Program-made: the position numbers and the translations under genes
Notes under the pieces: generated by a model
The model's input: only the letters and a program-made list of their open reading frames with translations
Told to the model about the DNA's origin: nothing
Database searches by the model: none
From: Bdellovibrio bacteriovorus str. Tiberius
Lineage (GTDB): Bacteria > Bdellovibrionota > Bdellovibrionia > Bdellovibrionales > Bdellovibrionaceae
NCBI RefSeq assembly: GCF_000317895.1
Contig: NC_019567.1
Location: 1,178,001 to 1,242,000 of the forward strand
DNA: 64,000 nucleotides
Direction of reading: 5' to 3'
Part shown: positions 1 through 64,000 of the stretch, in pieces
Numbering within the stretch: the first letter of the stretch is position 1
Layout: each line of letters opens with the position of its first letter

Positions 1-3000
1 CCCACAACCGAGTTCGAGTTCCAGCCCCAGCATTTAAGTTTCTGTCCGGTCGTGATCCCGCAAAGTGTGCTGCCTCCAGCCACGGAAAGATAGCTGGTGC
101 CCGCGTCGGTCACTGTCGGCAGCAGCACATTGGCCGTGCTGCCTGCAATAATCTGCTGCTGACTGTTGTCGCCCCAGCATTTCATCTCTTGTGCGGCAGT
201 GATACCGCAGGTGGTTCCGGTTTTTTTATGAATGCTTGTATAGTCGACAGTTCCGTCAATCAGCTGAGGCGTGTAACGGTCCGTGGTGGTACCGTCACCC
301 AGACCGGCCCAGGCGTTGCGCCCCCAGCATTTTACTTTGCCAAGCTCAGTCAGAGCGCAAGTTCCGTGAGCCCCTGTGGAAATCTGGGTGTAATTTTCAC
401 TGGCATCAACATCCACCGGCAGGGTTTGCTCGGTGTTATTACCGATACCCAGTTGGCCATAATAATTGTATCCCCAGCATTTTATTTTCTTGGTGGTGGT
501 GACTGCGCAGGCATATTGTTCGGTGATTGAAATGTCCTGGACGGTGAATCCGGCCAGCGGTTCAACCATAGTGGCGACGCGGTTTTTGTGGCCGATTCCA
601 AGTTGCCCGTAATAATTATCGCCCCAGCAGAACAGGCGGTCATCAGAATAGATGGCGCAGTGATTGTACCGCATGGAAACGACTTTTTTCACAGTCTTAA
701 AGACGGCATCATTATCCCGGATCAGGTGATAAACCAGACTGGTCGTGCCGATGCGCACTGCCGTCTGGTCGGTGTGACTTATGAACACTCTGAGGTTGCG
801 ATCATTTTGAACCACACCGTTGTTGAAGGTGTCATAGTTTAACGAGGCGGTCAGGGATCCCGCCGGGATGGTCACAAAACCCGGTGCCAGATTGTGATCC
901 ACCATATAGATCTGATCACCGAAGTAGTTATAGTAAACCTTCACGTCATAGGTTTTGACCCCAGAAAGACTGAAGGTGACGACGTTGTTGGTCGTGCCTT
1001 CTTCAAAGGAAATATTTGTGGATGTGATGGAAGCAACCACTTCTGAATCTTTAATCCACGTCGCGGTGCTGGCTGATGAAAAGTTTTGCCAAAGTCCATT
1101 CACGCTGCTTTTTCCGACGGCACAAAGAGTGACGTTGCCGTTGGTAAGGGCGGAGATATTCAGGTTTTGAGTGGTCGGTGCGGCAGTTTCCGCCGTATAG
1201 CCCGTCGACGAGGAACAGTCGATGGAATTTCCCACTTTATAGCGGACGGCGCTGACGTTGGTGCCGGCAAAAGACACGCTGACCGAGTTCAGGGTGCTGA
1301 TGCCCGAAGGTGCGCCAGAGATTGTGACAGTCGGTGCCACCGTGGATAGAGTGTAAGTCGCCGATTTTGATTCTTGAACAACCGCGTTTTGCATAAGCTG
1401 TGCGGTGAAGTTGATCGTGGCCCCATCCGCACCGGGTATATTCAGGGTCGTTGACCAGGAATTGCCAGAACAAGTGGTTGTGGTCGTCACCGGGCTGGTA
1501 ATGTTGATCGTGGCGCCATTGACATTGCAGTAGCCAATAAACTGCGCCGTGGGGCCAATGAAAGGACCTGTGGGCGTGTCGATGGTAAGGCTACGGGTGA
1601 TCGTGAATGTTTTGGTCTGACTTGCGACGGTCACGCCATTTTCTTTCATGCTGGCAGTGATCGTTACATTCGAGTTGTTGGCGGCGCCGGAGGTGTCAAA
1701 GATATGCTCCCATTCCTGATCAACTGAACATGTCGTGGTGGCGCTGAAGGTTCCGGTCAGTTGAACCTGGCTGTTGGGTACAGAGCAATAGCCACCCATG
1801 GTCAGGGTGTTGGTCAGCTGGTCTTCTTCGGCCGGATAGTCGATAGATACTTCCGGAACTTCCAGGGTGACTTCGGCGTAGGAACAGAAAGTTTCACTGC
1901 CAAAAGCGTCGCGGAATTTTACGAATAATTCCTTGGGTCCCGAGACCGCATTAGCGAATGTCCAAGAGGTGTTCGATGCAAAAGTGGACCACGTCCCACC
2001 GGCAGAACACGACGGATCTTCCGTCAGATAAGTCTGACTCATTGGTGCAGGGACGCTGAGTGCGACACTGACCGTGGCGTTCGTCGAAACCGGAGCGCCT
2101 CCATTTAGGGTCATGACCGGGACAATCGCGGGGCTGCTGCCGGCAGTTTCCCAGCGGATGTCCAAACCGTTTTCGACATAACTGATATCAGATTGAAATT
2201 CGACTCGGACCGCAGTGGAAGTGGTGGTCAATGGAGCCGGCGAGAGCTCTCCGGCTTGATTGAAAACCTCGATGCCGTTGTCATAGATTCTTAGCCAGTC
2301 ATAACCACCTTCGGTGCTAAACGTATCAAAGTAAAATGTTGTCGGGCCCGTCAGAGTCAGGTTCAGGATGCAGAGCTCGTTGTTTTGATATTGGCCGGCC
2401 AGCCCGCCCGAATCCACAATTCGGCCTTTTGCCTGGCTCGAAGCTGTGGTGGTGCAAAGTGTGTGAGTGGTGTACATCGGCCACTGGATCGAGTCGTGAT
2501 AGCAGGGTGACTCTTCCTGCGAAGCTGTGCGGAATTTCACGCTGACATAAGCTGTTCCGCCTTCGGATGCGGGATCCAGATTCCAGCTTTCGATGAAGGA
2601 TTCGGTGCTTTCCCAAGTGGGTGCGCCGGTACAAGTCTGATTGTTGAACAAGGCCATTTCAGGCAGCGATGCCGGGGCCAGGATATTCAGATCTTCAGTC
2701 CCGTTAGAAGTTGCATCTTTGATCAAAGAACCAATAAAGATCCGTGGAGTTCCCACATTGATCTGCACCTGAACCGGAGCGGACAGGTTCAGGGCCTTAT
2801 CAGCAGCTTGGACATAAAGGTATCTTGTTCCCGGAGTGCTGAGGGTGATTCCACTGGAAGCGGCAAAATTTTCGGCGATAAAAACAAACGCAGGTGAAGA
2901 GCTTTCAATATAACGGAACTGACACAGATCCGCCGGATCCAGGCAGTTCCAGGCTGCGGCCTGAGACTCTGCGGGGATTAAAATGTTATTCAATGTGCTC

Positions 3001-3413
3001 AGCTGCGGAAGGACAGTGTCTTTCAGAATCAACGCGGCGACGGTGCGGACTTCGCCACCCGGTAACGCTTCCATGGCCTCAAGGTTCATCGAGCTGGAAT
3101 CCGCCAGGGCGGAAAAGTCGTGAGTCCAGGACCAAGAGTGGCTGTTACAGCTTGCGGAGCCTTGCTGGACGGAATCAATTTTGATTTCCACCGTGCCCCC
3201 ATCATTGGCACAGGTTCCAGCTATGGTCTTCGCGGCGACATTGCCGGCGTTGACAATTATATAAGGGTCTTTCTCCGAAATCTTTAACTCTGCCGTGACC
3301 GGTTCAGAGGACAAAAGATTCTGAAGCTTGGCGCTGAGGTTGCATCCCGATAGAAACAGGGATGAAGACAGCAAAAAGATGCCGAGTGATCCGAGACGTT
3401 CCGAGTGTTTCAT
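1..3413 (-). CDS. Large CUB / Ig-like / RCC1-repeat lipoprotein (3' end outside window)
   Basis: The reading frame is open from ATG at 3413 to the window edge, 1137 codons, with no stop. The N-terminus is a lipoprotein signal peptide with lipobox LSGC (Cys24), so the protein should be lipid-anchored. Residues about 50-300 are Ig/bacterial adhesin-like modules. About 315-425 resemble a CUB domain (NELCILNLTLTG, TFYFDTFSTEGG, DWLRIYDNG). Several more Ig-like repeats follow, then a Calx-beta-like stretch near 790-900 (FEEGTTNNVVTFSLSG). From about 925 onward there are at least five RCC1-type repeats of about 50 residues, each containing CWGxN and often YYGQLGIG, still running at the edge. RCC1 repeats normally build a beta-propeller, so more blades probably lie outside. 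A surface adhesion or binding role is inferred. No Shine-Dalgarno sits at normal distance; the leader is a hairpin (3414-3438). Confidence 0.85.
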   Translation of the reverse strand, partial: MKHSERLGSLGIFLLSSSLFLSGCNLSAKLQNLLSSEPVTAELKISEKDPYIIVNAGNVAAKTIAGTCANDGGTVEIKIDSVQQGSASCNSHSWSWTHDFSALADSSSMNLEAMEALPGGEVRTVAALILKDTVLPQLSTLNNILIPAESQAAAWNCLDPADLCQFRYIESSSPAFVFIAENFAASSGITLSTPGTRYLYVQAADKALNLSAPVQVQINVGTPRIFIGSLIKDATSNGTEDLNILAPASLPEMALFNNQTCTGAPTWESTESFIESWNLDPASEGGTAYVSVKFRTASQEESPCYHDSIQWPMYTTHTLCTTTASSQAKGRIVDSGGLAGQYQNNELCILNLTLTGPTTFYFDTFSTEGGYDWLRIYDNGIEVFNQAGELSPAPLTTTSTAVRVEFQSDISYVENGLDIRWETAGSSPAIVPVMTLNGGAPVSTNATVSVALSVPAPMSQTYLTEDPSCSAGGTWSTFASNTSWTFANAVSGPKELFVKFRDAFGSETFCSYAEVTLEVPEVSIDYPAEEDQLTNTLTMGGYCSVPNSQVQLTGTFSATTTCSVDQEWEHIFDTSGAANNSNVTITASMKENGVTVASQTKTFTITRSLTIDTPTGPFIGPTAQFIGYCNVNGATINITSPVTTTTTCSGNSWSTTLNIPGADGATINFTAQLMQNAVVQESKSATYTLSTVAPTVTISGAPSGISTLNSVSVSFAGTNVSAVRYKVGNSIDCSSSTGYTAETAAPTTQNLNISALTNGNVTLCAVGKSSVNGLWQNFSSASTATWIKDSEVVASITSTNISFEEGTTNNVVTFSLSGVKTYDVKVYYNYFGDQIYMVDHNLAPGFVTIPAGSLTASLNYDTFNNGVVQNDRNLRVFISHTDQTAVRIGTTSLVYHLIRDNDAVFKTVKKVVSMRYNHCAIYSDDRLFCWGDNYYGQLGIGHKNRVATMVEPLAGFTVQDISITEQYACAVTTTKKIKCWGYNYYGQLGIGNNTEQTLPVDVDASENYTQISTGAHGTCALTELGKVKCWGRNAWAGLGDGTTTDRYTPQLIDGTVDYTSIHKKTGTTCGITAAQEMKCWGDNSQQQIIAGSTANVLLPTVTDAGTSYLSVAGGSTLCGITTGQKLKCWGWNSNSVV

Positions 3414-3438
3414 GAGGTATTTATCGGAATAAATCCTC
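3414..3438 (-). promoter_or_regulatory. Hairpin abutting the start codon of the RCC1 lipoprotein
   Basis: On the minus strand, GAGGATTTAT pairs with ATAAATACCTC (one bulged base) around a TCCG loop. The stem ends directly at the ATG. The only purine-rich ribosome-site candidate, GAGG, is on the 5' arm, about 20 bases from the start, and is paired to CCTC. A role in translation control is inferred only. Confidence 0.35.
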
Positions 3439-3465
3439 ACATTGTTTAGAGGGGCCTACGCTTTA

Positions 3466-3912
3466 TCAAATTGAGACAAATTGAAACTGATCTTCGGCGA
3501 CTTTTTCGCCATTCACCCATACGGAATAAAAAATCGGACAGGCCTTGGAAAGCATCGCGGCCGTGCCGCTGTACTGATGGGTGGAGCGTTTTGCCGCTTC
3601 CGCCACCTGGGTTGCATCAATTGCTGAACCTTTTACGTGATAGCTAAGGTCAATGCGGGAAAAGATTTTCGGGTGTTTCTCGGTCAAAGGCGCCTTGGCT
3701 TCCAGTTCAAACGAGTCATACTGAACCTGAAACTTCGCCATCAAATCAATGACGTCGGTGCCGGTGCAGCTGCAAAGAGCGGCCAACAAAAGCTCTTTCG
3801 GGGTCGGGCCTTGCGGTGTCTGATCCGGTGCAGTCACGTCGATGTCGCCCTTCATGCCACGAACTTCAAATTTAAAATGATGACCATCTATACGTTTTAC
3901 GTGTGCGCGCAT
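3466..3912 (-). CDS. OsmC/Ohr-family peroxiredoxin-like protein
   Basis: 148 residues, the usual OsmC-family length. The family signature is visible: PTPKELLLAALCSCTGTDV with the peroxidatic-type Cys49 (Cys47 also present), and the second conserved cysteine Cys125 in SKACPI. Family members reduce organic hydroperoxides with two cysteines in the cytoplasm. The CxCT-x-DV form resembles the YhfA-like branch, whose substrate is less clear. The protein has no signal peptide. The next upstream minus-strand gene is a secreted protein (3979-4419), and no shared operon function is obvious. OsmC-family assignment is confident; the exact substrate is unknown. Confidence 0.88.
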   Translation of the reverse strand: MRAHVKRIDGHHFKFEVRGMKGDIDVTAPDQTPQGPTPKELLLAALCSCTGTDVIDLMAKFQVQYDSFELEAKAPLTEKHPKIFSRIDLSYHVKGSAIDATQVAEAAKRSTHQYSGTAAMLSKACPIFYSVWVNGEKVAEDQFQFVSI

Positions 3913-3978
3913 GAGCCCGTCCTTGTTGTCAGGTGAAAGATGGGTCTGATTTTAGATCAGGGATTTACAATGACAAGA

Positions 3979-4419
3979 TTATTTTGAGTAAAGGCAGCTG
4001 AACCCACGCCCGTTGCGGCTGTGTTCCCACAGGAATTTGCCGGGGCCGTCCTGAATGACGGTGTCTTCCTGCATCAGGCTAAGCGAATTGTCTTTGTCGA
4101 TATAGATCGTGGTTTCCTGTTTGCGCACGTAGTTGTCGCGACTGACGACCTCTCTCAGGATTTTTTGTCCGGGCTTTTGCTGAACTTTGAATCCTTTGTT
4201 GATCTGACAAAAGCGCACACTTTCGTGCGCGACACCATTAGATGACGGATGCAGGGCGAAGCCGTCGCAGTCCTGGATGCGCTCAATTTCAAACGGACAG
4301 TTGTCGGTGCCGCTGTTCAGACGGAACAGTCCTTCGGACGACTCCGGAGCCGGTGCCTGAGCCATCGCAGAACCAGGTGCTATCAGTCCTAAAATGAGAA
4401 TTAAACAAGACCAGTGCAT
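3979..4419 (-). CDS. Small secreted protein, unknown function
   Basis: 146 residues with a signal peptide (MHWSCLILILGLIAPGSAMA, cleavage after AMA). The mature protein has several cysteines (DNCPFEIERIQDCDGF, ESVRFCQINKG, GFSCLYSK), suggesting disulfides in the periplasm or outside the cell. I do not recognise a family. The start is set at ATG 4419 because AAGGAG lies 5 bases upstream; a GTG at 4425 would sit directly against that ribosome site. The site itself is buried in a 9-bp hairpin (4425-4448), so translation may be conditional. Confidence 0.7.
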   Translation of the reverse strand: MHWSCLILILGLIAPGSAMAQAPAPESSEGLFRLNSGTDNCPFEIERIQDCDGFALHPSSNGVAHESVRFCQINKGFKVQQKPGQKILREVVSRDNYVRKQETTIYIDKDNSLSLMQEDTVIQDGPGKFLWEHSRNGRGFSCLYSK

Positions 4420-4424
4420 CCACA

Positions 4425-4464
4425 CTCCTTCATTCTTTTATGAAGGAGCAAGCTTCGTGCTTGC
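4425..4464 (-). promoter_or_regulatory. Tandem hairpin leader that sequesters the ribosome binding site
   Basis: In the minus-strand mRNA, CTCCTTCAT pairs perfectly with ATGAAGGAG (4425-4433 with 4440-4448, 6-base loop). The 3' arm contains the AAGGAG ribosome site of the gene starting at 4419. A second hairpin, GCAAGC-ACGAA-GCTTGC (4448-4464), abuts it immediately upstream. This looks like an RNA switch, thermometer or attenuation element; the trigger is unknown. Confidence 0.5.
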
Positions 4465-4556
4465 CGGGGAGCTGCTAAAGAGGCACGGCAGAGTGCCAAT
4501 CCCAAATTGACATGTCAAAGTGCCCGATATCGTCACAGGGAGAGGTGTCAAATATC

Positions 4557-6179
4557 TTACTGGCAAAGAATCTGGCCAATGACGTGGCAGTCGCCGCCGT
4601 TTTTATCGTATTCGCGGCAGGAATAGTTCAGATAAGTCGAACCGACGGAGGCCCTTACAGAAGCGTTGCCAGATCTTAAGATCACATTGTCGATCTGGCA
4701 GCGGCCGTCGTTGACGTTATCAGAAGCTCTTTGAACCGAAGCGGTATTCAAACCCACGGCATTGATGTATGACGCTGGCACGCGGCCGTTTTCAAGATTG
4801 CACGCGGCACGAACGCCAATGATTCTTTGGCCCGAGTCGCAGCGTACGGTCCCGCCGCAGCCCGAGTTGTTGCCAGAAACCTGACATTCAAAAGGTTTGG
4901 TTTTGACACTGACGCCTTGGCACGTGGCCTTGGACGTGGACAGAACGCCGTCTGTACAGGTGTATTTGGTTTCTTTGCAGACCACCGCACCACTGACCAT
5001 AAACTGCTGGGTGGATTGTCCGTGTCCGAGCAATTCTGATGGGAATGCGGCCTTAAGATAACATCCGGAAGCGCGCTTGATGTCGGCGGAAACAGTTTCA
5101 TTTGCCAGCAGATAATTTGGCGATTCACTAAAGCGCACAATCTGTTCTGGTTTGAATTTATAGAACTGATTCTGGGCAATCACGTTGTTGCGGGCCAGAT
5201 CGTTGTTGTTGGCGCTGCTGCCAAAGGCATAACCATTGTCAGCATTGCAATAGTTGCGGTTGCCGTTGCGGGACGCAACCCACACCGCCGGGTCTTTCCC
5301 GTCGTATTTTTTGTAATAGAAGATATTGTTAATAATATGATTGCCGCTCGGGGTTTGATGGCGAACGGTGCCGCCTTCACCGCAGTTGCGGTAAAGGTAA
5401 ATACCGCCGTTATCCAAAGCCGACAGCCTGTTGCCGACGATGCGATTGTTGGCCGATCCATCCACCGCGATCAGTTCGCGTTTGGCCGTGTCGGTGTGAA
5501 TGGAGTTGTTCTGAATCAGATTGTGCGCACTTTCCGCATCCAGATAGATCGCCACACTGCTGGAAGATCCTCCGACGTTGGAATTGGTCAGGCGGACATA
5601 AGTCACACCCGGAGAAATATAAAGTGGAATGCGCGCGCTGCCTTGAATCTTCATGCGATCCAGGGTGATGCGGGTGGGGGCTGCGGCCTGGGCTCTTGCG
5701 GTATGACCTTCCGAAATGGACGAAGCACGCAAATAAGCGCCTTCTCCGTTGGTATTCATCCCGTAAATGCGCACGGAACCCAGGACAGTACAATTCTTGA
5801 TTGTCACATCTGAAGGGCGGGCCCAGGTGGTTTCACCGTTTTTTTGTATTTTGCGGGAAAGAACCTGAATCATGTCTTTGCCGGCATTCACCCCGGCTTC
5901 GTTCAGGGTGCTGCCATTACAGTCAAATTGAACACCCGTGGCTTCAGCACCGCGGAACACCAGTCGTTTGCTGATGGTGCTGCCTTTGGGAAGCTTGGCC
6001 GAGCAGTCGATATTCACAGCGCTGGCCTCGGCTGTGGCGCCTGCCAGAATTTCATTTATTTTGGCGGCAGAACAAGTGCGTGCCGCAGTGACATTGCTGG
6101 GAGTAAAGTTCTGATAGGCAAAAAGCAAAATCGCACCTGAACAGATTGCCCCGAGCTTCAACAAAGAATTCATCGCCAT
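4557..6179 (-). CDS. Secreted right-handed beta-helix (NosD/pectate-lyase-like) protein
   Basis: 540 residues. An N-terminal hydrophobic segment (LLKLGAICSGAILLFAYQ) is a signal peptide or anchor. Residues about 60-330 carry Asn-rich parallel beta-helix repeats of the NosD/PbH1 type (for example NLIQNNSIHTD, NNRIVGNRLSALDNGGIYLY, GNHIINNIFYYK). The last 150 residues form a separate cysteine-rich domain with about ten cysteines (for example CQVSGNNSGCGGTVRCDSG, CREYDKNGGDCHVIGQILCQ). Beta-helices of this type bind or cleave polysaccharides, but no catalytic residues can be assigned, so an envelope or prey-surface glycan role is inference. The ATG at 6179 has GGGGGA six bases upstream. Possible rho-independent hairpins lie just downstream (4475-4500). 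Confidence 0.75.
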   Translation of the reverse strand: MAMNSLLKLGAICSGAILLFAYQNFTPSNVTAARTCSAAKINEILAGATAEASAVNIDCSAKLPKGSTISKRLVFRGAEATGVQFDCNGSTLNEAGVNAGKDMIQVLSRKIQKNGETTWARPSDVTIKNCTVLGSVRIYGMNTNGEGAYLRASSISEGHTARAQAAAPTRITLDRMKIQGSARIPLYISPGVTYVRLTNSNVGGSSSSVAIYLDAESAHNLIQNNSIHTDTAKRELIAVDGSANNRIVGNRLSALDNGGIYLYRNCGEGGTVRHQTPSGNHIINNIFYYKKYDGKDPAVWVASRNGNRNYCNADNGYAFGSSANNNDLARNNVIAQNQFYKFKPEQIVRFSESPNYLLANETVSADIKRASGCYLKAAFPSELLGHGQSTQQFMVSGAVVCKETKYTCTDGVLSTSKATCQGVSVKTKPFECQVSGNNSGCGGTVRCDSGQRIIGVRAACNLENGRVPASYINAVGLNTASVQRASDNVNDGRCQIDNVILRSGNASVRASVGSTYLNYSCREYDKNGGDCHVIGQILCQ

Positions 6180-6338
6180 GAATGGTCCCCCTGGATAAAA
6201 CTCTTCGGCTGGAAATTTCCGGCGGAACAGGGGGTTAGCTGCAATCTTGAGAAAAAATTAAGGGGCTTTTTCGACTGTCAACGAGTTGTCCAGGCGGTTG
6301 TGTGTATAGTAAAGATTCGGGTTTTAGCCCTGTAAAAC

Positions 6339-6752
6339 TTATGAACGCGTACTTATCTGAGACCGTTCATCTTTCTTACGCGAAGGCCTTGTCCAGATGA
6401 AAATCAGCACGCAAGAGCAGACTGCCGCTGCTGATATTTTTGCGTAAATGGGAACGTTCCCAAAGAACAAAGACAGCGAAACCAGGGGCACCATCAAGCC
6501 GGTGGCCATCAGTTTGGCGCGAGTGCGGATCACACCGTGTTTTTGCCAGTCTAAAATCAACGGCCCCATGTGTGGTTGCGCCAGCAGCCACTTGTGCCAG
6601 CGGATCGAGCTTCGCGCAAAACAGTAAGCTGTCAAAAGCAGAAACGGGGTTGTCGGAAGCAGCGGCAAAAAGATGCCGATAAATCCCAACCCCAGAAAGA
6701 TCCAGCCTGCCACAAAGTAGGCGGTTCTTCTTGTCTGCTTAATCAGCTTCAC
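6339..6752 (-). CDS. DUF454 / YbaN-like inner-membrane protein
   Basis: 137 residues. The opening matches the YbaN/DUF454 pattern: a hydrophobic helix, then GFIGIFLPLLPTTPFLLL, AYCFARSS and a conserved WL-x(3)-P-x-MGP-x-I-x-D-W segment. Two further membrane helices lie near residues 80-120. The function of the family is not established. The gene starts with GTG at 6752 and overlaps the stop codon of the RND pump by 4 bases (GTGA), so it is translationally coupled to the transporter and may act with it. Confidence 0.82.
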   Translation of the reverse strand: MKLIKQTRRTAYFVAGWIFLGLGFIGIFLPLLPTTPFLLLTAYCFARSSIRWHKWLLAQPHMGPLILDWQKHGVIRTRAKLMATGLMVPLVSLSLFFGNVPIYAKISAAAVCSCVLIFIWTRPSRKKDERSQISTRS

Positions 6753-9700
6753 AGTTCGACCTCTTTCTTTTTGCTTTCAAGCGGGGACAGCATCAGATAC
6801 AACGCCGGAACCACGAACAAGGTCAGCAGGGTGGAAACGATCGTACCACCAATAATTGACAGACCCATTGGCACCCGCGTTTCTGAACCGATACCATGGC
6901 CGATCACCAGCGGCAAGGCAGCGGCAACAGTGGCTACGGAAGTCATCAGAATAGGTCGCAGACGGATCGGGCAGGCTTCAAGCAAAGCTTTGGAAATATC
7001 CTTTTCCCCGTGATACCGGACCTGATTGGTGAATTCCACCAAAAGAATCGAATTCTTTTTCGCAATACCCATCAAGACGATCAATCCGATAAAGCTGAAA
7101 AGATTCAGCGACACATCAAACGCCCACAGGGCCACCAAAGCTCCGGTCACACTGAACGGCAATGCGACCAGGACAGACACCGGATGAATGAACGAGTTGA
7201 ACTGCACGGCCAGAATCAAATAGGCCACCAGGATGCCGACCAGCATCGCGGAATAAAGACTTTTGAAAGAATCGGCAAATCCGGCGGAGGCACCCTCAAG
7301 AGCAAAGGAATAGCCTGTCGGCAGAATTTCTTTGGCAATCGCACTGGCACGTTCCAGAACCGCGGCCTGAGACTGACCCGATGCCAGATTTCCGAACACC
7401 GAAATGGCCCGCTGACGGTTCACCCGGCTGATGCCCTGAATGGCGGACTGTTCTTCGATTTTCACAAGCTGTGAAAGTGGGATCAGGTTTCCGAAGTTAT
7501 TACGCACATACAGCTTTTTGAAGTCTTCCGGTTTTTGGATTTGGTCTTCCAGGAACTTGAAACGAATGTCATAGCGGCGTCCATCGGCGGTGTAGCGGCC
7601 TTCACGCAAACCACCGACGCCGGCCGAGAGGATGCGGCCCACGTCTTCCACCGACACACCACGCGCGGCCATAGCCTTGCGGTCCGGGGTCAGAACAAGT
7701 TCTGGAATCCCTTTGCGGAAATCTGAATCCAGATCCACTGCCAGTTTTTCTTTTTCCAGCCGGTCCATCAGCTCCTGGGATTTTTCAAACAGGACGTTCA
7801 GGTCGGGTCCGCGCAGATTGATCGCCAAAGGATTCTGACGGCCGGAAGAAAGATTTCGCGCGGAAATATCACGCATGGAAACACGCATGTCTTTCAGTTT
7901 GCGGAACTCGGCACGCCATTTGGTCATGATTTCAAGGTGACCTTGTTGGCGGTCGGCACGGGCTTTCAAAGCCACTGGCAGGAAGACCTGATTGACGTTG
8001 GATCCTCCGCCGCCACCGCCGACCGACACGACAAAGCCTTCAACCGAGGCATCCTGTTTCAGGATGGCTTCAATTTTTTCAGCTTCACGGCTGGTCTTTT
8101 CCAGGGAGGTTCCCGGAGGCATCTGGGCACTGATAATAATGAAATCCTGATCCTGCGCGGGCACGAATTCCTGACGGACTTTGGCCACCAGGAACAGGGA
8201 CACGACGAAGAACACCAAAGAACCGATCACCACCACGTACTTATATCGCAAAGTTCCGTGCAGAACCTTCTGATAGGAATGGGCGAACTTTTCAAACAAT
8301 TCATCCAGCCAGTGTTCCAGTTTGGAAACTTTCGGTTCGCTGGACAGCAGGGCTGCGGCACGCATTGGTGTGATGGTGACGGCTTCAAGCAGGGACAGGG
8401 ATACCGCGGCACTCATGGTCACACCGAACTGGAAGAAGAACTTCCCGATGATGCCATCCATGAATACGACTGGCAGGAACACGGCGATAACTGCCAATGT
8501 TGCTGCGACCGCCGCGGGCAGAACCTCTTTCGAGCCATCGGAAGCGGCTTTGGCCGAAGGTTTTCCCATGCGATAGTGCCGCACGATATTTTCCAGTAAC
8601 ATGATGGCGTCATCCACCACGATGGAAATGGACAGCGTCAGCGCCAGCAGGGTGAACAGATTTAAAGTAAACCCAGAGAAGTACAGGATGACGAAGGTCC
8701 CCACAATCGAAGTCGGGATCGAGAACAGGATGTTGACGGCAGCTGAAATACTTCCCAGGAACAGGAAACACACCAAAATGGTGATCAAGGCTGCGACCCA
8801 CAGCTTTTCAATGGTCAGATTCACCGTCGCATCGGTCGGACGGGTGAAGTCGACGTTCACGCGGTAATTGAAGCCTTCCGGGAAGGTGTCTTTGATGCTG
8901 TTTAGCTTTTCGCGGACTTCGTTGGCAACGGTGACTTCGTTGGTGCCGCGCTGTTTGCGCACCTGAATGGAAACAGCTTGACGGCCATCGACACGGGCGA
9001 CACGACGGATGTCAGAAAGACCGTCTTCGACGCGGGCAACGTCACGAATAAAGATCTCGCGGTCATGAATACGCTGGCCGCCCCGGCGCAGAATCTGAAT
9101 GTTGGCGACATCCTGCACATTGGTGGCTTCACCCAGCCAGCGCACGCGCAGTTCGCGTTCGCCTTCGGTGAATTGGCCGGCGGCACTTTCAAGGTGCTGG
9201 GTGCTGATGGCATCCACAACATCAGTAAGAGTCAGATACAGTCCGGATAATTTTTTAGTGTCGACCCAGATGCGCAGGTTGCGCTGACTGAAGCCCCCGA
9301 TGCTGACTTCACCGACACCTTCAAGAAAACGCACCTGATCCAGCAGATAGTTTTCGGTCCAGTTGATCATGTCGCGCAGTTCAGCTTCGCCGTAAATGGA
9401 AAGGATGATGATCGGGTCTTCTTCCGGATTCTGTTTGCGGATGGTGGCAGGGTCCACGCCGGGCGGCCAGCGCATGCGGCTGAGTGCGGTTTGCACTTCC
9501 TGCAAAACGACGTCGACGTTACGGTTGATATCAAATTCCAGGGTCACAGAACCGGAACCCTGACGCGCGGACGAGCGCATTTCCTTGATGCCCTCGATGG
9601 CGAGCAGTCGTTCCTCGATAGGATCCAACAGCTCGGCTTCGACGATTTCAGGGGCCGCCCCTTCGTAGTCCACAGAAACGCTGACAATAGGGAAGTCCAC

Positions 9701-9817
9701 GTCCGGAAGCTGCGAGATACCCATGCGGTTCATGCAAATGGCACCGAAGACAATTAAAGCAAACATGAGAACCCATGCAAACACCGGGCGTCGAATCGAG
9801 AGGTCAATCAGGTTCAT
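6749..9817 (-). CDS. RND-family efflux transporter (AcrB/HAE1-like)
   Basis: 1022 residues, the standard RND pump length. It opens with the typical NLIDLSIRRPVFAWVLM first helix and SQLPDVDFPIVSV porter-domain start. The proton-relay aspartates (ISIVVDDAIMLLENI, D402/D403; D407/D408 in E. coli AcrB) and the later MGIAKKNSILLVEF lysine motif are intact, so it should be an active proton/drug antiporter of the inner membrane. The start is ATG at 9817 (AAAGGA five bases upstream), shorter than the longest open frame. No membrane-fusion adaptor or outer-membrane channel gene is adjacent, so partners must be encoded elsewhere. The downstream YbaN-like gene overlaps it. Confidence 0.93.
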   Translation of the reverse strand: MNLIDLSIRRPVFAWVLMFALIVFGAICMNRMGISQLPDVDFPIVSVSVDYEGAAPEIVEAELLDPIEERLLAIEGIKEMRSSARQGSGSVTLEFDINRNVDVVLQEVQTALSRMRWPPGVDPATIRKQNPEEDPIIILSIYGEAELRDMINWTENYLLDQVRFLEGVGEVSIGGFSQRNLRIWVDTKKLSGLYLTLTDVVDAISTQHLESAAGQFTEGERELRVRWLGEATNVQDVANIQILRRGGQRIHDREIFIRDVARVEDGLSDIRRVARVDGRQAVSIQVRKQRGTNEVTVANEVREKLNSIKDTFPEGFNYRVNVDFTRPTDATVNLTIEKLWVAALITILVCFLFLGSISAAVNILFSIPTSIVGTFVILYFSGFTLNLFTLLALTLSISIVVDDAIMLLENIVRHYRMGKPSAKAASDGSKEVLPAAVAATLAVIAVFLPVVFMDGIIGKFFFQFGVTMSAAVSLSLLEAVTITPMRAAALLSSEPKVSKLEHWLDELFEKFAHSYQKVLHGTLRYKYVVVIGSLVFFVVSLFLVAKVRQEFVPAQDQDFIIISAQMPPGTSLEKTSREAEKIEAILKQDASVEGFVVSVGGGGGGSNVNQVFLPVALKARADRQQGHLEIMTKWRAEFRKLKDMRVSMRDISARNLSSGRQNPLAINLRGPDLNVLFEKSQELMDRLEKEKLAVDLDSDFRKGIPELVLTPDRKAMAARGVSVEDVGRILSAGVGGLREGRYTADGRRYDIRFKFLEDQIQKPEDFKKLYVRNNFGNLIPLSQLVKIEEQSAIQGISRVNRQRAISVFGNLASGQSQAAVLERASAIAKEILPTGYSFALEGASAGFADSFKSLYSAMLVGILVAYLILAVQFNSFIHPVSVLVALPFSVTGALVALWAFDVSLNLFSFIGLIVLMGIAKKNSILLVEFTNQVRYHGEKDISKALLEACPIRLRPILMTSVATVAAALPLVIGHGIGSETRVPMGLSIIGGTIVSTLLTLFVVPALYLMLSPLESKKKEVEL

Positions 9818-9896
9818 AGTGGTCCTTTCGCACAATACATTTTTCCCCAATTGGCGACGGAGTCAATGCGGGGACAATAAGGCATGTCAGTTTAGA

Positions 9897-9925
9897 CGAA
9901 AAGAAAGGGGGCGAGGTTCACGCCC
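9897..9925 (-). terminator. Rho-independent terminator after the cytochrome gene
   Basis: On the minus strand the stem GGGCG-loop-CGCCC (9921-9925 with 9909-9913) is followed by a T-rich tract. It lies between the diheme cytochrome and the RND pump, so the pump probably has its own promoter. Confidence 0.5.
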
Positions 9926-9957
9926 GCGGGTCTTTTATTGTGAAAAAACGGGAATTT

Positions 9958-10311
9958 CTAGAAAGCTTTCGCGTTAGCGGGCTCTTTGAAGTCGGGCATC
10001 AGTTTGCCGCGATGGCACATATAGCAAGTGGCTTTGGCGCTCTTCTTACCGTCCATGCCATTTTCACGAAGCATCTGAGTCAATTTCATATGCTCTTTGC
10101 CTACTTTGAAGGCTTTTTTGTCATCAGCTTTGAAGTTCTGAACATTGTGGCAGGCATTGCAGGTCACACCCAGTTCGCGAGATATCACGATCATTTCTTC
10201 GCGGATCTTTTCTTCTTTTGTTACAAATTTGGACACAGACTCGGAGTGAGCCTGGGGAATCAGAAGGACCAGCAAGAATGGAAGGGCGAACCATTTTCGG
10301 ATGCGCTGCAT
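9958..10311 (-). CDS. Small periplasmic diheme c-type cytochrome
   Basis: 117 residues: signal peptide (LPFLLVLLIPQAHS), then two covalent heme sites, CNACH (C51/C54/H55) and CYMCH (C96/C99/H100). The spacing and the VTCNACHNVQNF and ATCYMCHRGK contexts resemble the small cytochromes related to the photosynthetic reaction-centre cytochrome subunit that occur in many non-photosynthetic bacteria. It should carry electrons in the periplasm. No oxidase or reductase partner is adjacent, so the redox partner cannot be named. Confidence 0.85.
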   Translation of the reverse strand: MQRIRKWFALPFLLVLLIPQAHSESVSKFVTKEEKIREEMIVISRELGVTCNACHNVQNFKADDKKAFKVGKEHMKLTQMLRENGMDGKKSAKATCYMCHRGKLMPDFKEPANAKAF

Positions 10312-10397
10312 AGGAATAGCTTGTCCGAGGTCCCGCTCTCAGGCAAGGCAAGACCCCTAATTCTTGACTGGTTCTGGACCCAAGTGTAACCATAACG

Positions 10398-10497
10398 GTG
10401 GCTTTGCCAGACAAGCTTTTTCGGCGTTGCTCGTCGTCGCGGTACGAATGTACAGCTTCCTCCTCGCGCCTTGAAAAATCTTGTCTGGCAAAGCCAC
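10398..10497. repeat. Long imperfect palindrome with perfect 18-bp ends
   Basis: Left arm 10398-10415 (GTGGCTTTGCCAGACAAG) is the exact reverse complement of 10480-10497. Homology continues inward (TTTTTCGGCG against the complement of CGCCTTGAAAAA) and ends in a small GTAC-GAAT-GTAC centre. The roughly 100-base unit lies between the divergent cytochrome and glyS genes. Its form resembles a REP/BIME-type intergenic repeat. No second copy is present in this window. Confidence 0.6.
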
Positions 10498-10524
10498 TTA
10501 GCTTTTCTAAATTTGGAGCCCTGC

Positions 10525-11859
10525 ATGAAAATTAAGCATCTTGAGGACCTAAACACTCTTGTGAGCCTCAGCAAACGTCGTGGTTTTGTATTCCAATCCA
10601 GTGAGATCTATGGCGGTCTTGCAAGTTGCTGGGATTACGGTCCTTTGGGCTCTTTGATGAAGCTGAATGTGAAGCGCGCGTGGTGGAATGCCATGACTCG
10701 CAGAAACGACATCGTGGGTCTGGATGCTGCTATTTTGATGCATCCGATGGTGTGGAAAGCATCCGGTCACGTCGATGGATTCTCTGATCCCTTGGTGGAC
10801 TGTAAAGAGTGTAAAACACGCTTCCGTGCGGATAACACGGATTCTTATATCAACGAAAAGAAATGCCCGAATTGCGGCAGCAAAAATCTTTCTGAAGAAA
10901 GATCCTTCAACCTGATGTTTAAAACTCACATGGGTCCATTGGAAGATTCCGGCAGCGTGGTTTATCTGCGTCCGGAAACTGCACAAGGTCACTTCGTGAA
11001 CTTCCAGAACTGTCAGCAGGCATCCCGTTACAAAATTCCATTCGGTATTGCGGCGATTGGCAAATCCTTCCGCAACGAAATCACGCCAGGAAACTTCATC
11101 TTCCGCACGCGTGAATTCGAACAGATGGAAATGCAATACTTTGTTGAGCCGGGCACTGACGAAAAATTCTTCACAGAATGGAAAGAGCGCCGCTGGAATT
11201 TCTATATCAAGTACGGCATCAAGCCTGAAAACCTGAAATTCAAAGATCACGACAAGCTGGCGCACTATGCGAAAGCTGCTGTGGATGTGGAATTCAAGTT
11301 CCCAATGGGCTTCTCAGAGCTTGAAGGTATTCACAACCGTTCAGACTTCGATTTGTCCCAGCACATGAAGTTCTCTGGTAAAAACCTTGAGTACTTCGAT
11401 GAACCGAACAAAAAGAAATACATCCCATACGTGATCGAAACAGCCGTGGGCTGTGACCGTCTGTTCCTGGCATTCCTGTGTGATGCTTACCGCGAGGAAG
11501 TAACGACAGACGAAGCGGGTAAAGAAGACGTGCGCGTGGTGATGGGTCTGCACCCTGACATCGCTCCGTTCAAAGTTGCGGTTCTGCCTCTGTCCAAGAA
11601 AGAGGAGCTGAGCTCGATTTCTGAAAAACTGCGTGACCAATTGGCTGAAGACTTCGACGTGAATTACGACGAATCCCAGTCCATCGGTAAACGCTATCGT
11701 CGTCAGGACGAAATCGGAACGCCGTTCTGCGTGACTGTGGACTTTGACACCATCAACGATCAGGCCGTGACAGTTCGTCACCGTGACAAGATGACTCAAG
11801 AGCGTGTGGCGATCACTCAGTTGAACACTTACATCGCTGCCAAACTGAAGACGTTTTAA
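10525..11859 (+). CDS. glyS: Glycyl-tRNA synthetase, single-chain alpha2 type
   Basis: 444 residues; charges tRNA-Gly in the cytoplasm. Class II motifs are visible: the glycine-specific [13 protein letters not shown], motif 2 region ([23 protein letters not shown]) and motif 3 ([14 protein letters not shown]). A Cys4 zinc module sits in the insertion (DCKECKTRF...[10 protein letters not shown]). The C-terminal half is the anticodon-binding domain. This is the eukaryote/archaea-like homodimeric form, not the alpha2-beta2 form of E. coli. The start is ATG 10525 with GGAG six bases upstream; an upstream in-frame ATG at 10471 lies within the palindromic repeat and is rejected. Confidence 0.96.
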
Positions 11860-11862
11860 ACT

Positions 11863-11893
11863 AAAAAGGGAGTGCATCGCACTCCCTTTTTTT
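11863..11893. terminator. Bidirectional terminator between glyS and a secreted-protein gene
   Basis: Perfect stem GGGAGTGC-ATC-GCACTCCC (11868-11886), flanked by A5 on the left and T8 on the right. It can stop transcription of glyS on the plus strand and of the 11923-12435 gene on the minus strand. Confidence 0.9.
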
Positions 11894-11922
11894 ATTCGAA
11901 ATTTCTATCGAATGGATTCAGA

Positions 11923-12435
11923 CTATTTTCCTGCCTGAGACAATTCCCAGCAGCTGTAAGAACCGTTGTCGGTCAAAAGCACGATGCTATCGTCACCGTT
12001 GTGAGCAACAGCTTTCAATTTTTTCGTGTCAAAGATCAAAGCGTAAGGGTTGTCACCTGGATAGGACTTCACTTGCGTGTAAATGCGGCCCGTAACGTTG
12101 GATTTGAAAGTGATGATATAAAGATCATTGTAGTGCTGATCGCCGCCTTCGCTGAACAGTGCTTTGATTTCAGCAAAAGTCAGGTTGGCAGTGGTGTATT
12201 CTTCGCCGATCAGGTGAGCGTTGGTCATGATCAGTTCTGCTTCAGTCAAAGAACTGATTTCTTTGATATCCAAGGTGGAGACCGTGGTGAACGCATTTTC
12301 GTAAGCGTTTTCGTCATCCTGAGCGGCATCCAAAGCGCAAAGCTCTTTCAGGTCAGATAGTTTTTGGCCCGGCACTTTGGCAGAAGCGGTGTTGGCAGCT
12401 AGAATCAAAGACAATGCAAAGATCATTTTTTTCAT
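11923..12435 (-). CDS. Secreted protein, unknown function
   Basis: 170 residues. A clear signal peptide (MKKMIFALSLILAANTASA) precedes a mixed alpha/beta periplasmic protein with two cysteines that could form a disulfide (KELCALDAAQ near the start and GSYSCWELSQ at the end). No family recognised. The start is ATG 12435 with AAGGAG seven bases upstream; the 16 extra codons of the longer frame are not supported. The gene is separated from the next minus-strand secreted protein (12541-12858) by a 34-base inverted repeat. Confidence 0.72.
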   Translation of the reverse strand: MKKMIFALSLILAANTASAKVPGQKLSDLKELCALDAAQDDENAYENAFTTVSTLDIKEISSLTEAELIMTNAHLIGEEYTTANLTFAEIKALFSEGGDQHYNDLYIITFKSNVTGRIYTQVKSYPGDNPYALIFDTKKLKAVAHNGDDSIVLLTDNGSYSCWELSQAGK

Positions 12436-12495
12436 GGGAAAGCTCCTTAATCGTGGTTCGCCGGGATTTCTATCAAAAGCCAATCAGAATAGTTA

Positions 12496-12529
12496 GCGCA
12501 TAAAGAATAAAATATTATTCCTTATGCGC
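12496..12529. promoter_or_regulatory. 34-base inverted repeat between two secreted-protein genes
   Basis: GCGCATAA-A-GAATAA (12496-12510) pairs with TTATTC-C-TTATGCGC (12515-12529): 14 of 15 positions match around an AATA loop. TTATGCGCATAA (12522-12533) is itself a perfect 12-bp palindrome. No T-run follows on either strand, so an operator or RNA-processing hairpin is more likely than a classic terminator. It lies upstream of the gene starting at 12435. Confidence 0.5.
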
Positions 12530-12540
12530 ATAAATACTGG

Positions 12541-12858
12541 CTAGTACAGATAGATTTCCATCGGAGTCGCATTGGGGCTGCGGAAGGCAATGCCGTCGAT
12601 CTGTTCGCCGACTTTTGCATCACAGTGGGCGATAACGCCGAAAGAACTCACTTCATCGATATCCAAAGGGCAGGCATAAGCAGGATTGAACATCCAGCGT
12701 CCGGTCCAGGCCATTTTCACACGGCACAGGCGGCTGTTGGCAATAGGCTCTACAGAAGCAACCTTCGCAATTATTTGGGCTTCCAGACTGGTGCATGCAG
12801 AATGAGCAGAAGAAACGCTTCCAACGAACAGAACAAGCGTGAACAGAACCTTTTTCAT
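12541..12858 (-). CDS. Small secreted protein, unknown function
   Basis: 105 residues with a signal peptide (MKKVLFTLVLFVGSVSSAHS) and four cysteines in the mature part (ACTSLEAQ, SRLCRVKM, YACPLDID, AHCDAKVG), likely two disulfides. No family recognised. AAGGAG lies seven bases upstream of ATG 12858. It may be co-transcribed with the next minus-strand gene, but a strong inverted repeat intervenes. Confidence 0.7.
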   Translation of the reverse strand: MKKVLFTLVLFVGSVSSAHSACTSLEAQIIAKVASVEPIANSRLCRVKMAWTGRWMFNPAYACPLDIDEVSSFGVIAHCDAKVGEQIDGIAFRSPNATPMEIYLY

Positions 12859-13000
12859 GGGATGACTCCTTGGGTTTTTGAGATGCGCGATTTTCTAGCA
12901 CAGCCATTCCTGAAAGGCAGGTTAGGATTTGGTCGGGAAGGGGTTCCTGTAAAAACTCCTAAGTGCTCGATAAACGTGTGGTTTTTAGAGAGGAGCGGAA

Positions 13001-13101
13001 CACCCCGGAGCACTCCTCAGGGGGTGGAACGAAAACTCTATAACTCAGAGCATATTGGGCCCCAAAATTTCATTGATATTAAGGGCTTAGGGATGTTCTA
13101 T
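13001..13101 (+). promoter_or_regulatory. ppdK promoter with an upstream hairpin
   Basis: A sigma-70-type promoter is visible: TTGATA (13073-13078), a 17-base spacer and TTCTAT (13096-13101), giving a leader of about 42 bases before ATG 13150. Upstream, CACCCC-GGAG-CA-CTCC-TCAG-GGGGTG (13001-13026) can form a two-part hairpin of unknown role. It may be an operator or the end of an upstream transcript. Confidence 0.5.
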
Positions 13102-13149
13102 GTCTACTAGATAGGACAACTAATTTTACTTTTCCGGTGGGGGAGACTA

Positions 13150-15861
13150 ATGCACCAGAATGTAAACTCTGACAAACAAACATCCAAAACAGCTGTACCA
13201 CAGAAGTTCGTGTACTTCTTTGCTGCCGGTGAATCCGAAGGCAATGCGGGCATGAAGAACATTCTGGGTGGTAAAGGCGCCAACCTGGCCGAAATGACCT
13301 CTTTGGGCATTCCGGTTCCTCCGGGCTTCACGATCTCTACCGAGATCTGTGCTCACTTCTATGAAGCCGGCGGCAAGCTTCCTGACTGGGTTCGTCCTGC
13401 AGTTCAGGATTCCATGAAAAAAGTTGAAGCCAAAATCGGCAAAAAATTCGGTGACGTAAACGATCCTCTGTTGGTGTCTGTGCGCTCGGGCGCGCGTGCC
13501 TCCATGCCAGGGATGATGGATACGATCCTGAATCTGGGCCTGAATGACCAGACGGTTGAAGGCTTGGCGAAATCCTCTGCGAATCCGCGTTTTGCGTGGG
13601 ATTCTTACCGTCGCTTCATCCAGATGTACTCTGATGTCGTGATGGGCATGAACTCTTCACTTCTGGAAGTGACTCTGGAAGACATGAAAGAGGAAAAGCA
13701 TTATAAACTGGACACGGAAATGACCGTGGAAGACCTGAAACTGCTGGTGAAAAAGTTCAAAGATCTGATTCATCAGATGACCGGTCAGTCCTTCCCGGCG
13801 GACCCTTGGGAACAACTGTGGGGTGCTATCTCTGCGGTCTTCCATTCCTGGAACACACCGCGTGCGATCACTTACCGTGAATTGCACTCCATCCCGGCAG
13901 CCTGGGGTACAGCCGTGAACGTTCAGTCCATGGTCTTTGGTAACATGGGCGATGACTCTGCAACGGGTGTGGCGTTTACACGCAATCCGTCCACAGGGGA
14001 AAAAGCCTTCTACGGCGAATTCCTGATCAATGCTCAGGGTGAAGACGTGGTGGCGGGTATTCGCACTCCGCAGCCGATCACCAAGATCGCTGCGGCAGCC
14101 GCGGGCGTGATGTCTTTGGAGGAAGCTCTTCCTCAGGCTTACGGTCAGCTGGTTGATATTTATAAAAAGCTGGAAGGTCACTATCGTGACATGCAGGACA
14201 TCGAGTTCACAATTGAACGCGGTGTTTTGTGGATGCTGCAAACCCGCAACGGTAAAAGAACCGCGGCGGCAGCATTGAAAATCGCCTGCGACATGATCGA
14301 TGAAAAGTTGATCACGCAGGACGAGGCTATCCTGCGTCTGGATCCTTCTTCCCTGGATCAGCTGCTGCATCCGACTTTGGATCCGAAAGCGGCGAAAACC
14401 ACTTTGGCCAAAGGTTTGCCAGCGTCTCCGGGCGGAGTGAACGGTCAGATCGTCTTCACATCTGAAGAAGCGGTTGAATGGAAAGAGCAAGGCAAGAAAG
14501 TCATCCTGGTGCGCATTGAAACTTCTCCGGAAGACATTGCCGGCATGGTGGCGGCGCAAGGCATCCTGACCACTCGTGGTGGTATGACATCCCACGCGGC
14601 CGTTGTGGCACGCGGTATGGGTAAGTGCTGTGTGGCGGGTTGTGGTGATATCGAAGTCGACTATCGCAATGAAACCATGAAAGTGAAAGGTTACGTCCTG
14701 AAAAAAGGCGACGTGATCACGCTGGATGGTTCCACTGGTGAAGTTTATCTGGGCGAAGTAAAAACCATCGAGCCAAAACTGGATGGTAATTTCGAGCGCA
14801 TCATGAAAATCGCTGACGGCATCCGCAAACTGAAAGTTCGCACCAATGCTGACACTCCGAAAGACGCACAAACGGCGCGTAATTTCGGTGCGGAAGGTAT
14901 CGGCCTTTGCCGTACAGAACACATGTTCTTCGGCGCAGACCGCATCGATGCGGTTCGTGAGATGATCATCGCTGACAACAAAATGGACCGCGAAAAAGCA
15001 CTGGCGAAACTTTTGCCAATGCAACGTGAAGACTTCTATCAGTTGTTCAAAATCATGGACGGCCTGCCAGTGACGATCCGTTTGCTGGATCCACCTCTGC
15101 ATGAGTTCGTTCCGCACACGGATGAAGAAACCAAAGAATTGGCAAAACGTCTGAACACGGACTATGAGCGTCTGCGCTCTAAAGTAAAATCCCTGCACGA
15201 GTTCAATCCGATGCTGGGTCACCGTGGCTGCCGTTTGGCGATCACTTATCCTGAAATTTATCAGATGCAGGTTCGTGCGATCGCGGAAGCGGCTGCACAA
15301 CTGATGGCTGAAGGCAAAACACTGGCTCCGGAAATCATGATCCCGCTGGTGGCAACAGACAAGGAACTGGACACTTTGCGTGCTCAAAGCATCGCGGAAG
15401 TGAACAAGGTTCAGTCTGAAAAGAACGTGAAGTTCGAATACACCGTGGGTACCATGATTGAGCTTCCTCGTGCGGCGATCACAGCAGATGCGATCGCGGA
15501 ACATGCGGACTTCTTCAGCTTCGGTACGAACGATCTGACTCAGACGACTTTGGGATTGTCCCGTGATGATTCTGGTCGCTTCCTGGGCACTTACGTGTCT
15601 CACGGAATTCTGCCGAAAGATCCATTCATGTCCATCGATCAGGTGGGTGTGGGTTCTTTGGTGAAAATGGGTGTGGACCTGGGCCGTCGCACGAAGCCGG
15701 ACTTGAAAGTCGGCGTCTGCGGTGAGCACGGTGGTGACCCTGAATCCATCGAGTTCTTCCACAAGGTGGGGCTGGATTATGTGTCTTGTTCTCCGTTCCG
15801 TGTGCCTATCGCCAGACTGGCGGCAGCCCGCGCGGCGCTGATGGGTAAAAAACTGCACTAG
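13150..15861 (+). CDS. ppdK: Pyruvate, phosphate dikinase
   Basis: 903 residues, the normal PPDK length. It interconverts pyruvate, ATP and phosphate with PEP, AMP and pyrophosphate. The N-terminal ATP-grasp domain opens with [21 protein letters not shown]. The phosphohistidine swivelling domain contains [15 protein letters not shown] (His482). The C-terminal PEP/pyruvate TIM barrel has the catalytic cysteine in [10 protein letters not shown] (Cys857). ATG 13150 is preceded by GGTGGGGGAG. Single-gene unit with its own promoter and terminator. In a predator that feeds on prey amino acids it could supply PEP for gluconeogenesis; this is inference. Confidence 0.97.
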
Positions 15862-15873
15862 TTTAAAACTTAA

Positions 15874-15904
15874 AAAGCCCTCTTGAAAAAGAGGGCTTTT
15901 TTTA
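15874..15904. terminator. Bidirectional terminator between ppdK and pqiB-like gene
   Basis: AAAGCCCTCTT-GAAA-AAGAGGGCTTT (15874-15899) followed by T7. An A-run on the left serves the convergent gene ending at 15902. Confidence 0.9.
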
Positions 15905-16753
15905 TTTCTCCAGCGATGGATTCCATTTCTGATAGTCTTTTGGGGGACCAGCCTGCAGCGGGAATTTGTGCCCATACTTGGCGATTTCGCCCGCAGGTTC
16001 CGGGGTGAACAATTCAACCCCGCCACGCAATAATGTTTCCAGTGAATTGATTTTAAGCTCTGATTTGAACAGCCCCAGTTTGGCCTGCACGCCCACTTTG
16101 CGCCAGAACTGAGTGTTGGTGCGCACCAGGCGCGCGTATTTGCTTTGCAGGTTGATCTGCACCAGCAGCGTCTGGGCGGTTTTGCTTAAGGTGACTTTCG
16201 TGACGGTTCCCACGTTCATGCCGCGAAAGCTGACATCATCACCGGGGTTGATGGATTCGGCGTTCGGGGTTTCAAGCCGGTAAATCACGGTGTCCACCAG
16301 CGGATCTTCGGTTTCGCTTTCCTGCTTTCCCTGAAACTCGGTTTTTTTGTCACCTTCGCCGGGTTGGGCTGCGATGTAGGGGCCTTTGATCAAGGTCTCA
16401 AGCCCCGTGATGCCCTGGATGCTGACCTTCGGGGTGACGATCCAGAACTTGGCGCCTTCGGCGGCAAAGCTTTTGGCGTCTTTCTGCAAGCGGGCATGCA
16501 CGATGACTTTTTTCTGGTCCTCAGAAAGGGTCACGTCAGTGACTTTTCCGATGGTGACCCCGCGATAGTTTAAAAGTGTTTTTTCGGCTTCGATACCATT
16601 GCCGTCGTCAAAGCGGATTTCAATTTCCGGCCCTAGGTTCGTCACATACTGGATCAGCAGCCAGCCGGAAATCAGCACGGCAAACAGCGGAAACAGCCAC
16701 ACATACCACCGTGAATTGAAATTGCTAACTTTCTGTTTCAGTTCCTTGTCCAT
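15902..16753 (-). CDS. PqiB-like MCE-domain protein (two MCE domains)
   Basis: 283 residues. One N-terminal transmembrane helix (YVWLFPLFAVLISGWLLIQYV) is followed by two MCE domains: EIEIRFDDGNGIEAEKTLLNYRGVTIGKV and SINPGDDVSFRGMNVGTVTKVTL, each ending in an IxGxETLIKG/INSLETLLRGG-type segment. MCE proteins form hexameric rings that move lipids or hydrophobic molecules across the periplasm. E. coli PqiB has three MCE domains, so this is a shortened form. The start is ATG 16753 with AAGGA five bases upstream, overlapping the pqiA-like gene by 29 bases; an upstream TTG lacks support. Forms a complex with the upstream PqiA-like protein by analogy. Confidence 0.85.
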   Translation of the reverse strand: MDKELKQKVSNFNSRWYVWLFPLFAVLISGWLLIQYVTNLGPEIEIRFDDGNGIEAEKTLLNYRGVTIGKVTDVTLSEDQKKVIVHARLQKDAKSFAAEGAKFWIVTPKVSIQGITGLETLIKGPYIAAQPGEGDKKTEFQGKQESETEDPLVDTVIYRLETPNAESINPGDDVSFRGMNVGTVTKVTLSKTAQTLLVQINLQSKYARLVRTNTQFWRKVGVQAKLGLFKSELKINSLETLLRGGVELFTPEPAGEIAKYGHKFPLQAGPPKDYQKWNPSLEK

Positions 16754-17234
16754 GTCTTTCCTTGTCTTCGCAGGCGGGTCGTTCAAAGTAAGCGGAAGCC
16801 AGCATGGTGAAGATCACCACCAAAGCAAACAACAATGCGCCGGGTTTGGGTTCTACCGTGGCCCATTTTCCCAGTTTTAAAATGGCAATCATGATCGCCA
16901 GCAGAAAGATATCCAGCATCGACCAGCGACCGATGGCTTCAACAATCCGGTACAGCCGGTCTTGCAGTTGGGGATTGGCATCCGCCGCCCCCAAAGACAG
17001 ATAAAACAGAATCACCAGCTTTAAGAGCGGGATCAGGATGCTTGCCAAAAACACGATGATGGCTATAGGCCACGAGCCGGCTTCAGCCAGCGACACGATC
17101 CCGTCCCAGATGGTGGCGGTGTTGCGCCGGCCATAAAGCTCGATGCTCATGAACGGAAGCAAGTTGGCTGGTATGTAAAGCACCAAAGCCGTGATTGAAA
17201 AAGCCAGCGTCAGCTGTTGAGACTGCGTGTTCAT
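16725..17234 (-). CDS. PqiA-like membrane protein, single-domain form
   Basis: 169 residues with four hydrophobic helices. The PqiA domain is recognisable: YIPANLLPFMSIELYGRRNTATIWDG, then the SWPIAIIVFLASILIPLLKL helix and a later GRWSMLDIFLLAIMIAILKLG segment. E. coli PqiA has two such domains, each preceded by a cysteine-rich zinc segment. Here there is one domain and no cysteine motif, so it is a half-size version matching the reduced PqiB partner downstream. The upstream ribosome site is weak. Confidence 0.85.
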   Translation of the reverse strand: MNTQSQQLTLAFSITALVLYIPANLLPFMSIELYGRRNTATIWDGIVSLAEAGSWPIAIIVFLASILIPLLKLVILFYLSLGAADANPQLQDRLYRIVEAIGRWSMLDIFLLAIMIAILKLGKWATVEPKPGALLFALVVIFTMLASAYFERPACEDKERHGQGTETES

Positions 17235-17401
17235 CGTTTCATCTTACGCGGCCCAACCTTGGGGGATATTTGTATTTCCACAGACGCTGGTGGCGGGGTT
17301 TGTTTTGACTGACACAGCAATAAAATACAACTCGCGGTGATTTAATCTTTGTCCTTATGCTTAAGGGGTTCGTTCCAAAATATCATGAAAGGATGCATGT
17401 T

Positions 17402-18889
17402 ATGGCCCGATCCAAAAAGGGTTTGACGACGACCAATGGAGCTCCCGTTTCTGATAATCAAAATTCTCTGACAGTCGGTCCCCGCGGGCCGCTATTAATG
17501 ACGGATGTCGCGCTGGTTGAAAAACTGGCGCACCAAAACCGGGAACGCGTGCCGGAAAGAACGGTGCATGCGAAAGGCTCCGGAGCCTTCGGGACCCTGA
17601 CGGTGACCGGGGATATTTCCAAATACACGCGCGCAAATTTTTTGCAGGTGGGGGCGAAGACGGATCTGCTGATTCGTTTTTCCACCGTGGCGGGTGAACG
17701 GGGCGCTGCTGATGCCGAACGCGATGTGCGCGGCTTTGCTTTGAAGTTTTACACCGAAGAAGGAAACTTTGATCTGGTCGGCAACAACACGCCGGTGTTT
17801 TTTGTGCGCGATCCCTATAAATTCCCGGACTTCATCCACACCCAAAAACGGGATCCCCGCACCAATCTGCGCAGCCCCACGGCCATGTGGGATTTCTGGT
17901 CGCTAAGCCCCGAGACCTGTCACCAGGTGACGATCCTGTTTTCGGACCGCGGCCTGCCGGCGTCTTATCGCCACATGCACGGCTTTGGCTCGCACACGTA
18001 TTCACTTATTAATGACAAAGGTGAACGTCACTGGGTGAAGTTCCATTTCAAAACTTTGCAGGGGATTAAAAACCTGACGAACGAAGAAGCCGCTGATCTG
18101 GTCGGGCGTACACGCGAAAGCCATCAAGAGGATCTGTTCAACGCCATTGAATCCAAGGACTATCCAAAGTGGCGGGTGTATGTGCAGATCATGACCGAAG
18201 AGCAGGCCAGAAAAACCAGCTACAATCCGTTTGATTTGACCAAGGTGTGGCCGCATGGCGAATTCCCGATGAATGAAATCGGCACCATGGAGCTGAACCG
18301 CAATCCGAAAAACTATTTTGCCGAAGTCGAGCAGGCGGCGTTTAATCCGAACAACATGGTGCCGGGGGTTTCGTTCTCTCCCGACAAAATGCTTCAGTCG
18401 CGCACCTTTGCCTATGCGGATGCCCATCGCTATCGCATCGGCACCCATTACGAGATGTTGCCGGTGAATAAACCCAAAGTGCCGGTGAATCACTATCATC
18501 TGGACGGGCAGATGCGCCTGGATGTGCCTGAATACAATCATGCTTACTATGAGCCGAACTCCTTCGGCGGCCCGGTTCAGCAGGAAGAATTCCGTGAACC
18601 GCCGTTAAGGCTGGATGACGCCACCGTGGACCGCTTCAATCATCGTGATGGAAATGATGACTATTCCCAGGCCGGGGCTTTGTTCCGTCTGATGAGTTCT
18701 GATCAAAAGCGCCAGCTGCTGGACAATATCGCCGAGCACATGAAGGGCGGTAAAGTCCCGGAAGAAATCGTGCGCCGGCAGATTGATGTGTTCATGCGCG
18801 TGGATCCGGCTTATGGCGGTGGTCTGGCGGATCGAATGGGAATAAAGGTTTATACCGACAAATATGAAAGTGGCAGCGCCCATCACTAG
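17402..18889 (+). CDS. katA: Monofunctional heme catalase (clade with AnkB partner)
   Basis: 495 residues. Decomposes hydrogen peroxide. The distal histidine lies in [17 protein letters not shown] (His56), the distal asparagine in [15 protein letters not shown], and the proximal heme tyrosine in [14 protein letters not shown]. The length fits small-subunit catalases. The start is ATG 17402, with AAAGGA eight bases upstream; in-frame ATGs at 17357 and 17393 are too far from or too close to it. No signal peptide is seen, so it is probably cytoplasmic. An ankyrin-repeat gene follows after 24 bases. Confidence 0.95.
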
Positions 18890-18913
18890 GGTCGCTGCAA
18901 AAGGGGGGGATGT

Positions 18914-19396
18914 ATGGCAACCTGGGAAGAATATAAAAAAACAATGGTGACGGAACCGATGATCTTTGAAGAAGCCCGCAGCGGCAACTGCGAAGCCCTG
19001 ATGCAGTATCTGGATCTGGGCGGTGGAATTGAGATTCGCAACTTCAAAGGTCACACGCTGCTGATGCTGGCGGCGTATAACAACCAGCATGAAGCGGCGG
19101 AGCTATTAATTGATCACGGTGCGGATGTGAACTCCACCGATGATATGGGGAATTCGGTGCTGATGGGGGTGTGCTTCAAGGGTCATGCAAATATGGCAGA
19201 ACTGCTTTTAAGCAGCGGCGCCCGCATGGAGGAAAAGAACCCGCATGGGATGACGGCTTTGGATCTGGCCCGGGTGTTTGGGCGCAAGGACGTGGTTTCA
19301 TTATTAAGTGATCGCCCGGCTTCGTGGACCGATCCGATGGAAGTCGCCTGCCGTCTGATTGCACGCAAGCCTTCGCGACCGACTCCGGAAGCTTGA
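18914..19396 (+). CDS. Ankyrin-repeat protein, AnkB-like catalase partner
   Basis: 160 residues, almost entirely ankyrin repeats: FKGHTLLMLAAYNNQHEAAELLIDHGADVNSTDD, then MGNSVLMGVCFKGHANMAELLLSSGARMEEKN, then HGMTALDLARVFGRKDVVSLL. Placed 24 bases after the catalase, probably co-transcribed. In Pseudomonas aeruginosa the ankyrin protein AnkB follows katB and is needed for full catalase activity. The same arrangement here suggests a catalase-assisting role, possibly heme delivery or assembly. Unlike AnkB of Pseudomonas, no membrane anchor is evident. Confidence 0.87.
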   Translation: MATWEEYKKTMVTEPMIFEEARSGNCEALMQYLDLGGGIEIRNFKGHTLLMLAAYNNQHEAAELLIDHGADVNSTDDMGNSVLMGVCFKGHANMAELLLSSGARMEEKNPHGMTALDLARVFGRKDVVSLLSDRPASWTDPMEVACRLIARKPSRPTPEA

Positions 19397-19660
19397 TATT
19401 ATATATAGAGAAGGCACTGCCAGATTGTGTAAACACTGTGCAGTGCTAAGTGCTTTGTTTCATTGTGGTACGTGATATTTTTGTAGAGACGCTTTTCAGA
19501 AAGCCAATTGTCGTCACTGTCGAATTAAAAGACAGCGTGAGCTTAATCCATGATCCTTCCTAAATGCTGTAAGTGTTCGAAATCCGTTGGTGAAACGCGT
19601 GCCAGAGCTTTTTGGCCGCTGATTTGCTTTAAGGATCTGCATAGAGAAGGAAACAAATTT

Positions 19661-20173
19661 ATGAAATTCAAAAACTATGTTCTGACGATCTTGAAAGCCC
19701 TTGTACTGACTGCTATGACTGTAGGTTTGGCGAACTGTAGCAAGGATGACAATAACAGCGGTACCAGCAATATCTATTACTGGGGTGCTAACAACATCTG
19801 TTATCAGAACGTAAACGGGCAGGCGGTTCAGGTGAACCAGACTTACTGCTCTACGAATTCCACTTACGCTTACAACTCTGCCGGTCAGTGCACGATCAAG
19901 TCCACAGGTCAGCAAGTGGCACAATCATACTGCACGAACGGTACAACCGGTCAGTACATCATGAGCGGCAACCAGTGCTACCAAGTCAGCGGTACACAGT
20001 ACATCCCAGTGAACTACACTTACTGCATGGGTAACACAGGTGGTGCGACGACGTCCCAGACTTGCTCCGGTGTTTACTACTACGGTGGTCAGCAGTACAA
20101 CTGCGGTGTGACTCACAACTGCTCTGGCGTGATCATGCAGAACCAGTACGGCCAATCCGTACAGTGTTTGTAA
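19661..20173 (+). CDS. Cys/Tyr/Gln/Asn-rich repeat lipoprotein
   Basis: 170 residues. Lipoprotein signal with lipobox VGLANC (Cys27). The mature protein is almost free of charged residues and is built from imperfect repeats around the pattern C-Y-Q-V-x-G-x-Q-x-(I/V)-x-V-N-x-T-Y-C, giving more than ten cysteines. No family recognised. The start at ATG 19661 has GAAGGA nine bases upstream; a longer frame from 19550 lacks support and would bury the signal peptide. Cysteine pairing and Tyr/Asn/Gln richness suggest an extracellular, disulfide-stabilised coat or adhesive protein; this is inference. Confidence 0.75.
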   Translation: MKFKNYVLTILKALVLTAMTVGLANCSKDDNNSGTSNIYYWGANNICYQNVNGQAVQVNQTYCSTNSTYAYNSAGQCTIKSTGQQVAQSYCTNGTTGQYIMSGNQCYQVSGTQYIPVNYTYCMGNTGGATTSQTCSGVYYYGGQQYNCGVTHNCSGVIMQNQYGQSVQCL

Positions 20174-20212
20174 GATTTCGCGGAAAAATTCCTTCTTGAT
20201 TCCGACAATCCA

Positions 20213-20242
20213 CGGCGCTCCGGTTACCCGGTGCGCCGTTTT
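20213..20242 (+). terminator. Rho-independent terminator
   Basis: CGGCGC (20213-20218) and CCGG (20220-20223) pair with CCGG (20228-20231) and GCGCCG (20233-20238), then TTTT. It ends the Cys-rich lipoprotein transcript. Confidence 0.85.
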
Positions 20243-20381
20243 GCATTTGGCTGCGTTGAGTCGATTTTCATGATGCAGCAGGTAAATCGGTTGTAAGTCT
20301 GCTTAAGTTTTCAGCGTTAAGCCCTCTTTTAAGAGCCTATGGTTGACATGCTTCCCAACACTCGCGAAATTCTAATGGTCT

Positions 20382-20399
20382 TTGGTCTAGCTAGACCAA
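20382..20399. promoter_or_regulatory. Perfect 18-bp palindrome upstream of smc
   Basis: TTGGTCTAG-CTAGACCAA is a perfect palindrome 42 bases upstream of the smc start and about 35 bases after a TTGACA (20343-20348) that could be a -35 element. The position fits an operator. The binding protein is unknown. Confidence 0.5.
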
Positions 20400-20440
20400 G
20401 GGCTTGTGTTTGAGGGGAAGTACTCAAGAGGGGATATACC

Positions 20441-23400
20441 TTGAGAATTAAGAAGATTGAACTCATTGGTTTTAAATCGTTCAAAGACCGCACTGTCATC
20501 CATTTCGATGCTGGTATCACGGGTATCGTCGGACCGAATGGTTGCGGTAAATCCAATATCGTGGATGCTCTTATGTGGGTTATGGGTGACCAGTCCGCCA
20601 AGGATCTGCGTGCATCCCAAATGACAGACGTCATCTTCGGTGGAGCCGAAGGTTACGCTCCACTGGGCATGTGTGAAGTGTCTCTGACACTTGAAAATGA
20701 CGGTGGTCCATTCCCGGCAAAATATATTAAACATTCTGAAATCATGGTGACCCGCCGTTTGCACAGAAACGGTGAAGGTGAGTACTTCATCAATAAAGAA
20801 CCTGCTCGTTTGAAAGACCTGCAGGAGATCTTCATGGACACGGGTGCCGGTTCCAAAGGTTTCTCCATCATCGCTCAGGGTATGATCGGTAAGATCATCA
20901 CGGCGAAACCTGAAGACCGCCGCATGCTTATCGAAGAAGCTGCCGGTATCACCAAGTTCAAAGCCCGTAAAAAAGAATCCCAGCGCAAATTAGTAGCGAC
21001 CGATCAAAACTTGGTGCGTTTGCAGGACATCATCGGCGAGTTGAAACGCCAGATCGATTCCTTGCAAAGACAGGCGCAGCGTGCTGAACGCTATCGCAAT
21101 ATCAAAAATCAGATCGAAGATCTGGATCTGTGGCTGTCCACCGCCCAGTACGTTGAATTGAAACGTGCTGCGGATGAAGCCCAGGCGATCTTCAATGAAG
21201 CGCAAAGCATGGAAGTGGAAGGCGAAACAAACCTTTCCACTTTGCAGGGCCAGCTGGAAGTTCTGAAACTGCAGATCCTGGAAAAGGAAAAAGCGGTTGA
21301 AGAACAACAGACCGAATACTTCACAAAACAATCCACTGTTCAAAAGAAAGAGATGGAGATTCAGGAGCTGCGCTTCGAGATCGAACAGGCTCGCCGCAAT
21401 GAACAGATGACCGGCACTATCCTGCAGGAACAGGAAGCCCGTAAAGAGCTTCTTTCCCGCGACAAGGCCGCGTTGGATGAACAGGTGGCTGAACTGAAGG
21501 AAGAGTCCGAGACTCTGTCTGCAGCATTCACCGAGAAAAATGAAATCTTCCAGAACTTCAATTCCCGCATCGGCACTGTGGACGAGGATCTGACGACGAA
21601 ACGTCGTGAGCTGTTCGCTGTCGGTCAGACCGAATCCTCTTTGGATGCGCGTGTGAATTCCCTGTCTTCTCAGATCGCGGACCTGACTGACCGTCAGGAC
21701 AACGAACAGCAGGTTTTGAACGAACTGCGTGAAAAACAAATCGAGTTCGAAAACCGCCGCAAAAAAGTGATCACCGAGCTGGATAAAGAGCGTCAGATGC
21801 AGCTGGATCTTGCCAGCGATGTGGACTCTTTCGAAGCCAATAAAAAAATCCTTCAGGATTCCGTGGCGGCTAAAAAAGCCGAAGTGGATTCCTTCAAAGA
21901 TTCTTTGAATGAAGTGGCGTCCCGTCTTTACGGCCTGGAAAACCTGCAAAATAACTTTGAAGGTTTCCAAGAGGGCGTGAAGCAGGTCATGCTTTGGCAG
22001 AAAACCCGCACTCAGGAAATGATGGCGGATGGTTCTGTTGTGTCTCACTTCCAGCCGGTTTCTGAGGTTGTTGAAGTTCCTGCTGAATACGAAGTGGCGA
22101 TGGAAGCGGCTTTGGGTTCCCGTTTGCAGATGTTGTTGTCTTCTGACTCCAATATCGCCGTGGACGCTGTTTCCCACCTGAAAGAAAACAAATCCGGTCG
22201 TTCCAGCTTCATGGCTGCTGACGGTCAGGGTCTGTCTTTCAACCGCGCTGAAGCCCCAATGGGCCAGGAAGGTGTTCAAGCCATCCTGAAAGACGTGGTT
22301 CAGGCTGCTGATAAATTCAAAAACACTGTGTCTTACATGCTTGATGGCGTGGCGATCGTGGATTCCATCCGCACCGCTTTGAACCTGCGCCCAAGTTATG
22401 AAGGCTGGACATTCGTGACTCTTGACGGTGACACCCTGACTGCTGACGGCGTTTTGACAGGGGGCTCTTCCGAGTCTGCTGATTCCGGCATGCTGAAGCG
22501 TCGTCGTGAAATCAAGGAATTGTCCGAGAAAAAAGACGAATTCGCAGGAAAACTGCAACTGGCTCAAATGGCTCTGAAAAAGACCGAAGAGCAGTTGGCC
22601 AACGTATTGAATGATTTCGAAGGCGCGCAAAAACGTAAGATCGATCAGGAGATTAAAGTTGCCGAATTGAGAAAAGACACCGAACGCGCTGAAAACGAAG
22701 TTCAGAACGCTTTGGCGGCAGTCGAGCGCCAGGAACGCGAAGTCAAAAAACTGACAGAACAACTGGAAGCTCAAGAGCAGAAGCTTGAAGAATTGAACGA
22801 GGCTCTGATCGAGGCTCGCGAAAGAAAAGTTCTGCTTGAGACTGAAGTTGAGACTTTGAATTCTGAAATGAACTCTGTTCGTCTGGGCTTTGACGGTCTT
22901 CAGGCGGAAGTGACGGATCTTCAGGTGAAGTCCGCTTCCAAGACCCAGGAATACACTGGTGTTTTGAGACAGCTTGAAATGGTGACCAAATCCCTGACGG
23001 ATCTGGAAGCTCAGTTGACCCGCATGAGTGAAGAGGCTGAAGGGTACAATTCCCAGATGACCGACACTCAGGTGACTCTGGAAGAAAAGAAAATCGAATT
23101 TGAACGTCTTTTGGACGAAGTCGAGACCCTGAAACTTCAGGCCGCTCGCGCGAAAGACGAATACGAAGTGATGTCTGAATCCATCCGTGCGATCGAGGAA
23201 GAAGCTACGTCTTCTCAGCGTGCACGCAATGAACGACAGCACAAAATGAACGACTCCCAGTTGAAACTGGAGCAGGCGAAGATGAAAGAGCAGTACCTGA
23301 TTGATCAGGTGCGCGAGCGCTACATGCTGAACCTGCCTGATGTTGTTGAGAAATACGTGAACCGCGAAGGCGACTTCCTGGAAGCGGATGCTCAACTGAA

Positions 23401-24028
23401 AGACCTGCGTGAGAAGCTGGCGAAGATCGGTGAAGTGAACCTGTCTGCGATCGAAGAGTACGAAGAGACTGCTCAACGTTACGAATTCCTGACCAAACAG
23501 CACGCGGACCTGACCGAGGCCAAAGATCAGTTGCGCAAGGTTATCGAGCGTATCAACAAAATCTGCTCCAAGCGTTTCAAAGAAACCTTCGAGCTGGTTA
23601 ACGACCGTTTCACCCGCGTATTCCCGGTATTGTTCGGTGGCGGTGAAGCTTGGTTGGAACTTGTTGAAGAAACTGAAAAGAACGAAGCGGGTATCGAGAT
23701 CATCGCGCGCCCTCCAGGCAAAAAGACTCAGAACGTGTCTTTGATGTCCGGTGGTGAGAAAGCTTTGACTGCGGTTGCGCTGGTGTTCTCGATCTTCCTG
23801 GTGAAACCATCTCCATGGTGTTTGCTGGATGAGGTTGACGCTCCACTTGATGACGCCAACGTATTCCGTTTCAACGACCTGGTTCGTGAAATGGCCAAAC
23901 GTTCTCAGATCATCGTTGTTACCCACAACAAGCACACCATGGAAGTGGCGGGCAAGTTGTACGGCGTGACGATGCAAGAGCGCGGTGTTTCCACGATGGT
24001 TTCTGTTTCCATCCAGGACATCAAATAG
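20441..24028 (+). CDS. smc: Chromosome segregation ATPase SMC
   Basis: 1195 residues, full-length SMC. Organises and segregates the chromosome as a dimer with ScpA/ScpB, which are not in this window. Walker A is GPNGCGKSN (residues 31-39). Two long coiled-coil arms flank a hinge around residues 520-680 (GSRLQMLLSSDSN, LDGVAIVDS, GVLTGG). The C-terminal head has the ABC signature LMSGGEKAL near 1103 and Walker B WCLLDEVDAPLDD near 1128. Translation starts at TTG 20441, with GAGGGG seven bases upstream; the family N-terminus (MRIKKIELIGFKSF) begins exactly there. Confidence 0.97.
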   Translation: MRIKKIELIGFKSFKDRTVIHFDAGITGIVGPNGCGKSNIVDALMWVMGDQSAKDLRASQMTDVIFGGAEGYAPLGMCEVSLTLENDGGPFPAKYIKHSEIMVTRRLHRNGEGEYFINKEPARLKDLQEIFMDTGAGSKGFSIIAQGMIGKIITAKPEDRRMLIEEAAGITKFKARKKESQRKLVATDQNLVRLQDIIGELKRQIDSLQRQAQRAERYRNIKNQIEDLDLWLSTAQYVELKRAADEAQAIFNEAQSMEVEGETNLSTLQGQLEVLKLQILEKEKAVEEQQTEYFTKQSTVQKKEMEIQELRFEIEQARRNEQMTGTILQEQEARKELLSRDKAALDEQVAELKEESETLSAAFTEKNEIFQNFNSRIGTVDEDLTTKRRELFAVGQTESSLDARVNSLSSQIADLTDRQDNEQQVLNELREKQIEFENRRKKVITELDKERQMQLDLASDVDSFEANKKILQDSVAAKKAEVDSFKDSLNEVASRLYGLENLQNNFEGFQEGVKQVMLWQKTRTQEMMADGSVVSHFQPVSEVVEVPAEYEVAMEAALGSRLQMLLSSDSNIAVDAVSHLKENKSGRSSFMAADGQGLSFNRAEAPMGQEGVQAILKDVVQAADKFKNTVSYMLDGVAIVDSIRTALNLRPSYEGWTFVTLDGDTLTADGVLTGGSSESADSGMLKRRREIKELSEKKDEFAGKLQLAQMALKKTEEQLANVLNDFEGAQKRKIDQEIKVAELRKDTERAENEVQNALAAVERQEREVKKLTEQLEAQEQKLEELNEALIEARERKVLLETEVETLNSEMNSVRLGFDGLQAEVTDLQVKSASKTQEYTGVLRQLEMVTKSLTDLEAQLTRMSEEAEGYNSQMTDTQVTLEEKKIEFERLLDEVETLKLQAARAKDEYEVMSESIRAIEEEATSSQRARNERQHKMNDSQLKLEQAKMKEQYLIDQVRERYMLNLPDVVEKYVNREGDFLEADAQLKDLREKLAKIGEVNLSAIEEYEETAQRYEFLTKQHADLTEAKDQLRKVIERINKICSKRFKETFELVNDRFTRVFPVLFGGGEAWLELVEETEKNEAGIEIIARPPGKKTQNVSLMSGGEKALTAVALVFSIFLVKPSPWCLLDEVDAPLDDANVFRFNDLVREMAKRSQIIVVTHNKHTMEVAGKLYGVTMQERGVSTMVSVSIQDIK

Positions 24029-24057
24029 TCCGAAGAAGACAAAACGAATGCCAAAGA

Positions 24058-24085
24058 CCCCGTTGATGACCTCAACGGGGTTTTT
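24058..24085 (+). terminator. Rho-independent terminator after smc
   Basis: CCCCGTTGA-TGACC-TCAACGGGG (24058-24080) followed by T5. Confidence 0.92.
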
Positions 24086-24250
24086 CTTTTTCCGGGGTGT
24101 TGCGGGTTGAGACGTTCCGGGAACTGCTGATTTTCGTGTTCCAGATTTTTGCCGGTATTCTGCCACAGGCTGTCTCAATGTGAGAACCCGAGTCGAGTTT
24201 CTGATGATTCCTCCGATAAGATAAGGGAACAACGGAACTTCTTTGGGGGA

Positions 24251-25798
24251 ATGACCGTGACCAAGTTAATCTTTGCATTCACGTTGCTGATGGCACCGTT
24301 TGCTTATGCTCAAGTTTTGAGTGAGGCAGGCTTGTTCAATCGTTGCTACTCCCACTTGACCGGGAAACCGGTGCCTTTGGGGCATGCGACGATGGCGCAG
24401 ATTCGTGCCGGTAAAATCAAGGCGCTGGACGCCTGTAATTCTTTGTTGGACAAGGCCGAACTGGATGCTTCCGGTCCACTGGTCAATCGTTCTGACAAGG
24501 AAGCCCGTGCCGTTTTGAATACGTTCTATAATTTCCACCGCACCTGGTTCACCGCCAACACGGTTGAACAGATTCAGGAATACAATGAAGAGATGTCCCG
24601 CGGGACGATGGATATTTATGACTCCACTGAGCCGGGCCTGGCGCTGACACGTGCGATGTTTGCGCGCAATGCCCAGTACCGTGACGTGCTGACCCTGGGG
24701 CAGGGCGTGCGTGCGCAGCGTGAAGAGGACATGGCCGTGCGCAACCGCATTGGTTTCACAGTGAATTTCCCAGGACGTCGTCTTGCCGGAAACAATACGG
24801 GCCTTGATCAGAATCTTTTCAATTTCCGCGCGATGAATACGGGCTTTGACGGGAATTCGGACCGCACTCAGGCGACGTTCGTGACTTTGCCCAAGATCGA
24901 AGTCGGCGAACTGGTCGGGGTAAGAATTGCCACTGACAATGCGACGATACCAAATCTGTCATTGCAGCCCTTGGGTGCAGACAAGCGCGGCAGTGATCAG
25001 CCGGGTTTGAATTTCAGTTTCAACCTGTTTGCCACTCAAGGTGGCGGAGTGCTGGGTACACCTATTTATCTGATGCTGAATTATGGTCATGGCCGCGGTC
25101 TTGAAGCCAACGGGACGACCAAGGTTCCGCGTCGCTGGTCCCAGACCAACATGGAATCATTCCTGTGCGCGGAACTTCCGGCCTTGCGTGAAAACGACAT
25201 TCGCCAGTACGTGGTGGGAAATTCCTCCGCGCCTTTCAGAAATTCCAGCAGCTGCGTGATGTGCCATGCAACTCTGGATCCGATGGCTTACACCGCACGC
25301 AATGTCGTTGTCGGAAACTCTGATTATGCGGCACTCAGTGAGGGCAGCAGAACTCATTCCAAAACTGCTTTGCATCTGGCGACCTATCGCGCGGAGCTGG
25401 CTTCCGTGGCGGGCTGGCCGTCAGAGCCGGTGGCGAACTTCCACCGTCAGGTTCCGTCAGGCCGTCTGTTCTTCCGTTCCATGACCGGGACTTTGGTTGA
25501 TCGTCAGGTGACGGGGATTGCGCAGTTGGGTGCGGCGATGGCTGAAACCAAGGATTATTACTATTGCGCGGCTAAAAGATACTTCCAGTATTTCACCGGA
25601 ATCACGGTTGCTCTTTATGACCGTTCCAATCCGATGAATGAAGAATTGAATAGAAAACTATCCACGGAAGCCGTGGAAGACCGCAAGTTCGTTGAATCTC
25701 TTGGGGAAGAGCTTCAGCGCAACCAGTCTGTGCGCCTTATGGTGAAGCAGATCATGTCTTCCAAGTACTATCGTGACGTGAATTATCGGGAAAAATAA
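24251..25798 (+). CDS. Secreted cytochrome-like protein with one CxxCH site
   Basis: 515 residues with a signal peptide (KLIFAFTLLMAPFAYA). A single covalent heme site CVMCH (C335/C338/H339) is followed by ATLDPMAYTARN. This H-x(3)-DP-x-A pattern is typical of the planctomycete-type cytochromes (DUF1588/1592 families) that are encoded beside DUF1501-type proteins, exactly as here. It is therefore probably a periplasmic redox protein acting with the next gene's product. ATG 24251 is taken as start, but GTG 24257 has better spacing (six bases) to GGGGGA and may be the true one. First gene of a tight three-gene operon. Confidence 0.72.
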   Translation: MTVTKLIFAFTLLMAPFAYAQVLSEAGLFNRCYSHLTGKPVPLGHATMAQIRAGKIKALDACNSLLDKAELDASGPLVNRSDKEARAVLNTFYNFHRTWFTANTVEQIQEYNEEMSRGTMDIYDSTEPGLALTRAMFARNAQYRDVLTLGQGVRAQREEDMAVRNRIGFTVNFPGRRLAGNNTGLDQNLFNFRAMNTGFDGNSDRTQATFVTLPKIEVGELVGVRIATDNATIPNLSLQPLGADKRGSDQPGLNFSFNLFATQGGGVLGTPIYLMLNYGHGRGLEANGTTKVPRRWSQTNMESFLCAELPALRENDIRQYVVGNSSAPFRNSSSCVMCHATLDPMAYTARNVVVGNSDYAALSEGSRTHSKTALHLATYRAELASVAGWPSEPVANFHRQVPSGRLFFRSMTGTLVDRQVTGIAQLGAAMAETKDYYYCAAKRYFQYFTGITVALYDRSNPMNEELNRKLSTEAVEDRKFVESLGEELQRNQSVRLMVKQIMSSKYYRDVNYREK

Positions 25799-25810
25799 TC
25801 CGGGGGCATT

Positions 25811-27496
25811 ATGGGGGACGGAAAAAATCTGACTCGCAGGGGCTTTATCGCAGGTGGTGCGGTGGCCGGGGCAGCGGCCCTGGTGTCAACGCCTTATGAA
25901 AGACTTCTGAATGCTCTTAGCACTGGCTTTATTCATCAAGCCCAGGCTGAAGCAACCGGAAATCTTGGCGCCCGCAACTATATCAACATTCTGATTGCCG
26001 GGGGTCCGATGCGCTACACGTTCGATGCGTGGATGCGTACGAACCCGTCCGATGCGCCTTTGGAGTTTAATCCGATGGTGGCAACAAAGTTTGTTCGTTC
26101 GGGCAATAATGTCGTTGGAACTGAATACGCGACGTTTAACTATAACGGTGTGATGGTTCCGCACATGTTCTCGCAGTCGGTGACGACTTCAGCAGGTGCC
26201 AAGGCTTTGACGGAACTATTGAACAACATGCTGGTGATCCGTGGATTCGGCACCGGTTTTGACGGTCACCCATTCAATGCCACGGTTCAACAAGCGCCGG
26301 TGGGCGGGGTGTCTTCGATCATGGGGCTGGCGGCGGACTATTCTCTGAAAACCTTCGAAGCGGTTGAATGGCCCCAGCGGGGTGCTTACGGAAACTATGC
26401 TTCCATGAACGGCAAGGCCCTGAATATTCTGACCGGCAATCCGTTGAATTCTTTGTTGGAAGGTTTCGGCGGTCCGGGGGCGAACCGTGCCAAGGGGCGC
26501 AGTCTGAAAGACCGCAACCGTGAAGCTTTTGATCTGGCTCAGGCGCGTTTGCGCGCTTATTCGCAATCTGAATTTGCGGGTTCCACTATTCTTTCCAAAA
26601 ATTTATCCAATGCTTCTGACCTGATGAAAAAAGGCATTGGTAATATCGGTTCTTACTGGGATGGGGCTGTGGCCCGCTATCGTTCTGTGATTGAAGCCAG
26701 CATGCGCCAACAGGGCCTTGTCGGTATCAATGATGTGGCGATGATTTCCAGTCAGAATGAATTCTGGCGTGTTCACGTGGCTGATGGCAATCGCGGTCTG
26801 GTGGTCAGCAGTAACTCTGATCTTCGTGATTCTATCAAAACCATGGCAGCTCCGGGTTCTTTGGCAGAAGGCTTGGCCCTGGCTGAATACGTTCTGAAAG
26901 AAGGCCTGGTCAGCACGATGAATCTGCAAATGGGTGATCCGGCAGGTTTGATGATCAAAGATGCTGCCAACGGCGTCGTTGGAAATCATGTGGCCATCAA
27001 AGACATGCACGAAACCGGCGCAATCCCGGGCGTGCTTATCACCACGGCGTACTATCGCGGCCTGTGTGCCGGTATGCTGGAGCTGATTGAACAACTTAAA
27101 AAATCCAAAGTGAACGGTGTGGACCTGTGGTCTGAAACCGTGATTCAGGTGATCTCTGAATTCAACCGCACGGCAAGAACCAACGGTTCAGGCAGTGATC
27201 ATGGTTTCAATCAGATGGTGACCAGTGTGTTCTCGGGCGCAATCCAGCGCGGTCCATTTGTTGTGGGTAACATCTATCGTGCTGGTCACGGTGGCGGTTA
27301 CGTTGGCACTCAAGGTCGTGCGGCACCGATTGATGGCTACAATCAAAAAGGCATGCCGTCCCCAACGATGGCAGCCTCGACGGTGACGGCCCTGTTGCGT
27401 GTTCCTAAAAATCCATACGAGAATCTGGCCGAACCTTTGATTCGCCTCAATGGCGATCAGCTGCAGATTCTTAAAGCGGCGAAGCTGGTGGGGTAA
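25811..27496 (+). CDS. Tat-exported DUF1501/DUF1552-like protein
   Basis: 561 residues. The N-terminus has a twin-arginine signal (LTRRGFIAGGAVAGAAAL), indicating export in folded form. The body (GARNYINILIAGGPMRYTFDAWM, VISEFNRTARTNGSGSDHG, GNIYRAGHGGGYVG) resembles DUF1501-type proteins, which have an alkaline-phosphatase/sulfatase-like fold; the SEFNRTARTNGSGSDHG stretch matches the hallmark E-F-x-R-T...G-x-DHG of that family. The substrate is unknown. Starts 12 bases after the cytochrome-like gene and ends 5 bases before the next gene. Confidence 0.75.
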   Translation: MGDGKNLTRRGFIAGGAVAGAAALVSTPYERLLNALSTGFIHQAQAEATGNLGARNYINILIAGGPMRYTFDAWMRTNPSDAPLEFNPMVATKFVRSGNNVVGTEYATFNYNGVMVPHMFSQSVTTSAGAKALTELLNNMLVIRGFGTGFDGHPFNATVQQAPVGGVSSIMGLAADYSLKTFEAVEWPQRGAYGNYASMNGKALNILTGNPLNSLLEGFGGPGANRAKGRSLKDRNREAFDLAQARLRAYSQSEFAGSTILSKNLSNASDLMKKGIGNIGSYWDGAVARYRSVIEASMRQQGLVGINDVAMISSQNEFWRVHVADGNRGLVVSSNSDLRDSIKTMAAPGSLAEGLALAEYVLKEGLVSTMNLQMGDPAGLMIKDAANGVVGNHVAIKDMHETGAIPGVLITTAYYRGLCAGMLELIEQLKKSKVNGVDLWSETVIQVISEFNRTARTNGSGSDHGFNQMVTSVFSGAIQRGPFVVGNIYRAGHGGGYVGTQGRAAPIDGYNQKGMPSPTMAASTVTALLRVPKNPYENLAEPLIRLNGDQLQILKAAKLVG

Positions 27497-27501
27497 GAAC
27501 A

Positions 27502-28203
27502 ATGATCACAGCCAAGAACAAAATATTTGTGCTGCTATTATTTGGAACCGTCCTGACCCAGATGTATCAAAACTGCGGTCAGATGGGCGAGTTCGCTGTT
27601 CTGGATCAGGCGTCGTTGAATCTTGAAATGGGTTCCAACGGTGATACGGATCAGACTCACCCCAGCCAAAAAGACGTGACACTTCCCACTCAGAAAGTTC
27701 AGGTGGTGAACCGCGAATACGTGGCCTCCCTGATGCGCGAGATTTTCACCCGCTCTTCCGGGCCGGTGCCGAATCTTGAAAGTCTGCTGGAACAGTGGAT
27801 TATCAACCGTGGCGCGCAGTACGGCCTGGGGTGCAATCCTTACAGCACTTACAGCGGGCGTGATTGCGGGGGAGACATCTCGAACTCGAATCTGCCGATC
27901 AAGACTGATGACAATACCGTACGTGAATCCTTCCGGGTGCAGTTCTGTGAAAACGTGCTGGGGATGGATGAGGGTGTGAACGCGATTCTGGAAAAAATCT
28001 CGAATCGTCCCGCGGCTCCGACGGCCGATGCCGTTCGTCAGGTGTATGGTTTGTTCTATCGTGGCGATGGGGCTTCAGACATCATTGTCGCAAGTTTATT
28101 GGACTATGACAAAACTCTGGCGTTGAAAGGGGAATCGGTCATCGAAAGATGGCGGGCTCTTTCACTGCAGGTGTGTGAATCACCAGGCTGGCAGTTACAA
28201 TAG
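27502..28203 (+). CDS. Small exported protein, third member of the cytochrome/DUF1501 operon
   Basis: 233 residues. An N-terminal hydrophobic segment (NKIFVLLLFGTVLTQMYQNC) ends at a cysteine, but YQNC is a poor lipobox, so lipid anchoring is uncertain. The region VNREYVASLMREIFTRSSG resembles the short helical module found in the planctomycete-type cytochrome families. No heme motif is present. Cysteines occur at GLGCNPYSTYSGRDCGG and VQFCENVLG. Tight spacing (5 bases) to the Tat protein implies a joint function. Confidence 0.65.
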   Translation: MITAKNKIFVLLLFGTVLTQMYQNCGQMGEFAVLDQASLNLEMGSNGDTDQTHPSQKDVTLPTQKVQVVNREYVASLMREIFTRSSGPVPNLESLLEQWIINRGAQYGLGCNPYSTYSGRDCGGDISNSNLPIKTDDNTVRESFRVQFCENVLGMDEGVNAILEKISNRPAAPTADAVRQVYGLFYRGDGASDIIVASLLDYDKTLALKGESVIERWRALSLQVCESPGWQLQ

Positions 28204-28226
28204 AGCCCACCCAGGAGGAGGAACCT

Positions 28227-28294
28227 CCGCTGCCGATGGAGACCTGCAAGGGAAAATCTGGGGAGACTCTTTGCAGATCCACCAAGAGCAGCGG
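28227..28294. other. Nested stem structure between convergent genes
   Basis: Three collinear inverted pairs nest inside each other: CCGCTGC (28227-28233) with GCAGCGG (28288-28294), TGGA with TCCA, and CTGCAA with TTGCAG. It lies just 3' of the third operon gene and before the actual terminator at 28322. A processed 3' RNA or structured small RNA is possible. Confidence 0.4.
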
Positions 28295-28303
28295 AAATCC
28301 GGG

Positions 28304-28945
28304 TTACTTGATGTATTGAATAAGGTCTGCTTCTTCGAAGCGGACCTTTTTTTGATTTTGAAGGGCATCTTCCTGGTGGCGATAACCTAAAGCCACAGTG
28401 GCCACGGTTTTCCAGCCCGAGCCTTCCAGGCCCAGGATCTTGTCGTAAGCTGCCGGATCAAAACCCTCCATCGGAGTGGCATCGATTTTCAGCAACGCCG
28501 CAGTTTGCAGCAGGAAGCCCATGGCAATGTAAGCCTGGCGCTGGGACCAAACGCGAATCTTTTCTTCCGGTGCTTTCACCAGATTTTCAATCAGCATATT
28601 TTTGTATCCGTCCAAAGCGTCCAGAGGGGCGCTGCGGACTTCAGCCACGCGGTTAATGAACTTTTGTACGAAATCAGCATCCATCTTTTCCTTATAAAGG
28701 AAGACCACATAGTGGCTGGCGTCTGTAACTTGTGTTTGATTCCATGAGACCGGTTTTAGTTGATTTCGAACTTCCGGATTTTCAATAACCAGGAATTTCC
28801 ACGGTTGTACACCGTAAGAGGATGGCGCCAAAGTCAGGGAATTACGCAGGGTTGTCCAATCTGCGTCCGAGATCTTTTTTGAGGCATCGAACTTTTTAGT
28901 GGCGTAACGCCACTCCAGGGCATCTTGGATCGTCTTATGGGTCAT
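28304..28945 (-). CDS. FMN-dependent NAD(P)H nitroreductase
   Basis: 213 residues. The nitroreductase fold is recognisable from RYATKKFDASKKISDADW, LTLAPSSYGVQPWKFLVIENPEVR (FMN-contact segment) and the C-terminal MGFLLQTAALLKIDATPMEGFDP plus ALGYRHQED. Members such as NfsB reduce nitroaromatics or quinones in the cytoplasm; the substrate here is unknown. The start is ATG 28945 with GGAG eight bases upstream, giving the standard NfsB-like length. Divergently arranged with the Rrf2-type regulator at 29102, which probably controls it. Its 3' coding end carries the terminator of the opposite operon. Confidence 0.9.
   Translation of the reverse strand: MTHKTIQDALEWRYATKKFDASKKISDADWTTLRNSLTLAPSSYGVQPWKFLVIENPEVRNQLKPVSWNQTQVTDASHYVVFLYKEKMDADFVQKFINRVAEVRSAPLDALDGYKNMLIENLVKAPEEKIRVWSQRQAYIAMGFLLQTAALLKIDATPMEGFDPAAYDKILGLEGSGWKTVATVALGYRHQEDALQNQKKVRFEEADLIQYIK
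28322..28353 (+). terminator. Terminator of the cytochrome/DUF1501 operon, inside the nitroreductase gene
   Basis: AAGGTCTGCTTC-TTC-GAAGCGGACCTT is a 12-bp stem (one G-T pair) followed by T7 on the plus strand. It lies wholly within the 3' end of the convergent nitroreductase coding sequence. There is no T-run on the minus strand. Confidence 0.85.
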
Positions 28946-29066
28946 GGGAAGGGCTCCTTTAAATGTGTCAGATACAGGCACAGTATGCGGCGGATGGAGT
29001 TTAATTGCAACTATAAAAGATACATTTAAGGATTTCTCGCGTCTTCAGGGGCTTAATTCCTTGATA

Positions 29067-29101
29067 TTGTTTATTTTTGAGGCTTAGGGTAGTATCTAGA
29101 C
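29067..29101 (+). promoter_or_regulatory. Promoter of the Rrf2 gene, predicted leaderless transcript
   Basis: TTGTTT (29067-29072), a 17-base spacer and TAGTAT (29090-29095) are followed by only six bases before ATG 29102. Transcription would begin at or next to the A of the ATG. No ribosome binding site is present upstream. Confidence 0.55.
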
Positions 29102-29515
29102 ATGGTTGATCAAAGGTTTTCTGTATCAGTTCATATTATGACCGCCCTGGCTTATCACAAGGGTGATCTGATGACGTCTGAAGAATTGGGCGCGAGCATT
29201 CGCACCAATCCGACGGTGATCCGCCGTTTGATCTCCAAGCTTGTTGATGCCGGACTTCTTACGTCCTTCAAGGGCAAGGCGGGGGGCGTGAAGCTTGCCA
29301 AAACCCCGAAAGAAATTTCTCTGCGTGATGTCTATGTGGCGATCACTGACAAGAAGCTGATTGCGACTCCGGACAAAGAACCATTCAAAAACTGTGTTGT
29401 CAGCTGCTCAATGAAAAAGCTGATGTGCGAGCTGGTGGATGGAATTGAAAACAACTCTATGGATTATCTGGGCGGGATCCGTTTGTCTGATCTGACGTCC
29501 AAAATCGCCAAATGA
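29102..29515 (+). CDS. Rrf2-family transcriptional regulator
   Basis: 137 residues. The Rrf2 winged helix is visible: FSVSVHIMTALAYHKGD, SEELGASIRTNPTVIRRLISKLVDAGLL, then the wing FKGKAGGVKLAK and LRDVYVAI. The C-terminal part has three cysteines (NCVVSCSMKKLMC), a possible redox-, nitrosative- or Fe-S-sensing cluster as in other Rrf2 members. Divergent from nitroreductase, so a redox or electrophile-sensing switch for that gene is likely. First gene of an operon with a GNAT gene (4-base overlap). Confidence 0.9.
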   Translation: MVDQRFSVSVHIMTALAYHKGDLMTSEELGASIRTNPTVIRRLISKLVDAGLLTSFKGKAGGVKLAKTPKEISLRDVYVAITDKKLIATPDKEPFKNCVVSCSMKKLMCELVDGIENNSMDYLGGIRLSDLTSKIAK

Positions 29516-30066
29516 AGTCCGTCTATCCTGCCGAAGAAATTCGCGCTGAACGGATCACCTTAAAAAAGCACATAATTGAAATGGCTGAAACCATGTTTCA
29601 GTATGTTGATCAGGATCGCGAACGCCTGGGTCGCTTTCTGCCATGGGTGCCAATGATCAAGGGCGTTCATGATGAACGCGAATACATCGAGATGACCCGC
29701 GAGCAGTGGCAGGATTTCAAGATGTTCGACTATGGCATGTATCTGAATGATGGCGACATCTATATGGGGAACGTCGGCGTGCACACGATCAGCTGGGACA
29801 ACGACCGCTGTGAACTGGGATACTGGATCCTTGGGAAATTCGAAGGCCATGGGTATGTGCGCGAAGCGGTGCTGGCTTTGGAAAAGGTCCTGTTTGCCCT
29901 TGGATTTTATCGAATTGAGATTCATTGTTCAGGTCTTAACAGCCGCAGCAGCTCTGTAGCTGAAAATTGTCAGTATAAATTCGAGGCCCGTCTGCGGCAG
30001 CACGCCATTGAAAACGGCTTAAGACGAGACACTTTGGTGTTCGCCAAACTTCGTGATGAACGATAA
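29512..30066 (+). CDS. GNAT N-acetyltransferase, RimJ/RimL type
   Basis: 184 residues. Recognised by ERITLKKHIIEMAETMFQYV at the start, then GNVGVHTISWDNDRCELGYWILGKFEGHGYVREAV (acetyl-CoA binding turn, here G-K-x-E-G-H-G-Y) and FYRIEIHCSGLNSRSSSVAENCQYKFEARLR. RimJ/L-type enzymes acetylate protein N-termini or small amines; the target is unknown. Overlaps the Rrf2 stop codon by ATGA, so it is translationally coupled to the regulator. Confidence 0.88.
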   Translation: MKSVYPAEEIRAERITLKKHIIEMAETMFQYVDQDRERLGRFLPWVPMIKGVHDEREYIEMTREQWQDFKMFDYGMYLNDGDIYMGNVGVHTISWDNDRCELGYWILGKFEGHGYVREAVLALEKVLFALGFYRIEIHCSGLNSRSSSVAENCQYKFEARLRQHAIENGLRRDTLVFAKLRDER

Positions 30067-30265
30067 AAAACTCGAAATCGAAGAACTTCATCGCACTGCT
30101 TGCGAGTCCGGCAAGGACTCGTATGTCGATCCAGCCACCGGATACACTGTATTTACTGAGTTTTTTCACATGAAGCGCGGTCACTGCTGCGGTTCAGGCT
30201 GCAGACATTGCCCATGGAAAAAGAATAGTCAGAAAAGTCCAAATGAACCTACCGACCCGACGTAA
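30056..30265 (+). CDS. Small Cys-rich protein, DUF5522-like
   Basis: 69 residues. The conserved feature is RGHCCGSGCRHCPW, four cysteines plus a histidine, preceded by YVDPATGYTVFTEFFHMKRG. This pattern is found in short uncharacterised proteins of the DUF5522 type and probably binds a metal. The gene overlaps the GNAT gene by 11 bases (a GTG three bases earlier is an alternative start), so it completes the Rrf2-GNAT operon. Confidence 0.72.
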   Translation: MNDKKLEIEELHRTACESGKDSYVDPATGYTVFTEFFHMKRGHCCGSGCRHCPWKKNSQKSPNEPTDPT

Positions 30266-30343
30266 GTGTTGAAAGCTTCGGCATTTTCGCCGAAAGAAAA
30301 ACACTCAATTCTGTTTTTGAGCCACCGAAAAGAAGATCGTCAC

Positions 30344-30352
30344 TGTTATGAT
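30344..30352 (+). promoter_or_regulatory. Extended -10 promoter of the motor operon
   Basis: TGT-TATGAT is an extended -10 element 24 bases before the start codon at 30376. No good -35 is visible. It would give a leader of about 17 bases containing a GGTGGGG ribosome site. Confidence 0.4.
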
Positions 30353-30375
30353 TTGTGCAGGTGGGGTGCGTTGGT

Positions 30376-32031
30376 ATGTCGTTTAATTATCAAAAAAACA
30401 AAGAACATTCGAGCGACAGTTTTTGGACGTCGTATTCGGATTTATTCTTGGGTTTAAGCACGATCTTCCTTCTTTTGTATGTCACATCCAGTTTGCGTAC
30501 GGGCACCGATGCCTTGCGCGGGCAGGTGGAAAACCAGAAGCTTTCCATGAAAGTGGAAGAACTGGAAAGCCAGTTGAAGATGTACGAGAACGTGAAGAAT
30601 GAGTATCTGGCCGGACAGGCACCTAAAGATGAGGTGCAGGAGTATGAAGAGCTTATGGACAAGCTGACCTTGCTTCAGGAAGACGCCAAGACTGAAAAAG
30701 AGCGTCTGATCCAGGAAGCCCGTGAAAACGGGGACAAAGTCAAAGCTCTGAACAAGTACCAGCAAATGGTGCGCAACGTTCTTAATGCCAACAAGATGGC
30801 CAAGTCCAAATTGATCAATCGTGATGATCTGATCAAAGAGCAGGATGTGGAAATCGAAACCCAGGAAACCGAGATTGCTGATCTGAATAAAGACATTCAG
30901 AACAAAAAGCAGCTGATCGCTCAGGGTGAACAAAAGATCGCAGTCACACAGGCGCAGTTGCAAAAGCGTCTGACTGAACTGCGTGTGGCTTACAAAAACA
31001 ACAAACTGTCAAAACAACTGTTTGAACAGAAGATGGCTCAGGCCCGAGCTGACGGCAACCAAAAGGTGGCTCAGCTGAATCAGGTCAATGCCCAGTATCA
31101 GATGCAACTGAACCAGGCCAATGTGCAATTGGGTCAGGTGCAGGGTGAACTTTCCAAAACTCAAGGCATGCTGGCGCAGAAGGAAGACGAAGCCACTCAT
31201 CTGGCAGGCGCTCTGTCCCGCACCAAGGCTGAAACTGGCGCGCGTATCGCGGGTCTGGAATCAGGTCTGGCAGATGAAAAAGCCCGTGGTGCCAAACGTG
31301 TAGCATCTTTGCAGGAAGGTTTTGCGGAAGAAAAAGCAGCGATGGCTGCTGGCTTCGGTAAAGAGAAAGCGGCCATGGCGGCAGGCTATGGCAAAGAAAA
31401 AGCCGCCTTGCAGGGCGCTTTGAGCGACACGCAAGGACAGCTGGCGAAAGCAAGAGCAGAAATCGAAGCGCGTAAATCCGTGGCGGGTGAAATTCAGAAG
31501 GGTTTCGCCAAAGCCGGTATCAAAGCTGATATCGACCTGCAGACGGGCGATGTGGTTCTGGATTTCGGTCAGGCTTACTTTGACAGTGACTCGGACCGTC
31601 TGAAGCACGAGATGAAAGGTGTCCTGGAAAAAGCGATGCCGATTTATTCCCGGTCTTTGTTCGGCAATCCGAAAGTGTCTGACAAAATTTCCGCGGTGGA
31701 AATCATCGGTTTTGCCTCACCAACGTATCAGGGGCGCTTCGTCGACCCACACAGCTCCAAGCCGGCAGACAAAGCCGCTTTGAAGTACAACATGGATTTA
31801 AGTTACCGTCGTGCGAACTCCATCTTCAGTTACATGCTGGATGAAGGGAACATGAGATTTGAGCATCAGCGCGAGCTCTTGGCCCTTATGAAGGTTTCCG
31901 GACGAAGCTTCCTGGAAGTCATGAAGGTGCAAAATCGCAATATCGCCACAGCAGCCGAGTTCTGCAAGCAGAACGACTGTAAAAAGGCGCAGCGGGTAAT
32001 CATCCGCTTTAACATGGATCAAAAGAAATAA
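30376..32031 (+). CDS. MotB-like stator protein with giant coiled coil and OmpA-like C-terminus
   Basis: 551 residues. The N-terminus matches MotB-type stator subunits: SFWTSYSDLFLGLSTIFLLLYV, one membrane helix with Asp22 in the position of the ion-carrying aspartate of MotB. Residues about 45-370 form one long coiled coil (Lys/Glu/Gln-rich heptads, with a tandem EKAAMAAGFGK / EKAAMAAGYGK repeat near 320-345). The last 170 residues are OmpA/MotB-like: DVVLDFGQAYFDSDSDRLK and YNMDLSYRRANSIFSYML (the N-x2-LS-x2-RA signature), though the usual TD of the peptidoglycan site is replaced by AS. Usual MotB proteins are about 300 residues; the excess is the coiled coil. The start at ATG 30376 is preceded by GGTGGGG. 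First gene of the motor operon. Confidence 0.82.
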   Translation: MSFNYQKNKEHSSDSFWTSYSDLFLGLSTIFLLLYVTSSLRTGTDALRGQVENQKLSMKVEELESQLKMYENVKNEYLAGQAPKDEVQEYEELMDKLTLLQEDAKTEKERLIQEARENGDKVKALNKYQQMVRNVLNANKMAKSKLINRDDLIKEQDVEIETQETEIADLNKDIQNKKQLIAQGEQKIAVTQAQLQKRLTELRVAYKNNKLSKQLFEQKMAQARADGNQKVAQLNQVNAQYQMQLNQANVQLGQVQGELSKTQGMLAQKEDEATHLAGALSRTKAETGARIAGLESGLADEKARGAKRVASLQEGFAEEKAAMAAGFGKEKAAMAAGYGKEKAALQGALSDTQGQLAKARAEIEARKSVAGEIQKGFAKAGIKADIDLQTGDVVLDFGQAYFDSDSDRLKHEMKGVLEKAMPIYSRSLFGNPKVSDKISAVEIIGFASPTYQGRFVDPHSSKPADKAALKYNMDLSYRRANSIFSYMLDEGNMRFEHQRELLALMKVSGRSFLEVMKVQNRNIATAAEFCKQNDCKKAQRVIIRFNMDQKK

Positions 32032-32043
32032 AAGGGGTGGGTT

Positions 32044-32949
32044 GTGACAACGAAGGCATTTGCTGAGTATTTCATTATAAGTTTGCCGTATGTGATGGGC
32101 GCCGTCTTTCTGGTCGGTTTGTTCTTCCGTGCGGTTATCTACTACACGGTCCGCCGCCATGAATCTTTCGCGCGTGAATTTGAAAAGCGTGTGAATCGTT
32201 TCATCGAAGCTGAGGTTCCGGGCAAGGTCGACAATGTGTCGTTCTATGTTCTGACCAAAAAGCTTCTGGAAAGAACTTACTACGAAGTTTTCGAAATCCG
32301 TGACCGCATGAAGCGCAGAAAGCCCGACAACGTGATGTCGGCCAGTGACCGTGTGTTCCTGGTTCGTCAGGGCTGTGCTTGGCTGGTAAAGGATATTCTG
32401 AAACAGGTGAAGTTCCTGCGCTGGACGGATGACAATCCGAAGCTTCTGAATATCACCAAGGCGACTTTGCAACATAATCCTTGTTTCAACAAGGTCTTTG
32501 GCGTGATCCCGATGGTTGGTATGAACGACCTGATTTCGATTTTGCCGGGCCTGTTTGTCGTGGCGGGGATCCTGGGTACCTTCATCGGTATCGCGGGTGG
32601 GTTGCAGGAACTGGGCACGATGAATTTGCAGGATCTGGAAAATACCAAAAACATCATGGATCGCTTCCTGCACGAGATCTCTTTTGCGATGAAAACATCC
32701 ATCGCCGGGATTATCTTCTCGTTGTTGGCGCACGTGACGAACGTGATTCTTTCCCCGGAAAGAGCTTACGTGTCCATGATCGACCGTTTCGAGAGTTCTT
32801 TGGATTTGTTGTGGTATCGCGCTGACAACAATAATTTCCCAGCTCATGAGCGCCCATTTGATGAACATCGTGATGCCGTTGAAGCTTTGGCCGAAGATGC
32901 CCTTAATAAGGAAATCGGAAAAACAGCGGCGGTGGTCAGAGGAGCTTAA
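32044..32949 (+). CDS. MotA/TolQ/ExbB-type proton channel subunit (ZorA-like)
   Basis: 301 residues, GTG start, 12 bases after the MotB-like gene. Three membrane helices: SLPYVMGAVFLVGLFFRAVIYY near residue 12, PGLFVVAGILGTFIGIAGGLQEL near 165-190, and FAMKTSIAGIIFSLLAHVTNVIL near 218-240. The last two carry the MotA/TolQ/ExbB signature. The P-x-LF-x(2)-GILGTFIG form is closest in my memory to ZorA-type subunits. A large cytoplasmic loop separates helices 1 and 2. With the MotB-like partner it should form an ion-driven stator, five MotA to two MotB by family analogy. Confidence 0.85.
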   Translation: MTTKAFAEYFIISLPYVMGAVFLVGLFFRAVIYYTVRRHESFAREFEKRVNRFIEAEVPGKVDNVSFYVLTKKLLERTYYEVFEIRDRMKRRKPDNVMSASDRVFLVRQGCAWLVKDILKQVKFLRWTDDNPKLLNITKATLQHNPCFNKVFGVIPMVGMNDLISILPGLFVVAGILGTFIGIAGGLQELGTMNLQDLENTKNIMDRFLHEISFAMKTSIAGIIFSLLAHVTNVILSPERAYVSMIDRFESSLDLLWYRADNNNFPAHERPFDEHRDAVEALAEDALNKEIGKTAAVVRGA

Positions 32950-35334
32950 TTGAACAAGTTTATCGTCACAATCCACAGGAAGGATCAGGTGCTAAGCCGT
33001 GAGGTGAACAAAGACTCGTTCACCATGGGCCGCTCTTTGGATTGTGACTTGTCCTTGAACGATAACAACATCAGCCGGGTGCACCTGGTTGTGAGTCGTC
33101 GCTGGAACCAGATCTGGATTGAGGATAAAAATTCATCCAACGGGACCTATATCAATGGCACCCGCATCGTTCAGGGAACCCCGGTCAACGTGGTTCCCTC
33201 CGATCGTATCCAGCTGGGCCGATCTGAATACATTCTGAACCTGGATCTTTTCGTTGAAGAACCAGCGCCCGAACCAGAACTGGAGCCGTCGATTTCCCAA
33301 TCTGCGGCAGCCATGCCGGAAGACGAAGATGCGCCATTGGAGGCCACGGTGGCCATGCCGGCACCGAACATGGCGCCATTCCAGGCGGAAAAAATCCTGC
33401 ACGAAGCCAAGCGCAAAGCGGCGCAAATCATTATGGAAGGCGAAACCCAGGCTGAACGCCGGGTGCAGGTCATCTATCAAAAAGCCCGTGAAGCCCAGGC
33501 CCAGGCTGAGCTGTTCTATCAGACCCGCATGGCGGAAGCGCACAAGGAAGCTGATGCCATTCTGGCAGATTTCCAGAAGCAAGGGCAAAGCCTGCTGCAC
33601 GATGCGCGCAATATGTCTCAGGAACTGCGTGAAGAAGTCGATTCTTACGTTCAGGGCCTGCGCCAGAAGGCCCGCAAAGACACTGAAGACATTATTTCTG
33701 AAGCCACTTTGGCTGCCGAGAAAATGAAAGACGAAGCCATTGCCCACGGTCGTGAGCTGGCCCGTCAGGAAAGCGAAGCGCTGCTGAAAACCAGCCGCGA
33801 GGAAGCGGACCGAATTTTGGATTTCTCGAAACTGCAGATTGAGGAAACTCAAGCCCGTATTCGTACAGACCTGGAAAATTCCCAGGAACTGAATCAGCGG
33901 ACTTTGCAGGAAGCCGAGGCCGAAGCCGAAAGATTGTTGAATGAATCCCGCACGCAGATTCGCGATGCGGAAGCGCGCCTGCGGGAAGAATCTGAACTAG
34001 CACGCAATGATAACGCTTCCTTGATCGCCACAGCCAAGGCCACCGCCGACCAGCTATTGCAGCAGGCCAAGGTCGACGGTGAACAGCAGATTCAATTGGC
34101 GAATGATAAAGTTCAGGAAATCACCGCTGTCAGCACTGAAAAACAGACGGTCTTAAATGAGCTTCTGGAAAATGTTGCGGCCCGCACGGCGGAACTGCAA
34201 AAAGCCACTGAAGATTTGAGCAAAACCCGTACTGACAATTCCGATCTTCTTTCGCAGGTGGAAAAAGGCCAGGCTTTGCTGAAAGAGCTTCAAACGACCC
34301 ATGCAGATCTGGAAAAACAGAAAGCTTCTTTGGAAGCTTCTTTAAAAGGTTTGCAGGAAAAACAGGCCCATCTGACCATGGATGTGCATGATATCGAATC
34401 CAAGAAAAATCATCTGTTCAAGGAATACGACGCGCAAAAGATTTTCCTGAATGAAAAACTGGAAAAAGAAAAATCCCAGATGGCGAAATCGGAAGAGGAA
34501 CGCCTGGAAGAACAGCGTCTGGAGATGTCCAAGCGTCTGCAGAAAATGGAGCGCGATCTGCTGGATGACGTGATCCGCAAGAAAAATTCCATGGTGAAGG
34601 ACATCCACTCGGCGATTGAAAAAGAGATCGTGATGCTGATGGAGCCTGAAAAATGGCGCAATATCAGCCAGTCCGTGGAAAATCACATCACCGAGGCCAT
34701 CGATGGCAAAGTGGCGACCTTGTCCCAGTCTTCGATGAGCGAAAAGCCAGTGGATCTGATGAAGAAGCGCAAAAACGAAAAGCTTCGCTGGGTCACCATG
34801 GGTCTTGCCATGGGGGCCGTGGGCTATTTCGTCAGTCAGATTGTCGTGGATCGGGTTGTAAAGGATCAGACTCCGATGCAGACCATGGTCAGCAACGAGG
34901 CCAAGAAACGTCAGGATGAACTGGAAAAACGCAAATTCAATCCGCCTCAGGCGGAAGAGATCAAAGACTCTTACACTGATGCGGTTATCTATACCCGTAA
35001 CTATCTGGACATCTATACCGATGCCCAGTTCCAGCAGAAGCTTTACAAGGCCGCTTCCCAGTACCTGCTGAAAACCTGGCGCGTGGATGAAGATAAGTCC
35101 ATTCAGGTCATTTCATCGGCCAATGCATTGGTGAAAGAACTGGCAGACCGCAAAACCAAAATCCATCCGGACTTTATCAAAGAGGGCATAGAAAAAATGC
35201 GCGAGCTGGAAAATCAGTCGTTGGCGCGCATGAAAGACGTCCTGGGCACCGAAGTTCGTCTGGAATCCTATCGTCGCTTCGAACGCAATTTCTATAAAGA
35301 AGAAGTCCAAAGAAGAAGAATGGCCCAGCACTAG
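32950..35334 (+). CDS. FHA-domain / long coiled-coil / single-TM protein
   Basis: 794 residues. Starts at TTG 32950 directly after the stop of the MotA-like gene; AGGAG lies five bases upstream. An FHA phosphothreonine-binding domain fills residues 1-105 (MGRSLDCDLSLNDNNISRVHLVVS, NSSNGTYINGTRI, DRIQLGRSEYIL), with the binding-site R, S-R-x-H and N-G-x-x-x-N-G residues intact. An acidic Pro-rich linker (110-140) precedes about 460 residues of Ala/Glu/Lys coiled coil, then a membrane helix at about 612-633 (WVTMGLAMGAVGYFVSQIVV) and a 160-residue C-terminal domain outside the cytoplasm. No close known protein comes to mind. Strict operon context makes it a third part of the motor. Confidence 0.82.
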   Translation: MNKFIVTIHRKDQVLSREVNKDSFTMGRSLDCDLSLNDNNISRVHLVVSRRWNQIWIEDKNSSNGTYINGTRIVQGTPVNVVPSDRIQLGRSEYILNLDLFVEEPAPEPELEPSISQSAAAMPEDEDAPLEATVAMPAPNMAPFQAEKILHEAKRKAAQIIMEGETQAERRVQVIYQKAREAQAQAELFYQTRMAEAHKEADAILADFQKQGQSLLHDARNMSQELREEVDSYVQGLRQKARKDTEDIISEATLAAEKMKDEAIAHGRELARQESEALLKTSREEADRILDFSKLQIEETQARIRTDLENSQELNQRTLQEAEAEAERLLNESRTQIRDAEARLREESELARNDNASLIATAKATADQLLQQAKVDGEQQIQLANDKVQEITAVSTEKQTVLNELLENVAARTAELQKATEDLSKTRTDNSDLLSQVEKGQALLKELQTTHADLEKQKASLEASLKGLQEKQAHLTMDVHDIESKKNHLFKEYDAQKIFLNEKLEKEKSQMAKSEEERLEEQRLEMSKRLQKMERDLLDDVIRKKNSMVKDIHSAIEKEIVMLMEPEKWRNISQSVENHITEAIDGKVATLSQSSMSEKPVDLMKKRKNEKLRWVTMGLAMGAVGYFVSQIVVDRVVKDQTPMQTMVSNEAKKRQDELEKRKFNPPQAEEIKDSYTDAVIYTRNYLDIYTDAQFQQKLYKAASQYLLKTWRVDEDKSIQVISSANALVKELADRKTKIHPDFIKEGIEKMRELENQSLARMKDVLGTEVRLESYRRFERNFYKEEVQRRRMAQH

Positions 35335-35362
35335 GCCTTTTTAAGGGTCCTTACGGGGCAAA

Positions 35363-35384
35363 CGGGGCTTCGCCGCCGCGTTTT
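35363..35384 (+). terminator. Possible terminator of the motor operon
   Basis: CGGGGC-TTC-GCC-G-CCG forms a GC-rich stem with one bulge, followed by CGTTTT. Weak. Confidence 0.4.
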
Positions 35385-35467
35385 GTTGCTAGTCTCGGCT
35401 TCCAAAATACGATACATAGTGGGTGATTTTCTTATCTTAATGACGCACGTTGTTGCGGAGGTTTGTT

Positions 35468-36664
35468 ATGATGTCACCTGGGCATGAGCAGCAGATTACA
35501 ATTCTTGCTGGCGTGGTTGTTCTTCTCTTTGCGGTTATTTTCGGCGCTCTGATTTTGGGGATGATGAAGAATGCGAAGAAGCGTTCTCAGGAGCTGACCC
35601 ATGAAGCCAAACGAGAAATGCCGACGACTTCCGAGCAACCGGAAGAACTTCCACTGGCGCACATTGATTCCACGGGCAACGTGGTTTCTGATTTGTCTGT
35701 GCCGGATCTGCATGATGCGGCAGTGGTGATTGAAGAAAAGGCCGTCGACCTTGCAGTGGCGCTTAAAAAAACCGAAGAAAATCTTTTCGGCCGAATTCGC
35801 AGCCTGTTTAAGTCTGAAACCAGCAACAAGCATCTGGAAGAGATCGAAGAAATTCTTTACACCAGCGACCTGGGCCCAGCGACTGTGCAGCGTCTGATGG
35901 GTGCGATTGAAGACAAGCTTTCCAAAAAAGAGCGCGCCGACTACGACACAGTTCGTGAAGCGTTGAAAGAAGAAATCAAAAATATCTTCCAGGGGTCTCA
36001 TTCCACTTCGGTGGGCACGGGCATCCTTTCCAAGATACAGTTCGCAGCTGAAGGCCCAACAGTATTGATGATTGTGGGTGTGAATGGAGCGGGTAAAACC
36101 ACTTCCATTGGTAAAATCTCGGCGCAATTGGCAGCAGAAGGCAAAAAGGTTCTAGTGGCGGCCGGTGATACATTCCGTGCAGCGGCAGGCGGGCAGTTGA
36201 AAGTCTGGACTGATCGCGCTCAGGTTGAAATCTTTTCTCCGGAAGGTGTGACCGATCCAAGTGCGGTGGCGTTTGATGCCGTCGCTAAGGGCAAAGGTCA
36301 GGGCTATGACGTTGTGATCGTGGATACTGCGGGTCGTTTGCACACTCAAGCCAATCTGATGGAAGAGATCAAAAAAATGAAACGTGTGATGTCCAAGGTG
36401 ATCCCGGAAGCTCCGCACGAGACTTTGATCGTTCTGGATGCGAATTCGGGCCAGAATGCTTTGATGCAGGCTAAAGAATTCCACAACGCTCTGACTTTGA
36501 CCGGAGCGGTCCTGACTAAAATGGACGGCACGGCGAAAGGTGGCGTGGCTGTAGGGCTGGCGCAGGAACTTCATATTCCGATTAAATTGATCGGAGTGGG
36601 GGAGCGTATTCAGGATCTGCGCACGTTCTCGTCCCAAGAATTTGTAAATTCCCTGTTTCAATAG
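35468..36664 (+). CDS. ftsY: Signal recognition particle receptor FtsY
   Basis: 398 residues. Docks ribosome-SRP complexes at the inner membrane. Unlike E. coli FtsY it has a true N-terminal membrane helix (ITILAGVVVLLFAVIFGALILGMM), then a short acidic linker, the helical N domain (LFGRIRSLFKSE) and the G domain: GVNGAGKTTSIGK (G1), GDTFRAAA, DTAGRLHTQANLM (G3), TKMDGTAKGG (G4). The start is ATG 35468 with GGAGG six bases upstream; the TTG six codons earlier overlaps that site. A candidate promoter TTGCTA-16-TACGAT lies at 35385-35415. Confidence 0.95.
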   Translation: MMSPGHEQQITILAGVVVLLFAVIFGALILGMMKNAKKRSQELTHEAKREMPTTSEQPEELPLAHIDSTGNVVSDLSVPDLHDAAVVIEEKAVDLAVALKKTEENLFGRIRSLFKSETSNKHLEEIEEILYTSDLGPATVQRLMGAIEDKLSKKERADYDTVREALKEEIKNIFQGSHSTSVGTGILSKIQFAAEGPTVLMIVGVNGAGKTTSIGKISAQLAAEGKKVLVAAGDTFRAAAGGQLKVWTDRAQVEIFSPEGVTDPSAVAFDAVAKGKGQGYDVVIVDTAGRLHTQANLMEEIKKMKRVMSKVIPEAPHETLIVLDANSGQNALMQAKEFHNALTLTGAVLTKMDGTAKGGVAVGLAQELHIPIKLIGVGERIQDLRTFSSQEFVNSLFQ

Positions 36665-36764
36665 TGTGGTTTTTGGGAATCGTGACAAGGAACTGACAGA
36701 TTCCTGACGGAATTCCCGGAACAACTCGGTTATAAGAGAGCCTCAAAACCTAAAGGGGGCTCTT

Positions 36765-37205
36765 ATGAAATCCATCGTTTTCGCTTTCGCTCTATTGGCT
36801 TTGCCAGCTCTTTCCCAGGCTCAGACTTGTTACCGTGCGACGGAGGCTTTGCCGGCAGGTGTTCCAGCCATTCTATGTATGGATTCATTGGCTTTGTCTG
36901 CTGATGAAACTAAACTTGAAATCACCACTGAAGACTATTCTGTTCCGGCTTTTCTGGATGTGGTTTCAACCAGCCGTCACAATGAAGACAAATTGAACTT
37001 TAAAGCACAGGGTTCTTTGGTGGATATCTGGCAAAGTGGCTGCGGTGAAGGTCTGTCTGCAAAACTGCAGATCAGCGGCCGCACCGAGTACGGCGAGATT
37101 TATCCTCACACTTTGAACGTTTCAGTGGAAGTGGCAGAAACTAATGACACCTGCCACTCCAAACCTTCGAAATACACAGTTCCGTTCGCTTTGATCACTG
37201 AATAG
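36765..37205 (+). CDS. Small secreted protein, unknown function
   Basis: 146 residues with a signal peptide (MKSIVFAFALLALPALSQA) and four cysteines in the mature chain (QTCYRATE, AILCMDSL, SGCGEGL, DTCHSKP). No family recognised. The strong ribosome site AAAGGGGGC lies just upstream. Convergent with the NAD(P)-binding protein gene. Confidence 0.72.
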   Translation: MKSIVFAFALLALPALSQAQTCYRATEALPAGVPAILCMDSLALSADETKLEITTEDYSVPAFLDVVSTSRHNEDKLNFKAQGSLVDIWQSGCGEGLSAKLQISGRTEYGEIYPHTLNVSVEVAETNDTCHSKPSKYTVPFALITE

Positions 37206-37221
37206 TTCAGAAACTATTTTT
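37201..37221. terminator. Possible AT-rich bidirectional terminator spanning both stop codons
   Basis: AATAGTT-CAGA-AACTATT-TTT; the stem contains the stop codons of both convergent genes. It has low stability. Confidence 0.35.
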
Positions 37222-37885
37222 GATCAGCGATGCGCTGAATATGATCTGACTTATAAACATGAAAGCCCGGGTGAAAGTTCAAGGTGGCAATAGCCATAGC
37301 CCGGGCAATCGTGTTGGCTTTGATGGCGCGGTACTTTTTCAATGGTCCTACCATCAGCTTGTTCAGAATCGGACTGAGTTTCTGGGCGATGTCTTCGCCT
37401 GTGCGCGATTCTTTGCGTTCACCCAAAATCAAAGACGGTTGAAACACTTCAATCTGCGGGATTTTTAGTTTTCGCAGTTCGTGTTCCATTTCACCTTTGA
37501 CCCGGTTGTAGAAGATACTGGAACCGGCGTCGGCACCCATGGCCGAAATCACCAGGAACTTTTGTGCGCCACAGGCTTCAGCGACTTTTGCAAAATTCAC
37601 GACATAGTCATAGTCCACTTTACGGAAAGCGGCTTGTGATCCCGCCTTTTTGATTGTGGTCCCCAGACAACAAATAAAGACCCCGGCCTTCAGCAGATCT
37701 TTGCGCTGCTCAAGACTGTCAAAATCCATGATGATGTTTTCGACGTGGGGAGGAATGCGACCCATCGGGCCGCGAGAGATGGCCTTGATAGAGCGGACTT
37801 CATCAAGGTGGGCCAAAAGAAGAAGGAGCTCGTGTCCCACGAGCCCCGTCGCACCTGCTATGCAGATATCTGTCGGATAATTCAA
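37214..37885 (-). CDS. NAD(P)-binding oxidoreductase, HTATIP2/YbjT-like
   Basis: 223 residues. The Rossmann motif GATGLVGHELL begins at about residue 9. Further family segments are ICCLGTTIKKAGSQAAFRKVDYDYVVNFAKVA, KFLVISAMGADAGSSIFYNRVKGEME (Y-N-x(2)-K catalytic-type pair) and QPSLILGERKESR. Similar proteins are atypical short-chain dehydrogenases whose substrates are mostly unknown. I place the start at TTG 37885: AGGAG lies five bases upstream and the Rossmann strand begins right after it. A longer frame to 38029 would overlap the upstream transpeptidase by 125 bases and has no support. Confidence 0.82.
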   Translation of the reverse strand: MNYPTDICIAGATGLVGHELLLLLAHLDEVRSIKAISRGPMGRIPPHVENIIMDFDSLEQRKDLLKAGVFICCLGTTIKKAGSQAAFRKVDYDYVVNFAKVAEACGAQKFLVISAMGADAGSSIFYNRVKGEMEHELRKLKIPQIEVFQPSLILGERKESRTGEDIAQKLSPILNKLMVGPLKKYRAIKANTIARAMAIATLNFHPGFHVYKSDHIQRIADQK

Positions 37886-37904
37886 AGCTTCTCCTGAGAG
37901 GAGC

Positions 37905-39464
37905 TTAGTTGCCGCCTCTTCTTGTAGAATCGTTTTCGTTTTCAGTTCTGTAGTTGATTTTCGGAGGATTGTGTTTGCCTGAAGTTGCCAGGAACTCAGG
38001 AACAGAATCTCTGAAATCAGCCAGACCACTCACGCGGATCACGCCCTTAGTGGCTGCTCTGTCCGGATGTTTGTAATCGATGAAGCGACCTTCGTCCACC
38101 AGGAAGTAACCAGTGAAGTTTGTTTTCGCAGCATCTTTTTCCCAACCAGAGTCAATTTTGTAACGGTCGCCGGATTTACCGGAAGCCGCAGATTTAACAT
38201 AATTCAACTCGTTGGCATTTGGGTATTGGTCAACATCATATGTACCGCGTTCGATCACGTTTTGGCCATCAATAACTGGAATAGCCTTGTCGATGATGTT
38301 TTTCGCGTCAGCTGACAAACCACCGCTTCTTTGAGCGCCATCAGTCAGCAGGATGTAGTTCCAAACCATCGGTTTTTCAAAGTTGTGAGCATAACGTGGC
38401 ATTGGTGTTGTTTTCTTTTTGAAGATACCTGTTGTCACTTCCGCTTCACGAGTGGATTCACGAGCGTAAACACGATAGATGTCAGTGCCCGGAGCCAGGA
38501 TGGATCTTAGGTAAGCGATCGCACGGTTTTCCAGGCGGGTACAGCCCGCAGAACCTGGATTGGAGAACATGTTCATGAAGAAGCCGCGAGTCAGCTCAAT
38601 CGCTGCAGCACCGTCTTTACCCCAGCCCATAGTTCCGTGCATCCACTGATAGTTCATACCGTTGATTTCATCAGCCGGAGTGATCTTGGCTGCATACCAA
38701 CCGAACGCACCATAAATAGTGGAATTACCCTGAGCATCGTCAACCATCCATTTACGGGAGCTGACCAGTTTGGACATACCATCTGTAATCGGACCCGGGA
38801 TCGTTTTCAGATCCTGACCGGATTTATACCAGTGAGGGTAATGCCCCTGACCGTCCTGATAGAACTTGATCCATTCGGAAATACGCGCATGGCCCAGCCA
38901 GGTTTTGAACGCGTGAGGATCTGTTTTGGTGCCTTCTTCCGGACGACCAACAACCATTTCTGTTTCCATCACCAGTTTGTGGGCGCAGCTTGGGGACTCT
39001 GTGCAGCGCTCGTAAACGCGGGTTTTTTCAGTCGCCACGTTCTGGATCACGAAGTATTTGGAAGCTGCTGTTTGCAGTTGTTTCGCACTTAAATAGTCTT
39101 TGGAAACAAACAGTTCCGCAGCGGCATCCGCTTTCACAGACGCTGACTTGATGATTTTGATCTGAACCAGCGGTGTGGCTTCGTTCAGCAGATCATAGAC
39201 TTCAACTTCATCATTAATAGACAACTTACCAACAATGTTGGAGGCCGTGGTCGAGTTGCTGCTGCGAACATTCAACGCATCCGCTGAGATAAAGTATCTG
39301 CCACCCACTTGCAGGCTGGCTTTGGATAAACCCACAGCCGCGGCATTAACACTTGTATTGGCATCACTGGAAGTGATTTCCTGTGCAACACCCAGCATAG
39401 GAGAGCTGGCAATCAACAAACTCAAAACTGCAGAGCAGAGTCGGCGCGTATTAATCTTTGTCAT
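37905..39464 (-). CDS. L,D-transpeptidase (YkuD family) with SH3-like domain
   Basis: 519 residues with a signal peptide (SAVLSLLIASSPMLGVAQ). An SH3-like segment occurs near residues 55-105 (GRYFISADALNVRSSNSTTAS). The YkuD catalytic region has WMHGTMGWG and, about 30 residues later, NPGSAGCTRLEN, the S-x-G-C-x-R catalytic cysteine motif. Makes 3-3 crosslinks or attaches ligands in peptidoglycan. The roughly 180-residue C-terminal extension is not recognised. GGAGG lies six bases upstream of ATG 39464. Divergent from the next cell-wall-related gene. Confidence 0.88.
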   Translation of the reverse strand: MTKINTRRLCSAVLSLLIASSPMLGVAQEITSSDANTSVNAAAVGLSKASLQVGGRYFISADALNVRSSNSTTASNIVGKLSINDEVEVYDLLNEATPLVQIKIIKSASVKADAAAELFVSKDYLSAKQLQTAASKYFVIQNVATEKTRVYERCTESPSCAHKLVMETEMVVGRPEEGTKTDPHAFKTWLGHARISEWIKFYQDGQGHYPHWYKSGQDLKTIPGPITDGMSKLVSSRKWMVDDAQGNSTIYGAFGWYAAKITPADEINGMNYQWMHGTMGWGKDGAAAIELTRGFFMNMFSNPGSAGCTRLENRAIAYLRSILAPGTDIYRVYARESTREAEVTTGIFKKKTTPMPRYAHNFEKPMVWNYILLTDGAQRSGGLSADAKNIIDKAIPVIDGQNVIERGTYDVDQYPNANELNYVKSAASGKSGDRYKIDSGWEKDAAKTNFTGYFLVDEGRFIDYKHPDRAATKGVIRVSGLADFRDSVPEFLATSGKHNPPKINYRTENENDSTRRGGN

Positions 39465-39626
39465 GAACGTCCTCCAGAAACGTATATCTATTAAACTTAT
39501 GTCATTGACTCAAACCCTCTCAGCAAGAAGCGTGACAGCCTCCAGACCTGCGGTATTTTTGAAAGGATTGTTTTCAGCCGTCAAACTGTTTATCAACGGA
39601 GCCCTTTTTGGGCACATGGAGGTTTC

Positions 39627-41261
39627 ATGAAGATGAGAAAGTTTTTGCTGCTGGGTTTGATTCTTTTGCCAGGATTGGCGGAGGCTCAGACGACTTCCAA
39701 AGCATGGCGTATTACCAAGCCATCGTGGACAGCAGCCGATGAACAGCGTTTTGGAGAGTTCATCACCCGTTTGGGCAATGCCGTGGAAAATCGCGAGTGT
39801 GCGACGGTGGATGCGTGTCTGCGTAGTACGGCCAATCCTTATGCGGGAACAGATCCTGCGGATTTGCGCCTGTTCGCGGACTGTGCGGATCTGCCGTATT
39901 ATCTGCGCTCTTACTTTGCATGGAAAAACGGGCTTCCCATGTCTCTTGTCAGCAGTGTGAATACGCTGCCGGGATCTGAAAATAAAGACCCTCGCTATTC
40001 TAAATTTGGTAATGCCGTCAGCGGTCGCTATGACATCATTCCAAGTCGCACCAGCAATCCCAACGCCGTTCAGTTGTTGAACCGAACTATTGTGGATATG
40101 ACTTATTCGGCGACCTTCCGTATGATGGGTGACAAAGATGCCGCTCGTTTTACTGATTTCTATCCGGTTAAGCTCAATCGTGAAGGCATTCGTCCGGGCA
40201 CGGTGATCTATGATCCCGCGGGACATGTGGCGATCATCCATCGCGTTTCTGATGACGGACGGATTTTCTATATCGACTCTCACCCGGACAACACTCTGAC
40301 TTCGGGAATGTACACGCCGAAATTCACTCGCAGTTTCCCGGGTCATGGTGCCGGATTTAAAAACTTCCGTCCGCTGGCATTGCAGGGGGCAACCCGCAGA
40401 GCCAATGGTGAATACTATGGTGGTAAAATCGTCGGGGCTTTGAATACGCAGCTTGCCAATTTCAGTGTTGAGCAGTTCTATGGCAATTCGCCGGACCCAG
40501 CCGGGGAATGGAACAAAGGTAAGTTCCTGTATCGTGGAGCGCAGTACCCGTACTATGACTATCTTCGTATCGCGATGGCCAGTGGTGATTTAAAAATTGA
40601 TCCGCTTCAGGATATGCGCGCGATGGTGGCAGATATCTGCGTGAACTTGAAGGACCGCGTGGTGGCGGTGGATATGGCGGTGAAAGCCGGCGTGGATCGC
40701 AAGCCGCATCCAGAGCGTCTGCCGACGAATATCTTTGGGACGACAGGAGAATGGGAAGACTATGCTTCTCCGTCCAGAGATGCCCGTCTGAAAGTGGGCT
40801 TTATGGATATCTTGAATCAGTCGCGCACGCTGGTGCAGCGTCAGCGTTCAGGCGATCCGGCGATTGTATATAGCGGCGCCAATATCGCCCTTGATCTTTT
40901 GGCGACTTACGAGCGGGAATCCCGCGCTTGTCAGTTCGTCTATCGCAATTCGGCGGGTGGTTCTGTGACGTTGAATCTGGAAGAAGCTCGTCAGCGTGTC
41001 TTCGACATCAGCTTTGACCCGTACCATTGTGTGGAACTTCGCTGGGGCGCAAAAACCCCGCAAGAGCTGGCGACGTGCATGGATGATGAAAATAAGCGTC
41101 TGTGGTACGACCGCGAAAGATGGTTGCGCAATCAGTGGGAGCGTCGTTATGACGCCCGCATGGATTATTCACTGGACGAGCTGACTGGACCGAAACCAGG
41201 TGCTGGGATTGCTCAGCCACCGGATGTGGATATCATCCGCTTGCTGAATTCCCTGAGATAA
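39627..41261 (+). CDS. Secreted NlpC/transglutaminase-like Cys-His protein
   Basis: 544 residues with a signal peptide (MKMRKFLLLGLILLPGLAEA). A probable papain-like active site: LFADCADLPYYLRSYFAWKNGLP (Cys near residue 90) and VIYDPAGHVAIIHRVSDDG-x-IFYIDSHPD (His near 197, Asp near 212). This Cys...GHV arrangement is the NlpC/P60-CHAP layout, so a peptidoglycan amidase/endopeptidase or transglutaminase-like role is likely. The C-terminal 300 residues are unassigned. The next minus-strand neighbour is an L,D-transpeptidase, supporting wall function. GGAGG precedes ATG 39627. Confidence 0.68.
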   Translation: MKMRKFLLLGLILLPGLAEAQTTSKAWRITKPSWTAADEQRFGEFITRLGNAVENRECATVDACLRSTANPYAGTDPADLRLFADCADLPYYLRSYFAWKNGLPMSLVSSVNTLPGSENKDPRYSKFGNAVSGRYDIIPSRTSNPNAVQLLNRTIVDMTYSATFRMMGDKDAARFTDFYPVKLNREGIRPGTVIYDPAGHVAIIHRVSDDGRIFYIDSHPDNTLTSGMYTPKFTRSFPGHGAGFKNFRPLALQGATRRANGEYYGGKIVGALNTQLANFSVEQFYGNSPDPAGEWNKGKFLYRGAQYPYYDYLRIAMASGDLKIDPLQDMRAMVADICVNLKDRVVAVDMAVKAGVDRKPHPERLPTNIFGTTGEWEDYASPSRDARLKVGFMDILNQSRTLVQRQRSGDPAIVYSGANIALDLLATYERESRACQFVYRNSAGGSVTLNLEEARQRVFDISFDPYHCVELRWGAKTPQELATCMDDENKRLWYDRERWLRNQWERRYDARMDYSLDELTGPKPGAGIAQPPDVDIIRLLNSLR

Positions 41262-41267
41262 CTTCTT

Positions 41268-41291
41268 AAAGGGCCCGGTTCCGGGCTCTTT
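41268..41291 (+). terminator. Rho-independent terminator
   Basis: AAAGGGCCCGG-TT-CCGGGCTCTTT, an 11-bp stem (one G-T pair) ending in TTTCTC. It ends the NlpC-like gene transcript. Confidence 0.75.
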
Positions 41292-41408
41292 CTCATTTTG
41301 AGACACTTTCAAAGTGACCGCCCTTAAATGTCTCTTTGGATAGTGTCTTGACGGCCAAAGGCCTTCCAAAAGCCCCTATTACGGGTATAAGGCTTGCAAA
41401 TATCGAAG

Positions 41409-42668
41409 ATGATGGAAGTGTCACTTCGTTTTGCCATGTCTGGATTGCTTTGCCTGTTGCTCATCGCAACGGGCGGGTGTTCTTTTAAAAAGGACCCGGC
41501 AAGAGGCAAGGGCGCCCCAGTCACCCTGATCGAAGAACAGGCCCAGCCTGAACACGTGGCCAGCCTGGACGAGGTTATTGCCGGGGATGACGAGGAAAAG
41601 GCCATCGAAGCCTTGGTTCAGCGTAAAGACGAGCTGGCAGCCCTGTCCCGCGGTGGTGCAGTCAGTGCCCTGGATCTGGCGATCAAACACGGAAAACAGA
41701 AAGTCGCGCAATTCCTGCTGATCAGCGGGCAAAGTCCGTTCGTGCTGAATCAGGAAAGCCGGGAGAAGCTGAGCTACGACGGCCCTTTGAATCAGCTGAT
41801 TGTTTCGGCGCAAACGGATAGTTTTACGGACATTCTTAGAGCTTATCCAAAGAAGACATATGAAGGAATTTCTCCCAATACTTCAATGGAAGAGTTTAAG
41901 GATCGTATTATTGAGTATCGGCTAGGTGCCAGAGGTTGTGAATTGTTCGCGGATTTCCTTTTACAACGTCAGTACCTGCGTTCTGATCCAATTGGGCCAG
42001 GTCTTTACTATGAGGTCTTCGAAGGACTCAAGCCTCAGGAAGTGTTTTCCAGTCTTCTTAGTGAAACTTCCTGTTCGGCTTTTGTGGAGCGTTTTTCAAC
42101 TGATATGGTATCGAGCTGGGTTGGCTATGAATTCTTGTACCAGTTTCAGTCAAGTTTCAAGTCCATTGCATTTCTAAAGTATCTAGTAAATTTAAAGCAG
42201 GAAGCGAGACTGAGTATTACGCTGCCGGCCGGAGGGTGGCACTCAGATCATCTTGGGCTTAAATCAAGCCAGGTTTCGGTGAGTCCAGTAAGTTTGCTCA
42301 TGCTTAAAAAGGTGTGTTTATCTGATGTAGGCCTTTTGGATGAGTGGATAAAGCTTGCTCGGATGATTACACGTAATGGAGCTTATGGGGTGTCGTATCC
42401 TTACTTCTTTGCGGATGAGTCTGAGGGAACTGATGTAAAATGCAATGAGGAACAAAAGTATTGTTCAGAGAGTTATGTGAACCTACGCAACTTGTGGTCC
42501 CTCTATTATTTTGTATTTCCAAATGCCATGATAAGTGAAACAGATTTCATGACCCTTTATAAAGGGAAAAGCGATATTTATCTTTCGCCTAGTTTACCAA
42601 AAAAAGAAGATTATGAGAAATTTCGCTCCGACTTATGCAGGACTCCAGAAAGGAGAGACTTTAAATGA
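41409..42668 (+). CDS. Ankyrin-type lipoprotein A (composition break inside gene)
   Basis: About 419 residues. Lipoprotein signal with lipobox IATGGC. Residues about 80-115 look like an ankyrin repeat (AVSALDLAIKHGKQKVAQFLLISGQSPF); the rest is unrecognised. The start is uncertain: ATG 41409 or 41412, with no clear ribosome site. The first 400 bases have ordinary GC (55-60 % in the lines I counted), then from about 41815 the DNA drops to about 37-43 % with A/T-ending codons. The next gene overlaps its stop codon by ATGA and is a paralogue. Confidence 0.68.
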   Translation: MMEVSLRFAMSGLLCLLLIATGGCSFKKDPARGKGAPVTLIEEQAQPEHVASLDEVIAGDDEEKAIEALVQRKDELAALSRGGAVSALDLAIKHGKQKVAQFLLISGQSPFVLNQESREKLSYDGPLNQLIVSAQTDSFTDILRAYPKKTYEGISPNTSMEEFKDRIIEYRLGARGCELFADFLLQRQYLRSDPIGPGLYYEVFEGLKPQEVFSSLLSETSCSAFVERFSTDMVSSWVGYEFLYQFQSSFKSIAFLKYLVNLKQEARLSITLPAGGWHSDHLGLKSSQVSVSPVSLLMLKKVCLSDVGLLDEWIKLARMITRNGAYGVSYPYFFADESEGTDVKCNEEQKYCSESYVNLRNLWSLYYFVFPNAMISETDFMTLYKGKSDIYLSPSLPKKEDYEKFRSDLCRTPERRDFK

Positions 42669-44092
42669 TGAAGTATTTTTTGCCTCTTCTATTTGCTTTC
42701 CTTCAAGCATGCTCTTTTGCAAAAGACAATTTGCAGATTGAGGCTGTGGTCAAGGTGCCTCTGAAGAAAGAAGTTGTGGCAACGAATCAACAAAAGAATG
42801 TGCTTGCTGCCGCCAAGTCGCGTGATCTAAATATTTTGAGAGATGCAATTGATGCTCTTCAGCCTTACGAATATTTCTTTGCTGGGCATAGTGTAACTCC
42901 GATGAGTGAGGCGCTAGCAGCTGACAACGTGGAAGCTGCAAATCTGCTTTTTGAAAGAGGAGTGGATCCGTATAATTTAGGATCTGCTTCAGAGCAGTAT
43001 TTTAACGATCTGTTTTATGTAAAACACAAAAAAGCCTTGGTTATGCAGAATCAGATGCTGGCAGCGCAGAAAATTCAAGTTGAACTCAGTCGGGTTGGTG
43101 AGCTGATTTCTGGTCACTACTCCACATTAATTGCGGAGACAGTCAAGTTAGGGTCCCGAGTTGGTGTCGCTACTGCAACATCAGAAGTGAACCGGTCTTC
43201 ACTAAACTGTGACTTCTTTGAAATTTTCCTGGTTCAAGAAGTTCAGTTGGGCCGGGTTGAAGACGTCGCAGGAACTGTGAAGATCCTGAAGGATTTGCGC
43301 TGTGAAAGAAAATGGTCTGTATCTGCGGCAAAAGAACTATATCAACTGGAATTGATTCGACAGTTTCGAGTTCTTTTCGCAGAGTCTCAACTTCTTGGTT
43401 ATTTGAGTCACCGGTCCGAATTGCCATCGACCTTATGGAATATTGATAATTCTGGTATCTGGGTTGCTCCTTCTCTTTTGATGAGGATTGCCTGGTCAGC
43501 CGATAATGTTATGAACTTTGAAAAGCGTATTTGCCCTAGTGGTCAGATTAAAAAAGGTGCTTGTGTCTATGATTCTGATAGCTATTTTGGCACTTCGGAC
43601 AGGGCAATGCGCGAAGGTGGAGTAAAAGAATCCAAATATGAGCTGATTTATTTTAGAAATGGACAGCATGCTGGAAGTTATCGCCGATTCGTCCGACAGG
43701 TGGGGCTTGAACACGATAATACTCACTATGATATTCTGTTTTTGACAGTGGGTATCTTTATGTCGGGGAAAGAATACTATAGCTATGACAAGTTCAGAGT
43801 TGAGAAGGACCCTGACGGAACTGACAGAACAGAGCCTCTTAGGTGGCGTCTTGGGCTGCAGTTGAAGCCAGAGAATATGATCACCCCCACTGATGAGTTA
43901 GACAATGCCCAGTGGGTTGAGCGTGAGGAAGCGGAGATGGAAAGATGGGTAGATCCCTCTGGCGAAGAAGTGGAGGAGCCTGTGGCGGTGCCGATGCCGC
44001 CACCGCCACCATCTGAAGCCGCAGAACCTTCTTCTGAAGGTGGCGGTTTCATTTTACCGTTTCCATTGCCTGATTTGCCAGAGGTGGAGTAG
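42665..44092 (+). CDS. Ankyrin-type lipoprotein B, paralogue of the upstream gene
   Basis: 475 residues. Lipoprotein signal with lipobox LQAC. Residues about 75-110 form an ankyrin-like repeat (HSVTPMSEALAADNVEAANLLFERGVDPYNLG), matching the same region of the upstream lipoprotein. Both also share a cysteine-containing middle part (LNCDFFEIFL here, RGCELFADFL there). The C-terminus is proline-rich (PMPPPPPSEA, LPFPLPDLPEVE). Coupled to the upstream gene by a 4-base overlap, so probably a two-protein envelope unit. All in the AT-rich segment. Function unknown. Confidence 0.7.
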   Translation: MMKYFLPLLFAFLQACSFAKDNLQIEAVVKVPLKKEVVATNQQKNVLAAAKSRDLNILRDAIDALQPYEYFFAGHSVTPMSEALAADNVEAANLLFERGVDPYNLGSASEQYFNDLFYVKHKKALVMQNQMLAAQKIQVELSRVGELISGHYSTLIAETVKLGSRVGVATATSEVNRSSLNCDFFEIFLVQEVQLGRVEDVAGTVKILKDLRCERKWSVSAAKELYQLELIRQFRVLFAESQLLGYLSHRSELPSTLWNIDNSGIWVAPSLLMRIAWSADNVMNFEKRICPSGQIKKGACVYDSDSYFGTSDRAMREGGVKESKYELIYFRNGQHAGSYRRFVRQVGLEHDNTHYDILFLTVGIFMSGKEYYSYDKFRVEKDPDGTDRTEPLRWRLGLQLKPENMITPTDELDNAQWVEREEAEMERWVDPSGEEVEEPVAVPMPPPPPSEAAEPSSEGGGFILPFPLPDLPEVE

Positions 44093-44172
44093 CGCCTCAC
44101 TTTGAGACGGGTGACAAATTGGGGCCCCTGTCTAGTAAACATTTCCCGTACGCAAGTATAGACCCCCTACGG

Positions 44173-44195
44173 CTGGCACTTTATTTGGATATAAA
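44173..44195 (+). promoter_or_regulatory. Sigma-54-like or -10-only promoter before the LdtD-like gene
   Basis: CTGGCAC (44173-44179) and TTGGA (44185-44189) have the exact -24/-12 spacing of a sigma-54 promoter, with GG instead of GC at -12. A TATAAA at 44190-44195 could alternatively be a sigma-70 -10 element without a -35. Confidence 0.3.
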
Positions 44196-44213
44196 AGACC
44201 TGAAGAGGTTTTT

Positions 44214-45965
44214 ATGTCTATGAAGAGCTTGGTTAAGAAGACTTTCCTGATTGGTATGTCCATGATGACGCTGGCGCCTCAGTTCGCTACTGCGGCTTTG
44301 GAGTCTCAGATCAATTACTACCTAAATAGAGAAGATACCAAGGACATCCCGTTTATGTTTGTTCGGGGTTCTAACTTTTATCTTCATAAAAATACATTGA
44401 GTGCTTTATATGAAAAACGTGGTTTTTCTGCGATTTGGGTCGACGCAAAAGGTCGACCGAATGCAATGGCAGCGGCAGTGAAGGATGCCCTTAAGCAGGG
44501 AGCAATTTTGAATGGTCTTAATCCCGATGACTATTGGGATAAGATGATTGAAAGTATTTACGTATCCAATACGGATGGTAAATTCGGTCCCACATTTGAG
44601 TTGGCAGTTTCCGAGGCTGTTATCCGTTATGTAACTCATCTGTCCACGGGCCGCTTTGATCCGATGGAGATTGATACTGACATCAAACTTCCAAAGAAAA
44701 AATTTACGGAGTACGCAGAGCTTAGTCAGGTCATTTCAAGTGTTGAAGGACGGCCTGATGTTAAAGCTCTTGTTGCAGGTCTTGACAAGTTTGCACCTGT
44801 CCATACCCGTTACGTGGACCTGAAAAATTTATTGGCTTACTTCCGTGATATTCAAGGGAAAAATGGCTGGTCGCAAATAAGTTTGTCAAAGAAGTCTCTT
44901 CGTCTCGGTGATGACGACCCTGCAGTACCAGCAATTCGTATTCGTTTGCAGAGCCTCGGGTATTCAGTCCCGGCTGCAACTGCGGACAGTCAAAGAAAGT
45001 ATGACTCTGGTCTTGAAAGTCTTATCCGCCAGGTTCAGGGGTTAAATGGTTTGGATGCTGACGGTATTATTGGCGAGCAGGTTCTAAGCTTTCTGAATGT
45101 GACAGCGGCCGACCGTGCTTTTCAGATTGAAGTGAATATGGAAAAGCTTCGGTGGTTGCCTAAAAACATGGAACCTAGGCACGTGTTTGTTAACCTATCG
45201 ACTACAGAGTTTCAACTGTTTGACGGCGGCAGAGAGGTCATGAGCTTCCGCACGATCAATGGCGAGGGGTACCGCAGGACGCCGGTATTAAGAAATATGC
45301 TTAGTTTTGTTGAGTTGAATCCGACATGGACGGCTCCAGATTCGATTGTTTTCAAAGATAAACTCCATATCTTGCGACAGGGTGAGGCCGGTGTAAAGTA
45401 CCTCGAGGATCAACACATGAAACTCGTAAAGAAAAGTAACGGCGAGGTTGTGGACGCGACGGCTTCTTTGCTAAAGGGTCTGTCTCGAAGCAATTTTCCG
45501 TATTTATTGAGGCAAGATCCATGGAGAAAAAATGCTTTGGGCTCAATTAAGTTTCCGTTGCCCAATGAATGGTCTATATATTTGCATCACACCAGTGATC
45601 CAGATCTGTTTAAGAAGGACGCTCGTCATCTGAGTTCCGGTTGTGTGCGACTGGAAGATCCGTTCAAATTTGCTGAATATATTTTGCGTGACAATGTGGC
45701 ATTGAAGTCCAATCAACAGCAGCTCCATTGGTCGGCGGATGATTTAGAGAGTCTGGTGCCGCCGAGAGGTTCTAATGACGAAGTGCCTAAGGAATTGTGG
45801 GAAAAACGTATTCATTTGAAAACACCAGTACCAGTTTATTTGATTTACTTGACCGTGGCGCGATCTCAAGATGGTGCGGTTCGATTTGTAAACGATATCT
45901 ATGGTCAAGATTTGCGAGTGGCGAAAACAATGAAATCAGTGAGACACGGTAATGAACTATTCTAA
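44214..45965 (+). CDS. L,D-transpeptidase, YcbB/LdtD type
   Basis: 583 residues with a signal peptide (TFLIGMSMMTLAPQFATA). The YcbB order is visible: N-terminal scaffold (LSALYEKRGFSAIWVDAKGRP, LSTGRFDP), a peptidoglycan-binding segment (PAIRIRLQSLGY...GLDADGIIGEQVLSFLN), NMEKLRWLPKNMEPRHVFVNLS, and the YkuD catalytic region IYLHHTSDPDLF...RHLSSGCVRLEDP with the catalytic cysteine in SSGCVR. Forms 3-3 crosslinks in peptidoglycan. Predatory bdellovibrios are known to use L,D-transpeptidases on prey walls; whether this one acts on self or prey cannot be told. Lies in the AT-rich segment. Confidence 0.92.
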   Translation: MSMKSLVKKTFLIGMSMMTLAPQFATAALESQINYYLNREDTKDIPFMFVRGSNFYLHKNTLSALYEKRGFSAIWVDAKGRPNAMAAAVKDALKQGAILNGLNPDDYWDKMIESIYVSNTDGKFGPTFELAVSEAVIRYVTHLSTGRFDPMEIDTDIKLPKKKFTEYAELSQVISSVEGRPDVKALVAGLDKFAPVHTRYVDLKNLLAYFRDIQGKNGWSQISLSKKSLRLGDDDPAVPAIRIRLQSLGYSVPAATADSQRKYDSGLESLIRQVQGLNGLDADGIIGEQVLSFLNVTAADRAFQIEVNMEKLRWLPKNMEPRHVFVNLSTTEFQLFDGGREVMSFRTINGEGYRRTPVLRNMLSFVELNPTWTAPDSIVFKDKLHILRQGEAGVKYLEDQHMKLVKKSNGEVVDATASLLKGLSRSNFPYLLRQDPWRKNALGSIKFPLPNEWSIYLHHTSDPDLFKKDARHLSSGCVRLEDPFKFAEYILRDNVALKSNQQQLHWSADDLESLVPPRGSNDEVPKELWEKRIHLKTPVPVYLIYLTVARSQDGAVRFVNDIYGQDLRVAKTMKSVRHGNELF

Positions 45966-45978
45966 AGGAGCCATGAGT

Positions 45979-46992
45979 ATGAAAAAGCAAATATGGACAG
46001 TGATGTCTGTTATATTGTTTGCCGGTTCCGCCTGGGCGCAGGCCATGGGATCACTTGCGGTCAACGGAGCAGGTGGTGAAAATCAAGGCTTCCGTAAAGT
46101 GAAGGCCGTTCGTTGTGACGTCTCCAAGCGCGGCAGTTGTGACAATCCGGTTTTCTTTGATTTAAATAAACCGACAGCGGTTCCGGCTGGAATGTACATT
46201 GTTGGATTCGAAAACTCGATCAATCCTGATTTGGTTCAAGTGAGAGAGGGGTCGACCACGACTTTGCAGTTGGAACGCATTGATATTCCCGCAAATATGC
46301 AAAATCAAAATGTTCGCGTCTACCGTGATATGGGTCGACTTGTAGAGCAGCAAAAGATCTATATGACGATGTACTACATGAAGCGTCACTTCTTCTTTCT
46401 GGATAAGGACAACTTCGGTGATTTGTACCTTGCGGGTTTGTGGGAGCGAGATTTTGTACAGCGATTCACCTATGAAGCATGTTCCTCGGTTAAGCTCCCT
46501 TATAATCCCCCAGCGACTGCAGAGCAGGGGAAAGCCCTCTGTGATGTTTGGAATTCAGCAAAGCGTCCTTCTGACCTGAAAGTTCTTTTTGATTTTGGTG
46601 TTGGCCCTAGGGATAAGGATGGGTCTTTTACTCAGTTATGGGTTACATCGCCTACAGACACATTGAAAATGAAACATCCTCCTTACTTGGTTGCCGTGCC
46701 TTTGAAAGACTCGACCTTCGTGTCTGTTTTTCCGGGTGCGTATCGCCTCAGTGTCGAAGGCAAAGATGCTAATGGGAAAACAATCAAAAACGTCTCAATT
46801 GAAGTCGGAAACTACTCCAAATCCGGCAGTACTTTGGGTTTTTCATTGAACGTGGATGGCCTTTTCACTAACCTAGGTGAAGGGGATTGCGCATCGGCAC
46901 GTACATGGGAAACTGAATCCCGTGCGTATTGCACGAGTGATGATCAGGAAGGTTGCGACCGTTCTGCCGCATCAAGCTGCACTCCCATGTAA
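45979..46992 (+). CDS. Secreted protein, unknown function
   Basis: 337 residues with a signal peptide (MKKQIWTVMSVILFAGSAWAQ). I see beta-rich stretches but no known domain; the C-terminus is cysteine-rich (GDCASARTW, AYCTSDDQEGCDRSAASSCTPM). The start is ATG 45979: AAAGGAG lies eight bases upstream, while ATG 45973 is too close. The gene follows the LdtD-like gene by 13 bases and is followed by another secreted-protein gene after 12 bases, so the three form one operon. Confidence 0.72.
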   Translation: MKKQIWTVMSVILFAGSAWAQAMGSLAVNGAGGENQGFRKVKAVRCDVSKRGSCDNPVFFDLNKPTAVPAGMYIVGFENSINPDLVQVREGSTTTLQLERIDIPANMQNQNVRVYRDMGRLVEQQKIYMTMYYMKRHFFFLDKDNFGDLYLAGLWERDFVQRFTYEACSSVKLPYNPPATAEQGKALCDVWNSAKRPSDLKVLFDFGVGPRDKDGSFTQLWVTSPTDTLKMKHPPYLVAVPLKDSTFVSVFPGAYRLSVEGKDANGKTIKNVSIEVGNYSKSGSTLGFSLNVDGLFTNLGEGDCASARTWETESRAYCTSDDQEGCDRSAASSCTPM

Positions 46993-47004
46993 TGGGAAAA
47001 GGGA

Positions 47005-47595
47005 ATGCATAAAATTGTTGTAAGTTTATTGTTTGTTTTTGGGCCTCACTTTGCGGGGGCTCAAGGCATAAAACCAGTCTCTGTTTCGTATGAAAACCTC
47101 ATGCGTTGCTTCCCCGAGCTTCAAGATGAAAAGCTGTCATTCAAGGTCGACCTCAACCGGCTGAAGGACATCATGGACGAAAAGTTCGTGACCTCCCAAT
47201 CGCAGCTGCGTCAAAGAAAGATCCACTATCTGAACGCTGACAAAGAGCTGATGAACCTGATCCTGCGAACCAAGTTTGCCGGGGCCAAGAAGGTCGAAAC
47301 TGAACTTATTTTGCAGCAAGTCGACGAAAAGGGTGTCATCACCGATATCAAGCTGACAAACAATCAGCGTCTGAATCCAAACCAGGACACGATCAACAAC
47401 TTCCTGCTCAATGGAGTGATTAAATCAGACGAATACTCCTATAATGACACGAAGCTTAATAACGTGTTCTCGACCTATCGCCGGAACTTTAAAGACGTTC
47501 AGGAGATCGACCTGACCGACCGTGACGGCAAGCGTTCCGTACACTGCGAAAACCAGAAGAATCTCGGCATTATATGCACCTGTTCTAAAAAATAA
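47005..47595 (+). CDS. Secreted protein, unknown function
   Basis: 196 residues with a signal peptide (KIVVSLLFVFGPHFAGAQ). The mature protein is charged and predicted mostly helical with beta at the end; cysteines occur at MRCFPEL, VHCENQ and IICTCSKK. No family recognised. AAAAGGGA lies directly upstream. The first 120 bases share the AT-rich composition of the upstream genes and the rest returns to the GC-richer chromosomal style, marking the right edge of the anomalous segment. Confidence 0.7.
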   Translation: MHKIVVSLLFVFGPHFAGAQGIKPVSVSYENLMRCFPELQDEKLSFKVDLNRLKDIMDEKFVTSQSQLRQRKIHYLNADKELMNLILRTKFAGAKKVETELILQQVDEKGVITDIKLTNNQRLNPNQDTINNFLLNGVIKSDEYSYNDTKLNNVFSTYRRNFKDVQEIDLTDRDGKRSVHCENQKNLGIICTCSKK

Positions 47596-47600
47596 ATCTG

Positions 47601-47628
47601 TTGAATATCGACCTTTTAGATATATACT
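47601..47628 (+). promoter_or_regulatory. Promoter of the zapA-fau-rny-tyrS operon
   Basis: TTGAAT (47601-47606), a 16-base spacer and TATACT (47623-47628) give a leader of about 120 bases before zapA. Confidence 0.5.
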
Positions 47629-47757
47629 TTTCCTTGTGTTGATCTAGGATTTTTCTAGAGTTTTAAAAGGTTTAGGCATTCGAGGTCGAAAAAGTTCTGA
47701 GGACTTAAAGGTCCCAAGACATCTAGACCCATAGATTCTGCAGCTGTTGAGGTGCTA

Positions 47758-48066
47758 GTGACATCTGAGAAAAAAACCTACAATTTCCTAATTGCGGGTG
47801 TCCCTTACAAATTAAAAACCTCTCACGATGATGCGACCGTTGAGGAGCTCATCGAATTTGTAAATTCCAGAATGAATCAAGCCATGGCTGTCACCAAGAA
47901 TGGCTCTTATCAGAATGCGGCCGTACTCACGGCGATGAATCTTGCCGAAGAACTTATTCTATTGAAACGCAAAGCCCACCGCGAGTTGGAAAAACTTGAA
48001 GAAAAGGCATTGCAGCTTTCAATGGATCTGGAAAATTCCAAGAACAACAAGGTTTTGAACAACTGA
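47758..48066 (+). CDS. zapA: Cell division protein ZapA
   Basis: 102 residues, typical length. Binds FtsZ and bundles its filaments at the septum. The ZapA fold is visible as YNFLIAGVPYKLKTSHDDATVEELIEFVNSRMNQA, followed by a C-terminal coiled coil (LAEELILLKRKAHRELEKLEEKALQL). GTG 47758 is the likely start, with GAGG five to six bases upstream. Followed after 26 bases by the 5-formyl-THF cyclo-ligase gene; this pairing is conserved in many bacteria, often with the 6S RNA gene between them, which is absent here. Confidence 0.87.
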   Translation: MTSEKKTYNFLIAGVPYKLKTSHDDATVEELIEFVNSRMNQAMAVTKNGSYQNAAVLTAMNLAEELILLKRKAHRELEKLEEKALQLSMDLENSKNNKVLNN

Positions 48067-48092
48067 CTTTGTTTTGATTTCTTGGAGTGTCC

Positions 48093-48656
48093 ATGCCAGT
48101 TTCCTGGAGCTCTAAAAAGGACTGCCGGTCCTTCTTTAAATCTCTTTGTGCCCAAGAGTTTGCACAAGGTCTAGTTCAACAACAACAGCAGCTCGACGCC
48201 CATCTGCGTGATTTTATGAAGTCACAGACGGGGGTTTGGGGAGCCTACCGGGCCCTGCCCGAAGAGGCGCAGGTCGAAGAGGTGTTTCACATCCTTCACC
48301 TGACATGGGCCTTCCCCAAAATGCGCGAGGGTCTTTTGGAATTCTATGAGACCCGGGATTTTGATCTCGGGCCCTACGGAGTGCGGGAACCAAAACCCGG
48401 CTCTTTCCAAAGATCCCTGGCCGAAATGTCCGGTCTGCTGGTTCCCGGTTTGGTTTTTAATAAGAATGGCAATCGCCTCGGTAAAGGAAAAGGGTTTTAC
48501 GATAAAACCTTAGAGTCCTTCCCGGGGGTGAAAGTCGGAATTGGCTTTGATTTTCAGATCACTGCCGATCCGCTTCCCACCGAGCCTCATGATGTGAAAA
48601 TGGATTTCCTCATCACAGAATCAGGACTGGTCGATTGCAAGAAGCATCAGGAGTAA
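48093..48656 (+). CDS. fau: 5-formyltetrahydrofolate cyclo-ligase
   Basis: 187 residues. Converts 5-formyl-THF to 5,10-methenyl-THF using ATP. Visible family features are SSKKDCRSFFKSL at the N-terminus, GAYRALPEEAQVE in the middle, and the C-terminal LLVPGLVFNKNGNRLGKGKGFYDKTLESFPGVKVGIGFDFQ, which holds the G-x-G-KG-FYD nucleotide-binding signature. ATG 48093 has GGAG five bases upstream. Sits between zapA and rny in a tightly packed operon. Confidence 0.92.
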   Translation: MPVSWSSKKDCRSFFKSLCAQEFAQGLVQQQQQLDAHLRDFMKSQTGVWGAYRALPEEAQVEEVFHILHLTWAFPKMREGLLEFYETRDFDLGPYGVREPKPGSFQRSLAEMSGLLVPGLVFNKNGNRLGKGKGFYDKTLESFPGVKVGIGFDFQITADPLPTEPHDVKMDFLITESGLVDCKKHQE

Positions 48657-48663
48657 ATGAATC

Positions 48664-50229
48664 ATGGAGATCGTAATCAGCGCCATTATCGGCCTGCTCA
48701 TCGGCGGAACAGTCGTCTTCGTTATCAAACGTCTGCAGGACAACAACAAAAAGAAATCCGCACGTTTTGAAGCAGAACGCATTGTCAACAAAGCCAACTC
48801 TGAAGCTGCCAAGCTGAAGAAGGAATCTGAAAACAAAGCCAAGGATTTCGAAGCCCGCGCCCGCAAAAACGTCGAGCAGGACATTCACAAGCAAAAATCC
48901 ACAGTGAAAAACAAAGAATCCCAGCTTGAGCGCCGTTTGAAAGAGGTCGAAGACCAGTTCAAACAAAAGATGGAAGAAAACGAGCGTTATCTGAACTCTT
49001 TGAAAGACCGCGAAGAAAAAATCGCGATCTCTGAAAACCGCATCAAGGATCTTGAGAAAAAAGGCGAGACTCACATCGGTGAGCTGAAACAGAAGCTTGA
49101 GGCCGTGGCAGCAATGAGCCAGGACGAAGCACGCCGCCAGTTGCTGACCGCTTTGGAAGACGAAGCGAAACAGGAAGCAGCGAAAAAGATCGCTCAGATC
49201 GAAGAAGAGGCAAACAAAGAATCCGAGAAAAAAGCCAAGCGCATTCTGGCAACAGCTTTGTCCCGTTTTGCTTCCGAGTACACTTCTGAAAGAACTGTCA
49301 GCGTTCTGGCTCTGCCAAACGACGAGATGAAGGGTAAAATCATCGGCCGTGAAGGCCGTAACATCCGCACGCTGGAAGCACACTGCGGTGTGGATCTGAT
49401 CGTTGATGACACTCCAGAGGCGGTGGTTATCTCCGGTTTCGATCCGGTTCGCCGTGAGCTGGCTCGTCGTACCATCGAAAAACTGATGGAAGACGGTCGT
49501 GTTCACCCGGCACGTATTGAAGAAGTCGCTGAAAAACAGCGCAACGAACTGATGAAGTCCATGAAAGAGGAAGGCGAGCGCCACGTGATGGAGCTGGGCA
49601 TTCCGAACATGCACCCTGAACTGGTGAAAATCATCGGTGGTTTGAAATACCGCTCTTACCAGGGGCAAAATGCCTTGAATCAGTCATTGGAAGTGGCGAC
49701 GATCGCCGGTCTTCTGGCGGCTGAACTGGGTGTCAGTGTGAAGCTGGCAAGACGAGCGGGGCTTTTGCACAATATCGGTAAAGCGATCGATCACACCGTG
49801 GAAGGCAGCTATGCTTTCGTGGGTGCTGAAGCCGCTAAGAAATACAATGAATCCGAAGACGTTTGCCACGCGATCCGCGCTCATGATGAAGAGGAAAAAC
49901 CTCACTCTATCCTGGCTTGGATTGTTCATGCGGCTTACACTCTTTCCAGCTCCCGTCCGGGCGCACGTCGTCCGCAGATGGATACATTCATCCATCGTCT
50001 GGAAGACCTGGAAAGCATCGGCAATAGCTTCGACGGTGTTTTGAAAACATTGGCGCTGCAAGCAGGTAAAGACATCCGTGTGTTGGTTGAATCCAGCCGT
50101 GTGACGGATGATCAGGCGGTGATGTTGTCCCGTGATATCGCTCGTAAGATCGAACGCGAGATGCCTCAGGCCGGTCAGGTGAAAGTCACAGTGGTTCGTG
50201 AAACCCGTTCTGTGGAGCATGCAAGATGA
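48664..50229 (+). CDS. rny: Ribonuclease Y with altered HD motif (HN)
   Basis: 521 residues, the normal RNase Y length. N-terminal membrane helix ([18 protein letters not shown]), a long coiled coil to about residue 200, KH domain ([26 protein letters not shown]) and the HD domain. RNase Y starts mRNA decay at the membrane. In the metal-binding HD motif the sequence reads [15 protein letters not shown]: His369 followed by Asn370 (codon AAT, 49771-49773) instead of the usual Asp. The rest of the domain, including the [10 protein letters not shown] segment, looks intact. Overlaps tyrS by 4 bases. Confidence 0.93.
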
Positions 50230-51443
50230 TGAGCCCGCAGGAGCAGCTGGAAAGAATCAAATTCGGCACCGCCGACTTCATCAACGACGAGGACATGCTT
50301 AAAAAACTTAAGCGCTCGATCGAGACGAAGAAACCTTTGAATATCAAACTGGGTGCAGATCCAACACGTCCGGACATTCACTTGGGTCACACCGTTGTGA
50401 TCAACAAACTGAAAACCTTCCAGGATCTGGGGCACAAAGTGTCCTTCCTGATCGGGGATTTCACGGCGATGATCGGGGATCCATCCGGTAAAAACAGCAC
50501 GCGTCCGATGCTGACTCGCGAAGAGATCGAAGAAAACGGCCGCTCTTACGCAAAGCAAATCTTTAAGATCCTGGATCCGGATAAAACCGAGATCGTGTAC
50601 AACTCCAGCTGGATCATGAAAATGACTCCGGCGGAATTCATCACCATGACTTCCAAATACACCGTGGCTCAGTTGCTTGAACGCGAGGATTTCACCAAAC
50701 GCTACCGATCGGGCACTCCGATCGGCATTCACGAGTTCATTTATCCGCTGACTCAAGGTTACGATTCCGTGGCTTTGAAAACCGACGTCGAGTTGGGTGG
50801 TACGGATCAGAAGTTCAACCTTCTGGTGGGTCGTGCGATGCAGGCCGCTTACGGAATGGAAGCACAGTGCGTGCTGACCATGCCGATTCTTGAAGGTATC
50901 GATGGCGTGAACAAGATGTCCAAATCTTTGGATAACTATATTTCTGTCGTGGATACACCGAAAGACATGTTCGGAAAAACCATGCGAATTTCCGACGAGC
51001 TGATGTACCGCTGGTACGAGCTTTTGACGGATGTTGGTGCTGCTGGTTTGAATCAGCTGCGTGCGGATGTGACTGAAGGCCGCAAACACCCGCGCACAGT
51101 GAAAGTGGAACTTGCAAAATTCCTTATCAAACGTTTCCATTCCCAGGCTGAAGCGCAAGCGGCGGAAGACGAGTTCAACCGCATCTTCGTGGAAAAAGGC
51201 CTGCCGGATGAAGTGCCTGACTTTGAAGTCACTGCTGAAGACCAAGTGGGTCTGGCGGCGTTGATGGTGAAAGCTCAGCTGGCGGCTTCCAACAGTGAAG
51301 CCGGCCGTTTGATCCAGGGTGGTGGGGTGCAGATTGATGGCGAGAAGGTTTCGGACCCTCGTTTGAAAATCGACCTGAAATCCGGCGCAAGCTTCGTGCT
51401 GAAAGCCGGTAAAAAGAAATTCGTTAAGATTGTTGTTAAGTAG
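50226..51443 (+). CDS. tyrS: Tyrosyl-tRNA synthetase
   Basis: 405 residues. Class I enzyme charging tRNA-Tyr. The HIGH motif appears as HLGH in [16 protein letters not shown] and the KMSKS motif as KMSKSLDNY. The tyrosine site has [16 protein letters not shown]-terminal S4-like RNA-binding domain ends the protein ([20 protein letters not shown]). The form is the TyrZ-like branch rather than the E. coli TyrS branch. Starts at ATG 50226, overlapping the rny stop codon (a second ATG follows at 50229), so the two are translationally coupled. Confidence 0.96.
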
Positions 51444-51468
51444 TCAGAATTGATCGGGGATCCGAGTT

Positions 51469-52281
51469 ATGAAAATCAAATTTCTTCCGCAGAATATCGA
51501 AGTTGAGGGCACTCCTGACAAGAGCCTTTTGCAGATTGCAACGGAGAACAAACTGGAAATCCGATCCATCTGCAAGGGTGTTCCTTCCTGTGCGGAGTGC
51601 CGTGTGCGCATCTCTGAAGGGGATTCGAACATCCTTCCCCCGACGAAAGCCGAGCTGAACCTTATCGGGACCAGCCATTTCATCGATGGTCGTCGCTTAA
51701 GTTGCCAGGTTCGTTGTTATGGGGATGTGACAGTGGACCTGACTGAACAGGTTCAAAACAGCGAAAACAAGACCAAGAAAATCAGAGGCTTCCGCGCCAA
51801 CAAACAGATCGAATCCAAAGCCGTGAACGACACCATGCTTTTGTCGGAAAAGCCGGAAGACCGTCCACAGCATCAGCAGGCGGATCGTGGCGGTGAGGCC
51901 CTTGAGGCTTCCACTGAGGAAGTTTCTGCAGAAGCCGGGAATCAAGCTCAGCCGCAATCCCAGCCAAAACAGCAACAGCCGCAACAAAAACAGCAACAGC
52001 GCCAGCAGCAGAACCGCCAACAGCAGCAAAAACAACAGGGTGGTGGCGGCGGCAATCGCCAACAGCAGGGCCAGCAGAAGCAAAACCAGCAAAAACAGGG
52101 TCAGCAGAAGCAAGGTCAGCCTAAGCAGCAGCAAAATCAAAAGCAGGCTCAAGGCGGCGGTCAGCAAAACCGCAATCAAAATCAGAATCAAAATCGCGGT
52201 CAGAATCAAAACAAACCGCAAAATCAGAATCCGCAAGCTCAACAGCAGCAGCCAAAGCAGGACCGTAAGGATAACAAATAA
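51469..52281 (+). CDS. 2Fe-2S ferredoxin with Q/N-rich prion-like tail
   Basis: 270 residues. Residues 1-95 are a ferredoxin domain with cluster ligands Cys35, Cys41, Cys44 and Cys79 (C-x5-C-x2-C-x34-C, as ICKGVPSCAEC and LSCQVRC). After a charged linker (100-160) the last 110 residues are almost only Gln, Asn, Lys, Arg, Pro and Gly (for example QQKQQQRQQQNRQQQQKQQ, NRNQNQNQNRGQNQ). Bacterial ferredoxins of this type end near residue 100. The tail resembles prion-like or RNA-granule low-complexity domains. Last gene of the zapA-tyrS operon, 25 bases after tyrS. Confidence 0.87.
   Translation: MKIKFLPQNIEVEGTPDKSLLQIATENKLEIRSICKGVPSCAECRVRISEGDSNILPPTKAELNLIGTSHFIDGRRLSCQVRCYGDVTVDLTEQVQNSENKTKKIRGFRANKQIESKAVNDTMLLSEKPEDRPQHQQADRGGEALEASTEEVSAEAGNQAQPQSQPKQQQPQQKQQQRQQQNRQQQQKQQGGGGGNRQQQGQQKQNQQKQGQQKQGQPKQQQNQKQAQGGGQQNRNQNQNQNRGQNQNKPQNQNPQAQQQQPKQDRKDNK
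51937..52278 (+). repeat. Low-complexity Q/N-coding repeat tract
   Basis: Degenerate CAG/CAA/AAC triplets encode the ferredoxin tail. Units vary (CAGCAGAAC, CAAAACCAG, CAGAATCAA), so this is not a perfect tandem array. Such tracts can expand or contract by slippage. Confidence 0.8.
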
Positions 52282-52344
52282 TCCGAGCGGTCTGGACCTG
52301 TGGGCAGTTTCCTGTAAACAGATCTTTACCGATAAGTTTCACGG

Positions 52345-53154
52345 ATGTCACACAAGATCACTTACCGGGAACGGGGACAAGGGCCACTGCTGATACTTCT
52401 TCATGGTTATGGAGGAAGTGTTCACCATTGGGAATCCATCGCGGATACTCTGTCGGCTCACTACCGTGTGATTGTTCCCAATCTTAGCCACATCTATATG
52501 AGCAGTGATAAGCTGTTCTTCACCGTGCAAATCGAAGCGGTCGCCAAGTTCATCCGTGAAAACTTCCCGGGGGAAAAGGTCCGTCTTGCAGGTTTAAGCT
52601 ATGGTGGTGCTTTGTCCTGGGGGCTGGCGACCCAGCATCCGGATCTGGTTGAAAAGACTGTTTTGATCAATCCAATGGTGACCGATCCCATTCGGCACTT
52701 CCTGCCAAAAGAACTGAAATTCTTCTTTGCCATTCCGCTCAACTTGAAAAGTGTCTATGTGATGCTTTCAACCCCGATGGGCAGGGCTTTCCTGAAGCGT
52801 TCAGCGCAGATCTTCCGCGATGAACGCAGTGAAGGAAACGTGTCAGTGGAAACACTGAAAGGCCGCAAACTGCAGTTTGTCGCGCACATGATTCATCACT
52901 TTGCCTGGATCCTGCGTTCTGAAGACTGGGCTTACTGGCACACGCGTTTGTATTCGTACCGTGGTGAATGTCGGTTGATCTTTGATGAAAAGGATCTGCT
53001 TTTTGATCAGGCGGCCTATCGTCATTTTGCCAATCACATCGGTTGCGAGGATGTCGTGATTTTGACGGGTGCAGGTCACCTGGCGATTAAAACGCAGCCC
53101 GAAGAAATTTCGCGTCTCATACGTGAGTTTTTAAGCGAATCCGTTGCAGCTTAA
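52345..53154 (+). CDS. Alpha/beta-fold hydrolase
   Basis: 269 residues. HGYGGSVHHWE holds the oxyanion-hole motif, GLSYGG the nucleophilic serine (Ser near residue 90), FDEKDLLFD the acid and GAGHLAIKTQPEE the histidine. A cap region lies between about 120 and 200. Specificity cannot be assigned; esterase or C-C hydrolase activities are possible. It starts 63 bases after the ferredoxin gene with no strong ribosome site (ACGG only). Confidence 0.87.
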   Translation: MSHKITYRERGQGPLLILLHGYGGSVHHWESIADTLSAHYRVIVPNLSHIYMSSDKLFFTVQIEAVAKFIRENFPGEKVRLAGLSYGGALSWGLATQHPDLVEKTVLINPMVTDPIRHFLPKELKFFFAIPLNLKSVYVMLSTPMGRAFLKRSAQIFRDERSEGNVSVETLKGRKLQFVAHMIHHFAWILRSEDWAYWHTRLYSYRGECRLIFDEKDLLFDQAAYRHFANHIGCEDVVILTGAGHLAIKTQPEEISRLIREFLSESVAA

Positions 53155-53254
53155 GACAATTCAAAAATAAAAATACGCTTCCACATTCCGGTCATAGTCC
53201 TTGGGCATTCTAACGGTGCGGCAGGTTTAGTTTGTTATTACGCCGGAGGAAGTT

Positions 53255-54748
53255 ATGAATCTCAGTTGGTTTAAAGGATTAAGTGGAAAGCTCTTTGCTC
53301 TGTTGGTGGTGCCATTGCTGGCTTTGACTGTCAGTATCGCCGGTTCGAATTACTATATATCAGAGCTGGCAAGTCGCCTTTCCAAGGCGACCACGGTGCG
53401 CACACCGCTGGTGCACTATTCAGGTCAGATGGATGCGGCAACCAATGATATTTCGCGCTTTGTATGGATGGCCCTGGGGTCTGAAGATGCCACTGAACAG
53501 CAGCGCGCGATAGAGCGCTTAAATCGCGCCCAGCACAACTTCGAGCAGGCCTTGCAAAAGTATCTGCAGCTGCCCCAGTCGGCGGAACATGCCAAAGAAT
53601 TTGAACAGGTGAAAAACCGCTGGCCCGTGCTGAAGGAAAATATCAGCTGGATCACCACGGCTTTGCAAAATCAAACTCCAGAACCCGAGATCAAAGCTTA
53701 TGTGCGCAAGGATCTGAAAGAATCTTTGGAGCTGATCGATGGCGTGAATCAGGCCATTACCGAAGAGCGTATGGTGAAGATGGAAAAAGAAACTCAGCAG
53801 GAACAAATCGAAGTCAGCCGGGTTGAAGCCCTGGTGTCCATAGTGGGTCTGCTGGTGGGTGTGTCAGTTCTGGCTTTGGGAGCAATACAGATCCGCCGGG
53901 TGGTGCGCCTGATGGATCAGTCCGTGCAAGCTTTGCATCTGTCGTCGAAAGATGTTTCGGCAGGTTCTGAACAACTGGCCGCGGCGTCTTTACAGGTGGC
54001 TGGCAGTTCCACCGAATCAGCCAGTGCGATTGAAGAAACCGTGGCGACGATGGAAGAACTGACCTCTATGGTGAAGGTCGGTGCAGACAATGGTCGTCAG
54101 GCGGCAACCCTGGCGCAGGAATCCCGTCAGTATGCCGTGGTCGGTGAAAAAGAAATTGGTGCCTTGATCGAATCGATGAAAGAGGTTTCAGAAAAAGCCC
54201 GCAAGATGGCGGAAGCGGTGGCGGTGATTGATGATCTGTCCTTCCAGACAAATCTGCTGGCATTGAATGCTGCGGTGGAAGCCGCCCGCGCAGGTGAACA
54301 GGGAAAAGGTTTTGCCGTGGTTGCCGAAGCCGTTCGCAGCCTGGCGCAAAGATCGGCGTCTTCTGCCAAGGACATTCACGCCATGATCAAAGAGTCGCAG
54401 ATCACGATTGATAAGGGTGTCAGCATTGCTGATCGTGGGGGCGAGGCCTTGCGCAACATCGTGAACTCGATTCAGAAAGTGACGGACTTGAATGCGGAAG
54501 TGGCGGTGGCCACCCAGGAGCAGTCCCACGGGATTTCGCAGATGAGTGTGGCGATGAATCAGATGGATTCCTCCACCCAGCAGAATGCCGCTGCCAGTGA
54601 GGAGGTGTCTGCGTCGGCTCAAGCCATGCAGAATCAGGCTTTGCAGCTGGAGGCCATCGCGGCGAAATTGTATGCGCTTGTGCACGGAAAAGAAAAAGGG
54701 AGTCTCGCCGAGACTCCCTTGAAACATCTTGTTCTTGGAAAAGTTTAA
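53255..54748 (+). CDS. Methyl-accepting chemotaxis protein
   Basis: 497 residues. N-terminal membrane helix (LFALLVVPLLALTVSIAGSNYY), a periplasmic four-helix-bundle sensor to about residue 185, a second membrane helix (LVSIVGLLVGVSVLALGAIQI) and a signalling domain. The highly conserved hairpin tip reads FQTNLLALNAAVEAARAGEQGKGFAVVAEAVRSLAQRS. No clear HAMP domain and no C-terminal NWETF-type pentapeptide. Talks to CheA/CheW at the membrane. GGAGG precedes ATG 53255. Its last codons overlap the terminator and stop codon of the convergent A-type carrier gene. Confidence 0.93.
   Translation: MNLSWFKGLSGKLFALLVVPLLALTVSIAGSNYYISELASRLSKATTVRTPLVHYSGQMDAATNDISRFVWMALGSEDATEQQRAIERLNRAQHNFEQALQKYLQLPQSAEHAKEFEQVKNRWPVLKENISWITTALQNQTPEPEIKAYVRKDLKESLELIDGVNQAITEERMVKMEKETQQEQIEVSRVEALVSIVGLLVGVSVLALGAIQIRRVVRLMDQSVQALHLSSKDVSAGSEQLAAASLQVAGSSTESASAIEETVATMEELTSMVKVGADNGRQAATLAQESRQYAVVGEKEIGALIESMKEVSEKARKMAEAVAVIDDLSFQTNLLALNAAVEAARAGEQGKGFAVVAEAVRSLAQRSASSAKDIHAMIKESQITIDKGVSIADRGGEALRNIVNSIQKVTDLNAEVAVATQEQSHGISQMSVAMNQMDSSTQQNAAASEEVSASAQAMQNQALQLEAIAAKLYALVHGKEKGSLAETPLKHLVLGKV
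54686..54720 (-). terminator. Terminator of the A-type carrier gene, inside the chemoreceptor gene
   Basis: AAGGGAGTCTC-GCC-GAGACTCCCTT (54696-54720), a perfect 11-bp stem. On the minus strand it is followed by TTTTTCTTTT; on the plus strand no T-run follows. It lies entirely within the 3' coding end of the convergent chemoreceptor gene. Confidence 0.88.
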
Positions 54749-55071
54749 ACGTTGAAGCTGGATCCGCAGCCGCAGTGTTTGTTGGCGTTCGGGTTGTTGA
54801 ACACAAACCCTTTGCCGTTCAAGCCGCCGGAATATTCCAGCGTCATGCCCAATAGATAAAGCATGCTTTGAGAATCCACCGCCACTTTCTGGCCTTGGGA
54901 TTCAAAGAACTTGTCTCCGTCGCGAGTCACGGTATCGAAATCCATTTTGTAAGACAGGCCTGAACAGCCGCCTTTTTTCACCTCGACACGCAGAAAAGCC
55001 GCATCGTCTTTTCCTTCATCTTTTTTAAGGGAAGCCAGTTTAGTTGCTGCTTCAGGTGAAATAATGATCAT
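54745..55071 (-). CDS. erpA: A-type Fe-S carrier (IscA/ErpA family)
   Basis: 108 residues. Receives and transfers Fe-S clusters. The three conserved cysteines are present: GGCSGLSYKM and HCGCGSSF near the C-terminus. The start is ATG 55071, with AAGGAG six bases upstream; the six extra codons of the longer frame are not supported. Located 104 bases downstream of the cysteine desulfurase on the same strand, so probably co-transcribed. Overlaps the end of the chemoreceptor gene by 4 bases, tail to tail. ErpA or IscA cannot be separated from sequence alone. Confidence 0.92.
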   Translation of the reverse strand: MIIISPEAATKLASLKKDEGKDDAAFLRVEVKKGGCSGLSYKMDFDTVTRDGDKFFESQGQKVAVDSQSMLYLLGMTLEYSGGLNGKGFVFNNPNANKHCGCGSSFNV

Positions 55072-55175
55072 AGAAAGCTCCTTTAACATCGAAGCCAGTA
55101 TAACACAGCTGTCAAGGGCTGTGGAGCCCCGGATAGACCCTCCGGGGAGATTGTTTAACTATTGGTATTTATTAA

Positions 55176-56369
55176 CTATTTTTGCATAGCCTGCTTAAGG
55201 ATCTGAGCCGCACGGCTTAATTCGTCCTGAGTTGTCCAACGGCCCAGGCTTAGGCGCAAAGAGCACTGAACCTCATCGGTGCTCAGTCCCAGGCCCTTCA
55301 GAACGTGGCTGACCACCATGGCGCCAGTACCACAGGCCGAGCCGGTACTGACACCCAGTTTCTGCAAACGAGGCAGGATTTGTTCGGTTTTGGTTTCAGG
55401 CAGAGTGATATTCAAATTCGCCGGAGATCTGTCCGTCGGGTGACCGTTCAGTTTCACGCCCGGGATGTTTTGCTGAAGTTCAGACCACAGGAAATCACGC
55501 AGGTCTTTCATGTGCTGCACTTCTGCGGCAAAATTCTGCTGGCAAAGTTCGCAAGCCGTGCCGAAGCCAACAACCGCCGGAACATTCACAGTTCCAGAGC
55601 GAAGGCCGCGTTCCTGACCGCCACCGTAGATAAGTGGATTCAACTGAACCTTCGGATCTTTCCCGCGGATGTAAAGAGCGCCCACACCCTTCGGGCCATA
55701 GATTTTGTGACCCGAGAAAGACATCAGATCGATGCCCATTTCGGTCACATTCACCGGGATTTTGCCGACCGCCTGAGTGGCGTCGGTGTGCAGATAAATT
55801 TTGTTTTCTTTGCAAACGGCGGCGATTTCCGGAATCGGATTGATGGATCCGATTTCGTTGTTCACCCAGATAAAGCTCATCAGTTTGGTGTGTGGCTTGA
55901 TCGCGGCTTTCACGGCTTCAAGTTCAACCACGCCGAATTTATTCACCGGCAGGAAGTCTACTTCCACGCCCATTTTCTGAGCGGCGGCCATGCCCTTCAT
56001 GATCGAGCTGTGTTCGACATTGCTGGTGATAAAATGAATCGGGCCTTCGGGATTTTCTTCACGCAGTTTGGAAATCAGGCCGAAGATCACCCAGTTGTTG
56101 GATTCGGTGGCGCCTCCGGTAAAGGTGACTTCCATGCCCTTGCAGCCGATAAAGTTAGCCACTTGGGTGCGGGCTTTGGAAATAGCATTTTCCGCGATCC
56201 AGCCCCAGTGATGACCGGCGCTGGCAGGATTGCCATAGAGTTCTTTGAAGTAGGGTTCCATCGTGGAGTAAACACGCGGGTCCACCGGAGTGGTGGCGTT
56301 GTAATCAAGATAGATGCCGTTGTCCTGCTGCAAAGTCTTTCTCATAGGGCGTTCGGTGCTCATTTCCAT
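55176..56369 (-). CDS. iscS: Cysteine desulfurase (IscS/NifS family)
   Basis: 397 residues. PLP enzyme that releases sulfur from cysteine for Fe-S cluster and thio-cofactor synthesis. Visible: IYLDYNATTPVDPRV at the N-terminus, TGGATESNNWVIFG, the PLP lysine in MSFSGHKIYGPKGVGALYI, and the persulfide cysteine in STGSACGTGAMVVSHVL. The short STGSAC-GTG loop is nearer NifS-type than the E. coli IscS loop. Start uncertain among ATG 56369, 56363 and 56345, none with a strong ribosome site. Same strand as the A-type carrier. No scaffold IscU is adjacent. Confidence 0.95.
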   Translation of the reverse strand: MEMSTERPMRKTLQQDNGIYLDYNATTPVDPRVYSTMEPYFKELYGNPASAGHHWGWIAENAISKARTQVANFIGCKGMEVTFTGGATESNNWVIFGLISKLREENPEGPIHFITSNVEHSSIMKGMAAAQKMGVEVDFLPVNKFGVVELEAVKAAIKPHTKLMSFIWVNNEIGSINPIPEIAAVCKENKIYLHTDATQAVGKIPVNVTEMGIDLMSFSGHKIYGPKGVGALYIRGKDPKVQLNPLIYGGGQERGLRSGTVNVPAVVGFGTACELCQQNFAAEVQHMKDLRDFLWSELQQNIPGVKLNGHPTDRSPANLNITLPETKTEQILPRLQKLGVSTGSACGTGAMVVSHVLKGLGLSTDEVQCSLRLSLGRWTTQDELSRAAQILKQAMQK

Positions 56370-56431
56370 AGTGCCTATGAGCTAATCCCTGTGCAGGCTT
56401 GGGGTCAACGAAAAACGCCGGAACGACGTCG

Positions 56432-58000
56432 TTAGGCAACGACTTTGTCTTTTTGTTTTGTCTCAAAATCCTGGATTTTGTCGTTCAGGAAGTTTTGGGC
56501 GCGGTATTTATCCAGATCCTGGATTTCGGCCTTCAAAATATGCAGGTTGGACACGCCTTGATTCTGCAGGCGCTGCTTTTGCACATTAAAGAATTTGGAT
56601 CCCCGGGGAGTGTAAAGGACGTATTTATTGTTCTTGGGAAGGTAAATATAAACGTTGAATTCCACGGCCACGTCACCAGCCAGCTCGTTCAAATGGATGC
56701 TGGCCATTTCTTCGTCGGCGGATTCTCCAAAAGTGGTTTTTACATCGTGGCGAGGGAAGAAGGCCATGGCGACCTCGTTGCCGTCGTGCACGGATTTACG
56801 CAGGAATTCGGCTTGCTCCAGGGCCCAGTCCTCGAACGGCACCTCTTTGATTTTCAGCTGCATGGATTCGCTGTCTTCAATGTTTTCACCAGCGTCCTTA
56901 AGGAATCGGAACAGACGTTCGCGCACCTTCCCCAGGAAAATATCATCCAGCTTGCGGTCTTTCCCCATGGCCGTGATCAAATAACCGGAAAAACGGGTGG
57001 ACTCGATCACGATGCAGGAAATGTTGGTGGAATCTTCGATGGCCTCGGATTCTGCAAAGTTGGTTTGAATGCAGGATTTTTCCAAAGCGTCTTTGGTTCC
57101 GCGCAGGATGATTGAATCCTGTTTCGATGCCAGGGGATTGTTTTCAATTTGCTCTGGCGTCGGACGGTCTTTGCGGCGCACTTTGCTGGGCATCGGTGCC
57201 CAGCCTGAACCGGCTTTGTTGCCTGCATTCTGGCGCATCAGCATCGCATTAAGAGTTTCATCACTTTCATCTGCGCCATTTCCCATGCTGCTGCCTGCAC
57301 CGGGACCTTGTTGTGCCCAGTTGGGACCAAGGCCGTTGTTCTGAGCTGAGGGCTGCATCAGCCCCAGATTCAGTTCTGAATTTGTGCCCGGCATATAGCC
57401 GATATTGGATTGCAGGGGATTGCCGGTGGCAGTGGCGTTGTTACCCGCAGCACCCATTCCGGCAAACTGATTGCCTCCGTCATCACCGGCAAGCAGCTGT
57501 TGCAGAATGCTTTGGGCGCTTTGTGCTCCCGAGGATCCGCCTTCGCCTTTGATGGCGATCACACTGCCGTCTTCGGCAGTGCCGGTGCCATTGCGCTGAA
57601 ACGGATTGGTGACGCCTTTGGATTGCTGGTCTTTATAGAATTTGTTAACGGTTCTTTCCACTGCGGGACCGGTCACCGGGGGATACAAAAGGTATTCGCT
57701 GTTACTGGTGTTCAGCAGATTGAAGCTGGCGGCCGAGTTTTCTTCGGCGAAAACAATCACGCAGCAGGGAAAAGCCTGCGCCAGAATTTTCGGCAGATTT
57801 CGCACTTTGCGATTGGGATGATCAATGCTGACCATCACGAACTGAGGCTGCTCCTGAACCAGAAAAATCAGAGCTTCTTTTAGGTTCGTCGTTGACTTGA
57901 TGGTCCAGTCGCGGTTCTTCAAAAAACCTTCGACGGTTCCCAGGCCTCCGGGCTTGGATTTGATAATGAGGAGCTTTTTTTTGATCGAGTCTTGATCCAT
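56432..58000 (-). CDS. Degenerate receiver-domain protein with Asn/Gly-rich linker
   Basis: 522 residues. Residues 1-125 have the response-regulator receiver pattern, with Asp60 at the end of strand 3 (VMVSIDHPN), but the acidic pair of strand 1 is missing (LLIIKSKPGG) and the conserved lysine is replaced (YLLYPPV, Tyr106). It is probably not phosphorylated in the normal way. A roughly 180-residue Gly/Asn/Gln-rich linker follows. The C-terminal half (ISCIVIESTRFSGYLITAMG; FNVYIYLPKNNKYVLYTPRGSKF) ends in a segment resembling the small module often found in front of HD-GYP or GGDEF domains. ATG 58000 has AAGGA eight bases upstream. Function unknown. Confidence 0.65.
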   Translation of the reverse strand: MDQDSIKKKLLIIKSKPGGLGTVEGFLKNRDWTIKSTTNLKEALIFLVQEQPQFVMVSIDHPNRKVRNLPKILAQAFPCCVIVFAEENSAASFNLLNTSNSEYLLYPPVTGPAVERTVNKFYKDQQSKGVTNPFQRNGTGTAEDGSVIAIKGEGGSSGAQSAQSILQQLLAGDDGGNQFAGMGAAGNNATATGNPLQSNIGYMPGTNSELNLGLMQPSAQNNGLGPNWAQQGPGAGSSMGNGADESDETLNAMLMRQNAGNKAGSGWAPMPSKVRRKDRPTPEQIENNPLASKQDSIILRGTKDALEKSCIQTNFAESEAIEDSTNISCIVIESTRFSGYLITAMGKDRKLDDIFLGKVRERLFRFLKDAGENIEDSESMQLKIKEVPFEDWALEQAEFLRKSVHDGNEVAMAFFPRHDVKTTFGESADEEMASIHLNELAGDVAVEFNVYIYLPKNNKYVLYTPRGSKFFNVQKQRLQNQGVSNLHILKAEIQDLDKYRAQNFLNDKIQDFETKQKDKVVA

Positions 58001-58162
58001 TCCCCACGTCCTTTGAAACGTTCTCATATTTCTCTTAACGGATTGTTGTCGTAAACAAACAAGTGGCAGAGATTAAACCCGGGATAGATTACCGAGGCTT
58101 AACAGAACACCGGCCCTTGGACCATGGTCGTATCGCACATCCGTACTGTCGAAATCGTGGGC

Positions 58163-58197
58163 TTGGCTCAAGAGAAAAGAATCTCTAGACTGAATGT
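58163..58197 (+). promoter_or_regulatory. nrdJ promoter, predicted leaderless transcript
   Basis: TTGGCT (58163-58168), a 17-base spacer and TAGACT (58186-58191), then six bases to ATG 58198. No ribosome site exists upstream of the ATG. A 10-bp palindrome GACCATGGTC lies at 58120-58129 and could be an operator. No cobalamin riboswitch is seen. Confidence 0.55.
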
Positions 58198-60492
58198 ATG
58201 AAAAAACAAACTCTGCACAGTCCGTCGTACTTTGTTTCTGGAGGTAAAAATCCAGAGAGTCTTTTCACTTGGAAAAGAGTGAACAGTGAAATCCGCAACC
58301 GCAAGGGTGAAGTGTTTTTCGAAATGAAAAATGTCGAAGCTCCGGAAGGCTGGTCTCAGTTGGCAATTGATATTGCCGCCAGCAAGTATTTCCGCAAAGT
58401 CGGTGTGCCGGTGACAGGGCACGAAACTTCGGTGCGCCAGATGGTGGATCGGGTGGTGAAGGCGATCGCCGCCTCGGCCATTCGCCAGGGCGGATACTTT
58501 GCCACTCGCAAAGAGGCCGACATCTTTGCCAAAGAATTGAAATTCATTCTGCTGTCCCAGCGCGGGGCCTTCAGCAGCCCGGTGTGGTTCAATGCCGGTT
58601 TGTGGGAAGCATACAAGTCACAAAGTCCCAGTGAACATTTCGCATGGGATGAAAAAAAGAAATCCATTCAAGCCACCAAAAACGCCTATGAACGCCCGCA
58701 GTGCTCGGCGTGTTTTATCCAAAGTGTGGATGACAGCATCGAAGGCATTTTTGATCTGGCCAAAACCGAAGCCAAGCTTTTCAAATATGGTTCTGGCACC
58801 GGCAGTAACTTTTCAAAAATTCGCAGCAAGTACGAAGCCACCAGTTCCGGCGGAAAAAGCTCGGGCCTGATTTCTTTCCTGGAAGTTTTGGATAAAGGGG
58901 CGGGTGCAATCAAGTCCGGCGGCACCACCCGACGCGCAGCCAAGATGGTGGTGGTTGACATCGATCACCCCGAAGTTCTGGATTTCATCGACTGGAAGAT
59001 GCGTGAAGAACAAAAGGCGCATCTGTTGATTGCGGCGGGTCTCAGTGCGGATTTCGAGGGCGAAGCGTATCGCACGGTTTCCGGCCAAAACGCCAATAAC
59101 TCAGTTCGTGTCAGCGATGCCTTTATGAAAGCGGTCGAAAAAGAAAGCCCATGGAAGCTGAAAGCGCGCCTCAGTGGAAAAGTGTTGCGCGAAATCCCCG
59201 CCGCCGAAGTGTGGAGTCGTATCACCCGCGCCGCATGGATGTGTGCCGATCCGGGCATTCAGTTTCACGACACGATCAACAAGTGGCACACCTGTCCTGA
59301 AACCGACATCATTCATTCCAGCAATCCGTGCTCTGAATATATGTTCCTGGATGATTCGGCCTGCAATCTGGCTTCAATCAATCTGGTGAAGTTCCTGGGT
59401 GACACCGGTGACTTTGATTTTGAATCTTTCATTCACACGGCGCGAACTCTGTTCGTGGCGCAGGAAATTCTGGTGGATTATTCCAGCTACCCGACGCAAA
59501 AAATTGCGCAGAACTCCCATGACTATCGTCCTCTGGGATTGGGCTTTGCCAATCTGGGAAGCCTTCTGATGCGAAAAGGTGTTGCCTATGACAGCGACGA
59601 AGGCCGGGCATGGGCGGGGGCCTTGACCTCGCTGATGTCAGGGGTGGCGTATCTGACCAGTTCCGAGATGGCACGGGCCAAGGGGCCGTTTGCGGGCTAT
59701 CGCAAAAACAGCAAGTCCATGCTGAAGGTGATGAAGATGCACGAGCGTGCATTGAATCAGGTCGCTTGGAAGATGCTGCCATCAGGGATCGACAAAGCCG
59801 TGAAAAACCTGTGGAAAGGTGTTTTGTTTAACGGGGAAAAGCACGGTTTCAGAAACTCACAAGCCACCGTGATTGCGCCGACGGGAACCATTGGTCTGTT
59901 GATGGATTGTGACACCACCGGGATTGAACCGGATTTTTCCCTGATCAAATTTAAAAAACTTGTGGGTGGGGGCGAGATTCAGATTGTGAATCAGTCCGTC
60001 GATGCCGCTTTAGAGGCATTGCAATACACCGAGGAAGAACGCCAGGGGATCTTGAAGTACGTTGAAGAAAACAACTCGGTCGTCGGGGCTCCGCAAATGC
60101 ATCCGGAAGACCTGCCGGTCTTTGACACCGCCACCGCGATGCCGGGTCAGCGGGTGCTGTCCCCGGAAAGCCATGTGAAGATGATGGCGGCCGTGCAGCC
60201 GTTTATCAGTGGGGCCATTTCCAAGACGGTGAATATGCCAAGCACCGCCACCGAAGAAGACATCAGCCGCATTTACTTCCTGGCCTGGGAGCTGGGGGTT
60301 AAAGCGGTGGCCGTGTACCGGGATGGCAGCAAGCAAAGTCAGCCTCTGAATCTGAAGGAAAAGCCCAAAGCCGTGGAAGAGGTCAGTGTTCCGAATTTCA
60401 CCATGAAATGCCCGGAATGCGGGAGTGACACAGTGCTTACGAGTGGCTGCTATCGCTGTCCAAACTGCGGCACCACAGTCGGCTGCTCCTAA
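58198..60492 (+). CDS. nrdJ: B12-dependent (class II) ribonucleotide reductase
   Basis: 764 residues. Makes deoxynucleotides with adenosylcobalamin, independent of oxygen. Visible: [41 protein letters not shown] at the front of the barrel, [21 protein letters not shown] (conserved N-P-C-x-E), [22 protein letters not shown], and a C-terminal zinc-ribbon-like tail with redox cysteines ([16 protein letters not shown]). No small radical-generating subunit is present, as expected for class II. For a predator that must replicate DNA in variable oxygen inside prey, this is a fitting enzyme; inference. Apparently leaderless mRNA. Confidence 0.94.
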
Positions 60493-60612
60493 GGCGGGTG
60501 AAAGGGTCCGCTTTAGCCATCCAACCTTCTTTTTGGCTTTGTGCGGCGGTGCTGGTCAAAGCGGGGGGCTGGCTTTATTCTCTTTTTTCTCTTTAAACTT
60601 AAGGACTGCTTT

Positions 60613-61809
60613 ATGTCTAAAAAAGATATTTTTGGTGATGACGTTAATGAACAAAAAGACTTCGCAAGTTTCGAAGAACTTTTTGCTCAATCTGAAAAAG
60701 GGATGAAGACCAAACTTTCCGTGGGCGATCAGGTTCATGGCGAGATTCTTTCCATCGGTAAAGAAGAGGCCTTCGTAGCCACGGGCACTCCGACTGACGG
60801 TATGATCCTGACCAAGGATCTTTTGGATGAAAACAAAGAAGTAAAATACAAAGTCGGCGATTACATTGACTGCGTTGTGGTTTCCATCAAAGGTGGCGAA
60901 GTTCGTCTGGCGAAAAAAGGCTCGATGAATGCCTCCACAGATTCTTTGGAAGACGCATTCGACATGGAACTTCCAGTGGAAGGCCGCGTGACTGAAACCT
61001 GCAATGGCGGTTTCCGCGTGAACATCCAGGGTAAAACGGCGTTCTGTCCAATCAGCCAGATCGACAGCCGCTTTGTTCAGGATGCCAATGAATACGTTGG
61101 TAAGAAATTCGATTTCATGATCACTCAGCTGGATCCAAAAGGGCGCAACATTGTTGTATCCCGCCGTAAGGTTCTGGATCTGCAAAAAGCTGAAAACGAA
61201 GGCACGTTCATGCTGAAACATCAGCCGGGCGCTTTGCTTGAAGGTAAAATCGTTCGTCTGGAAAAATTTGGTGCGTTTGTGGAACTGGAATCCGGCATTG
61301 AAGGTCTGATCCACGTTTCTGAACTTTCCTGGTCCCGCGTTCATGACCCGAAAGAGGTTGTGATGGCTGGTCAGCCAGTGACCGTGAAGCTGATCAAAAT
61401 GGAAGAAGTCGATGGACGTCTGAAAATTTCTTTGTCACTGAAGCAAGCTGATGGCGCTGGCAATCCTTGGATGGCGGTTCCGCAGAAATTCCCAGTGGGC
61501 ACTGTGGTGCAGGGGAAAGTGGAAAAGAAAGAAACTTTCGGTTTGTTCGTGACTCTCGCTCCGGGTGTGACGGGTCTTTTGCCTCGCTCCAAGTGGCGTG
61601 ATTCTGTGGATGCCGCTCAGTACGAAAACAAAAAACGCGGCGACGATGTAACCGTTCAGGTGGATCAGATCATGTTCGAAGAAAAGAAGATTTCTTTGGC
61701 ATTGCCTGGTGAAGCTGAAGATCAAACCTGGAAGTCCCATGCGTCCACCAGCTCTGGTTTGGGAGCGATGGCAGAGGCTTTGAAAGGTCTTAACATCAAG
61801 AAGAACTAA
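60613..61809 (+). CDS. rpsA: Ribosomal protein S1-like, four S1 domains
   Basis: 398 residues. Four S1 RNA-binding domains can be seen: VGDQVHGEILSIGKEEAFVATG, VEGRVTETCNGGFRVNIQGKTAFCP, LLEGKIVRLEKFGAFVELESGIEGLIH and VVQGKVEKKETFGLFVTLAPGVTGLLP. E. coli S1 has six, so this is a shorter S1 or an S1-related translation factor; another S1 may exist elsewhere. The start is ATG 60613 with AAGGA seven bases upstream. Single-gene unit with its own terminator. Confidence 0.85.
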   Translation: MSKKDIFGDDVNEQKDFASFEELFAQSEKGMKTKLSVGDQVHGEILSIGKEEAFVATGTPTDGMILTKDLLDENKEVKYKVGDYIDCVVVSIKGGEVRLAKKGSMNASTDSLEDAFDMELPVEGRVTETCNGGFRVNIQGKTAFCPISQIDSRFVQDANEYVGKKFDFMITQLDPKGRNIVVSRRKVLDLQKAENEGTFMLKHQPGALLEGKIVRLEKFGAFVELESGIEGLIHVSELSWSRVHDPKEVVMAGQPVTVKLIKMEEVDGRLKISLSLKQADGAGNPWMAVPQKFPVGTVVQGKVEKKETFGLFVTLAPGVTGLLPRSKWRDSVDAAQYENKKRGDDVTVQVDQIMFEEKKISLALPGEAEDQTWKSHASTSSGLGAMAEALKGLNIKKN

Positions 61810-61841
61810 CGGATCTTCTTCAATAATTTGAAATTGTGGAA

Positions 61842-61880
61842 AGCCCCTTGGAGCAAATACTCCAGGGGGCTTTTGTTTTT
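61842..61880 (+). terminator. Rho-independent terminator after the S1-like gene
   Basis: AGCCCCTTGGAG-CAAATA-CTCCAGGGGGCT, then TTTTGTTTTT. Confidence 0.9.
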
Positions 61881-62001
61881 ACTTAAGGAAGTAAATCAGT
61901 TTTTCATCAATTTTCTGGTTAATCCTAAATAAAAGTGTTCCATGAGCCGATAAGAGATGCAGACTTATGCCCTATCAGAACGTCCATCAGGGTGAGGGAA
62001 T

Positions 62002-62367
62002 ATGAACAGCAACATTGTGTCTTACATTGAGACAAAAATTCTGGAAAATGCCACCGAACGCTGGTTGTTTCAGAACTTCAAATTTGAAGGACTGAAAGCC
62101 CGTCCGCTGGAGCAGCGCAAGTACTTCGATTTCGGAGTGATTGAAGTGTTCCTGAATTCCAATGGCAGTATTGATGTGGCCGGTGATTTCTATCGCAATG
62201 CGATCACACCGAAAGAATACAACTCTGTGCAGGACGCCTGCGCAATGGTGTATGACCATCTTCGCTATGCTGACCAGAACTATCGCCGCCTGGTGCAGGC
62301 TCCGGAAGACTGGACGAAGAAAAGCTTCTTCGGAAAGCTTTTCTCGGGCTTTAAAAAGGCCGGCTAG
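62002..62367 (+). CDS. Small cytoplasmic protein, unknown function
   Basis: 121 residues, no signal peptide or membrane helix. Acidic/aromatic alpha-beta pattern (FDFGVIEVFLNSNGSIDVAGDFYRN) ending in a basic amphipathic helix (KKSFFGKLFSGFKKAG) that could touch membrane or nucleic acid. No family recognised. Ribosome site GAGGGAA lies upstream. Ends exactly one base before the stop of the convergent CinA-like gene. Confidence 0.68.
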   Translation: MNSNIVSYIETKILENATERWLFQNFKFEGLKARPLEQRKYFDFGVIEVFLNSNGSIDVAGDFYRNAITPKEYNSVQDACAMVYDHLRYADQNYRRLVQAPEDWTKKSFFGKLFSGFKKAG

Positions 62368-63468
62368 TCACAGATTGCGAACCCAGAAAATCAGAGCCAT
62401 TTCGGCAAAATACTGATGACGGCGCTCTTTCATATTCGCTGACTTGTAAGGGCTGGTGACAAAGTCCTTCACCTTCCGCCCCTTGTATTCCAAACTGACC
62501 TCGCAACTGTGTTCATCCTTAGGCAACACATGCAAATGCAGTCCGGCCGGGCTTTTTACCTCGCGGGACTTTGAAAAACTCCACATTTGATCGGTCATAA
62601 ATCCACGCAGCACCGGCATCAGGCGATTCATCAAAAACTGACCGGTGACTTCATCAATCACGCAAAGTGAAGGAATCTGCTTAAGCTTGTCGGCAAAGAT
62701 TTCGGCAGCGTCTTCGCCGTCGCGGGCCAGGGTGCAAAACTGCAGGGCTTCGGTCAGCTGTTCAAAGGCGGGCTGCAGGGCGGATTCTTCACTGCGATAG
62801 TACGAGGCCTTTACCTCCACATAGGGCAGATGCACGCGGTAACCTTTTTCCACGGCAATACCTTTAAGAACTTCTTCGACGATCACGGCCACGTCGGATT
62901 CACCAACACCCAGGGTGTCCCACTTGCGGGTCAGATAGGGATCCAGATTTTCAGCCTGTTCCGCAATCCAGTTCTGAATGTTTGCATCCCACACCGCTTC
63001 GATTTCGCGCGGGGGGCCGGGCAGAACAAAAACTTTTTTACCGTGAGCTTCCAAACTAAAACCATTGGCGGTGCCTTCACGGTTGGGAAGAATGGTGGCG
63101 CCTTCGGGGAAATAACACTGCTGGCGCTGGATGTCTTTGACGACATAGCCCCGGGAAGTCAGGCGGTCGTTGACGTGCTGCCAGCTGCCCTCATCAAAGA
63201 GCAGCTTTCTTCCAGCCCAGTCGGCCACCACATCGCGGGTAAAATCATCTGATGTCGGCCCCAAGCCACCGGTAATAAAAATCAAGTCGGCTTTGGCGGC
63301 ACAGAATTCGATCCCCTCAAGCATCAGGGGGCGTTCGTCGGGAACCACGAGGTGGGCTTTGGTGGTCAGTCCCAGATCTTTGAGCTTCTTTGAAATCCAA
63401 GAGGCGTTTTTGTTTACAATCTGCCCGTCGGTCAGCTCGGTTCCAATGCCCAATACAGCGGCTTTCAT
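62368..63468 (-). CDS. cinA: CinA-like protein with degenerate deamidase domain
   Basis: 366 residues. The N-terminal 170 residues are a MoaB/CinA-type domain: GIGTELTDGQIVNKNASWISKKLKDLG, FITGGLGPTSDDFTRDVV and FVLPGPPREIEAVW, typical of COG1058 pyrophosphatases. The C-terminal part aligns with the PncC-type NMN deamidase domain only loosely: the catalytic ESCTGG is replaced by LCVIDEVTGQFL, so the nucleophilic serine is lost. The protein is also shorter than usual CinA (about 410 residues). The pyrophosphatase may work while the deamidase does not. Confidence 0.82.
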   Translation of the reverse strand: MKAAVLGIGTELTDGQIVNKNASWISKKLKDLGLTTKAHLVVPDERPLMLEGIEFCAAKADLIFITGGLGPTSDDFTRDVVADWAGRKLLFDEGSWQHVNDRLTSRGYVVKDIQRQQCYFPEGATILPNREGTANGFSLEAHGKKVFVLPGPPREIEAVWDANIQNWIAEQAENLDPYLTRKWDTLGVGESDVAVIVEEVLKGIAVEKGYRVHLPYVEVKASYYRSEESALQPAFEQLTEALQFCTLARDGEDAAEIFADKLKQIPSLCVIDEVTGQFLMNRLMPVLRGFMTDQMWSFSKSREVKSPAGLHLHVLPKDEHSCEVSLEYKGRKVKDFVTSPYKSANMKERRHQYFAEMALIFWVRNL

Positions 63469-63651
63469 ATTCTGCGGTCTCCCTCGAGGAATTTAAAGGT
63501 ATTCCACCCCCGGATTTGCGTCCAGAACCAATGCCGGGCCCCTTGTTAAATGGCGCAGATGCGACGCATTATTGTGGTCAAAACCTTGCCCCGAAGGCAG
63601 TCACTACATAGATTCACCAGACTGTACTGCACCGTTTTAAGGAGTCCTAAT

Positions 63652-64000
63652 ATGTCTTTCAATTGGAAAGAATTTGATCTGTACAATCCAACACCTGAAC
63701 ACGCGATGTTGCGTGAAACATTGAAGTCTTTCACTGAAGCTGAAATCGAGCCGCAGGCGCACGAACATGATCGCAGTGAAAAGTTCAATCTGGAGCTGTT
63801 CCGCAAAGTGGGTGAGTTGGGTCTGTTGGGAATCACTGTTCCTGAACAGTTTGGCGGTGCAGGGATGGATGCCACAGCGGCGACCATCGTTCATGAAGAA
63901 TTCTCGGCCGCGGATCCGGGCTTCTGCCTGGCTTACCTGGCGCACTCCATGCTTTGCGTGAACAACATTGCCGTGAACGGCAGTGATGAACAGCGCCACC
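63652..64000 (+). CDS. Acyl-CoA dehydrogenase, N-terminal part (cut by window end)
   Basis: 116 codons are visible. The N-terminal helical domain of acyl-CoA dehydrogenases is recognisable: MLRETLKSFTEAEIEPQAHEHD, FRKVGELGLLGITVPEQFGGAGMDATAATIVHEEFSAADPGFCLAYLAHS. This form is close to isovaleryl- or short-chain acyl-CoA dehydrogenases, suggesting fatty-acid or branched-chain amino-acid breakdown; the substrate-determining region is outside the window. AAGGAG lies seven bases upstream of ATG 63652. Divergent from the CinA-like gene. Confidence 0.9.
   Translation, partial: MSFNWKEFDLYNPTPEHAMLRETLKSFTEAEIEPQAHEHDRSEKFNLELFRKVGELGLLGITVPEQFGGAGMDATAATIVHEEFSAADPGFCLAYLAHSMLCVNNIAVNGSDEQRH

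Follow-up and report, generated by a model that had tools for sequence, protein, structure and literature searches.

In the 64,000-nucleotide stretch of the Bdellovibrio bacteriovorus str. Tiberius genome that was analysed (hereafter the window), a ferredoxin gene was found that is tied by gene order to the gene of RNase Y (rny) over the whole class Bdellovibrionia, with its product often bearing a C-terminal tail of the type found on RNA helicases. The host, a Bdellovibrio-type predator, has a genome consisting of a single contig of 3,988,594 bases. As a tentative interpretation, this ferredoxin may act as an Fe-S accessory associated with RNase Y and possibly take the place of RicT, its tail being a putative RNA-binding element. 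The initial annotation of this gene described a ferredoxin with a prion-like, Q/N-rich tail and a link to RNase Y; the ferredoxin, the Q/N-rich tail and the RNase Y link were borne out, while the prion-like nature of the tail was not. The occurrence of a ferredoxin always beside rny and with a tail of an RNA-handling type hints that Fe-S chemistry and RNA decay are linked in Bdellovibrio. The features of the locus are as follows:

47752..48066, + strand: zapA, the first gene of the conserved string (Pfam ZapA; synteny)
48087..48656, + strand: 5-formyltetrahydrofolate cyclo-ligase gene (fcl), upstream in the string (Pfam 5-FTHF_cyc-lig; synteny)
48664..50229, + strand: rny, RNase Y, the conserved genomic partner (TIGR03319, 609.5 bits against a cut-off of 454; linkage)
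50226..51443, + strand: tyrS, tyrosyl-tRNA synthetase, usually separating rny from the ferredoxin gene (TIGR00234; absent there in 7 loci)
51469-52281, + strand: ferredoxin gene, 270 aa, ATG start
51469..51858, + strand: ferredoxin core and linker, residues 1-130, with Fer2 fold, ligands C35, C41, C44 and C79, an extra C83 and the conserved motif KKIRGFR...AVNDTMLL (Pfam Fer2, order-wide conservation, AlphaFold, Foldseek)
51859..52278, + strand: disordered, basic, Q/N/K/G-rich C-terminal tail, residues 131-270 (composition, low pLDDT, orthologue comparison, substitution pattern)
52345..53154, + strand: alpha/beta hydrolase gene, downstream, conserved mainly within the genus (Pfam Abhydrolase_1; synteny)

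The sole Pfam domain found in the protein was Fer2 (residues 7-82, 30.4 bits against a cut-off of 21), with the cluster ligands spaced as C35-x5-C41-x2-C44-x34-C79, confirming the 2Fe-2S ferredoxin domain proposed initially. Among 134 complete orthologues, C35 and C79 were retained in all, and C41 and C44 in 133 (one X each). The domain had been described as possessing four cysteines, which is accurate for the ligands but slightly incomplete, as a fifth cysteine (C83, 51715-51717), located four residues past the last ligand, is kept in 127 of the 134. The AlphaFold model gave pLDDT values of 83-97 (mostly above 90) for residues 1-100 and of about 43-64 for the rest of the protein. Searching with this predicted model using Foldseek returned 2Fe-2S ferredoxins with TM scores of up to 0.79 by target length, the closest solved folds being FdC, E. 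coli Fdx, adrenodoxin-like proteins and NqrF. The protein is not an ISC ferredoxin according to NCBIfam (TIGR02007, fdx_isc, 32 bits against an equivalog cut-off of 132); it is best assigned to the soluble, adrenodoxin-type [2Fe-2S] ferredoxins. The fold and the C-x5-C-x2-C...C ligand pattern are held in common with adrenodoxin/ISC-type ferredoxins (FdxB 3ah7, E. coli Fdx 1i7h) and with the ferredoxin domains of NqrF and AcsV (phmmer, Foldseek). Unlike these, the Bdellovibrio ferredoxin possesses C83, a conserved motif following the domain, a long basic tail and a fixed adjacency to rny.

A gene-calling artefact or frameshift was ruled out, with orthologues keeping the reading frame and short forms having a clean end upstream of the following gene. 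Two ORFs that overlap the gene in other frames (51887-52393 on the + strand, 51697-52242 on the - strand) were found to be mechanical mirrors of the CAG/CAA codons. A mobile or plasmid origin of the ferredoxin was also rejected, as plasmids gave just weak matches to NqrF. Scanning of the region with Rfam identified no known RNA element at the gathering score, and a promoter scan performed at chance level (four found, 4.2 expected).

The order zapA, fcl, rny, tyrS, ferredoxin and alpha/beta hydrolase in the window agrees with the RNase Y neighbourhood first reported, and the adjacency was found to be very conserved (130 of 133 loci with usable upstream sequence). In 123 of these loci the immediate upstream neighbour of the ferredoxin gene is tyrS, with rny beyond it where the sequence reaches, and in seven it is rny without tyrS; two of the remaining three loci have a larger gap to tyrS and one is broken by a run of N. 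As the ferredoxin gene directly follows rny in the seven loci from which tyrS is gone, rny can be considered its lasting partner. The sister order of the class retains the gene string as well, there interrupted by about 1 kb of inserted sequence. Within the order of Tiberius, the core is encoded by 136 of 141 genomes, including all 103 of those that are at least 90% complete. The tail, whose retention beside rny and tyrS had been suggested as a check, is lacking from about half of the orthologues.

Ferredoxin homologues were also identified in a sister group of the phylum (f12, which we take to be probably Bacteriovoracia), where in the loci read they were not near rny. With an identity of 30-38%, orthology of these homologues is likely rather than proven. 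Those read lacked both an equivalent of C83 at the same place and a basic tail. A different conserved extension was observed on them (L175-L184), of the form W..HWEKD...KKLGGGKRPKPF.

The tail of the Tiberius ferredoxin (140 residues) consists of 41% Q, 11% N, 11% G, 9% K, 6% P, 6% R and 6% D+E, with 1% hydrophobic residues and no aromatic residues; Q and N together account for 52% and K and R for 15%, so that about 21% of the tail is charged when D and E are included. The best 80-residue window of the tail contains 53 Q/N residues. To place this in a genomic background, 20 evenly spaced 20-kb stretches of the Tiberius genome were sampled together with the 64-kb window (about 464 kb, 436 gene calls). 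The ferredoxin was the only gene of this sample with at least 30 Q/N per 80 residues, the runner-up having 27. The Q/N-rich tail noted initially is real, and its Q/N content greatly exceeds what chance would give.

A criterion blind to gene identity was also applied, by which the last 60 residues should contain no more than 12% hydrophobic residues and have a net charge of at least +3 (for the ferredoxin, 0% and +8). Applied to the 864 ORFs of the 464-kb sample with a length of 100 aa or more, it selected two, the ferredoxin and a DEAD-box RNA helicase; it was also satisfied by three of seven DEAD-box proteins examined from the Tiberius genome. In the flanks of the relatives' loci it picked three of 719 ORFs, two being DEAD-box helicases (Pfam) and the third a 198-aa ORF, while 66 of the 134 ferredoxin orthologues possess such a tail. 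Because the blind criterion selects the ferredoxin together with DEAD-box helicases, the ferredoxin tail is considered to belong to the type that RNA helicases bear in these genomes. Bacterial DEAD-box helicases, found by the same scan, likewise have tails that are poor in hydrophobic residues, net positive and of low complexity; the difference is that here the tail is borne by a ferredoxin, and that Q/N replaces R/G or R/S in the genus Bdellovibrio. The connection to RNA handling made in the initial annotation is plausible, and RNA binding by the ferredoxin tail is putative.

The complete orthologues range from 118 to 357 aa, with tails of 0 to 227 residues. Within the genus, eight species are tail-less (ending at 135-137 aa), four carry short extensions of 20-49 residues and the remaining 12 carry 82-179. 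A scan of contigs gave 12 loci, mostly duplicates, among them that of B. bacteriovorus strain kdesi (92% core identity); this genome is apparently identical to L009, which has a tail of 82 residues. The family tree requires a minimum of 14 changes in the presence of the tail and of seven in the Q/N-rich state. Given these changes and the lack of a tail in about half of orthologues, the tail is not essential to the function of the core. Outside the genus, tails are mostly composed of R, K, N, G and S (for example NRNRNRNR, RRRRRGGRG and KKRRRRRRPKPK). Among the 84 tails of at least 30 aa, the last 40 residues were net positive in 78, while only 19 contained at least 35% Q+N; the shared property is therefore a basic disordered C-terminus. 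By composition, Q/N-richness appears to be mainly a genus-level variant, with other families bearing basic R/K/N/G tails. In families f2, f4, f8 and f10 (L071, L075, L076, L101, L106, L114, L116), the basic tail is replaced by a charged, helix-like extension (AE..FMEEE.R..LERIK.RK).

Under the interpretation favoured here, the folded core would carry one electron or sense the redox or iron state, and the basic disordered tail would bind RNA or another polyanion. Such binding could concentrate the core where machinery is bound to RNA, the most likely candidate being RNase Y, for which the ferredoxin of Bdellovibrionia may do the job of RicT. In Bdellovibrio proper, the spacer residues of the tail may have drifted to Q and N, giving it a prion-like look. 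Counting against this interpretation are the absence of the tail from many orthologues and the fact that genes may stay together in a string even if their products do not interact.

The main rival explanation is that the ferredoxin serves as a housekeeping electron donor for RNA-modifying or other redox enzymes (e.g. in radical-SAM tRNA/rRNA modification), with the tail docking on RNA or ribosomes and rny-tyrS being a mere shared operon. The adrenodoxin-like fold, the tRNA synthetase neighbour and the RNA-helicase-type tail all agree with such a role, as does the near-universal core, which persists in genomes as small as 1.2-1.3 Mb that have no tail. Against it, the ferredoxin gene stays beside rny when tyrS leaves, and the Tiberius genome encodes three other small Fer2 proteins; this explanation is considered somewhat less likely than the favoured one. 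A ferredoxin with an RNA-helicase-type tail would be an unusual route for bringing electron transfer to RNA.

The possible relation of the ferredoxin to RicT, suggested as part of the RNase Y-associated interpretation, was examined through the distribution of the latter. The RicT protein of Bacillus has one 4Fe-4S cluster of its own and another held jointly with RicA and RicF, and is part of a stable complex with RNase Y (PMC6751060, PMC10470536). RNase Y is encoded by nearly all genomes of both f12 and the order of Tiberius. RicT (PSP1) was present in about 124 of 129 f12 genomes (counted from the table), compared with five of 141 genomes of the order of Tiberius and one of three of the sister order; PSP1 was not found in the Tiberius genome itself. 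The RicT proteins of f12 keep the six cysteines of the ligand pattern (CxxxxCC...CxxxxCC), and 17 of 24 bear a basic low-complexity tail of the kind found on the ferredoxin, some of them Q/N-rich. This tail was absent from all five Bdellovibrionia RicT proteins read, and two of the five genomes encoding these have a tailed ferredoxin (L102, L091). RicT of f12 (L238, L241, L242, L255 and others) was also observed to often end in long RNRNRNRN repeats, comparable to the tails of Bdellovibrionia ferredoxins such as L117 and L128. A further observation was that Bdellovibrionia RicT proteins (L233-L237), unlike those of f12, have two to three extra cysteines after the known ligands (e.g. CVKC...C), possibly forming an additional metal site.

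On a tree built from rny and tyrS, the presence of RicT requires five changes, and because genomes with RicT branch off early, the pattern is most naturally read as several losses. Some of these losses are nested within a single large clade, and the link between rny and the ferredoxin is also present in the six Bdellovibrionia genomes that retain RicT; replacement is therefore a correlation over about five changes. As this link exists in all Bdellovibrionia read, it is older than the losses of RicT. A Bacillus-type Y-complex was considered and rejected: in addition to the missing PSP1 in Tiberius, Com_YlbF (RicA/RicF) was not found in 10 genomes tested, and so such a complex does not seem to exist here.

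The ferredoxin and RicT are alike in being Fe-S proteins tied to RNase Y, and RicT of f12 has the same type of basic Q/N/R-rich tail. They differ in that the ferredoxin carries only Fer2 and no PSP1 domain, holds a [2Fe-2S] rather than a 4Fe-4S cluster and shares no fold with RicT, which also counts against the favoured interpretation, and in that the ferredoxin is tied to RNase Y by gene order, RicT of Bacillus by biochemistry (PMC10470536). That the rny-linked ferredoxin of Bdellovibrionia replaced RicT as the Fe-S/redox cofactor of RNase Y, bearing the tail that sits on RicT in f12, is viewed as improbable; if true, mRNA decay would be under the control of a dedicated ferredoxin. Why RicT of Bacillus carries Fe-S clusters is not settled, and a class that keeps RNase Y, has lost RicT in most members and has an rny-linked ferredoxin represents a natural experiment on this question.

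A less probable explanation for the tail than docking on RNA is that of a near-neutral, low-complexity expansion without function. The initial annotation proposed that absence or high variability of the tail among close relatives would suggest neutral slippage; such variation was indeed found at the genus level (0 to 179 residues, with eight congeneric species tail-less) and, together with the repeated changes in tail presence on the family tree, agrees with expansion, but slippage as its cause was not supported, as substitutions in the tail are mostly synonymous. L007 and L008 are closely related species whose tails align almost without gaps; comparison of the two identified 30 synonymous and 14 non-synonymous codon differences in the tail, and 32 and 5 in the core. 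Neutral simulations with an equal number of changes gave a maximum of 22 synonymous codons in 2000 runs at any transition bias tried. By the NG86 method, dN and dS were 0.050 and 0.642 for the tail and 0.020 and 0.530 for the core. Glutamine codons of the tail are mixed (35 CAG, 23 CAA), with a longest identical-codon run of three and adjacent Q codons identical no more than expected, and TRF detected only short, weak, imperfect repeats of 6-15 bp. From these repeats, slippage by indels is probably the source of the length variation; as a sufficient explanation of the tail, neutral slippage was rejected on the mixed codons, the purifying substitution pattern and the retained positive charge. 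Such tails are also rare in the genome by the blind criterion, and tail-less genes end cleanly, mostly about 50 nt before the next gene, leaving no room for a tail relic. Expansion without function is thus quite improbable, and the tail is free in length and constrained in residue type.

The least probable explanation is that a prion-like domain brings about joint condensates or aggregates of the ferredoxin and RNase Y, which can be regarded as very improbable since, despite a disordered tail (low pLDDT) that exceeds the yeast-type threshold of 30 Q/N per 80 residues, the 15% K+R, the lack of aromatic stickers, the negative PAPA-type scores of every tail tested and the lack of conservation of Q/N-richness outside the genus all oppose it. 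For the Tiberius tail, low charge combined with a positive PAPA score was not observed, with the best window of PAPA-type scoring at -0.13. Bacteria are known to possess disordered regions rich in Q/N as a class, with about four per proteome and typically sporadic conservation (Harrison 2019, PMC6400439), and the main text of that survey mentions neither ferredoxin nor Bdellovibrio. The ferredoxin tail is similarly Q-rich, predicted to be disordered and sporadically conserved, and differs from these domains in being highly charged and basic. Condensation with RNA through the basic tail is possible, yet would not be prion-like. A note of caution follows, as the Q/N-rich composition in one genome looked prion-like and comparison identified basic charge as the conserved property.

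Two other ORFs of the window were observed to be rich in Q/N. The second most Q/N-rich gene of the sample is a 558-aa ORF (30355-32031) with 27 Q/N per 80 residues and without a Pfam match, and a 531-aa ORF on the minus strand (56432-58027) has a Q/N/G/A-rich middle with 20 Q/N per 80 residues.
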